This document shows positions 1-36,832 of a stretch of 36,832 bases of DNA, piece after piece. The notes beneath the pieces are model-generated. The model did no database searches. It saw nothing but the letters and a program-made list of their open reading frames with translations, and had not been told where the DNA came from. The stretch's first letter is position 1. Each line of letters starts with the position of its first letter. The stretch is from the NCBI GenBank assembly GCA_944358505.1, contig CALVRG010000044.1:1-36832 (forward strand). Reading direction: 5' to 3'. This DNA comes from an uncultured Bacilli bacterium (GTDB lineage Bacteria > Bacillota_I > Bacilli_A > RF39 > UBA660). Position numbers and translations under genes: made by a program.

Positions 1-230
1 GCAGGAATTGTTAAAGTATTAGAAGTTGTTCCATCAACTTTTAAATCATATACCAAATTACCAGTCACTATACTAATAGCATTGTTTTTTTCTTTAGTTA
101 CAGTGAATAACGCATATGAAAAATATCCACCTATCATAAATAATGAAATAAGTATAACAACTAAAATATAAAACTTTGAGATATCAGCTCTCATAATTTT
201 TTTTATAAAATTACCTACCTTATACTTCAT
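1..230 (-). CDS. N-terminal part of a membrane-anchored or exported protein (partial)
   Basis: The reading frame is open from an ATG at 230 down to the window edge, giving 76 codons; the C-terminal part lies outside. An AGGTGATAAT ribosome binding site sits directly upstream. The protein starts with a basic stretch (MKYKVGNFIKK), then a hydrophobic segment at about residues 20-40 ending in GGYFSYALF, then a polar part rich in Asn, Thr and Val. This resembles a signal-anchor, or loosely a SipW-type signal region, followed by an extracellular domain. It has its own spacing behind the terminator of the DUF368 gene, so it probably begins a new unit, although I see no clear promoter. No function can be assigned. 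Confidence 0.7.
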   Translation of the reverse strand, partial: MKYKVGNFIKKIMRADISKFYILVVILISLFMIGGYFSYALFTVTKEKNNAISIVTGNLVYDLKVDGTTSNTLTIP

Positions 231-246
231 ATTATCACCTTACTTT

Positions 247-277
247 ATAAAAAAATAATAACACAATTTGTGTTATT
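247..277 (-). terminator. Intrinsic terminator after the DUF368 gene
   Basis: A perfect 10-bp inverted repeat (AATAACACAA / TTGTGTTATT, 257-277) is followed on the minus strand by a T-rich run (TATTTTTTTATAAAG). It lies 10 nt beyond the DUF368 stop codon. Confidence 0.75.
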
Positions 278-286
278 AGTAAAGTA

Positions 287-1120
287 TTATTCATCACCTA
301 ATTTTATTGCAATTATAAAGCCAATTATAAATAATAATATTCCAATAATAAATGGTAAAATACTAAAAGTTAAATTTTCAGCACTAACAAATATTCCTAT
401 AATACTAGCTAATACAAATCCTATTATTCCAAAATAAGTAGGTACTTCGAATTTTTTAAACAAGAACTCTATTAATTTAGCTATTAACACAATTCCTACT
501 AATACCCCTATACCAAATGGTATTAATATTGCTAAATTACTTCCTATATTATTAAAACTAGTTAAATCATTTATGGTATTAAGTATAGGCTTATAATAAC
601 CCATAACCATTAACATAAAACTACCACTAATTCCTGGTATTATCATGGTAGCAGCAGCTACTACGCCCACAATAAATAACATAATATAATCTAACAAATG
701 CATATTTTCAAAACTTACATAAGATCCGCTTTTTAAAAACATCAATCCGATTATAATTGCAAATGTTGAAATAAATATTACTACATTAGATATTTTAAAA
801 CTTCCCTTGATTTTTTTATATAACATAGGAAGTCCTCCTAATATAAGTCCTGTAAAAAACAATATTGTAGGAAGAGGAAATTCATCCAAAGAATATCCTA
901 TTATTTTACTTCCTATTACAATAGACACTAATGCTCCAATAATAATTGGCATTAAAAAATTAAGATTGCTTTTTAACCTAGTAAAAAAATGACTTATAGC
1001 TTCAATTAATTCTTCATAAATTCCCATAGTAATTGCCAAAGTTCCACCACTAACACCAGGAATAATATTAGCAATCCCCATAAAAAAACCTTTAATACAT
1101 AAAATAACTTTATCTTTCAT
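287..1120 (-). CDS. DUF368 polytopic membrane protein, PopT-like undecaprenyl-phosphate translocase candidate
   Basis: Hydrophobic protein of 277 residues with about eight membrane segments. The N-terminus shows the DUF368 pattern GxxxGIANIIPGVSGGTLAI, and a second related loop (IIPGISGSFMLM) lies mid-protein, suggesting an internal duplication. DUF368 proteins (PopT) have been described as undecaprenyl-phosphate translocases returning the C55-P carrier to the inner leaflet; assigning that role here rests on family membership. A TTG at 1135 is in frame, but AGGGAG sits 5 nt before the ATG at 1120, so I choose the ATG. The start overlaps the trpS stop by 11 nt, so the two genes are probably translationally coupled. 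A terminator follows. Confidence 0.8.
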   Translation of the reverse strand: MKDKVILCIKGFFMGIANIIPGVSGGTLAITMGIYEELIEAISHFFTRLKSNLNFLMPIIIGALVSIVIGSKIIGYSLDEFPLPTILFFTGLILGGLPMLYKKIKGSFKISNVVIFISTFAIIIGLMFLKSGSYVSFENMHLLDYIMLFIVGVVAAATMIIPGISGSFMLMVMGYYKPILNTINDLTSFNNIGSNLAILIPFGIGVLVGIVLIAKLIEFLFKKFEVPTYFGIIGFVLASIIGIFVSAENLTFSILPFIIGILLFIIGFIIAIKLGDE

Positions 1121-2171
1121 CTTTTTCTCCCTCAAAATAATTTATTAACATAGCTTTTTTCACTTTATTTAAAGTATTAATAGCACGTGTTCTTGCTTTT
1201 TTACTACCATCTTTCAAAATATTATAAACTAAATCAACATTATTTTCATAATACTTTCTTTTTTCTCTTATAGGTCTTAAAGTATCCTCTATAACATCAT
1301 ACAAGAATCTTTTTACTATTACATCACCTAAGCCGCCTTTTTCATAATGAGTTTTTAATTCGTTTAGGTTTTTATAACTTGGTAAATACTTTTTAAAGTG
1401 TTCATCAGTTACCAATGCCTCTAAATATATAAATACAGTATTATCCTTAGTATTACCAGGATCTTCCACTCTTAAATGATTAGGATCAGTATACATACTC
1501 ATAACTTTTTTCTTAACAGTTTCACTATCATCTTTTAAATATATACAATTACCTAAAGATTTACTCATCTTAGCTTTACCATCAATACCGGGTAACCTAG
1601 AACAAAATTTATTACTTGAAACTAAAGGACTAGGTTCAACTAAAGTATCACCATATATATTATTAAAACTTCTAACTATTTCCCTAGCCTGTTCTATCAT
1701 AGGCAATTGATCATCACCAACTGGTATAACATTCGCTTCAAAAGCTGTTATATCTGCTGTTTGACTAATAGGATAATTTAAAAAACCAACAGGAATAGAA
1801 TTACTAAAATCTTTTTGTTTCAATTCTTCTTTAACAGTAGGATTTCTCTCTAATCTTGATAAAGTAACTAAATTCATGTAATACATTGTAAGTTCACATA
1901 ACTCGGGAATCATACTTTGAATAAAAATTGTAACTTTTTCTGGATCAATTCCAACAGATAAATAATCTAATGCTACTTCTATAATATTATCTCTAACTTT
2001 TTTAGGATTTTTAAAATTATCAGTTAATGCTTGAGTATCAGCGATAAAAACATACATCTCATCGTAATTTCCTTCTTCTTGAAGTAAAACTCTATTTCTT
2101 AAAGAACCTACATAATGTCCCAAATGAAGATTTCCAGTAGGTCTATCACCAGTCAAAATTATTCGTTTCAT
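1110..2171 (-). CDS. trpS: Tryptophanyl-tRNA synthetase
   Basis: Charges tRNA-Trp with tryptophan using ATP (class I synthetase, cytoplasm). The 353-residue protein has the HIGH-type signature GNLHLGH at 13-19 and KMSKS at 201-205, plus the family segment VIPVGDDQLPMIEQAREI around 148-165. The in-frame stretch upstream of Met (2237-2172) is not family-like; the ATG at 2171 has GGAGG 6 nt upstream and starts MKRIILTGDRPTG, as expected. A promoter with an 18-bp spacer lies about 30 nt upstream. No T-box leader is present: the whole upstream gap is about 110 bp, shared with a divergent gene. The DUF368 gene follows with an 11-nt overlap. Confidence 0.96.
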   Translation of the reverse strand: MKRIILTGDRPTGNLHLGHYVGSLRNRVLLQEEGNYDEMYVFIADTQALTDNFKNPKKVRDNIIEVALDYLSVGIDPEKVTIFIQSMIPELCELTMYYMNLVTLSRLERNPTVKEELKQKDFSNSIPVGFLNYPISQTADITAFEANVIPVGDDQLPMIEQAREIVRSFNNIYGDTLVEPSPLVSSNKFCSRLPGIDGKAKMSKSLGNCIYLKDDSETVKKKVMSMYTDPNHLRVEDPGNTKDNTVFIYLEALVTDEHFKKYLPSYKNLNELKTHYEKGGLGDVIVKRFLYDVIEDTLRPIREKRKYYENNVDLVYNILKDGSKKARTRAINTLNKVKKAMLINYFEGEKDER

Positions 2172-2202
2172 ATAAACCTCCACATATAATACAATTAAAT
2201 TT

Positions 2203-2232
2203 ATTCTAACACATTCTATATATTTATGTAAA
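2203..2232 (-). promoter_or_regulatory. Promoter of trpS-DUF368
   Basis: TTTACA (2227-2232), an 18-bp spacer and TAGAAT (2203-2208) preceded by TGT, so an extended -10 (TGTTAGAAT). Predicted start of transcription is near 2196, giving a leader of about 25 nt that carries GGAGG. Confidence 0.6.
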
Positions 2233-2281
2233 TACACTTCTAAATGTCTATAAATAACATATTATTTATTAGGTGAAAAAA

Positions 2282-2650
2282 ATGAATTATTTAAAAAAAA
2301 TTGGTAAATTTACACTAACCCTGTTACTATCCATTATGATCCTATGTTTTCTTTTAAGTATATTTTATTGTTATGATATTATAAACAATAATATTTACAA
2401 CATTATGAAACTAATCATCGTCATAGCCACTCTTTTTATTAATGCAATTTTATTAGGTAAAAATACTAATAAATATGGATTGGTAGAAGGATTAAAATTA
2501 GGTGGGATTTTTATAATAATAATGATTATTATAAAGGCAATATTTAATAGTAATTTTGATATAAGATTTTTCATATATTCTATCATTATTCTTTTAACAA
2601 CAAGTGTTGGATCAATCATTGGTATTAATAAAAAAGAAATAAGGAAATAA
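2282..2650 (+). CDS. Small four-helix membrane protein, TIGR04086/YrzE-like
   Basis: Protein of 122 residues, almost wholly hydrophobic, with four predicted membrane segments (about 9-30, 40-58, 71-88, 93-115) and short basic ends (MNYLKK, NKKEIRK). Length, four-helix layout and a conserved-looking GLVEGLKLGG loop between helices 2 and 3 fit the TIGR04086 (YrzE) family of unknown function; this assignment is by eye and moderate. A GTG at 2273 is in frame but is part of the ribosome binding site AGGTG, which is correctly spaced for the ATG at 2282. It is divergent from trpS and ends 4 nt from the convergent trmK stop. Confidence 0.7.
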   Translation: MNYLKKIGKFTLTLLLSIMILCFLLSIFYCYDIINNNIYNIMKLIIVIATLFINAILLGKNTNKYGLVEGLKLGGIFIIIMIIIKAIFNSNFDIRFFIYSIIILLTTSVGSIIGINKKEIRK

Positions 2651-2697
2651 AATACTATTTATTTAACACTATCTTTAAATCCTTTATTTCTTTTTTT
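2630..2697. terminator. Possible bidirectional terminator between convergent genes
   Basis: A 16-bp inverted repeat with one bulged base (left arm 2630-2645, AAAAAAGAAATAAGGA; right arm 2680-2696) brackets both stop codons of the convergent pair at 2650 and 2655. Each strand reads A-rich, then loop, then T-rich with a TTTTTTT end. It has few G-C pairs and a 34-nt loop, so strength is uncertain. Confidence 0.45.
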
Positions 2698-3323
2698 GTA
2701 ATTCTAATTTTATAATTTAAATGTTTAGGTAATAATCTTAATAAATGCTCTTTTTCTTTTAACAAGATATTATAATATTCAAAAGTAAGACTATCTTTTT
2801 TATTCATTAAAATAGGTCCTAAAAACAATTTCCTTCTAGAATAATATCTTTTACCTTTCTCAAAAACAAAAATATTATAGATTATATTTTTTTCTTTTAC
2901 TAATATTTCATTACTTATATGATAACCAAGTTTAACTAATTTTCTTTTAACAGCAATAGAATAATTATTTGGTGATAATATAATTGTATTAATTTTTCTT
3001 AAATATTTTTTATTATTCTCTAAAATTTTATTAATACTTAAACCACCCATTCCGGAAATAGTAATTGTATTAATACCATCACAATATGAATCTAAGCCCT
3101 CAGCTTTTATTAATTTAACTTTATCTTGAACATTATAAAAATTAACATTTGAAGAAGCTTTCTCTAGCGGACCACTTTTATTATCACTTGCAACTGCTTT
3201 CTTTATTCCTTTTTCTTTAACAAGATAAATGGATAAAAGAGCATGATCACATCCAATGTCTAAAGGATATGAAGAAAGAGGAACCAAATCCCCTATTACT
3301 TTCAACCTATTATTAATTTTCAT
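2655..3323 (-). CDS. trmK: tRNA (adenine(22)-N1)-methyltransferase TrmK
   Basis: SAM-dependent Rossmann methyltransferase that makes m1A at position 22 of tRNA. The 222-residue protein has motif I DIGCDHA at 22-28, an acidic DN pair (47-48) for the SAM ribose, and the family segment ISGMGG at 89-94 followed by SPNN. The C-terminal part is a basic helical region, typical of TrmK. The ATG at 3323 directly follows the rpoD stop TAG with no gap and no clear ribosome binding site, so translation probably depends on coupling to rpoD. In Bacillus subtilis trmK also lies downstream of sigA, which supports the call. Confidence 0.92.
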   Translation of the reverse strand: MKINNRLKVIGDLVPLSSYPLDIGCDHALLSIYLVKEKGIKKAVASDNKSGPLEKASSNVNFYNVQDKVKLIKAEGLDSYCDGINTITISGMGGLSINKILENNKKYLRKINTIILSPNNYSIAVKRKLVKLGYHISNEILVKEKNIIYNIFVFEKGKRYYSRRKLFLGPILMNKKDSLTFEYYNILLKEKEHLLRLLPKHLNYKIRITKKEIKDLKIVLNK

Positions 3324-4415
3324 CTAATCAGTTAAAAAATCCTTCAATTTTCTAGATCGAGATGGATGTCTCAATTTTCTTAATGCTTTAGCTTCAATTT
3401 GTCTAATACGTTCCCTAGTTACACCAAATATTTGTCCTACTTCTTCTAGAGTTCTACATTGTCCATCATCTAATCCAAATCTTAATATCAAAACTTTAGC
3501 TTCTCTATCAGTTAATGTTGCTAATACACTAGTAAGTTCTTCTTTTAACATTTCTTCAGTTGTATATTCTTCCGGTCCAATCATTCTGTCATCTTTGATA
3601 AAATCACCCAAATGAGAATCATCCTCTTCACCAATAGGTGTCTCTAAAGCAACTGGGTCTTGACTTATTTTATATACTTCTCGCACCTTTTCAACAGGAA
3701 TTTCAAGTTTTTCTGCTATCTCTTCATCTGTTGGTTCTCTATTTAACTCTTGAGTAAGTTGTCTTTGAATTCTTGCTAACTTATTAATCGTTTCTACCAT
3801 ATGAACTGGAACCCTTATTGTTCTTGCCTGATCAGCTATAGCTCTTGTTATTGCTTGCCTTATCCACCAAGTAGCATAAGTTGAAAACTTATAACCCTTA
3901 GTTGGATCAAATTTTTCAACAGCTTTCATCAAACCAATATTACCCTCTTGAATTAAATCAAGAAATAGCATTCCTCTACCAACATAGCGTTTTGCAATAG
4001 AAACAACCAAACGAAGATTAGATTCTGCTAATATTCTTTTAGCTTCCTCATCACCATCAACAGCCCTCTCAGCATACTCAAATTCTTCATCACTTGTAAG
4101 TAATGGAATTCTACCTATTTCTTTTAAATACATTCTAACAGGATCATTAATTTTAATATCTTTAGACATTGTTATATCTTCGCTCTTTGTATTTTCAGTT
4201 ATTTCAGCACCTGTTACATCATCACTACCATCATCACTAACAATATCAATACCTGCTTCCATTAAAGCATTATACAAATCATCTAAACTATCGCTATCTA
4301 TATCAAGTCCTTTTAATTCTTCAGCTAACTGTTCATATGTAATAAAGCCTTGTTTCTTCCCCAACTTAATAAGTTTTTCTTTTCTTTCAGCCATTGTTTT
4401 TATTTCTTCTACCAT
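3324..4415 (-). CDS. rpoD: RNA polymerase primary sigma factor (SigA/RpoD)
   Basis: Housekeeping sigma factor of 363 residues, close to B. subtilis SigA in length. Order of parts: short region 1.1 (1-60), acidic linker, region 1.2 ([17 protein letters not shown], 91-107), regions 2.1-2.4 with [12 protein letters not shown] and [17 protein letters not shown] (180-196), region 3, and region 4.2 helix-turn-helix ([20 protein letters not shown], 322-341). The regions 2.4 and 4.2 match the TATAAT/TTGACA promoters seen throughout the window. GGGGAG lies 8 nt before the ATG, inside the last codons of dnaG; the gap to the dnaG stop is 1 nt. Tryptophans are TGG. Confidence 0.98.
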
Positions 4416-4416
4416 T

Positions 4417-6156
4417 TTAATTCTCCCCTATTCTTAGTTTTCTAATCTCTTCTGCATATTTTATTTGCATAACAGGATCTATTTCGTTTTTTATTTTTCT
4501 TTCAAGGTTTTCAATTGTCTTCTTATAATTATATTCTCTTATTACCTTAAAATAATCAAATAATTCTGTTTCAGTAAGTACATTATCTAAATCCATTTGT
4601 AATACTTCAGTCAAAAGATTAACTAACTCCACTTTAGGTGTCAAATAAGTATAAAAATCAGCTTCATTAATAAATCCATACTTGTGATAAAAATAAACAA
4701 TTTCACTTTCAAGTGCTCTTAAAGCTCCAGTAGGAAAAACTAAATGTTCTTCTTCTACTCTATCTATTATTTCTTGTTTATTTAACATATAATAAATAAC
4801 ACTATAACTTGCTTTTTGATACTTATCTTTTTTTACTTTAGATGCTGTTTTAGGAATAATAAATTCTTCTTTTTTTACTCTCTTAATATTTACTAACTCC
4901 TTAAAACTTTTTTCTAGGGTATTATAACCTATTTCAAACTTTTTTGCAAGGTCTTTTAATATTATTTCTACTCTAATTTCATCGTCTATCTTACTTGCTT
5001 CTTCTAAAACTTCATGAATATAATTAGCCTTTTCTTCAGAACTATTAAAATTTCTATTATTGCTTAAATTTTTAATCTTAAAATCACTAAAATAAATAGC
5101 ATTATTTATAAGTGATACAAAAGCATCTTTCCCATTTTTTAATATATATGTATCAGGATCATCACCATCTTTCAAAACTATTACTTTAGTTTCAATATTT
5201 TCACTAGCAAATAACTCACCTGCTGAAATAGTAGCTTTAACACCGGCTTCATCACCATCAAAACAAAGTATTATATTATTAGATAATCGTTTTATTTCTT
5301 TAATGTGTTCTCTTGTCAAAGCTGTACCCATAGTTGCTACTGTATTTCTAACATCAATTGTACTAGCTCTTATAATATCCATAAATCCTTCCATAATTAT
5401 AACAGATTTCTTAACCCTTGCTGCATCTTTAGCAATATGATAGTGATATAATAAATTACCTTTTTTAAATAATTCAGTTTCCTTAGTGTTTAAATATTTA
5501 TTCTGTTTACTATCGGTTATAATTCTTCCACTAAAGCCTATTACTTTTCCAGATAAATCATGCAAAGGAAACATCAAACGAGAGTGATATATATCGTAAT
5601 CATTTGTTGTAATACCCACTTTATTAAGTAAATCAAAAGAATATCCTTTCATTGTTAACAATTTAGTTAATGAATCTCTATCTTTAAGTGAATAACCAAT
5701 TTGAAATTCTCTTATTACATCATCACTGATACACCTTTTTTTTAAATAATTTCTAGCAATTTCTCCTTCTTTACTATATAAATTATTTTGATAATATTTA
5801 ACACATAAATCATATATATTATACCAATCCTCATACTTACTATTTATTTTTTTAGTTGAAACTCCATTTAAAGTAATCCCTACTCTTTTTGCTAAGTCAC
5901 TTAAAACTTCTGAAAAGTCCTTATGCTCATAATCCATTAAAAAATTAAAAACATTACCAGTTGCATGACAAGAAAAACAAGTATATATTTGTTTTTCTCT
6001 TGAAACACTCATAGAAGGATTTGTATCATCATGAAAAGGACAAACACCAAAATAATTCTTACCACGCTTCTCAAGAGGAATTTTTTCACCTATAATATCA
6101 ACAATATCATTTTTTCTTCTAATCTCATTAATAATATCCTGATTATTCATAAGCAT
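4417..6156 (-). CDS. dnaG: DNA primase
   Basis: Makes RNA primers for DNA replication. The 579-residue protein has a CHC2 zinc-binding domain with ligands C39, H42, C60 and C63 (CPFH...CFSC), a primase core around 100-240, and a Toprim domain with EGFMD (256-260) and FDGDEAG (299-305). The C-terminal part is the helicase-binding region. First gene of a dnaG-rpoD-trmK operon, the Bacilli form of the macromolecular synthesis operon. AGGAGG lies 4 nt before the ATG at 6156 and 10 nt before a second ATG at 6150, so the true start could be two codons in. The extended -10 promoter is about 30 nt upstream. Confidence 0.97.
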
Positions 6157-6184
6157 CTCTCCTCCTAAAATAATATCAGTATAT

Positions 6185-6193
6185 ATTTTATCA
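6185..6193 (-). promoter_or_regulatory. Extended -10 promoter of the dnaG operon
   Basis: TAAAAT (6185-6190) preceded by TGA gives TGATAAAAT. No good -35 hexamer is present; that place is occupied by the right arm and T-run of the preceding terminator. Predicted leader about 20 nt with AGGAGG. Confidence 0.5.
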
Positions 6194-6232
6194 CAAAGAA
6201 AAAGAAATTTCTATTTAATGATAGAAATTTCT
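6194..6232 (-). terminator. Intrinsic terminator after the 6300-7112 gene
   Basis: A perfect 12-bp inverted repeat (6203-6214 with 6221-6232; arm AGAAATTTCTAT), a 6-nt loop and then TTTTCTTT on the minus strand. It abuts the dnaG -10 element. Confidence 0.8.
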
Positions 6233-6299
6233 CCAAACAAAACTTATACAATTAACCAAAACAAATATTAACTTTTTTTACAAATAAAAACCAATTTAT

Positions 6300-7112
6300 T
6301 TAAAAGTCTTTTTTGATATTCGAATTAGAAAGTTCCACCAAATAACTATTAAAAAGGCTATCTTTTGTTTCAAACACATATGTATATGAATTAAAATTAT
6401 CAATATAATCGCTTAACAATAAGTTAATATCATCTGAATTATAATCACCATATTTATCATATAAATTTACTATTTTATTAGTACTATTTAATAAATCCTT
6501 ATAACTTCCATAGTATATAGACGAATTAGACCAAGCGAAAGCTTTTTTTAAAGATATTATATAAATTAATTTATCGTTATTAACTATTCTTTTACCTTCC
6601 TGATAATAATTTACAATTGAAGGTGCCATATATGCAGAATGAGCATGATAATCATTATTAGCTTTATACATTTTAGTATTACTATCATATATTAAATATT
6701 CACCATCGCCTAAATAACACTCAGAATTAACTGGTTCAAAAATAGTGTCATTACCAAAATACTTTTTTAAAATTTTTTCTATTTGCTTTAAACTAACACC
6801 TTCATTAAAATCAAGTTCTAAATCTTTCTTAATACTATTAGGCAACCTATCAATAAAATTTATTTTATCTAAATTACTCATCTCTTTTATATTTTTAGTA
6901 CCATCAAAAGTAATTAAATAATTATCATAAATATTCACTAAAGATATCAGAGAATTAATTTCATCATCAGATAACTTATAATTACTAGACGAAATAGAAT
7001 CAGAAGTACTATTATCATTCAAATTTATATTAATTATATATATAAAAGATATTACAATTATTATTGCCAATACTAAAATTAAAAGCATTACAATACTTTG
7101 ACTTTTTTTCAT
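6300..7112 (-). CDS. Membrane-anchored hypothetical protein
   Basis: Protein of 270 residues. It has a basic N-terminus (MKKSQS), one membrane segment at about 7-27, and a polar Ser/Asn/Asp-rich outside part of about 240 residues containing a single Cys and many Tyr. No family is recognised; it could be a lipid-independent surface protein or a cell-envelope sensor. Upstream in-frame GTG and ATG codons at 7121 and 7118 overlap the AGGTG ribosome binding site; the ATG at 7112 has the proper spacing. It stands alone between two terminators, behind a weak promoter. Confidence 0.7.
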   Translation of the reverse strand: MKKSQSIVMLLILVLAIIIVISFIYIININLNDNSTSDSISSSNYKLSDDEINSLISLVNIYDNYLITFDGTKNIKEMSNLDKINFIDRLPNSIKKDLELDFNEGVSLKQIEKILKKYFGNDTIFEPVNSECYLGDGEYLIYDSNTKMYKANNDYHAHSAYMAPSIVNYYQEGKRIVNNDKLIYIISLKKAFAWSNSSIYYGSYKDLLNSTNKIVNLYDKYGDYNSDDINLLLSDYIDNFNSYTYVFETKDSLFNSYLVELSNSNIKKDF

Positions 7113-7154
7113 AATCATCACCTATTTAAAGTATAAAAGAACTTATAAATATAA

Positions 7155-7183
7155 TCTATAATATAATAAAAAATTGATGTAAA
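7155..7183 (-). promoter_or_regulatory. Possible promoter of the 6300-7112 gene
   Basis: TTTACA (7178-7183), a 17-bp spacer and TATAGA (7155-7160), located just after the aspS terminator. The surrounding DNA is so A+T-rich that other registers are possible. Confidence 0.4.
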
Positions 7184-7188
7184 TTTAC

Positions 7189-7212
7189 AAAAAAAAGAAG
7201 AGTATTCTTCTT
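7189..7212 (-). terminator. Intrinsic terminator of hisS-aspS
   Basis: Perfect 7-bp stem AAGAAGA / TCTTCTT (7195-7201 with 7206-7212), a 4-nt loop and a run of six T on the minus strand. The stem overlaps the aspS stop codon. Confidence 0.8.
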
Positions 7213-8524
7213 ATGGATTTAAACGATTAGGTCCTCTAAAAATAAACATTGCTTCTTTAATTGTTAAACCTAAAGTTAACATTGTAAAACGATCAATCCC
7301 TATAGCAAAACCGCCATGTGGAGGACAACCGTATTTAAAGAACTCTAAATAAAATTTTACATCCTCATCTAATCCTTTTTCTTTTGCTTGACTAATAAGT
7401 TTCTCATATCTATGTTCACGTTGTGCACCTGTTGTAATTTCAACGCCACGATAAATTAAATCATAACCTTGTGGAATATCTTCTTTTCTCATATGGTAGA
7501 AAGCACGTTTATCTTTAGGAAAATCAGTTACAAAAATAAACTCTGAATCAAATTCTTCCATAGCATATTTATAAGATAATTTTTCCGCTTCAGTAGTTAA
7601 ATCATTTTTTTCTTCTTCACTTACTTTATAATTATACCTTTCTTCTAATACATTATATAAATCATTAAGTTTTATTCTTGGAAATTTAGCTTTAGGTACA
7701 ACTATTTCTTTACCATAAATTCTTTTGACCAATTCCCCATATTTTTCATTAACTTTTTTCAAAGCGTAAACTAATAATTCTTCTTCAAAATCCATTACAT
7801 CTTCATAAGAATTAATATATGCAAATTCTAAATCGAAACTTGTAAACTCTGTAGCATGACGAGATGTATTTGAATTTTCTGCTCTAAAAACTGGGGCAAC
7901 TTCAAACACTTTATCATATCCACTAGAAATAGCCATTTGTTTATAAAACTGAGGTGATTGAGCAAGATAGGCCTTACGATCAAAATATTTCACTTCAAAT
8001 ACTTCAGAACCACTTTCTGATGCTGTACCGATCATTTTTGGAGTATGTATTTCTGTAAAGTCGTTTTTATATAAAAATTCTCTCATGTATTGTACTAACG
8101 TACTTTGAATTTTAAAAATATTAAAATTATATTCATTTCTTAAATCTAACCATCTATAATCTAATCTTTGATCAATTAATTGAGCATCCTTATCATGAAT
8201 ATTAATAGGTAATTCTAATGCACTCTCACTAACTACTTCTAACTTAGTAGGAATAAACTCAATTCCTCTTAACCTAACATTTTCATTTGCTTTTAAAGTA
8301 CCTGTTACTTTAACAACACTTTCTAAAGGTAAAGAATTAACTATTTCGACCATTTCTTTATTTTCATCAAGACTTTTTTCAATAGTAACTTGTACTTTAT
8401 CAGTAGAATCTCTAAGCACTAAAAACTGTACCCATTTTATATTTCTAATATTTTCAACAAAACCACTAAGTTCTATTTCCTTATCAATATAATTATTTAA
8501 ATCACTAAAATATATTTTATTCAT
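7211..8524 (-). CDS. aspS: Archaeal-type aspartyl-tRNA synthetase (aspartate--tRNA(Asn) ligase type)
   Basis: Class IIb synthetase of 437 residues: N-terminal OB-fold anticodon-binding domain (about 1-100), then the catalytic core with motif 1 near 150-165, GTASESGSEVFEV (166-178), motif 2 APVFRAENSNTSRHATEF (210-227), and a C-terminal motif 3 GIDRFTML. It lacks the bacterial GAD insertion and ends FRGPNRLNP, as in archaeal-type AspRS rather than AsnRS. Such enzymes in Firmicutes are often non-discriminating and charge tRNA-Asn with Asp for GatCAB; that cannot be read here. The ATG at 8524 has GAGGTG 8 nt upstream and overlaps the hisS stop by 8 nt; an upstream in-frame GTG/ATG region is hisS code. 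The hisS-aspS order matches Bacilli. Confidence 0.9.
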   Translation of the reverse strand: MNKIYFSDLNNYIDKEIELSGFVENIRNIKWVQFLVLRDSTDKVQVTIEKSLDENKEMVEIVNSLPLESVVKVTGTLKANENVRLRGIEFIPTKLEVVSESALELPINIHDKDAQLIDQRLDYRWLDLRNEYNFNIFKIQSTLVQYMREFLYKNDFTEIHTPKMIGTASESGSEVFEVKYFDRKAYLAQSPQFYKQMAISSGYDKVFEVAPVFRAENSNTSRHATEFTSFDLEFAYINSYEDVMDFEEELLVYALKKVNEKYGELVKRIYGKEIVVPKAKFPRIKLNDLYNVLEERYNYKVSEEEKNDLTTEAEKLSYKYAMEEFDSEFIFVTDFPKDKRAFYHMRKEDIPQGYDLIYRGVEITTGAQREHRYEKLISQAKEKGLDEDVKFYLEFFKYGCPPHGGFAIGIDRFTMLTLGLTIKEAMFIFRGPNRLNP

Positions 8525-9842
8525 TACAATCACCTCTTTTATCATGACTATGACAATAACTTTCTAAGTCAACATCTTGATTATCATCACTAATATGTTC
8601 ATCAAAATAATAGATTAAATACTCTATCATAATTTTCTCTTCTTCTTTAGTCTTATTATTTTTAACTGTTACTAAACCATCATTTAAATCATTGCTATTT
8701 AATATAATTAAATATTTGCTATTAAAATAATCAGCTCTTTTAAATTGACTTTTCAAGCTCTTATTATTATATTCTGTTTCAACTACAAATCCTGACATTC
8801 TAAGAAGATTAGCAAGATAAATTGCATATTTCTTCTCATCCTCATTAACATACATTAGAAAGGCATCTATATCATCTCTAACATTACTAAATTTCTTTTC
8901 ATTCATTAAAAGTTCAACCAATCTATCAATACCACCCGCATAACCTACACAAGGAGTCTCAGGACCATCTAAATTACCAACTAATTTATCATACCTACCA
9001 CCACCGCCTAACGCAAGATTAGTAGATTCAGTTTTAAGCTCAAATACAGTATGATTATAATAATCTAACCCTCTGACAATATATGGATCAACTACATATT
9101 TGACCTCCAACAAATCAAGATATTCACATACTTTATCAAAATGCTCTTTACTCTCAACATTTAAAAAGTCCAATATTTTAGGAGCATCTTTAAAATAAGA
9201 CTTATTACTATCAATTTTACAATCTATAATTCTTAAAGGGTTTTTATTAAATCTTTCTTTACAATCATCGCATAAATCATCTAAATAAGGTTTAAAATAA
9301 GTTTTTAAAGCCTCCCTATAAGAATTACGTGAATCACTATCACCTAAACTATTAATATGTACAACAACATCATCTAATCCTAGCATTTTATTAATATTAA
9401 AACTAAGAGATATAACCTCAGCATCCATCATAGGATCACTACTACCTAAACATTCTACACCATATTGACTTAACTCTCTTAACCTTCCTTTTTGAGGCCT
9501 TTCATAACGATACATAGTACCATTATAATAAACTTTAATAGGTAAATTAGCATTACCATACATTTTATTTTCTACAAAACTTCTAACTACACCCGCAGTC
9601 CCTTCAGGCCTTAAAGTTAAATTACGATCTCCTCTATCTTTAAAATCATATGTTTCTTTAGTAACAATATCTGTAGAATCTCCTATACCTCTATGAAATA
9701 ACTCACTCGATTCAAATATTGGTGTTCTTATATAGTTATAGTTATATTTTTCCATAACAGAATCTATTACTTCCTCTACATATTTCCAAACTTTAGCTTC
9801 CTTACCAGTTATATCAACAGTACCCTTTGGTTTAATAATCAT
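8517..9842 (-). CDS. hisS: Histidyl-tRNA synthetase
   Basis: Class II synthetase of 441 residues that charges tRNA-His. Visible are motif 2 (YNGTMYRYERPQKGRLREL), the histidine motifs RGLDYYNHTVFE and LGGGGRYDKL, and a C-terminal anticodon-binding domain. The usual fold seems to end near residue 413; a further tail of about 25 acidic residues contains C430, H431, H433 and C439, an unusual feature. The ATG at 9842 has AAGGA 9 nt upstream, and a TATAAT lies about 25 nt upstream. First gene of a two-gene unit with aspS, which overlaps its last 8 nt. No T-box motif was found upstream. Confidence 0.96.
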   Translation of the reverse strand: MIIKPKGTVDITGKEAKVWKYVEEVIDSVMEKYNYNYIRTPIFESSELFHRGIGDSTDIVTKETYDFKDRGDRNLTLRPEGTAGVVRSFVENKMYGNANLPIKVYYNGTMYRYERPQKGRLRELSQYGVECLGSSDPMMDAEVISLSFNINKMLGLDDVVVHINSLGDSDSRNSYREALKTYFKPYLDDLCDDCKERFNKNPLRIIDCKIDSNKSYFKDAPKILDFLNVESKEHFDKVCEYLDLLEVKYVVDPYIVRGLDYYNHTVFELKTESTNLALGGGGRYDKLVGNLDGPETPCVGYAGGIDRLVELLMNEKKFSNVRDDIDAFLMYVNEDEKKYAIYLANLLRMSGFVVETEYNNKSLKSQFKRADYFNSKYLIILNSNDLNDGLVTVKNNKTKEEEKIMIEYLIYYFDEHISDDNQDVDLESYCHSHDKRGDCNE

Positions 9843-9866
9843 ACTACCATTCCTTTCTCTTTTCCT

Positions 9867-9872
9867 ATTATA
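9867..9872 (-). promoter_or_regulatory. -10 element of the hisS-aspS promoter
   Basis: A perfect TATAAT with predicted transcription start about 18 nt before the ATG. No good -35 hexamer at 16-18 bp, and no TGn extension. Confidence 0.5.
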
Positions 9873-9941
9873 ACGTAAAATTCTATTTTAGAAAAGATTA
9901 AGCATAATTTTTTATATAACAAATACAATTCAAAATCAAAC

Positions 9942-10043
9942 AAATAAAAAAGTCATCTACTCTTCCTTTTGTTTATAAATTTGGGCGACTTTAAACAAAA
10001 TAAGATGGTAAAGAGAGTTAGATGACTAGGAAAATTAATTCCC
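9942..10043 (-). ncRNA. Long composite terminator hairpin, candidate small RNA
   Basis: The gap 9873-10132 has no open frame of note. It holds a large hairpin on the minus strand: outer stem 10014-10027 with 9951-9963 (13 bp, one bulge; arm AGTCATCTA...CTCT), an asymmetric internal loop of 13 and 3 nt, an inner perfect 9-bp stem (9992-10000 with 9967-9975; TTTTGTTTA / TAAACAAAA), and a 16-nt apical loop containing AGTCGCCC. A T-rich run (TTTTTATTT) follows, so it ends transcription. It lies about 105 nt beyond the stop of the 10133-12016 gene and upstream of the hisS promoter. A possible promoter at 10050-10078 would make a stand-alone RNA of about 100 nt. As a terminator it is likely; as an independent RNA it is a guess. 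Confidence 0.45.
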
Positions 10044-10049
10044 AATAAC

Positions 10050-10078
10050 ACTATATAACAAAACTAAAACAGATACAA
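10050..10078 (-). promoter_or_regulatory. Possible promoter of the hairpin RNA
   Basis: TTGTAT (10073-10078), a 17-bp spacer and TATAGT (10050-10055). The -10 is 5/6 and the -35 is 3/6. It would start a transcript near 10043. Confidence 0.3.
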
Positions 10079-10132
10079 GTACGAGTTTTCGTAAACTCTA
10101 AAATTTCTAATAATATCAACATAAATTTATAT

Positions 10133-12016
10133 TTATTTTTTTAATTCTATTAATATATTAGCAACTTTTTCTATTAAATTACTATTACTAGACTCAATTA
10201 ATTGCTCTATATTTTTATATTTACTTGCTAAAACATTTAATAAATCATAATCAAAACTATTTATAAACCTACTCAACATATCATCATTATTTAATAACTT
10301 ATTTTTAAAATAAGAAACATTAACATCATCTTTAATTAATAAACTATCTATATCCTTTATTAAACCATTCTCTTTATTAAAAGATTTAAAATATACATAT
10401 TGCATAAGAATATTTTCAATTAATAAATTTAAATAACTTTCCCTATTAACATTACTTGCAATCTCCCTAGCTTTATATTTAGAAGTAAACTTTAAAGTGT
10501 TTCCTGTTTTTAAATAATCTATAATTGCATAATTTCCCTGTCCTTTTTTATAAACTTTATCACAAATTAAAATAGCAGTATTAAGATCCAAAACAGTGTT
10601 TATATCTTTAAATAAAGGGCTACTATCTTTAGTAATAGTCACATTTATTTTAGGACTATTTTCTAATAAATATAACTCATTAAGTCTATCATTTAAATAA
10701 TTTGCAATTTTATCACAATTAGTTTCTACATTTTTTCTATTGTTAATATCAATATTAATATTATCTAAAGTATTAACATTAGGAACTACATTAGAAGAAA
10801 CAAAGTTATTAGAAAATAAAGAATCAATAATATTTTCTTCATATAAAGTTTTTAAAATATCATAAGTATGAAATTCACTTTTAATATCAGGATTTAATAA
10901 CACTTCTAGAATAAGTCTATTAATTTCTTTTTCCTTACTATCTATTTCTTTATTCTCTTTAAAATAATCTTTCAATTCTATATCATTATATATAATATTA
11001 GAATACTTCAATGATTTCCTATTGTTTACCACAAGAGCAATCTCATCGATAAAATCTAATTGCATGTTAAGTGTATTTTCCATAAACGTTAATCTTGTTT
11101 TATATTTAGCAATTACTTGATCTATTTCTTTAGACATTTTTGATTTATAACTTTTTTCAATATAACGCATATACTCATTTAAGTTATAATAAATACCAGC
11201 ATTTTTAATAATTACTTTACAAGTTTTTATTATTTCATCTTTACTTAAAACCAAAGTTGACAAATTACTAAAATTTTGATCAAGAATTCTAATTTCATTT
11301 TCATCTCTTACAATAGCATAATACTTTCTATTATCTTCTAAAGTATAAGCTGCATAAATAAATCCATCAATATTCTCAAAAACCGAATCTACTATTTGAT
11401 CATTTAGTTTTACAAAAAGTGAAAAATTACAATCTTCATTTTCGCTATTTTTACCATTAGTTTTGAAATTAAAACTATTCCTAATAACTTCATTAGTTTT
11501 ATTAAGAAAAAGATTAATATCAGTAATATCATTAGAAAGTTTAATATTTTTATATAATGATACTAACTCATCTAAAATTTCACTAGTAAGCCTCAAACTA
11601 TTTATTTTTAAAATATTCTGATTAACCAAATTTATTAAATTATTATAATCTAAAATAGTTTTTTTATTTATACTAGTTAAAATTTCAGTTTTCAAGTTTT
11701 GATAACTAGCATTTATTTTATTATATAATCGCTTAAGAGATTGAAGTTTTTCATCATCATTATCCAAATTGTTAAGAAAATCAAGTTCGGATGAAATATC
11801 ATTTTGTAAATGTACATATTTATTAAATTCATCTTTTAACATGCTTTTTTCAATCCTAATTAAAAGTTGACTATAATGTCCTAGTATCTGAGAAATTAAA
11901 AGATTTTTAGCAGTAATTTTTTCATTTAATATAGTTTTATCAGATAAATTTATAAAATCACTTAATTCAGTTGTATTATCATCAAACTCTTTTAATAATT
12001 CAAAATTATAGTTCAA
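10133..12016 (-). CDS. Large soluble hypothetical protein, mostly helical
   Basis: Protein of 627 residues with no signal peptide and no membrane segment. It is rich in Leu, Asn, Lys, Asp and Ile, with long heptad-like helical stretches at about 40-190 and 290-370. A short beta-like part lies near 200-250 (FSLFVKLNDQIV, YAAYTLEDNRKYYAIV). I recognise no catalytic motif. The chosen start is TTG at 12016 (MNYNFELLKEF), because AGGAAG has correct spacing for it, while the GTG at 12025 lies directly against that site. Its promoter sits inside the terminator of the 12072-13574 gene. The neighbours are two single-pass membrane proteins, so it may be a cytoplasmic partner, which is speculation. Confidence 0.7.
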   Translation of the reverse strand: MNYNFELLKEFDDNTTELSDFINLSDKTILNEKITAKNLLISQILGHYSQLLIRIEKSMLKDEFNKYVHLQNDISSELDFLNNLDNDDEKLQSLKRLYNKINASYQNLKTEILTSINKKTILDYNNLINLVNQNILKINSLRLTSEILDELVSLYKNIKLSNDITDINLFLNKTNEVIRNSFNFKTNGKNSENEDCNFSLFVKLNDQIVDSVFENIDGFIYAAYTLEDNRKYYAIVRDENEIRILDQNFSNLSTLVLSKDEIIKTCKVIIKNAGIYYNLNEYMRYIEKSYKSKMSKEIDQVIAKYKTRLTFMENTLNMQLDFIDEIALVVNNRKSLKYSNIIYNDIELKDYFKENKEIDSKEKEINRLILEVLLNPDIKSEFHTYDILKTLYEENIIDSLFSNNFVSSNVVPNVNTLDNINIDINNRKNVETNCDKIANYLNDRLNELYLLENSPKINVTITKDSSPLFKDINTVLDLNTAILICDKVYKKGQGNYAIIDYLKTGNTLKFTSKYKAREIASNVNRESYLNLLIENILMQYVYFKSFNKENGLIKDIDSLLIKDDVNVSYFKNKLLNNDDMLSRFINSFDYDLLNVLASKYKNIEQLIESSNSNLIEKVANILIELKK

Positions 12017-12042
12017 TACAATCACTTCCTATTCTTTAACTA

Positions 12043-12071
12043 ATTATATCAAAAAAAAACAAATAGTTAAA
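12043..12071 (-). promoter_or_regulatory. Promoter of the 10133-12016 gene, inside the preceding terminator
   Basis: A perfect extended -10 TGATATAAT (TATAAT at 12043-12048), a 17-bp spacer formed by the terminator T-run, and a weak -35 TTTAAC (12066-12071) in the hairpin itself. Confidence 0.55.
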
Positions 12072-12078
12072 CTATTTG
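12051..12078 (-). terminator. Intrinsic terminator of the 12072-14545 operon
   Basis: Stem CAAATAGT / ACTATTTG (12071-12078 with 12060-12067), a 3-nt loop and nine T on the minus strand. The stem overlaps the stop codon. The sequence CAAATAGTTTAAC is repeated in tandem just upstream, so an alternative left arm exists. Confidence 0.85.
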
Positions 12079-13574
12079 GTTAAACTATTTGTATCTTGAA
12101 TAGTAGGAACTTCCTCAAAACTAATTGCACCTGTATTAGCATCATAAACTAGGTTAACATTTTCCCCATTAGCCATTGCATCTACTGCTTGTTCAACAAC
12201 TTCAGAATCAATTGGTTGTAAATCTGTTGCTGTTTCAACTGGAACATCAATTGTCTCTTCTAGAGTTGAAGTGCTTTCTTGTTCTACAGGTACAGAAAAG
12301 TCTTGTTCCCCACTTTCTTGAAGCTCATCTTCAGTAATAATATAATCACCATCATCCATATTCGCTGTTTCATTAGGATCAGGTAGTGATGATAAATCAC
12401 CATCTAAAGTAGAATCATAACTTAAATCATCATCTATAGCTCCCTCATTACCAACTAATTCATCATCTAAATCAACATCAGATTTATCCAAAGAATCATC
12501 AGAAGCATTATCATTATCATCAACAGGAACATCTATTTCTTCACTATAATCATTATCATTAGTTTCATCATCATTATAATTATCATCTGGCACTTCTTCT
12601 TCAATAACATTATCAAGTGAATCATCCGTATTATCACTAGATTCATTAGAATCTCCATTGTTTGAATCATCTAAACTTACATCAGGATCTTGAAATGAAG
12701 GTCCATTACTATTAACACTGCCAGGTTTTTGTGTAACACTACTAGAAATATTACTATATGAATAATTAGAGTCTGAATTATTATTTATAACTTCATTCTC
12801 ATTCTCATTTTCATCTACTTCTTCATCATTTATATTTTGTTCTTCTTTTTCAGTTTTGTCTTCTACTATCTTATCTATATCATCAATTTTATAATCATTA
12901 TCATCCGTTATTGCTACTACACTATCTTGACTAGTAGGACCATTACTTCTACTCAACTTAAGTCCGTTACCACCAACAAATCCAATAGCGAAAGCCGTAA
13001 TAATAGCAGTTGCTTTGAAAATAAAATTCTTAATTTGTTTATTCTTACCTAAAAAATCTTTTAACCTAGAAAATAATCCCCTTTTCTTGGTTTTCCCTTC
13101 TTCTTTAGCTTTCTCACTTTTTTCTTCTTTACCTTCACTAATTTCTTGTTCTTCATTTTCTATTTGCTCTTCGCTAGTCTCAGGTTCATTATTATCTTTA
13201 ATATTTAAAGATTTTTTATTATATTCATCAAGATAAGATAAATAACTAAATCTAAAATGTTTAGCATTAATTACAACATCTTTATTTGCTTTTTGAATTT
13301 TATTCAAAACTTCAACTCTTGATGAACAATTATAATTAAATCTATTAGTATCTAACAACATATCATCTATATTTAATTTATTATAACCATTATCTTTTGC
13401 ATACCTAACAACTATATTTTTTGCCTCTTCATAATCATCAGTAAATTTATAACTAATATAACCATTTTTATCTTTCAAAACATAACAATATACTTTATTT
13501 TTAGTTCTTTTTTTAGCATCATAATCATCAAAACGATAAAAACCTATTACTTTAGTATTATTAGTATTATTCAT
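12072..13574 (-). CDS. Single-pass membrane protein with a very acidic outside domain, function unknown
   Basis: Protein of 500 residues in three parts. Residues 1-120 form a folded-looking domain with Tyr and basic residues (GFYRFDDYD, VYCYVLKDKNG). Then come an acidic/lysine linker (125-165) and one membrane segment (about 183-204). Residues 205-500 are low-complexity, extremely rich in Asp, Glu, Asn and Ser, with few basic residues. An imperfect repeat, SNGPTSQDSVV (210-220) and SNGPSFQDPDV (289-299), starts two sub-blocks. IDVPV also occurs twice. The positive-inside rule puts the N-terminal domain in the cytoplasm. AGGTG lies 9 nt before the ATG; a nearer ATG is out of frame and stops quickly. 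It is 14 nt downstream of the 13589-14545 gene, so cotranscribed. Confidence 0.75.
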   Translation of the reverse strand: MNNTNNTKVIGFYRFDDYDAKKRTKNKVYCYVLKDKNGYISYKFTDDYEEAKNIVVRYAKDNGYNKLNIDDMLLDTNRFNYNCSSRVEVLNKIQKANKDVVINAKHFRFSYLSYLDEYNKKSLNIKDNNEPETSEEQIENEEQEISEGKEEKSEKAKEEGKTKKRGLFSRLKDFLGKNKQIKNFIFKATAIITAFAIGFVGGNGLKLSRSNGPTSQDSVVAITDDNDYKIDDIDKIVEDKTEKEEQNINDEEVDENENENEVINNNSDSNYSYSNISSSVTQKPGSVNSNGPSFQDPDVSLDDSNNGDSNESSDNTDDSLDNVIEEEVPDDNYNDDETNDNDYSEEIDVPVDDNDNASDDSLDKSDVDLDDELVGNEGAIDDDLSYDSTLDGDLSSLPDPNETANMDDGDYIITEDELQESGEQDFSVPVEQESTSTLEETIDVPVETATDLQPIDSEVVEQAVDAMANGENVNLVYDANTGAISFEEVPTIQDTNSLTK

Positions 13575-13588
13575 AATTCATTTCACCT

Positions 13589-14545
13589 CTATTTATAATT
13601 ACCAGTATATGAATAGCCTTGATTTAACAAATTACTATCATTATAGGTACTCCATTTAATATCAACACTACCATTACTGATTATTGATCTAGTTCTATAA
13701 CTATAATAATTAACTGTAGCATATACTGCTTTTCCGTCTTTTGTACCTATTTTTTCTTTTCTTGAGTATAATTGTATTTCTTTCAAACAATTAGTATCTG
13801 TATCACTACATTTTATAGCACTATATCTATTATTATTATAATCCCAACTGCTCCAACTACTCCAATCTGATAAAACAGCATTTGTTACTTTTTTATATTC
13901 ATATAATTTTATATTATTAACAGAATTATCAAAGTTTGATGAATTACTTGATGCATTATTATTAATACTATTATCTATAGCACTCTCATCTGAAGTTGAA
14001 TTATTATTTACTTCATCATCAGAACTTTCTACCTGTTCTTTTACATCTTCTTCACTTTCTGATTTTTTTTCTTTACTACTATCTTTTTTACATATATCAT
14101 GCTCACAATAGTCATATTCTCCAACCTTCATAAGTGAATAATCTTCTTTTTTATTACATTTAAGATTTATTCTTAAAGTATAATCATCATCATTTTTTGT
14201 TAATCTAATATAACTATCATCAACATCACAAGCATCACCATTAGCATCAGTAAAAGCAGCTAATAAATTAGAATTTATCATCTCTCTTAAAGTAACCTCT
14301 TTAACTTCTCCTATTTCTTTAGGTAACTTATCTTTTGTATAATAAATAAAAGCAGCTTTTTCCATATTTTTCAATTGTTCATTAAATACTTTATCATAGT
14401 TAGAACTAGATTGTTCCATATTAGCAGGTGCAGTTACTTTAGTAATGATAAAGATTATTAAAATCAAAAATATAATAACTACTATTGCTTTTAATAATAT
14501 ATCACGAAGTGGAAATCTTCCTCTTTGGTTTTCCTCTGTATACAT
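13589..14545 (-). CDS. Membrane-anchored protein with pilin-like N-terminal part and WSSWSSW segment
   Basis: Protein of 318 residues: short basic N-terminus, membrane segment at about 16-36, then an outside part. Residues 45-130 (helix, then TLREMI, CDVDDSY and YTLRINLKC) resemble a pseudopilin-like arrangement, by appearance only. Next come a Ser/Asp/Asn-rich linker (155-212) and a C-terminal domain with WSSWSSW (228-234). Cysteines lie at 106, 130, 147, 152, 246 and 253, an even number that would allow disulfides. The ATG at 14545 follows AGGGGGA with good spacing; an ATG at 14563 has no such site. The promoter upstream is the consensus TTGACA-17-TATAAT. First gene of a two-gene operon with the acidic membrane protein. 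Confidence 0.75.
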   Translation of the reverse strand: MYTEENQRGRFPLRDILLKAIVVIIFLILIIFIITKVTAPANMEQSSSNYDKVFNEQLKNMEKAAFIYYTKDKLPKEIGEVKEVTLREMINSNLLAAFTDANGDACDVDDSYIRLTKNDDDYTLRINLKCNKKEDYSLMKVGEYDYCEHDICKKDSSKEKKSESEEDVKEQVESSDDEVNNNSTSDESAIDNSINNNASSNSSNFDNSVNNIKLYEYKKVTNAVLSDWSSWSSWDYNNNRYSAIKCSDTDTNCLKEIQLYSRKEKIGTKDGKAVYATVNYYSYRTRSIISNGSVDIKWSTYNDSNLLNQGYSYTGNYK

Positions 14546-14574
14546 AAAAATCCCCCTTTTCATAAGATGGCCAT

Positions 14575-14603
14575 ATTATAACACAAAACTTAAGATTTGT
14601 CAA
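14575..14603 (-). promoter_or_regulatory. Consensus promoter of the 12072-14545 operon
   Basis: TTGACA (14598-14603), a 17-bp spacer and TATAAT (14575-14580) preceded by TGT. Both hexamers are perfect and the -10 is extended. The -35 lies inside the last codons of the Smr gene. Confidence 0.9.
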
Positions 14604-14847
14604 ACTTTAATACTACATGAGTACATCCAGGATTCATAAAATCAAGTCTATATTCTAATACTCTTTTATCTTTTTTCAAATATAAACCAACAGCCTTTGA
14701 TAAAACTCCCTTACCAATACCATGAATAATAATTACATCTTTATATTTTAATTTATAACAATCATCAATAAACTCTTTTACTTTAAAAATTGCGTATTCA
14801 CTATCCATTCCATGCAAATCAATACTAGGATAACTAGACAGTATCAA
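14590..14847 (-). CDS. Stand-alone Smr domain protein
   Basis: Protein of 85 residues consisting of one Smr (MutS2 C-terminal) domain. Family motifs are DLHG (10-13), HGIGKG (42-47) and NPGCTHV near the end. Smr domains bind or nick nucleic acids; which substrate applies here is unknown. The normal MutS parts are missing, so this is a free-standing family member rather than a broken mutS2, since the domain is complete. The start is uncertain: TTG at 14847 is the only fitting start codon before DLHG, without a strong ribosome binding site. It overlaps the end of the PfkB gene by 14 nt, so coupling is likely. Confidence 0.8.
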   Translation of the reverse strand: MILSSYPSIDLHGMDSEYAIFKVKEFIDDCYKLKYKDVIIIHGIGKGVLSKAVGLYLKKDKRVLEYRLDFMNPGCTHVVLKFDKS

Positions 14848-15736
14848 TCAAATTACTTCTTTCTAAAACAGCTTCTAATCTAGGAACAGAATAACGTCCA
14901 CCAACTCTTAAAGTCGATAATGCACCAGTTAAATTTGCAAGGCGACAAGTATCTTCTAATGAATAATTATGAGTTATAAAATAAGTAAAAGCACCATGAA
15001 AAATATCACCTGCGCCTGTAGTGTCTAAAGCTTTAACTTTAATACTAGGTATTATCTTATATTCATCAGCAATTTTTGTAAAACAACCTTTATCCTCAAG
15101 TGTAATAACAACAATATTATTAAAGTCTGCAGTTAATTTTTTATGAATCTTAATTAAACATTCAATACTACCATCATAAGGTATTTTAGTATAATCTAAA
15201 GCGAAATTTTTAGAACAAACAAGATAATCAACATAAGGACACAAATTAACTGTACTAGTTTTAAAACTACCAGCATCAATTATTTTTATAGCATTTTTAT
15301 TATTAAGAAGTATTTTTTTACTCATAACTTCCTCTTCACCATCTACCAAAATAGCATCATATTTATTATTATTTTCAATACTACATTTTTTTATAAATTT
15401 ACCCTGACTAGTCAATATAGTCCTACTTGCATTAGTAGAATTTGCAATTATAAAGCTAAGCATTGTTTCCATATCATCGACAAGTTCCAAATATGTTGTA
15501 TCAACACCTACATCAACAAATTCATTTTTAATTTTTTTACCATAATAGTCATTACCAACAACACCTTGAAATGATACATTTTGACCCCAAAGGGCTAATA
15601 AATAACCAGCATTACTAGCCGGTCCACCGCCACAACCAATATGTTCATCAACACGATATTTATTGTTTTCTTCTGGATATTTATTTAATCTAAAAGTAAT
15701 ATCATAAGAAGCATGACCAATACATAAATATTTCAT
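14834..15736 (-). CDS. PfkB-family carbohydrate kinase
   Basis: Ribokinase-fold sugar or nucleoside kinase of 300 residues. The N-terminal substrate motif GGGPASNAG is at 36-44 and the ATP/anion-hole motif DTTGAGD at 238-244, with D244 as expected catalytic base. Substrate cannot be told; ribokinase, ketohexokinase or a nucleoside kinase are all possible. The ATG at 15736 has AGAGGTGAT spaced properly, and a TGTTATACT promoter element is close upstream. It is followed by the overlapping Smr gene. Confidence 0.88.
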   Translation of the reverse strand: MKYLCIGHASYDITFRLNKYPEENNKYRVDEHIGCGGGPASNAGYLLALWGQNVSFQGVVGNDYYGKKIKNEFVDVGVDTTYLELVDDMETMLSFIIANSTNASRTILTSQGKFIKKCSIENNNKYDAILVDGEEEVMSKKILLNNKNAIKIIDAGSFKTSTVNLCPYVDYLVCSKNFALDYTKIPYDGSIECLIKIHKKLTADFNNIVVITLEDKGCFTKIADEYKIIPSIKVKALDTTGAGDIFHGAFTYFITHNYSLEDTCRLANLTGALSTLRVGGRYSVPRLEAVLERSNLIDTV

Positions 15737-15751
15737 ACTATCACCTCTAAT

Positions 15752-15760
15752 AGTATAACA
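15752..15760 (-). promoter_or_regulatory. Extended -10 promoter of the PfkB-Smr unit
   Basis: TGTTATACT (TATACT at 15752-15757). The -35 region is only A/T tracts. Confidence 0.5.
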
Positions 15761-15833
15761 TTTTTTTTTAAAAAATATATAAAATTTTTAAACTAAATAT
15801 GAAAACACATAATTATAATCATTTTACAACCTA

Positions 15834-15863
15834 TAGACACAAAATATAAATATTTGTTATACT
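15834..15863 (+). promoter_or_regulatory. Promoter of the 15880-16464 gene
   Basis: TAGACA (15834-15839), an 18-bp spacer and TATACT (15858-15863) preceded by TGT. It faces away from the PfkB promoter. Confidence 0.6.
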
Positions 15864-15879
15864 TAAAAAGGTGATATTA

Positions 15880-16464
15880 ATGAAAAAAAAGAAAAAATTA
15901 ACAAAAAAACAAGTTATTATACTTATTATAATTACAATTATTTTAGGTATTATATGCTATTTTAGTGCAACAGAAATAACTAAATCAATAATTGATCACA
16001 AAACAATGGAAGAAAAAATGAAAAATGATAATTTCTCAAGTTTAACTAAAGTAGATACCGTTGATAATATTACTCTTACTGATTTAATTAATAATTTTAA
16101 CAAATTAAGTGATAGTGAGATAAATTTAAACAGCATTACAAATAATAGAATTACAATAAATAATATAGAAATATACTTTTATCTTAAAGACAATAATATA
16201 AATATAACAAGTATCAACTTTAATAATAAAACCAGTAAAGTAAAAGAAATAATCAGCAATATGATAATTGCCAATAATAATAATATTAGCAAAGAAACTA
16301 CTAACCTTATATATAATAAGGTATTTGAGACTCTAGGTAATACAACTGATAAAAATAGTAAGACTTCAGAATTTTTTCAATATCAAGGATTAGAATTTAG
16401 TTTAAAAGAATATAAAAATAATGACTACAAATATAGCTTTAGAATAGGTAGAATAACAGATTAA
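15880..16464 (+). CDS. Membrane-anchored hypothetical protein, Asn-rich
   Basis: Protein of 194 residues with a strongly basic start (MKKKKKLTKKQ), one membrane segment at about 12-30, and an outside part rich in Asn, Ile, Lys and Thr without Cys. The general shape, a lysine-rich start and a single anchor, is shared with the 6300-7112 gene, but no sequence family is recognised. A GTG at 15871 is in frame but belongs to the AGGTG ribosome binding site of the ATG at 15880. It is one of only three plus-strand genes in the window and has its own promoter and a strong terminator. Confidence 0.7.
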   Translation: MKKKKKLTKKQVIILIIITIILGIICYFSATEITKSIIDHKTMEEKMKNDNFSSLTKVDTVDNITLTDLINNFNKLSDSEINLNSITNNRITINNIEIYFYLKDNNINITSINFNNKTSKVKEIISNMIIANNNNISKETTNLIYNKVFETLGNTTDKNSKTSEFFQYQGLEFSLKEYKNNDYKYSFRIGRITD

Positions 16465-16472
16465 ATACTAAT

Positions 16473-16522
16473 ATTATAAAAAGATAATGTTAAAAATATT
16501 ACAGACATTATCTTTTTATAAT
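16473..16522 (+). terminator. Strong hairpin terminator
   Basis: A perfect 18-bp inverted repeat (16473-16490 with 16505-16522) with a 14-nt loop; the 3' arm contains CTTTTT. Starts 9 nt after the stop of the 15880-16464 gene. Being symmetric, it could also stop traffic from the right. Confidence 0.8.
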
Positions 16523-16611
16523 AGTTTTATCACCTTAAACAAACCAAATTTAAGTTTTATTAGTATAATATTTTAAAAAATTAAAACTATTAACAAAATA
16601 TTTATTAAAAT

Positions 16612-16648
16612 CTAAAAAATGCCAATGTTTTAATTCAACAACATTGAC
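16612..16648 (-). terminator. Intrinsic terminator of efp
   Basis: Stem GTCAATGTT / AACATTGGC (16640-16648 with 16621-16629; one G-T pair), a 10-nt loop and ATTTTTTAG on the minus strand. It is 25 nt beyond the efp stop. The 16523-16611 stretch beside it shows nothing else. Confidence 0.8.
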
Positions 16649-16672
16649 ATTATCATTTATCTTATAAAATTA

Positions 16673-17230
16673 CTATGCACGTGAAACGTATTTACCATCT
16701 TTAGTACCAACCAATATATTTTCATCTTGTTTAATGAATAAAGGTACTTGGATAGTCATACCGGTCTCAAGTTCAGCATTTTTCATAGCACCGCTTGAAG
16801 TATTACCTTTTACAGCATCTTCAGTTTTAACTACTTTCATAACAATTTTATCAGGCAGATTCATTCCTAACATTTCACCTTCAAAAAAAGTAATTTCAAC
16901 CTCTAAATTTTCTTTTAAATATTTTGTATCATCACCAATGATACTCTTATCAAGTTCTATTTGTTCATAATCTGACATACTCATAAAATAATACGTATCG
17001 CCCATACTATATAAAAATTGCATAGTTTTCTTATCAATATGAGCAGTTTCAACTTTAACACCGGCATTAAATGTTTTTTCAACAATTGAACCTGTTCTTA
17101 AATTTTTCATTTTAGCCTTAACAATAGCAGCACCTTTACCAGGTTTAACATGTTGACTTTCGATTATTGTAAAAATACCGCCTTCAAACTGTATAGTCAT
17201 ACCAGGCTTAAAATCATTTGAATTAACCAT
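16673..17230 (-). CDS. efp: Translation elongation factor P
   Basis: Binds the ribosome E site and relieves stalling at polyproline. The 185-residue protein has the normal length and three beta-barrel domains. The tip loop reads HVKPGKGAA with Lys32 at the place modified in other bacteria. Ends ETGMTIQVPLFIKQDENI...DGKYVSRA, the usual last domain. AAGGAAG precedes the ATG. It follows rpmG, separated by a terminator-like hairpin; a weak TGGTAAAAA element after the hairpin might be its own promoter, otherwise it depends on readthrough. Confidence 0.97.
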   Translation of the reverse strand: MVNSNDFKPGMTIQFEGGIFTIIESQHVKPGKGAAIVKAKMKNLRTGSIVEKTFNAGVKVETAHIDKKTMQFLYSMGDTYYFMSMSDYEQIELDKSIIGDDTKYLKENLEVEITFFEGEMLGMNLPDKIVMKVVKTEDAVKGNTSSGAMKNAELETGMTIQVPLFIKQDENILVGTKDGKYVSRA

Positions 17231-17254
17231 TCTTATACTTCCTTTCTTTTTACC

Positions 17255-17284
17255 AAAAACAGTCTAGTAATTACTAAGACTGTT
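17255..17284 (-). terminator. Hairpin between rpmG and efp, terminator or attenuator
   Basis: Stem AACAGTC / GACTGTT with an inner palindrome TAGTAATTACTA and one bulge (17258-17284), followed by TTTGG. The T-run is short, so partial termination is likely. Confidence 0.55.
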
Positions 17285-17289
17285 ATATA

Positions 17290-17457
17290 TTATTTTTTCT
17301 CCTTATGAGTTGTGTGTTTACCACAAAATTTACAATACTTACTAATTTCCATTCTACCAGGTGTATTGTTTACATTTTTTTCTTCTCTATAATTCTCATT
17401 TCCACAAACTGAGCATACAAAAGTTTTCATTTGTCTATGTCCTATTTTCTTTGCCAT
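17290..17457 (-). CDS. rpmG: 50S ribosomal protein L33
   Basis: Small gene of 55 residues. The sequence has two zinc-binding pairs, CSVC near residue 15 and CKFC near 42, around a NTPGRMEISKY core, and ends KHTTHKEKK. This is the L33 pattern (CxxC-NY-RMEL-KYCxxC-KHTxHKE). It begins MAKKIGHRQMK, about six residues longer at the N-terminus than the usual form. AGGAGG lies about 9 nt before the ATG. The retained cysteines make it the zinc-containing type. It lies between tig and efp with its own promoter. Confidence 0.93.
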   Translation of the reverse strand: MAKKIGHRQMKTFVCSVCGNENYREEKNVNNTPGRMEISKYCKFCGKHTTHKEKK

Positions 17458-17484
17458 AAGTTTTCCCTCCTTTTTCCTCTAGTC

Positions 17485-17513
17485 ATTTTACCAAAAAAAT
17501 TAAATTCAATCAA
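17485..17513 (-). promoter_or_regulatory. Promoter of rpmG
   Basis: TTGATT (17508-17513), a 17-bp spacer and TAAAAT (17485-17490) preceded by TGG, so an extended -10. The -35 directly follows the tig stop codon. Confidence 0.65.
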
Positions 17514-18791
17514 CTATTTATTTAATTCTTTTAACAATTCAATAGTTTTACGCATTTCTTGATCATATTGAACCATTTCAATACCACCAAATTCATTCAA
17601 AAATTTATCAAGTTCCATTTGATATCTTTCAGCAAGACGTTTAGCTTCTTCCATTGCTTCATCTTCACTAACTTCAACTTTTTCAATATTCATAATTTCT
17701 TCAAGCATTAAACGATACAACACATTTTGATATGCTTCTTTTTCTAATTGACTTTTTAAATCCTTTTCAGTTGATTTAGTAACTTGATAATATAAGTCTA
17801 AGCTAATACCTTGCATAGCCATTTGTTGTTCAGTTCTTTTAAATAATCTCTCAACCTCTTCATTAACCATTTCCTCAGGTATATCAACTTCAACATTTTT
17901 AGATACAGCTTCAAGTAATCTATCAACGTAGTTATTTTCTTCTTCCATATCTTTATTAGCTTTGATATTAGCCTCTATTTCTTTTCTTAAACTCTCTTCA
18001 TCATTAACCCCTTCAATACCAAGATCAAAGAAGAAATCTTCATCAAGCTCTCTTTTTTCTTTTGTTTTAATCTCATTAACTTTAACTTTAAAAACAGCTG
18101 GTTGTCCCTTTAAAGAGTCACTCATATAATCTTCTGGGAAAGTTACATTTATTTCTTTTTCTTCTCCTTGCTTCATACCAACAAGTTGTTCTTCAAAACC
18201 TGGAATAAAAGTATTGCTTCCTATTTCTAAAGAATAATTTTCTCCTTTACCACCATCAAAAGGAATTCCATCCTTAAAGCCTTCAAAATCAATGATTGCA
18301 ACATCACCATTTTCAACCTTACCATTTTCATCCTTACTAACAAGTTCAGTATATTTTTCAAGTAAATGACCAAGCTCATGATCTATTTCTTCCTTAGTAA
18401 CCTTAACCTCATTAGGTTTAACACCTAAATCTCTATATTTGCTAATTTTAACTTCTGGTTTAGTAATAATTTTAAATGTAAATACAACTCCATTATCATC
18501 AAGGCTCTTCAAATTAACCTCAGGTTGAATAACTGGAACTAATTTACTTTCATCTAAAGCTTTAGTATAAGCATCCTGTAAGACTAAGTCAGCTGCTTCT
18601 ACTAAAAAATCCTTACCAAATTTCTTTTCATAAATATTTCTTGGACATTTACCCTTTCTAAAACCATCAACATTAACTTTCTTAACTTTTTCTTTGAAAG
18701 CTTTTTCTTGTGCATCTTCCCACTCTTTACCTTCAATTTTTATTTCAATTGTATGATAATTTTTTTCACTTTTTGTCTCTTTTTTATCCAT
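17514..18791 (-). CDS. tig: Trigger factor (ribosome-bound chaperone and prolyl isomerase)
   Basis: Binds nascent chains at the ribosome exit tunnel. The 425-residue protein has the ribosome-docking signature GFRKGKCP at 43-50, an FKBP-type isomerase domain at about 155-245 (GDVAIIDFEGFKDGIPFDGG, IPGFEEQLVGMKQGEEK), and a helical C-terminal chaperone domain. GGAGG lies 7 nt before the ATG, and a TTGAAA-17-TATAAT promoter lies between it and the queA stop. It appears to be a single-gene unit. Confidence 0.97.
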   Translation of the reverse strand: MDKKETKSEKNYHTIEIKIEGKEWEDAQEKAFKEKVKKVNVDGFRKGKCPRNIYEKKFGKDFLVEAADLVLQDAYTKALDESKLVPVIQPEVNLKSLDDNGVVFTFKIITKPEVKISKYRDLGVKPNEVKVTKEEIDHELGHLLEKYTELVSKDENGKVENGDVAIIDFEGFKDGIPFDGGKGENYSLEIGSNTFIPGFEEQLVGMKQGEEKEINVTFPEDYMSDSLKGQPAVFKVKVNEIKTKEKRELDEDFFFDLGIEGVNDEESLRKEIEANIKANKDMEEENNYVDRLLEAVSKNVEVDIPEEMVNEEVERLFKRTEQQMAMQGISLDLYYQVTKSTEKDLKSQLEKEAYQNVLYRLMLEEIMNIEKVEVSEDEAMEEAKRLAERYQMELDKFLNEFGGIEMVQYDQEMRKTIELLKELNK

Positions 18792-18812
18792 ATTTATTCC
18801 TCCAATATGCCT

Positions 18813-18841
18813 ATTATATCTTATAAATATTTGTTTTTCAA
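18813..18841 (-). promoter_or_regulatory. Promoter of tig
   Basis: TTGAAA (18836-18841), a 17-bp spacer and a perfect TATAAT (18813-18818), predicted start about 15 nt before GGAGG. Confidence 0.8.
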
Positions 18842-18844
18842 CTA

Positions 18845-19870
18845 TTATTTTATAAACATTGCATCCCCAAACGAAAAGAATCTATATTTTTCTTTAACAG
18901 CTATATTATAAGCATTCAAAATATTATCTTTGCAAGCAATAGCAGATACTAACATTATTAAAGTTGATTTTGGTAAATGAAAATTAGTAATTAATCCATC
19001 TATACTTTTAACATCCTTACCAGGATAAATAAATATATCAGTAAATCCATGATCTTCTCTAAACTCACCAAATTTTTGATAAATAGTCTCTAAAGTTCTT
19101 GTAGAAGTAGTACCAACAGCTATAATTCTTTTTCCATTTTTTCTTGTTTTATTCAAAATATCAGCAACTTCACCACTTAAAGAATAAAATTCACTATGCA
19201 TCTTATGTTTAGTAACATCTTCTACCTTAACAGGCCTAAAAGTACCAAGTCCTACATGAAGAGTTAAATAAACTATATTTATGCCTTTATCCTTTATTTT
19301 ACTAAGTAATTCTTCTGTAAAATGCAATCCTGCTGTAGGAGCAGCAGCACTTCCTATTTCTTTTGCATATACAGTTTGATATCTATCCTTATCTTCTAAT
19401 TTTTCATGAATATAAGGAGGTAATGGCATTGTTCCTAATTGATCTAAAATTTCATAAAATATACCATCGTAACTAGCTTTAAAAACTCTAATACCATCAT
19501 CTTTAACTTCAGTACAAACTAGTTTTAACAAACCATTTCCAAAAGATACTATATCACCTACATGAATACGCCTTGCAGGTTTAACTAAAGACTCCCAAAT
19601 ATCTCCTTCTTTATTTTTCAAAAGTAAAACTTCTATAATTGCACCCGTTTTTTGCTTTTCTCCAATTAATCTAGCTGGTAATACCTTTGTATCATTTAAA
19701 ACTAAAGTATCACCAACATTAAGATAATTTATAATATCAGTAAAATGCTTATGTTCTAAAGTTCCAGTTTTTTTATCTAAAACCATCAACCTTGAACTAT
19801 CCCTTTTCTTTAGTGGTACTTGAGCAATTAACTCTTCAGGTAGAAAATAATCAAACTCTTCTAATTTCAT
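18845..19870 (-). CDS. queA: S-adenosylmethionine:tRNA ribosyltransferase-isomerase
   Basis: Converts preQ1 in tRNA to epoxyqueuosine using the ribosyl group of SAM. The 341-residue protein starts [19 protein letters not shown], as is typical, and shows family segments [42 protein letters not shown] and [16 protein letters not shown] precedes the ATG. In many bacteria queA follows ruvB, and here it is downstream of yebC-ruvA-ruvB, but a terminator and its own -10 lie between. Confidence 0.97.
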
Positions 19871-19898
19871 AACTAAATCCTCCTATTAAAGTAAATTT

Positions 19899-19927
19899 AT
19901 TATATTTTAATTTTGAAAACAAATTAA
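19899..19927 (-). promoter_or_regulatory. Promoter of queA
   Basis: Perfect TATAAT (19899-19904), a 17-bp spacer and a weak -35 TTAATT (19922-19927). Confidence 0.45.
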
Positions 19928-19934
19928 CAAAACA

Positions 19935-19982
19935 TTAAAAAAGAAACCAGTCCTATACTATAAAGGTAGGAAGTTTTCTTTT
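19935..19982 (-). terminator. Terminator of yebC-ruvA-ruvB
   Basis: An imperfect hairpin (AGAAAAC..CCTA against TAGGA..GGTTTCT, with an internal loop) followed by TTTTTTAATG on the minus strand, about 25 nt beyond the ruvB stop. Confidence 0.65.
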
Positions 19983-20005
19983 ATACACGTTAGAACAATT
20001 AATTA

Positions 20006-21031
20006 TTAGGAATCAAAATCCATTCCAAATAAGCCTCCCTGATAACTTATATTTAATTCTTTATAGGCTTTTTCAGTAACCATTCTACCTCTGCTCGTTC
20101 TTTTAAGATAACCCTCTTGTAAAAGATAAGGTTCTATAACATCTTCAATGGTTGTAGTTTCTTCACCAATAGAAGAAGCCAAAGCATCAATACCAACAGG
20201 GCCACCATTAAATCGCTCTATAATAGCTTTAAGTAATTGATGATCTGTCTCATCAAGACCTGATTTATCCACTTTCAATCTTCCCAAAGCTTTATCCATA
20301 ACTTCTAAATCAACAGATTCTTTTTGATCGACTAAAGCAAAATCTCTAACACGTTTAAAAAGGCGATTAGCAATACGAGGAGTTCCTCTACTTCTACTTG
20401 CTAATTCTTTTGCTGCATCATCATCTATAGGCATACTCAAAACTTTACTAGTTCTTTTAATAATATCAGTTAACTCTTCCACAGTATAAAATTTAAGCTT
20501 AGAAATAATACCAAATCTATCCCTAAGAGGAGCCGATAAATCACCTGCTCTTGTTGTAGCACCAACCAAAGTAAAAGGTGGTAAATCAATTTTGATGCTA
20601 CGCGAACTACCTTCTCCACCAATAATAATATCTAAAGTAAAATCTTCCATAGCAGGATAAAGTATCTCTTCAATATATCTAGGCATTCTATGAATCTCAT
20701 CTATAAATAAAACGTCCCCTGGTTCTAGAGTTGAAAGTATTGCTGCTAAATCACCACTTTTTTCAATAGAAGGGCCACTAGCTGTTTTAATATTAACCCC
20801 TAACTCTTTAGCAATAATAAAAGCAAGCGTAGTTTTACCAAGTCCTGGAGGACCATAAAGTAAAACATGATCCAATACCTCACCTCTAATCTTACTAGCC
20901 TCTATAAAAACTCTAATATTTTCTTTCACCTCAGCCTGTCCTATATATTCATCTAAAACTTCAGGTCTAATTGTATTATCAACTACCTCATCATCTTTTA
21001 ATTCTTCACTTGATAAAACTCTTTCTTTCAT
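20006..21031 (-). CDS. ruvB: Holliday junction branch migration helicase RuvB
   Basis: AAA+ motor that drives branch migration with RuvA. The 341-residue protein has Walker A GPPGLGKT (60-67), Walker B VLFIDEIH (107-114), sensor 1 GATTRAG (157-163), an arginine finger in LRDRFG (R170), and a C-terminal winged-helix domain ([25 protein letters not shown]). AGGTG precedes the ATG, which is 4 nt after the ruvA stop. No ruvC is in the window; Bacilli usually use RecU as resolvase. Confidence 0.98.
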
Positions 21032-21035
21032 TAAA

Positions 21036-21596
21036 TCACCTGCTTAAAAATAGTTTTAATGCTTCCTTAACCTGTTCTTCAATAGATAATGACTTATCTA
21101 TCTTTAATATAACATTCTTAATTTCCTTATCCTTATATCCAAGACCTACTAGAGCCTCCCTTAACTCTTCACTAGTATCTTTAACCATTTCATCATCAAC
21201 AATAATATCAAGTTTCCCCTTCAAATCAAGAATTATTTGCTTAGCAAGTTTCTCACCTATTTTAGGAAATTTTTTTAAATAAAGAATATTTTCCCTATTA
21301 ATAGCATCACTAATACCACTAATAGATCCAGTCGCAATAATGGGCAAAGCCATTTTAGGACCAAGGCCTTTTACATCAATAAGCTTTAAGAAAAGTTCTT
21401 TTTCTTCCCTAGTTTTAAATCCAAAAAGACTATGTTCATCTTCCTTTATTTGTTGATATACATACACTTTATATTCAACATTTTCCTCAAATGCAAAAGG
21501 ATTAGGTGTATTTATAAAATATCCTATTCCATTATTTTCCAAGATAATAGCATTAGATATTACTTCTTTTACTGTTCCTATAATATAACTATACAT
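21036..21596 (-). CDS. ruvA: Holliday junction DNA-binding protein RuvA
   Basis: Protein of 186 residues: N-terminal OB fold (1-63), then helix-hairpin-helix motifs ([12 protein letters not shown] and [16 protein letters not shown]), and a C-terminal RuvB-binding domain ([14 protein letters not shown]). AGAGGA, within the end of yebC, precedes the ATG. Gaps of 4 nt to yebC upstream and ruvB downstream show one operon. Confidence 0.97.
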
Positions 21597-21600
21597 TTTA

Positions 21601-22323
21601 TTAATCCTCTTTTAAATTAGAATAAACGTCTTGAACATCATCGATGTCCTCTAAAGCCTCTATTAAATTATATACTTTCTCTTTAGTTTCCTCATCAAGA
21701 CTTATCTCATTACTTGGAACAAAAGTAACTTCACTAGTTAAAAATTCTGAAACGCCTATATTAGATAACGCATCTTTAACAGCAATAAACTTATCACTTG
21801 GAGTAGTTATAAAATAAGTATCGCCTAAATTTTCTACATCTAAAGCACCAGCATCAAGGGAAGTAAGCATTACTTCATCTTCATCATAATCAGAAGGTAT
21901 ACCAATTAATCCTTTACGTTCAAATAAATAACTAACTGAGCCATCTGTACCTAAATTACCACCACGCTTTGTAAAAGTACTACGTACTAAAGATGCCGTT
22001 CTATTACGATTATCAGTAAGGCAATCAACCATAATAGCAACACCTCCAGGGCCATATCCTTCATATCTTATGCTTTCATAGTTTTCTCCTTCACTAGCTC
22101 CTTTAGCTTTATCAATAGCCTTCGAAATATTATCTTTAGGCATATTTGCAGCTTTAGCCTTTTCTACTACTAATCTAAGTGATGCATTACTATCAACATC
22201 AGGTGTACCATTTTTAGCAGCTACATAAATCTCTTTGGCAAGTTTTTGAAAAACTTTACCACGTGCAGCATCAATTAACCCTTTCTTTCTATGAATAGTA
22301 GCCCATTTTGAATGTCCACTCAT
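21601..22323 (-). CDS. YebC/PmpR family protein
   Basis: Protein of 240 residues with the typical start MSGHSKWATIHRKKGLIDA and segments YEGYGPGGVAIMVD, LTDNRNRTA and GNLGTDGSVSYLFE. The family has been described as transcription regulators and, more recently, as factors that help ribosomes through difficult proline stretches; which applies here cannot be decided, though efp is also nearby. First gene of yebC-ruvA-ruvB, an order found in many bacteria. GGAGG precedes the ATG. Confidence 0.96.
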   Translation of the reverse strand: MSGHSKWATIHRKKGLIDAARGKVFQKLAKEIYVAAKNGTPDVDSNASLRLVVEKAKAANMPKDNISKAIDKAKGASEGENYESIRYEGYGPGGVAIMVDCLTDNRNRTASLVRSTFTKRGGNLGTDGSVSYLFERKGLIGIPSDYDEDEVMLTSLDAGALDVENLGDTYFITTPSDKFIAVKDALSNIGVSEFLTSEVTFVPSNEISLDEETKEKVYNLIEALEDIDDVQDVYSNLKED

Positions 22324-22364
22324 ATTATTACCTCCTCTTCTTACCAGTATATAATATCATATTT

Positions 22365-22393
22365 ATTATATTTATTCTAGCTTTAAATATAAA
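22365..22393 (-). promoter_or_regulatory. Possible promoter of yebC-ruvA-ruvB
   Basis: TTTATA (22388-22393), a 17-bp spacer and TATAAT (22365-22370). The region is all A/T, and a second candidate, TATACT, lies closer to the gene. Confidence 0.35.
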
Positions 22394-22424
22394 ATAATGC
22401 TATGATTATTTAAAGGTGTTAAAT

Positions 22425-22757
22425 ATGAAACAATATATTATTAATGAAAAAAATAAAATTAAATTCAAAACAGTAACAAAATTTAAAGATAGAATAAAAA
22501 GTTTTAGATTTTATCTTTATCCTATTAAGGAAGGACTATGTTATCCTAAAAAGAAAATGATTAATACATATTTCATTTGTCAAAAATTAGATATTGTTGT
22601 TACAGACAAAGAAAATACAATATTAGCAATTTACCATAGTATTAGGACAGAAAAATTTATAAGGCCCAGATTAAAAGCATATTATATCTATTTATTACCT
22701 AACGAAAGCACTAAAGGATTGATAAAAAATACAAAACTAAAAATTGTCTCAAAATAA
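22425..22757 (+). CDS. Small DUF192-like protein
   Basis: Protein of 110 residues, basic, without signal peptide or membrane segment. The core (GLCYPKKKMINTYFICQKLD, then IVVTDKENTILAIY and a late LPNESTKGL) parallels the DUF192 pattern MKNT..PLDI.FID.DG.V followed by a late P.....G...GD.L, so a distant DUF192 member is possible; its function is unknown in any case. A GTG at 22416 is in frame but is the ribosome binding site of the ATG at 22425. It is divergent from yebC and convergent with ftsQ. A TATGAT -10 lies about 15 nt upstream of AGGTG. Confidence 0.65.
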   Translation: MKQYIINEKNKIKFKTVTKFKDRIKSFRFYLYPIKEGLCYPKKKMINTYFICQKLDIVVTDKENTILAIYHSIRTEKFIRPRLKAYYIYLLPNESTKGLIKNTKLKIVSK

Positions 22758-22785
22758 AAATAAGTAATATAAACTTATTTTTATT
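22753..22785. terminator. Bidirectional terminator shared by convergent genes
   Basis: A perfect 13-bp inverted repeat (22753-22765 with 22773-22785; arm AATAAAAATAAGT) and a 7-nt loop. Each arm contains the stop codon of one of the two convergent genes, and each strand ends in TTTTTATT. Confidence 0.75.
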
Positions 22786-23464
22786 CCATTATTTGAAAAT
22801 GATTACCAGAATCAAGATAAAGAATTCCCTTTTTACCATCAAGTTGAGGCAAAACATCATTATAATAATTTAATCTTTCAAATTTAGTAATAGTCATATA
22901 AACACTATTACCATCATCCATATAAAGCAAAAATCTATCTTTATCATATTCATTTGGATCGTATTTAATTTCACTAATTTTTTCCCTAATACTCAAATCT
23001 ATTCTTTTAAAATATTTAATAAAACTTTTCAACTTATTATCTGGTATTTCATTAATTAATCTAGGAATAGCATAAGGTAACACTTTATCTAAAGTTATTT
23101 CTTTTTGATTTTCTAAAACATATTTTCCATTATCTTCTCGTTTATATAAAATTTGATATTCTTCTACCACTACTTCTATAATATGATAAAATTGTCTATC
23201 TATATCAACACTTTTAATAAGAGGATTTTCACTTATATTTTCTTTCATAGTTATATTCAAAGTTTTATAAAAGCTCGGATAGTCTGTAAGTCCTGCTAAA
23301 GATATTATTTCATCATCACTTAGTACTTCATTTCCAGTTATTATTATATTTTTTACTTTGGTATCAAGAATAAAAAGAAACAAAAATACTACTATAGCAA
23401 TTATGATAATAAATATTAAAAAAGGTAATAATCTTAGCTTTTTTTTCTTGATTACTTTTTTCAT
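22781..23464 (-). CDS. ftsQ: Cell division protein FtsQ/DivIB
   Basis: Bitopic divisome protein of 227 residues: lysine-rich cytoplasmic start (MKKVIKKKKLR), one membrane segment at about 14-34, then a POTRA domain (VKNIIITGNEVLSDDEII...) and a beta domain with segments EVVVEEYQILYKRE and KGILYLDSGNHFQIME. The DivIB name is used in Bacilli. GGGAG is properly spaced for the ATG at 23464; a TTG at 23476 is in frame but too close. Last gene of the murG-murB-ftsQ cluster, 2 nt after murB. Confidence 0.9.
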   Translation of the reverse strand: MKKVIKKKKLRLLPFLIFIIIIAIVVFLFLFILDTKVKNIIITGNEVLSDDEIISLAGLTDYPSFYKTLNITMKENISENPLIKSVDIDRQFYHIIEVVVEEYQILYKREDNGKYVLENQKEITLDKVLPYAIPRLINEIPDNKLKSFIKYFKRIDLSIREKISEIKYDPNEYDKDRFLLYMDDGNSVYMTITKFERLNYYNDVLPQLDGKKGILYLDSGNHFQIME

Positions 23465-23466
23465 AT

Positions 23467-24375
23467 CTACTCCCAATTTACAAATTCTTGTTCAACTTTT
23501 AAATCAATACCATAGTGTTCTTTAACAGCATCATGCACAAATAAAATTAAATCATGAATATCTTTAGCACTAGCATTTGCTTTATTAATTACAAAATTAG
23601 CATGAACCATGCTAACCTCAGCCCCACCCTTTGTCAATCCTTTCAAGCCAAGATCTTCTATTAATTTACCAGCAGGATCGCTATTTTCAGGATTTCTAAA
23701 CACACTACCAGCACTAGGATAAGCTAAAGGCTGTGATTTAAGTCTTCTATTTCTTCTATCTTTTACTATTTCTTCTAAAGCCACTTTATCACCCTTTTTT
23801 AGACTAAGAAAAGCTTCTAAGCAAATATAATTAGGGTGTTTTTGTAAAAAACTACTACGGTAATGAAAATCCATTTCCTCATTAGTTAATGTTATTATCT
23901 TAAGATCATCAGTTAATACCTTTACATTTCTAGTAATATAACCCATATCACTTTTATATGCACCAGCATTCATATAAATAGCTCCACCAATAGTACCAGG
24001 AATACCACTAGCAAATTCAAGCCCTGCCAATCCCCTTTTTACTGATTCCTTAGCAACTTTCATTAAAGAAGCTCCAGCTCCACACCTTACTTTATTATCA
24101 ATAAATTCTATTTTATTAAATTCATCTAATTTAATTAATATGCCGTCATAGGTTTTATCACTAAATAATACATTACTCCCATTACCTAATACTTTGTATT
24201 TAATATTATACTTTTTAATTAATTTACATAATAAAACTAATTTATCAATATTTTTGGGATAAATAATAGCTTTTACTAATCCTCCCACTTTATATGTAGT
24301 ATATTTACTAATAAAAACATCCCTTAAAACTTTACCTACATCGTTTTGATCTACTTCTTTAAAAAATTCATTCAT
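23467..24375 (-). CDS. murB: UDP-N-acetylenolpyruvoylglucosamine reductase
   Basis: FAD-dependent second step in UDP-MurNAc synthesis. The 302-residue protein shows the FAD-domain segments KYTTYKVGG, LGNGSNVLF and ASGIPGTIGGAIYMNAGAY, and the catalytic serine region YPSAGSVFRNP, as in MurB with a shortened C-terminal domain. Two in-frame ATG codons lie three codons apart: the one at 24384 directly touches AAGGA, whereas the one at 24375 has the 9-nt spacing and follows the murG TGA by 1 nt; I choose 24375. In the murG-murB-ftsQ operon. Confidence 0.96.
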   Translation of the reverse strand: MNEFFKEVDQNDVGKVLRDVFISKYTTYKVGGLVKAIIYPKNIDKLVLLCKLIKKYNIKYKVLGNGSNVLFSDKTYDGILIKLDEFNKIEFIDNKVRCGAGASLMKVAKESVKRGLAGLEFASGIPGTIGGAIYMNAGAYKSDMGYITRNVKVLTDDLKIITLTNEEMDFHYRSSFLQKHPNYICLEAFLSLKKGDKVALEEIVKDRRNRRLKSQPLAYPSAGSVFRNPENSDPAGKLIEDLGLKGLTKGGAEVSMVHANFVINKANASAKDIHDLILFVHDAVKEHYGIDLKVEQEFVNWE

Positions 24376-24376
24376 C

Positions 24377-25459
24377 TCATTCATTCCTTACTAATTCTAT
24401 AATTTGCTTATATATACGAGTTGCACTATCATCTACTTTTCTTTTAAGTAAAGCATCTTTCATGTTTTTTAATTTATCTTTATCATCAATAATATCATCT
24501 ATATTTTTTATTAAACTTTCTTTATTGAAATCTTCCTCTTTTAATATAATACATGCTCCTTCATCTTTCAATGCTTTAGCATTTATATATTGATGATTAT
24601 TAGTAACATAAGGACTTGGAACCATAATGGCTGGTAAACCTATACTAGTAATTTCTGATATTGTACTAGCACCACTTCGAGTTACTATTAAATCAGCATC
24701 TTTCATATATCCAATTAAATTATTCAAAAAGGGCATCAACTTAACATTATCACTCAATTTAATATTCTTATATTCATCATAATAATTATTACCAGTTATT
24801 AATAATACTTGATAACTTTTATTTTTAAAAAGTGGTAAAACTTCTTTAAACTTATTAGTCATTGTTAAAGATCCTAAAGACCCCATAACTATTATAACTA
24901 ATGGTTTATCTTTTCTAAAACCTAATGAAGTCTTACTAATTTTTTTTACATCTTTTATTTGTTCACTTCTAGGATTACCTGTATATATAACTTTATCTTT
25001 AGGAAAATAACTAGCACTTTCTTTAAATGAAATTAAAACTTTATTCGCATATCTTGATAAAAATTTATTAGAAAGACCAGGAATAGAATTTTGTTCATGA
25101 ATAATAGTCTTTATCTTTAATTTACTAGCAGTATAAATAACAGGTGCACTTATATAACCGCCAAAACCAATAACAATATCAGGATTGAATTTTAAAAGTT
25201 CTTCCTTAGCTTTTTTACATGACTTAAAATATGTCTTTAAAACTTTTATATTTTCAAAAAGATGTTTTCTATTCAAACCAAGCATTTCAATACCAACATA
25301 TGGAATGTTTTCTTTTGGTATAATATCTTTTTCCATTCTATTGGTTGTACCTATATATAAAATTTTTGCTGTCTTATCTTTTTCTTTTATCTTATTAATA
25401 ACGGCTAAAGCTGGAAAAATATGGCCACCTGTACCACCTGCTGTTATAACTATTTTCAT
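24377..25459 (-). CDS. murG: UDP-N-acetylglucosamine transferase MurG
   Basis: Membrane-associated GT-B glycosyltransferase that turns lipid I into lipid II. The 360-residue protein has the N-terminal GGTGGH (8-13), IGFGGYISAP, HEQNSIPG, and the UDP-GlcNAc-binding TRSGASTISEI and NNHQYINA. AGGAGG precedes the ATG. It ends in TGA, showing that TGA is a stop codon here. The 39-nt gap to the upstream phosphohexomutase has no promoter, so they are probably cotranscribed. Confidence 0.97.
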   Translation of the reverse strand: MKIVITAGGTGGHIFPALAVINKIKEKDKTAKILYIGTTNRMEKDIIPKENIPYVGIEMLGLNRKHLFENIKVLKTYFKSCKKAKEELLKFNPDIVIGFGGYISAPVIYTASKLKIKTIIHEQNSIPGLSNKFLSRYANKVLISFKESASYFPKDKVIYTGNPRSEQIKDVKKISKTSLGFRKDKPLVIIVMGSLGSLTMTNKFKEVLPLFKNKSYQVLLITGNNYYDEYKNIKLSDNVKLMPFLNNLIGYMKDADLIVTRSGASTISEITSIGLPAIMVPSPYVTNNHQYINAKALKDEGACIILKEEDFNKESLIKNIDDIIDDKDKLKNMKDALLKRKVDDSATRIYKQIIELVRNE

Positions 25460-25498
25460 ATTTTTTCTCCTCCCTATTAATTAAGATATGTCTTTAAT

Positions 25499-26875
25499 TT
25501 AGTTTTTATTATATTCCAAAATTAATCCTTCAAACTCATTTTTTATTTCTTCAAGTCTTTTTTCTGTTTCAGCTTCAAATCTTGCAGTTAAATTAGGACC
25601 TGTGTTACTAGCCCTTACACTAGCCCAGGAATCATCAAAAGTAACTCTAACACCATCAATATTAATGTAATTATATTTCTTCTCCTTACAATACTCTTCA
25701 ACTTTATCTACAACTTTATTTTTCATCTCATCAGTACTTTTATATTTCATTTCAGGAGTTTGATAATACCTATTAATACCATCAAGTAACTCTTCTACTG
25801 TTTTATTAGTATTAGAAAGAATTTCAAGTAATCTAAGACCTGCATAAATGCCACTATCAAATCCCAAAAACTTATCTCTAAAATAAAGATGTCCTGATAA
25901 TTCTCCACCAAAAGGTAAATCCAATTCTTGTACTTTCGCTCTTGTATAAGAATTACCAGTTCTATAACAATATGGAACTCCACCTAATTTAATAATTTCG
26001 TCTTCCAAAGATTTACTACATTTAATATCATATAAAAATGTTTTATTACTTACTTTGTTAATAATATCTCTTATTATAATTATCATATAGTAATCAATAG
26101 GAATAAAGTTACCTAAATTGGATATTATCCCTACTCTATCTCCATCACCATCGAATGCAAGTCCAACATCTGCTTTTTTATCCTTTACTATTTGTTTTAA
26201 CTCTTCTAAATTACTCTCAATAGAAGGATCTGGATGATGATTTGGAAAATTACCATCACTTTTTCCATTAATAATGCTATAAGAAACATTAAGTCTTTTA
26301 AATATATCATCCAAAAATAGCGAAGTAGTCCCATTACCAGGATCAAGAACCACTTTAATTTTTCTTTTACCAAAAGTTAATTTATTAGTTAAAGCATTAA
26401 AATAATCCTCTTTAACATTTTTCTTTGTAATAGAACCATCTGCATAGTAGAAATTTTTCTTCATAATATAATTATAAAAATCTTCTATTTCTTTTCCTTT
26501 AGCATTTTGATAATTTTCAAAAGCAAATTTAAACCCATTTTCATCTTTAGGATTGTGACTTGCAGTTATCATAATCCCACTATCTATTTTTAAATTTATG
26601 CAAGCAAAATAATACATTGGTGTAGTAGTTAAACCAATATCCACAACATTTAAGCCAGTTTCTATTAATCCTTGAATTAAAGCTTGATGTAAATCAGGTG
26701 ATGACAATCTATTATCATGTCCTACAACACATTTACTCTTGCCTAAATCATGCAAAACACTACCAAAACCAAGCCCTATTGTATAGGCTAAATCTATATC
26801 AATATCTTTATCAACTACACCCCTTATATCATAACCTCTAAATATATATTTATTAATATTCTCTTTTATTTTCAT
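25499..26875 (-). CDS. Phosphomannomutase/phosphoglucomutase
   Basis: Alpha-D-phosphohexomutase of 458 residues that shifts phosphate between C1 and C6 of hexoses. Motifs in order: active-site serine loop TASHNP (104-109, Ser106), metal loop DGDGDR (242-247), sugar loop GGELSGH, and phosphate loop RASNTGPNLTARFEA near the end. The pattern is the ManB/AlgC group, not GlmM, so Man-1-P or Glc-1-P supply for wall or capsule polymers is likely. An in-frame ATG further upstream (26923) would put the -10 inside the gene; AGGAG before the ATG at 26875 sets the start. Precedes murG-murB-ftsQ. Confidence 0.93.
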   Translation of the reverse strand: MKIKENINKYIFRGYDIRGVVDKDIDIDLAYTIGLGFGSVLHDLGKSKCVVGHDNRLSSPDLHQALIQGLIETGLNVVDIGLTTTPMYYFACINLKIDSGIMITASHNPKDENGFKFAFENYQNAKGKEIEDFYNYIMKKNFYYADGSITKKNVKEDYFNALTNKLTFGKRKIKVVLDPGNGTTSLFLDDIFKRLNVSYSIINGKSDGNFPNHHPDPSIESNLEELKQIVKDKKADVGLAFDGDGDRVGIISNLGNFIPIDYYMIIIIRDIINKVSNKTFLYDIKCSKSLEDEIIKLGGVPYCYRTGNSYTRAKVQELDLPFGGELSGHLYFRDKFLGFDSGIYAGLRLLEILSNTNKTVEELLDGINRYYQTPEMKYKSTDEMKNKVVDKVEEYCKEKKYNYINIDGVRVTFDDSWASVRASNTGPNLTARFEAETEKRLEEIKNEFEGLILEYNKN

Positions 26876-26903
26876 ATTTTCTCCTTTTATTGTTTTTTTC
26901 TTA

Positions 26904-26912
26904 ATTATAGCA
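26904..26912 (-). promoter_or_regulatory. Extended -10 promoter of the phosphohexomutase-murG unit
   Basis: TGCTATAAT, a perfect extended -10 (TATAAT at 26904-26909). A TTGACA lies only 8 bp upstream of it, too close to act as its -35. Confidence 0.6.
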
Positions 26913-26964
26913 TATTTTGTCAATACATTATTTAGATTTATTTATTTAGTACATAACTTTACAA

Positions 26965-27690
26965 TCATTTTTTATTTTGTGTTTTTTTTAAACTATATCT
27001 TTTTAACTTACTTAAAGGATTACTATAATCACTTAATTTAATTTCAGGAAATGCATTTAACATATGTCGAATAAAGAAATTAATTTTAATATCCCTTTTC
27101 TTAGCCAATTCTTCCCTAATTATTTTAGTAATCTCCAAAGTTACATCCCTACTTTTGAATTTAATAGTAGAAATTTTTACTTGATATAAAGTACTTATTG
27201 TAATGATAACATCAACAATAAAGATAGTAAAACAAGTAAGAGATATAGCCCTCAAAGCTACTATAGGAATTTTTCCTATTAAAAGCATAACAAAAGGATT
27301 AATTAAATAACAAAAAGCTACCCCACCAATACCAAAAAGAAAAGAATTAAAAAGACAAACCCTACCTTCAATATTAAATTTTCGGTCGCTATAATCCCAC
27401 CATCTAGCTTTAAATATTTTTTCTAATACATAACTTGTAATATATTCAACTAAAGAACAAACAAAAGCACTCATAACAAAAACAGTAAAAAAATCAGATT
27501 TATATTTTATAATAAATGATCCCATTAAAAGACAAGATATCCCATAAATTGGTAAATATGGTCCTAAGAAAAATCCTCTATTTAAAATTAGTTTTTTTTC
27601 TCTAATACTACAACTAATAATTTCCAAAATATATCCAATAAATGAATATATTATAAATAAAAGAAAAATATAACAAAAATTATTTAACAT
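26965..27690 (-). CDS. CmpB-like putative ABC transporter permease (membrane protein)
   Basis: Protein of 241 residues with five or six membrane segments in the first 170 residues, then a cytoplasmic, basic tail of about 70 residues. Segments RGFFLGPYLPIYGI, ITSYVLEKIFKARWWDYS and GRVCLFNSFLFGIGG are those of the family labelled putative ABC-transporter type IV (CmpB). No ATPase partner is nearby and the true function is unknown. AGGTAG precedes the ATG, 9 nt after the ZIP gene stop. Third gene of uppP-ZIP-CmpB. Confidence 0.82.
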   Translation of the reverse strand: MLNNFCYIFLLFIIYSFIGYILEIISCSIREKKLILNRGFFLGPYLPIYGISCLLMGSFIIKYKSDFFTVFVMSAFVCSLVEYITSYVLEKIFKARWWDYSDRKFNIEGRVCLFNSFLFGIGGVAFCYLINPFVMLLIGKIPIVALRAISLTCFTIFIVDVIITISTLYQVKISTIKFKSRDVTLEITKIIREELAKKRDIKINFFIRHMLNAFPEIKLSDYSNPLSKLKRYSLKKTQNKK

Positions 27691-27699
27691 ACAATCTAC

Positions 27700-28449
27700 C
27701 TATCCTATAAACATACCTAAAAGAAGTAAAAGTACACCACTAATAATCCCAATAAGTGTCGTCTTTTTACTGGTTGTCCTTTTTACCTTAGGATATAATT
27801 CAAAAATTATAATATATAAAAGCATACCTATTGTTAAAGATAACAAAGAACCTATAAGTGTATCACTAACAGAAGTTATATTAAGTAAATATAGTAAAAC
27901 TCCTCCTAAAAAACTAGAAAGAAATAAAGACAAAATACAAAATATAAATTTGCCATTACTTTTCTCATTGTTTAAAGTAGTTGTAACAATAATACCCAAA
28001 GGAACATTATGTAACCCAACTCCAATTGCCATCATTATACCAAGGCTAATATCATTAGCACTTGTAAGATAAATAGCCATTCCTTCAACAAAATTATGGA
28101 TAATTAAAGCAATAGTGGCGAGTAAACCAATATGAATTATATTCTTTTTTTCTTCTTGTCTAGTCATTTTACCATTTTCATGCTCTGGCACTAAATCATC
28201 AATTACCTTAAATATTAAAAGGCCAAGAGATATAAATAAAATAAATATATATATATGACTAATTCCAAGATGTTCTATCGCTTCACCCAACAAATCAATA
28301 ATTATTAGCATTGATAATAAAGACAAAGCAAAAGCAAAAATAAAATCTAAAACTTTTTGTTTTTGTTTTAAAAAGAAAGATATAATAACACCTATAATTA
28401 TAAAAAAGCCTAAAAGAAAAGTCATAAATAAAGCAAGTGTATTACCCAT
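27700..28449 (-). CDS. ZIP-family metal transporter
   Basis: Protein of 249 residues with about eight membrane segments. Metal-site motifs are HNFVEG (118-123) in helix 4 and GLHNVPLG (145-152) in helix 5, the ZIP signature. A histidine/acid-bearing loop PEHENGK (88-94) between helices 3 and 4 may help metal capture. Zn2+ is the usual substrate; Fe or Mn is possible. AAGGAG precedes the ATG; the gap to uppP is 12 nt. Confidence 0.9.
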   Translation of the reverse strand: MGNTLALFMTFLLGFFIIIGVIISFFLKQKQKVLDFIFAFALSLLSMLIIIDLLGEAIEHLGISHIYIFILFISLGLLIFKVIDDLVPEHENGKMTRQEEKKNIIHIGLLATIALIIHNFVEGMAIYLTSANDISLGIMMAIGVGLHNVPLGIIVTTTLNNEKSNGKFIFCILSLFLSSFLGGVLLYLLNITSVSDTLIGSLLSLTIGMLLYIIIFELYPKVKRTTSKKTTLIGIISGVLLLLLGMFIG

Positions 28450-28461
28450 TTAAATCACTCC

Positions 28462-29277
28462 TTAAAATAGCAAAGTTAAAATAACAACTACTGCTAATAA
28501 AATACGATATATCATGAAAATTTTAAAATCATGTTTTTTTAAATATTGTAATAAAAATTTAATACATATTAATCCTGTAATAAAAGATACAAGAATTCCT
28601 AAAATAAAAATTGTGGAATTTGTAGTAATCAAAGAAATTGTACTATCTTTAAAAACTTGAAGAACGCAAGCTCCCAATACAACTGGTGCAGATAAATAAA
28701 AAGAAAATTTAGCCGCACTTTCCCTATCCACTTTTAAAAACCTTGCACTAGCAATAGTAGTACCACTACGAGAAAAACCTGGTATAAGTGCAAATATTTG
28801 TGAACAACCAATAACTAAAGCATCTTTAAATGAAATTTCTTTAGTATTTTTCTCTTCTTTGCTTTTTTTATCAACCAAATAAATTATAACACCCATAACA
28901 ATCAAAGCTATAGATATTAATAAATAATTAGTTCTAATAGCTTCTTCAATTATATCTTCAAAAAGCACGCCCACTATAGCAGCTGGAATAGTAGCAACTA
29001 TTATCTGGAAAAAAAGCTTTCCATCACTATCATTTACACCTTTAGTTAACCCTTTAATTACCATATTTAAAAAATCTTTAAAAAAGAAAACAGCAATAGC
29101 AAGTAATGTTCCTAAATGAAGTGCTAAATCAAAACACAAAGCTACTTTAGTAGACATACCAGCACCAACACCAAAAACATCCCTAAAAATAATTAAATGT
29201 GCACTACTTGAAATAGGCAAAAACTCTGCAATTCCTTGAATTATTCCTAAAACAATAGTATTAATAATATCAGCCAT
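28462..29277 (-). CDS. uppP: Undecaprenyl-diphosphatase UppP (BacA)
   Basis: Removes one phosphate from undecaprenyl diphosphate so that the lipid carrier can be reused in wall synthesis; overproduction is linked to bacitracin resistance. The 271-residue membrane protein has the two family motifs, GIAEFLPISSSAH (15-27) and PGFSRSGTT (166-174). AGAGGT precedes the ATG. First gene of the unit with a ZIP transporter and a CmpB-like protein, behind a TGCTATAAT promoter. Confidence 0.97.
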   Translation of the reverse strand: MADIINTIVLGIIQGIAEFLPISSSAHLIIFRDVFGVGAGMSTKVALCFDLALHLGTLLAIAVFFFKDFLNMVIKGLTKGVNDSDGKLFFQIIVATIPAAIVGVLFEDIIEEAIRTNYLLISIALIVMGVIIYLVDKKSKEEKNTKEISFKDALVIGCSQIFALIPGFSRSGTTIASARFLKVDRESAAKFSFYLSAPVVLGACVLQVFKDSTISLITTNSTIFILGILVSFITGLICIKFLLQYLKKHDFKIFMIYRILLAVVVILTLLF

Positions 29278-29302
29278 AATTAACCTCTTTTCTAATAAAT
29301 AA

Positions 29303-29311
29303 ATTATAGCA
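29303..29311 (-). promoter_or_regulatory. Extended -10 promoter of uppP-ZIP-CmpB
   Basis: TGCTATAAT (TATAAT at 29303-29308). The -35 position is a T-tract directly after the terminator of the pyrophosphatase gene. Confidence 0.6.
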
Positions 29312-29331
29312 AAAAAATTAAAGAAAAAAAA

Positions 29332-29365
29332 GATAATAAAAAGTACTTAATTAAAATTAAGTACT
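29332..29365 (-). terminator. Intrinsic terminator of the pyrophosphatase gene
   Basis: A perfect 10-bp inverted repeat (29342-29351 with 29356-29365; arm AGTACTTAAT), then TTTTATTATCTTTTTTTT on the minus strand. The stem overlaps the stop codon. Confidence 0.8.
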
Positions 29366-30986
29366 ATTTTTCAAAACTAGACATTATAAGAGGAACAACA
29401 TTTTTCTTACGAGATACACAATCTTGTAAATATTCACCTTGCTCTATTTCTCTATCATAAGCCATTCTAATAATATCTACACCTTTTCTATTATATAATA
29501 GATAAGAACCATTCTTAATAATATCAGTTATATATAAAGCTATTAAAGAATAATTATTAGCCTCTGCTTCTTTATCTAAAATATTTAAATATGAATCCAT
29601 ATCTTTTTTAATCTCTTCAAAATTAGTTGTAAAAAATTGACCAATACCTAATGTTTTATCATCAACTGTATATAGTTTAAAATCATTATACAAAACATCT
29701 TCATAACTCATTCCATCAAGTGATGTTCCGGCCTTAATTAGATTTAGACCATATTCTTCATAATTAACATCAGCAATAATTGCTAATTCCTCTGCTGTCT
29801 TCCTATCTAAATCAGTAGTTGTAGGTGATTTCAATATCAACGTATCTGACATTATTCCAGATAACATCATACCAGCAATTTTTTTAGGAATAGCTATATT
29901 TTTTTCTTTATATAATTGATAAATAATCGTATTACTAGATCCTACAGCCATATTTCTAAAATTAATAGGACTAGCAGTAGATAAACTACTAAGATTATGA
30001 TGATCAACTATTTCAAGAATTTCAGCTTCATCTAAACCTACAGCACTTTGTTTTTCTTCGTTATGATCAACTAATATTACTTTTTTAGGATTCTTTGAAT
30101 CTAAATCTGTAATTTTTAAAAGTCCTAAACACTTACCAGTCTTTGACTCAATCACAGGATAATTAGTATGTCTTAATTTTTTATTAACATCTAAAATATC
30201 GTCAACAAAACTATTTTCATCAAAATAAACGGCATCTTTAGTATTTTTTTTAATTGTTTTAATATAATTAGATAAACTAACAAACTTAGCAATATGATAA
30301 GTATCATAACTACTTCTAATAATATTTACACCATTTTCTTTAGCAAGTTCTATATGCTCATCTTTAATATCAGCATGCCCTGACAAAATTATCATTTTCA
30401 CCTTAGATTTAATAGCATATTCTATAACGCTATGACGGTCTCCTACTATTAATATGTCTTTGCTACTAAGTTTCACTGTATTAATAAAAGTAGTACTACG
30501 ATATGACGCTGCTAATATACTGCCAATTATTTCATTATCTACTCTATTTATCACTTCTGCTTTTAAAACATTAAGTAAATTATCATAGCTAGTCTCTATA
30601 GTTTCTAAATTAGCATCAATAAAAATATGAGCTAAATCTTTAATAGTAACTATTCCCTTAAATTCACCTTCATCATCAACAATAGGAACACCAGTTAAAC
30701 CAGCATTTAGCATATACAAATAACTATCATAAATAGACTTATTTTGATTTAAATAATAACCCTTATGATAATTAATATCTTTTAATTGTAACTTTACATC
30801 ATTTAAATACTCTGGCTCACTTACTTTAAAATAATCAATTGCATATTTAGTTTCCTTATTAATAGCACTAAGTATTCTAGGTTCTGCATCAAAGCCTAAT
30901 TGTTTTTTTAAATAAGCATAGCTGATAGCCGCACTTACAGAATCTGTATCAGGTTTACGATGACCAAAAACATAAATTTTTTCCAT
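29364..30986 (-). CDS. Family II (manganese-dependent) inorganic pyrophosphatase with CBS domains
   Basis: Hydrolyses pyrophosphate made in tRNA charging and nucleic acid synthesis. The 540-residue protein has DHH-type metal ligands in FGHRKPDTDS (H9, D13, D15), later VDHNE and IVDHHN, and a DHHA2 domain ending SRKKNVVPLI. About 240 residues are inserted after the first motif: a CBS part (GVPIVDDEGEFKGIVT), a DRTGG-like part (VGDRHSVIEYAI) and a second CBS part (YPVIESKTGKCLGLL), the nucleotide-regulated layout. The ATG at 30986 has GAGGG 8 nt upstream; the in-frame ATG at 31019 lies in the promoter. It is a single-gene unit. Confidence 0.94.
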   Translation of the reverse strand: MEKIYVFGHRKPDTDSVSAAISYAYLKKQLGFDAEPRILSAINKETKYAIDYFKVSEPEYLNDVKLQLKDINYHKGYYLNQNKSIYDSYLYMLNAGLTGVPIVDDEGEFKGIVTIKDLAHIFIDANLETIETSYDNLLNVLKAEVINRVDNEIIGSILAASYRSTTFINTVKLSSKDILIVGDRHSVIEYAIKSKVKMIILSGHADIKDEHIELAKENGVNIIRSSYDTYHIAKFVSLSNYIKTIKKNTKDAVYFDENSFVDDILDVNKKLRHTNYPVIESKTGKCLGLLKITDLDSKNPKKVILVDHNEEKQSAVGLDEAEILEIVDHHNLSSLSTASPINFRNMAVGSSNTIIYQLYKEKNIAIPKKIAGMMLSGIMSDTLILKSPTTTDLDRKTAEELAIIADVNYEEYGLNLIKAGTSLDGMSYEDVLYNDFKLYTVDDKTLGIGQFFTTNFEEIKKDMDSYLNILDKEAEANNYSLIALYITDIIKNGSYLLYNRKGVDIIRMAYDREIEQGEYLQDCVSRKKNVVPLIMSSFEK

Positions 30987-31009
30987 AATATCCCTCTTTC
31001 TACTTGTAA

Positions 31010-31038
31010 AGTATATCATATTAATAAATATTTGCCAA
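31010..31038 (-). promoter_or_regulatory. Promoter of the pyrophosphatase gene
   Basis: TTGGCA (31033-31038), a 17-bp spacer and TATACT (31010-31015) preceded by TGA. Confidence 0.75.
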
Positions 31039-31112
31039 TTTATTTTTTACTTTCTATACATAATATAATAAATCATATATAAATATTATTCATTTAAAAT
31101 TTCTCCTAAAAC

Positions 31113-31137
31113 TAAAAAACAACCATCTTTGGTTGCT
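31113..31137 (-). terminator. Terminator of the tRNA unit
   Basis: Stem CAACCA / TGGTTG (31130-31135 with 31120-31125), a 4-nt loop and six T. It lies about 40 nt after tRNA-Leu. Confidence 0.85.
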
Positions 31138-31177
31138 TCTATAACAAAATTTAAATAATTTAAATACAAATTATAAG

Positions 31178-31261
31178 TGGTGCGGGTAACAGGAGTTGAA
31201 CCTGCACGTCTAAGACACTAGATCCTAAGTCTAGCGCGTCTGCCAATTCCGCCATACCCGC
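31178..31261 (-). tRNA. tRNA-Leu, anticodon TAG
   Basis: An 84-nt gene including encoded CCA. The acceptor GCGGGTA pairs with TACCCGC; anticodon stem CTAGA/TCTAG holds loop CTTAGGA, so the anticodon is TAG, reading CUN codons. A long variable arm, as in class II tRNAs, is present, and the T-loop is GGTTCAACTCC. Confidence 0.97.
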
Positions 31262-31266
31262 AATAA

Positions 31267-31343
31267 TGGTGGACCCTGATGGACTCGAACCATCGACCGT
31301 CCGGTTATGAGCCGGATGCTCTAACCAACTGAGCTAAGGGTCC
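31267..31343 (-). tRNA. tRNA-Ile2, anticodon CAT (lysidine type)
   Basis: A 77-nt gene including encoded CCA. The acceptor GGACCCT pairs with AGGGTCC; anticodon stem TCCGG/CCGGA holds loop CTCATAA, so the anticodon is CAT. A CAT tRNA can be elongator Met, initiator Met or Ile2. The acceptor GGACC, the GCTCAGTTGGTTAGAGC D-arm and the CTCATAACC context match the Bacilli tRNA-Ile2 that TilS modifies to lysidine to read AUA. It is 5 nt upstream of tRNA-Leu in the same transcript. Confidence 0.85.
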
Positions 31344-31363
31344 ATATTTGTAATTGCTATTTA

Positions 31364-31392
31364 ATAGTAGCATAAATTTTAAACTTGTGCAA
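31364..31392 (-). promoter_or_regulatory. Promoter of the tRNA pair
   Basis: TTGCAC (31387-31392), a 17-bp spacer and TACTAT (31364-31369) preceded by TGC, predicted start about 13 nt before tRNA-Ile2. Confidence 0.55.
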
Positions 31393-31459
31393 TAGTTTTT
31401 AAAAAAAAATCAGTGAAAAAATAAATCTTTTTATAATATTATTGCTTTATTACTTAGCA

Positions 31460-31488
31460 AATAAAAAAATAATCACTAAGTGATTATT
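31460..31488 (-). terminator. Intrinsic terminator of the 31484-31903 gene
   Basis: Stem AATAATCAC / GTGATTATT (31468-31488) followed by TTTTTTTAT. It overlaps the stop codon. The stretch 31393-31459 beyond it shows nothing else. Confidence 0.8.
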
Positions 31489-31903
31489 TATTAAGCATAT
31501 TTAACAAGTTGATTTTAAAAACATCTTTTTCAGGATGTGATTTTGAAATCATCACACCCTTATAAGTAGTCAATTCAGCCATGTGTCCCTCGTTCAAAAT
31601 ACCTTCAGGTGTAATATTAGTCAATAAAATAACTCTCTTATCAGGATATACTGTATAATGAACTCTAATCTCACCATGTACTTTTGCAAATAATTCATCT
31701 GTTGGTAATTTAAGTTCATAATTAACAGTACCAGCTTTTTGATCCTCACTAACCTTTTCACCTAGAAAATGACCACGTCTTAATTCTGGATAATATTCAA
31801 ATGTTAATTTTTTATAAGCTAACATGTTATATTTTCTAACAGAACGCTCTCTTTTTCTAAAATCATTCTCATCCAAATATTCAAATATAAAACCTTTCTC
31901 CAT
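31484..31903 (-). CDS. Small conserved-looking soluble protein, unknown function
   Basis: Protein of 139 residues, no signal peptide or membrane segment, with balanced charge and many aromatic residues. It looks like a compact, mainly beta fold: strands such as YELKLPTD, EIRVHYTVYPDKRVILLTNI and TTYKGVMISKSH. No family is recognised. The in-frame ATG at 31930 is less likely: AGGGGG is spaced 8 nt before the ATG at 31903 (MEKGFIFEYLDEND). It has a consensus promoter, a small hairpin in its leader, and its own terminator. The strong signals suggest high expression. Confidence 0.75.
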   Translation of the reverse strand: MEKGFIFEYLDENDFRKRERSVRKYNMLAYKKLTFEYYPELRRGHFLGEKVSEDQKAGTVNYELKLPTDELFAKVHGEIRVHYTVYPDKRVILLTNITPEGILNEGHMAELTTYKGVMISKSHPEKDVFKINLLNMLNK

Positions 31904-31947
31904 AGCATAACCCCCTAAATTCAACCCCATATGTTGAAGATGTCTAT

Positions 31948-31976
31948 ATTATACTACAAAAAACCTATTTTGTCAA
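31948..31976 (-). promoter_or_regulatory. Consensus promoter of the 31484-31903 gene
   Basis: Perfect TTGACA (31971-31976), a 17-bp spacer and perfect TATAAT (31948-31953). The predicted transcript begins near 31941 and immediately forms TTCAAC..GTTGAA (31920-31938). Confidence 0.9.
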
Positions 31977-31985
31977 ATTTTTCTT

Positions 31986-34900
31986 TCAAAAAGGACAAAT
32001 ATTTACAAATATTTCATCAATAATAGAGTATAAATAACAACTAGTAGGTTTCCCTAACTTCTTCTCAATTACTTCCTTATAACCATTCAACTGATTAAAA
32101 TAATCATTATCCTTAGTATTTTTTAATTTATAATCTATAATAATAGCATTACTATCCCCTACTAATAATAAGTCTATTTTACCATGATAAATTTTATTAC
32201 TCTTTGTATAAATAAATTCATATTCTTGATACTTTTTATAATCTTTATACTTCAACATAAACTCACTATTTAAAAATTTATTTAATTTTTGTTTATAATA
32301 GTTACCTTCTATAAATGGTAATTTATTATTATTAAAATCAATTCTTTCAAATAAAGTATGAACATTACGACCTATTTCTAACAATTTTAACTCAACATCA
32401 CTTTTTTCTAGTAAAGATTCTTTATGATAAGTTTCCTTTTCTATTACGGTTTTATCATAAATTGATGGCACAATTCCTAAACAATTTTGACTATCAAAAT
32501 TATTTTTAGAAACTAACCTTTTTACCTCTAAGTAAGCTTTAGAAATATCTTTAATATTGTCTATCTCTTTTATTTTATCTCTAAATAAAGAATAAACACT
32601 ATTAACCATCTTTGCAAAATTACTATAATTTAGTCTTTCAAAATTATTAACTATATCCCCTAATTCTTTATCATTAGAGATATTTGGCATAACAATAATC
32701 ATTTTTTCCCTTGCTCTAGTTAATGCAACATATAAAAGCCTAATTTTCTCACTTATATCAGCTTCCCTTAATTTTTCTAATGCAAGAGTTTTTGTTATTA
32801 ATTTATTAGATGAGTCTACTTCATCAATAATTATTCCATATTTATTATCAAATAAGACATTACTTTTATATTCATCTTTATTAAAATCTTTATAAAATCC
32901 TGCAAAATAACAAATAGGATATTCAAGACCTTTAGATTTATGAATAGTCATAATCTTGATACTATTACTATCCTCTTTACTAATAGCAAGCTTTATCTCT
33001 AGTTTTTCATTACTTATTTTTTCCAGATAATCACTAACATCTAATATAGTATAATTACTATTTTCTAAATTAATTATCAAATTATAAAAATATTCCATCC
33101 TACTAGACATAATATCAACATTACCTATAAAAACAAGTTTAGAAGTATAATCTAATTTCTCTAACACTTTTTCTAAATAAATTATAGGTGTTAATATTTC
33201 ATAATTAGATAATATTTCTTTAAATAAATTAAAGACACTACTATCCTTATATGTATTATTAACAAGACATTTATATATTTCTTCATCAGAATATGAAAAC
33301 AAAAAGCTTCTTGCTAAAGATGTAAATGCCAATTTAAATTTAGTATCAAAATTATTAGTAATGATTGATCTAGCCATTATAAATATATTCTTTAGAAGAG
33401 CGAGATCACTACTACCACTAGTTTTTTCATCTTCATATAACGTAATAGGTAAATGTAAATATTCAAATATTTGTTTATAAGTTGTAAAGTCAGTTGCTCT
33501 ATCTAACAGTATCACAAAATCCCTATATTCTATTTCTCTTAAAATATCTAAATCTTTATCGTATACTAAATACTTACTATTAATCTTTTCTTTTATATCA
33601 CTTGCTATAATAAATGCTTCTTTTTCTAATTTACTATACAATTTATCTTTATCATCATAAGTATATATTTCTAAATAATTATTAGATTTAACTTTAGCCT
33701 TTTCCTGATAAGTCATATTGCCAAATATCATAGCATGACCCTCATTATAACTAGCTCCACCTAAAAAATCATCCATAATATGACTAAAGAAAAGATTTAT
33801 ATCTTCTAATACTTCTTTTCTACTTCTAAAATTTTTAGCAAGATCAATAACATGCCCACCAATATTTCTTTTATAATTATCATATTTATCTTTAAAAATA
33901 GAAGGATTTGCATTACGGAATCTATAGATTGATTGTTTAATATCACCAACCATGTAAACATTATTATTTGCTATATAGCTAATAAACTCTTCCTGAATAT
34001 CATTAGTATCCTGATACTCATCTATTAATATTTCATTAAAAGATTTTTTCACTTCTTCCCTTGCTTCTTTATTTTCTTTAACAAGATTAATGGCTAATTT
34101 TTCTATATCCATAAAAGTATAATAATTATTATCAAGCTTATATTTATTAAATCTTTTATTTAATTCATTAACTAATTTTAATATAATATATATATAATCT
34201 TTAGTTTTAATAATACTATTTTTAATATCATCTAAAGATTCATAAATAAGCAAATCTTTAAATTCTTTTAAAAGTGCTACTAAATTATCCCTAATTTCTT
34301 TAGAATCACTATCTACTCCACTTCTTGCTTTAGGTAGTGACACTATAATATTATTTCTTAACTCTTCATATGTATTAGATTCTAAAAACAATTTAAATAA
34401 TTCCTCTAATTGCTCCAAATATTTACCAGAAGTTAAACTTCTAAGTTCTTCATATAAATTAATAATATCATTCTTTTTATTATTTAATAGTCTTAAATAA
34501 TCATCAATATATCCTTCTATTACATTTTCATTATAATACATAGTTATATAAGTATTAATAAACTCTTCCTTATTTAATTTTAATTCAAGAGTATTATCAA
34601 GCTCTATAATTCTTTTTTTTATTGTACTATCATCTTTTAAACAAAACTTAATAATTAAATTGCAAAAATCTTTAGGCCTTTTCTCATAATATTCAAGAAA
34701 TATTTCATCTAATATTTCCTTTTTTGCAAGTTCTAAAATACTAGCTTCAGCAATATTAATATTTTTAGATAAATGCATAATATCAGCATACTTTTTAACT
34801 AAAGCTAAAGAATAAGCATCAAATGTTGTTATATAACTACTATCAAGTAAATCTAATTCAGATAACATATTATTATCCTTTAATTTTTTTCTAATTCTCT

Positions 34901-35093
34901 CTTTCATTTCCAAAGCAGCTTTATTTGTAAATGTCAAAATTAATAATTCATTAATATGAATACCAGTTTTTATTTTTCTTAAAACACGCTCCGTTAAAAC
35001 TGCAGTTTTGCCACTACCAGCTCCTGCACTAACCAAAATATTAGAACCCTCTAAATCAATTGCTAATTGTTGTTCTTCGGTAAATTTAGGCAT
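31986..35093 (-). CDS. addA: AddA helicase-nuclease subunit
   Basis: Subunit of the AddAB (RexAB) enzyme that resects double-strand breaks for RecA. The 1035-residue protein is a UvrD-type helicase with Walker A SAGAGSGKT (22-30), motif III region TFTNKAA, Walker B LIDEYQDTND (356-365), motif V IMTIHKSKGLEYP, and motif VI VALTRAREKM. The C-terminal RecB-type nuclease shows KID (D974) and DYK (D987, K989), with QLNGY after. It is about 200 residues shorter than the B. subtilis protein but no motif is missing. The ATG directly follows the addB stop; AAGGTG lies within the end of addB. Confidence 0.96.
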   Translation of the reverse strand: MPKFTEEQQLAIDLEGSNILVSAGAGSGKTAVLTERVLRKIKTGIHINELLILTFTNKAALEMKERIRKKLKDNNMLSELDLLDSSYITTFDAYSLALVKKYADIMHLSKNINIAEASILELAKKEILDEIFLEYYEKRPKDFCNLIIKFCLKDDSTIKKRIIELDNTLELKLNKEEFINTYITMYYNENVIEGYIDDYLRLLNNKKNDIINLYEELRSLTSGKYLEQLEELFKLFLESNTYEELRNNIIVSLPKARSGVDSDSKEIRDNLVALLKEFKDLLIYESLDDIKNSIIKTKDYIYIILKLVNELNKRFNKYKLDNNYYTFMDIEKLAINLVKENKEAREEVKKSFNEILIDEYQDTNDIQEEFISYIANNNVYMVGDIKQSIYRFRNANPSIFKDKYDNYKRNIGGHVIDLAKNFRSRKEVLEDINLFFSHIMDDFLGGASYNEGHAMIFGNMTYQEKAKVKSNNYLEIYTYDDKDKLYSKLEKEAFIIASDIKEKINSKYLVYDKDLDILREIEYRDFVILLDRATDFTTYKQIFEYLHLPITLYEDEKTSGSSDLALLKNIFIMARSIITNNFDTKFKLAFTSLARSFLFSYSDEEIYKCLVNNTYKDSSVFNLFKEILSNYEILTPIIYLEKVLEKLDYTSKLVFIGNVDIMSSRMEYFYNLIINLENSNYTILDVSDYLEKISNEKLEIKLAISKEDSNSIKIMTIHKSKGLEYPICYFAGFYKDFNKDEYKSNVLFDNKYGIIIDEVDSSNKLITKTLALEKLREADISEKIRLLYVALTRAREKMIIVMPNISNDKELGDIVNNFERLNYSNFAKMVNSVYSLFRDKIKEIDNIKDISKAYLEVKRLVSKNNFDSQNCLGIVPSIYDKTVIEKETYHKESLLEKSDVELKLLEIGRNVHTLFERIDFNNNKLPFIEGNYYKQKLNKFLNSEFMLKYKDYKKYQEYEFIYTKSNKIYHGKIDLLLVGDSNAIIIDYKLKNTKDNDYFNQLNGYKEVIEKKLGKPTSCYLYSIIDEIFVNICPF

Positions 35094-36832
35094 TTATTCA
35101 TCACCTTCTCTTTTTTCTAAATAAACATAATCTAAAGCATCTACAAAGCACACCTCTTTAAAAGGACAAAATTCACATGAAATATTTTTATTATTTACTA
35201 TTTTAGGAGAAATAACAAAATTATTATTTTCAATTATTTTAAGAGCCTTATCTAAAGCTTTATCAATGCTATTTAACATTTTTTCTAAATCCTCTTCATT
35301 CAAAACTTTACTTCTTGATGATAAATTACCATTTTTAGTAACACTTAATCCTTTAACAAAAGAATCATTTTCATAATCTTCATCTAAATAAGATAACAAA
35401 ACCTTATCATCTGTTGTATAACCAACTAAACGCAAATTCTTTTTTCTATCAATCTCATCTTTATAGTTTTGTAATAAGAATTGATAGAAAAAGCCAATAA
35501 AAGTAGGATTTTTAAATAAATTACTTTTATTAACTAAATAAATATATAACGGAAGTTGTAAATATAATCCATCTTCTAAATAATCTAAATTTAAAGTAGC
35601 ATTACCAGTTTTATAATCAAATACTGCATAATAAGTTTTATCATGAAAAAATTTAAATAATATTTTATCTATAAATCCCTTTAAAATAGCATTCTTATTA
35701 AGGACTATTTCTAATTTTCTTTCACCATAAAATTCTGTTAAAAAACTACGTTTTTCCAATTCTTTATTATTAATAATAATATCCTTCAATTCTTTTTTTA
35801 ATCTTTCAAAAATAAGACTTTCTCTTTTATCCAATTGATTATTATTCAAAGCCTTAGATAAAGATATATCAAACGAAAAATCATTATCATAACTATCTTT
35901 TAAAACACTATGAAAAATATTACCTATTTTAGTACTGAAATTTTCGTCAAAATTATCCAGTTTTAATATATATTTTAAATAGTATTTAAAAGGACATTTC
36001 GCTAAATCATCCAAACTAGAATAAGATAAACTATAAGGCACAATATCACGTTTTATACCCTTAAATTTATGGTTATAACTAGTATAAGCACTTGTATCGA
36101 TATTTGAAATTAAAAAATCAAAGTCATTACCCTTTATATGATATTTATAATAATTATCTAAAAGAGAACTAACTTTATAATTATTAAACTTTTCACTATA
36201 AATATACTTATAATTAACTTCATCTATCTCTTTTAAGCCTAATTCATTTAACAAACTAGACTTAACATATTCTCCAGTTAAAGATGTTAATTTATAAGAA
36301 ATAGTAATATTTTTAATAGTACCTAAAACTTTAATTAAAGCTTCTTTACTCAACTTATTTTTAATAATAGATGTATTTAAATTACATTTATTTTTTAAAC
36401 TATCACTTAAATATTCTTCATCTTTATATATTTTAGGCAAATAATTTTGATTAAATCCCAACACAAATAAATATTCATCATCACTTATTAAATATGGTAT
36501 ATCCAGTGCTTCATTACAAACTTTAACTGCATCTATTAATTCAACATTATCAATATTAGTAGAACTAATTTTATCTTTTAATAAAAGGTCATAATATTGA
36601 CTATTTTTAGCATATTCTAGTTCTTCCAATATATTTATAAGTTTTGATTTTAAAGTCAAATCTTTTATTTTACTAATATCCTTATCATGTAAATATTCTT
36701 TTATACTTATCAAAGAAATCATTTTACTCGTTCCTTTTATAGAAAACGGAATATCAAACATCTTAAAAATATCTTTTAATAAATAAGTATAACTACTATC
36801 TATACCTGCTAAATAAATTTTTTTATAACTAA
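35094..36832 (-). CDS. addB: AddB helicase-nuclease subunit (3' part)
   Basis: The frame stays open from the stop at 35094 to the window edge, so the start lies outside; 579 codons are visible. It is not a short gene beginning at the internal Met at 36761, because 23 more in-frame sense codons precede it (including KKIYLAGID). The C-terminal RecB-type nuclease shows GNIFHSVL, ILKGFIDKI and FDYKTG. An iron-sulphur cluster is suggested by Cys in DDLAKCPFKYYL and by CEFCPFKEVC near the end, the AddB four-cysteine pattern. AddB-addA order is as in Bacillus. The gene after it, addA, starts with no gap. Confidence 0.93.
   Translation of the reverse strand, partial: SYKKIYLAGIDSSYTYLLKDIFKMFDIPFSIKGTSKMISLISIKEYLHDKDISKIKDLTLKSKLINILEELEYAKNSQYYDLLLKDKISSTNIDNVELIDAVKVCNEALDIPYLISDDEYLFVLGFNQNYLPKIYKDEEYLSDSLKNKCNLNTSIIKNKLSKEALIKVLGTIKNITISYKLTSLTGEYVKSSLLNELGLKEIDEVNYKYIYSEKFNNYKVSSLLDNYYKYHIKGNDFDFLISNIDTSAYTSYNHKFKGIKRDIVPYSLSYSSLDDLAKCPFKYYLKYILKLDNFDENFSTKIGNIFHSVLKDSYDNDFSFDISLSKALNNNQLDKRESLIFERLKKELKDIIINNKELEKRSFLTEFYGERKLEIVLNKNAILKGFIDKILFKFFHDKTYYAVFDYKTGNATLNLDYLEDGLYLQLPLYIYLVNKSNLFKNPTFIGFFYQFLLQNYKDEIDRKKNLRLVGYTTDDKVLLSYLDEDYENDSFVKGLSVTKNGNLSSRSKVLNEEDLEKMLNSIDKALDKALKIIENNNFVISPKIVNNKNISCEFCPFKEVCFVDALDYVYLEKREGDE

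What the first reader, a model, noticed from the sequence alone, without database searches (positions are those of the whole stretch)
9942..10078. Candidate small RNA in the hisS upstream gap
The sequence shows a roughly 80-nt two-stem hairpin (13-bp outer stem, 9-bp inner stem) ending in a T-run, about 105 nt away from the upstream stop codon, with a possible promoter of its own. Other terminators in the window are short and overlap stop codons, so this one is out of pattern. It matches no T-box, SRP RNA or 6S RNA feature that I can see. It may be an independent RNA or just an elaborate terminator.
Basis: partly seen in the sequence, partly recalled or inferred. Interest (0 to 1): 0.5.

Follow-up and report, generated by a model that had tools for sequence, protein, structure and literature searches.

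The report
Conserved small RNA upstream of hisS
A short RNA gene of about 100 bases, kept across a genus of uncultured gut bacteria, carries a strip of sequence that matches the start of one regulator's message and so probably switches that regulator off.

Summary
The hairpin is real and is read on the MINUS strand (about 10046-9946). It is neither a hisS leader nor just a terminator, but an independent ~100-nt sRNA gene: a nearly invariant 16-bp box (TTTACGAAAACTCGTA), a promoter, a covarying 5' hairpin, then a long terminator hairpin with a conserved 8-nt bulge (CUUUACCA) and apical loop (GUCGCCC). It is in 32 of 35 genomes of the genus (Candidatus Onthousia by named relatives); the other 3 lack an intact hisS. 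In 7 genomes it lies on another contig than hisS. 11 of 33 pairs show double-sided changes. No Rfam family matches. The bulge pairs over 12-17 contiguous bases (G-U allowed) with the ribosome-binding site of a tandem-HTH XRE regulator in all 29 genomes where both were read; in one relative this gene ranks first of 409 sampled genes, and three orthologues outside the genus lack the match. Best reading: a trans-acting sRNA blocking translation of that regulator. The box recurs up to 22 times per genome, often before toxin-like hydrophobic peptide genes, and before ORF6N, BRO-N or DUF3800 genes, so the sRNA belongs to an undescribed regulon; LexA is unlikely to control it. No experiment shows any of this.

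The parts
10080..10095 (-). 16-bp box TTTACGAAAACTCGTA, presumed binding site of an unknown regulator
   Evidence: Identical or nearly so before the RNA in 31 of 35 genus genomes (21-mer with at most 2 mismatches); G007's copy is cut off by a contig end; recurs elsewhere in the genus
10050..10078 (-). Promoter of the sRNA: -35 TTGTAT (10078-10073), 17-nt spacer, -10 TATAGT (10055-10050)
   Evidence: Conserved spacing and sequence in relatives, where the -10 is usually TATATT; inferred, no transcript data
9946..10046 (-). Small RNA gene, about 100 nt; predicted start 10046-10043, end in the T-run
   Evidence: Covariance model match 9948-10048, E 2.4e-14 (the sequence is one of those the model was built from); one BLAST match in its own genome
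10027..10044 (-). 5' hairpin (TGGGAA..TTCCTA)
   Evidence: 7 of 7 pairs with double-sided changes in relatives
9951..10027 (-). Long terminator hairpin (outer stem, bulge, inner stem, apical loop)
   Evidence: Fold z -4.7; outer stem with double-sided changes
10002..10014 (-). Seed UCUUUACCAUCUU including the unpaired bulge CUUUACCA (10013-10006), complementary to the ribosome-binding site of the XRE gene at G000:C61:8154
   Evidence: 13 contiguous pairs with the own genome's XRE leader, G-U allowed; mean unpaired probability of UUUACCA 0.84 against 0.41 for the whole RNA
9980..9990 (-). Conserved apical loop AGUCGCCCAAA, role unknown
   Evidence: UCGCCCAA invariant in the 16 aligned close relatives; AUCGCCC in L120, L129 and L141, lost in L028/L115
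9946..9951 (-). T-run of the intrinsic terminator
   Evidence: Sequence
9867..9872 (-). hisS's own -10 element TATAAT, downstream of the RNA
   Evidence: Sequence; a TATAAT stands at the same place in most relatives read, with and without the RNA in between

Best explanation
The element is an independently transcribed, trans-acting small RNA. A regulator bound at the TTTACGAAAACTCGTA box controls its promoter. The ~100-nt transcript ends at its own intrinsic terminator. Its exposed bulge (UCUUUACCA[U/C]CUU) pairs with the ribosome-binding site (AAGGUGGUA[A/G]AGAUG) of the mRNA of a small tandem-HTH XRE-family regulator encoded elsewhere in the genome and blocks its translation. Shown by computation: the conserved gene, its structure, its independence from hisS, the box, and the complementarity. 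Inferred: transcription, control by a box factor, binding in the cell, and repression.
For: Conserved RNA with promoter and box in 32 of 35 genomes, the rest lacking an intact hisS; on another contig than hisS in 7. Covariation. XRE orthologues in 32 of 35 genomes, with GGTGGTA[AG]AG before 31 of 32 starts. Own RNA with own leader: 12-17 contiguous pairs, G-U allowed, in 28 of 28 genomes and 13 in G032, so in all 29 genomes with both. By duplex energy none of about 580 control starts is as good in 11 of 12 genomes. XRE is first of 409 genes sampled from G015 (-19.8; next -16.7; mean -8.4, sd 2.6). The seed is mostly unpaired in the predicted fold. Three orthologues in two other genera, where no such RNA was detected, pair no better than ordinary genes with the main-type seed (-8.5 to -11.9).
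Against: No transcript or binding data. Most genomes need one or two G-U pairs. Part of the complementarity (GGTGG) is an old ribosome-binding site shared with orthologues outside the genus. By length of contiguous pairing, 0-4 of 668 control starts equal the XRE gene, and in G031 4 of 580 controls have a better energy. Own RNA is the best of nine partners for only 3 of 9 leaders (G011, G019, G026), so co-variation between seed and target is not established. G002 and G034 have the RNA but no XRE orthologue was found, and G024 only a paralogue. The target came out of a search made for complementarity, and the gene sample was chosen to include it.
Confidence: 0.68

Rival explanations
1. Independent sRNA, but the XRE mRNA is not its main target. 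It may act on other mRNAs, for instance through the apical GUCGCCC loop, or bind a protein; the XRE match is partly an inherited GGTGG ribosome-binding site.
For: The GUCGCCC loop is as conserved as the bulge among close relatives and no target was found for it. GGTGG-type sites also precede orthologues outside the genus. RNA without XRE in G002 and G034. Non-cognate RNAs often pair as well or better.
Against: The full block GGTGGTA[AG]AG is kept in 31 of 32 genus orthologues and missing in the three outside it; the XRE gene ranks first of 409.
Confidence: 0.24
2. cis-acting leader or attenuator of hisS-aspS (T-box-like or new).
For: Lies upstream of hisS on the same strand in 25 of 32 genomes (11 at about 0.2 kb, 14 at 1.0-1.7 kb). 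T-boxes do precede hisS in two distant relatives (L060, L070).
Against: On another contig than hisS in 7 genomes; in 14 others a further stretch of 1 kb or more, with a gene on the other strand in those I looked at, lies in between. hisS keeps its own -10. No T-box match in the window.
Confidence: 0.04
3. Elaborate terminator of the upstream 630-aa gene, no RNA of its own.
For: It does end in an intrinsic terminator, 106 nt past that gene's stop.
Against: Conserved promoter, box, 5' hairpin and loops; the sequence upstream of the element differs between genomes while the element is kept.
Confidence: 0.02
4. A diverged housekeeping RNA such as 6S.
For: Nearly universal in the genus, one match in the window's genome; RF00013 was not detected in that genome (genome 72% complete). 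A 6S gene lies downstream of hisS in one distant relative (L064).
Against: Half the length of 6S, own terminator, no match to any Rfam model near its threshold; L064's 6S lies on the other side of hisS.
Confidence: 0.02

Closest known systems
csRNAs of streptococci, controlled by CiaR (PMC3091779, passages read)
   Same: Small RNAs from regulator-dependent promoters, most predicted with two stem-loops or a terminator loop, with an unpaired stretch complementary to ribosome-binding sites.
   Different: csRNA promoters carry TTTAAG-N5-TTTAAG; here the box is TTTACGAAAACTCGTA. csRNAs come in several copies per genome and mostly carry CAU as anti-AUG; here one copy was found and the seed pairs mainly with the ribosome-binding site and its spacer.
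LhrC of Listeria monocytogenes (PMC4132741, abstract and outline seen)
   Same: Regulator-induced sRNA whose CU-rich unpaired sites block translation of an mRNA.
   Different: LhrC is multicopy with redundant CU-rich sites and is controlled by LisRK; no sequence relation was tested.
T-box leader (RF00230)
   Same: Can precede hisS in Bacilli, with a terminator; found before hisS in L060 and L070.
   Different: No RF00230 match here; separable from hisS; own conserved promoter.
6S RNA (RF00013)
   Same: Abundant-type small RNA gene near the hisS region in some Bacilli (L064).
   Different: No match; about half the length; ends in an intrinsic terminator hairpin.

Membership tests
Trans-acting base-pairing bacterial sRNA | Own promoter and terminator | tested here: inconclusive
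   Conserved promoter-like sequence and T-run; no transcript data
Trans-acting base-pairing bacterial sRNA | Conserved RNA structure | tested here: met
   11 of 33 pairs double-changed, 0 of 500 shuffles as high
Trans-acting base-pairing bacterial sRNA | Exposed seed complementary to a translation initiation region encoded elsewhere | tested here: met
   XRE leader; 29 of 29 genomes with both; first of 409 sampled genes
Trans-acting base-pairing bacterial sRNA | Regulates that mRNA in the cell | not testable with these tools
   Needs reporter assays
csRNA (CiaR-dependent sRNA) | TTTAAG-N5-TTTAAG repeat before the -10 | tested here: not met
   By inspection of the aligned promoters: the box is TTTACGAAAACTCGTA and no such repeat is present (definition)
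csRNA (CiaR-dependent sRNA) | Unpaired anti-ribosome-binding-site sequence | tested here: met
   Bulge CUUUACCA
T-box | Match to RF00230 | tested here: not met
   None in the window; positive control L060 and L070
6S RNA | Match to RF00013 | tested here: not met
   None in the window or in the 72%-complete genome G000; the control search rings in 5 of 14 known genomes, among them Bacillus subtilis
LexA (SOS) regulon | The box is the operator found before lexA | tested here: not met
   Eight of nine lexA loci were read upstream: by eye CGAAC-N4-GTTT-type sites, no TACGA box within 3 mismatches; the ninth (L291) was mis-parsed. A strict GAAC-N4-GTTC pattern also found nothing

The most novel reading that the evidence does not exclude
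The sRNA is the conserved hub of an undescribed stress or defence circuit. One unknown regulator, bound at TTACGAAAA[C/T]TCGTA boxes, turns on a battery of toxin-like hydrophobic peptides together with ORF6N, BRO-N and DUF3800 proteins, and at the same time this sRNA, which silences a tandem-HTH regulator and so reprogrammes transcription.
Probability: 0.25. Interest if true: 0.72.

Novelty: new member of a known kind. Interest (0 to 1): 0.52.

Why it matters
I know of little on sRNAs of uncultured small-genome gut Bacilli, and one search found no RNA paper naming this genus. This gives one sRNA with a covariance-supported structure, a specific testable mRNA target, and a DNA box that opens a whole regulon. 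Finding the box factor would say when these bacteria express their many toxin-like peptides. The route used here (promoter box, conserved bulge, search of ribosome-binding sites across a genus) needs no culture.

Tried and rejected
hisS leader or T-box: rejected. 6S: rejected. LexA as the box factor: unlikely. Phage source of the box: no exact match of the 17-mer in viral contigs; the 27 viral matches to the RNA core were not followed up.

RNA homologues outside the genus: model R2 matched only the five genus members among 386 family genomes. The 21-mer promoter pattern gave 21 places outside the genus; I read all 21 and by eye they are coding or chance, and the reversed control pattern scored similarly there. 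The core pattern gave 7 places outside the genus, which I did not read. R1 misses two divergent genus members (L028, L120) and R2 scores them weakly (E 0.0027 and 0.02), so diverged homologues elsewhere cannot be excluded.

Target search: the 14-mer complement with one mismatch gave mostly matches inside coding frames (the tool cut the list of places). Of 20 places read only the two XRE copies had the string as a ribosome-binding site, as far as I could see. No target was sought for the apical loop. The idea that the XRE protein itself binds the box has no support: its promoter has another conserved block (TTTATCA..TTGACAAAT). The idea of seed-target co-variation is not borne out overall (own RNA best for 3 of 9 leaders). 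The box-to-promoter spacing statistic is weak: of 34 non-redundant sites, 9 have a promoter score of 7 or more at offset 24, 10 at 44 and 8 at 45, but also 10 at 31.

Papers: three papers hold 'Onthousia' (listing); the one opened had no occurrence in the part held. No paper holds the palindromic box form. Searches listed nothing on this RNA or such an sRNA-XRE pair, by titles and abstracts.

Full report
OBSERVATION. The window holds, on the minus strand, hisS (8517-9842) and aspS (7211-8545), and a 630-aa gene without a Pfam match that ends at 10133 (gene names by the translated sequences and the finding). In the gap the minus strand reads: box TTTACGAAAACTCGTA (10095-10080), TTGTAT-N17-TATAGT (10078-10050), a small hairpin (10044-10027), a long hairpin (10027-9951) and six T. 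The fold is far better than shuffles (z -4.7). Rfam gives nothing above gathering scores there and only two weak plus-strand hits with relaxed thresholds.

RELATIVES. The genome (G000, 916 kb, 72% complete) has 34 congeners in the collection. Relatives whose HisRS is 76-82% identical include three named Candidatus Onthousia species. Contig lengths show that two of these are the genomes G001 and G004, so the genus is taken to be Onthousia (inference). Searching 111 loci with the 193-nt stretch found the element before hisS, either directly or about 1 kb away. The alignment shows a nearly invariant box, a conserved -10 region, the 5' hairpin, CTCTCTTTACCATCTTA and AGTCGCCCAAA. Divergent members keep the core as CTCTTTACCACCTTG with ATCGCCC (L120, L129), CTCTTTTTACCACCTTG with ATCGCCC (L141), or TTTACCACCTTG alone (L028/L115).

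DISTRIBUTION AND INDEPENDENCE. 32 of 35 genus genomes have the RNA: 31 by its promoter 21-mer with at most 2 mismatches (the RNA behind it was read in each, G032), and G007 by its core at a contig end. The three without (G003, G005, G033) have no hisS match or only a fragment of 166 residues. From the positions: 11 have it about 0.2 kb upstream of hisS, 14 have it 1.0-1.7 kb upstream on the same strand, and 7 have it on another contig (G002, G004, G008, G009, G013, G019, G032; in G004, G008 and G019 hisS lies within about 1 kb of a contig end, so linkage cannot be ruled out there). A TATAAT stands right before hisS in most relatives read, whether or not the RNA is next to it. The sequence upstream of the element differs between genomes. 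The RNA is therefore not a hisS leader and not one gene's terminator. The window's genome has one copy; 400 kb of G015 held no second one.

STRUCTURE. Model R1 (10 sequences) realigned 26 members from the 26 loci searched, 25 of them distinct. On that alignment 97.5% of 799 cells pair, 11 of 33 pairs have a change on both sides (shuffle mean 3.6), and no shuffle of 500 reaches any of the five measures; slid structures drop to 51-59% paired. All 7 pairs of the 5' hairpin are double-changed somewhere, 3 of 10 in the outer stem and 1 of 8 in the inner stem. The alignment is fitted to the structure, which leans in its favour, and the sequences are related. The four most divergent RNAs aligned on their own support the outer stem, with 5 of 13 predicted pairs double-changed.

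OUTSIDE THE GENUS. R2 in 386 family genomes (150 genera) matched only the five genus members drawn. The promoter 21-mer hit 21 places outside the genus, all read and by eye coding or chance; the core pattern hit 7, not read. Because R1 misses and R2 only weakly scores the most divergent genus members, distant homologues may exist undetected.

TARGET. The exposed bulge predicts a target containing AAG[A/G]TGGTAAAGAG. A genus-wide search with one mismatch gave mainly coding matches, but AAGGTGGTAAAGAT recurred in 14 of the genomes whose places were shown before the list was cut. In two of the copies read (L239, L240) it is the ribosome-binding site and start of a protein of about 152 aa with two HTH_3 domains; one copy read (L241) lies inside another coding frame. 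Close orthologues exist in 32 of 35 genomes (none in G002 and G034, only a distant one in G024). GGTGGTA[AG]AG stands before 31 of the 32 starts; G031 has GGTGGTAAG. Own RNA with own leader gives 12-17 uninterrupted pairs (G-U allowed) in 28 of 28 genomes and 13 in G032, which makes all 29 genomes with both; 0-4 of 668 control starts reach that length. By duplex energy none of about 580 controls is as good in 11 of 12 genomes; in G031 4 are. In a 400-kb sample of G015, chosen to include the gene, it is first of 409 (-19.8; next -16.7; mean -8.4, sd 2.6). The seed UUUACCA is mostly unpaired (0.61-1.00 against 0.34-0.45 for whole RNAs). Exchanging RNAs between nine genomes, the own RNA is the best partner for 3 of 9 leaders (G011, G019, G026); in G019, where the start codon moved three bases, the own RNA leads clearly (-27.5, next -23.3), while for the other six some foreign RNA pairs better. 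Three orthologues in two other genera keep GGTGG- or GGTGA-like sites but not the block; with a main-type seed they score -8.5 to -11.9, with an L120-type seed -8.5 to -14.3, against -19.8 and -22.3 for G015's leader. Repression of this regulator is the likeliest function; it is not shown.

BOX AND REGULON. TTTACGAAAANTCGTA with at most one mismatch occurs 338 times in the 35 genomes, against 42 for the reversed pattern (table, summed): up to 22 per genome, none in G005 and G019. G000 has it at the sRNA and one further one-mismatch match (L338). Contexts were read for 16 loci and 19. Many precede ORFs of 25-31 residues, hydrophobic with basic ends, which resemble type I toxins (recalled resemblance; two were scanned without a Pfam match). 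One ORF6N protein (L342), one BRO-N protein (L337) and one DUF3800 protein (L148) behind a box were confirmed by Pfam. In the sRNA, L116 and L148 types the box ends 24 nt before the -10; in many peptide genes about 44-45 nt before it, roughly two helical turns further, which would suit an activator; the scan behind this is weak. LexA is unlikely: lexA promoters carry CGAAC-N4-GTTT-type sites instead (by eye). The factor is unknown.

NOVELTY. It works like the streptococcal csRNAs but lacks their defining CiaR repeat. It is a new sRNA of a known kind, in a genus for which one search found no RNA work, with a regulatory box for which one search found no paper.

Noticed in passing
L116, L150, L151, L154, L155, L147, L153, L325, L326, L330, L331, L334, L335, L339, L343: Families of 25-31-residue hydrophobic peptides behind the same box, resembling type I toxins; their downstream regions may hold antisense RNAs.
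   Followed up: partly
L337 (BRO-N), L342 (ORF6N), L148 (DUF3800): Larger proteins of phage- or mobile-type families behind the same box; L327 and L341 look like L342, and L144 like L148, by eye.
   Followed up: partly
L142, L145, L152, L156: A copy of the box sits inside what reads as a terminator hairpin of a gene on the other strand (AACAAGC...GCTTGTT arms in L142, L152 and L156).
   Followed up: no
L247, L270, L280, L281 and other XRE loci, about 70 nt before the start: A conserved block TTTATCA[AG]TTAT.TTGACAAAT before the XRE gene, also outside the genus; possible autoregulatory operator.
   Followed up: no
L060:412-581, L070:540-708: T-box leaders before hisS in distant relatives, absent from this genus's loci that were scanned.
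   Followed up: partly
L064:6065-6247: A 6S RNA gene downstream of hisS in a distant relative, while RF00013 was not found in the window's genome.
   Followed up: no
L045 and L049, within about 350 nt upstream of hisS: The end of a TnpB-like reading frame (by eye) followed by a conserved non-coding stretch, possibly its guide RNA.
   Followed up: no
window 10133-12025, 12072-13574, 6300-7121 (minus strand): Three genes next to the region without any Pfam match.
   Followed up: no
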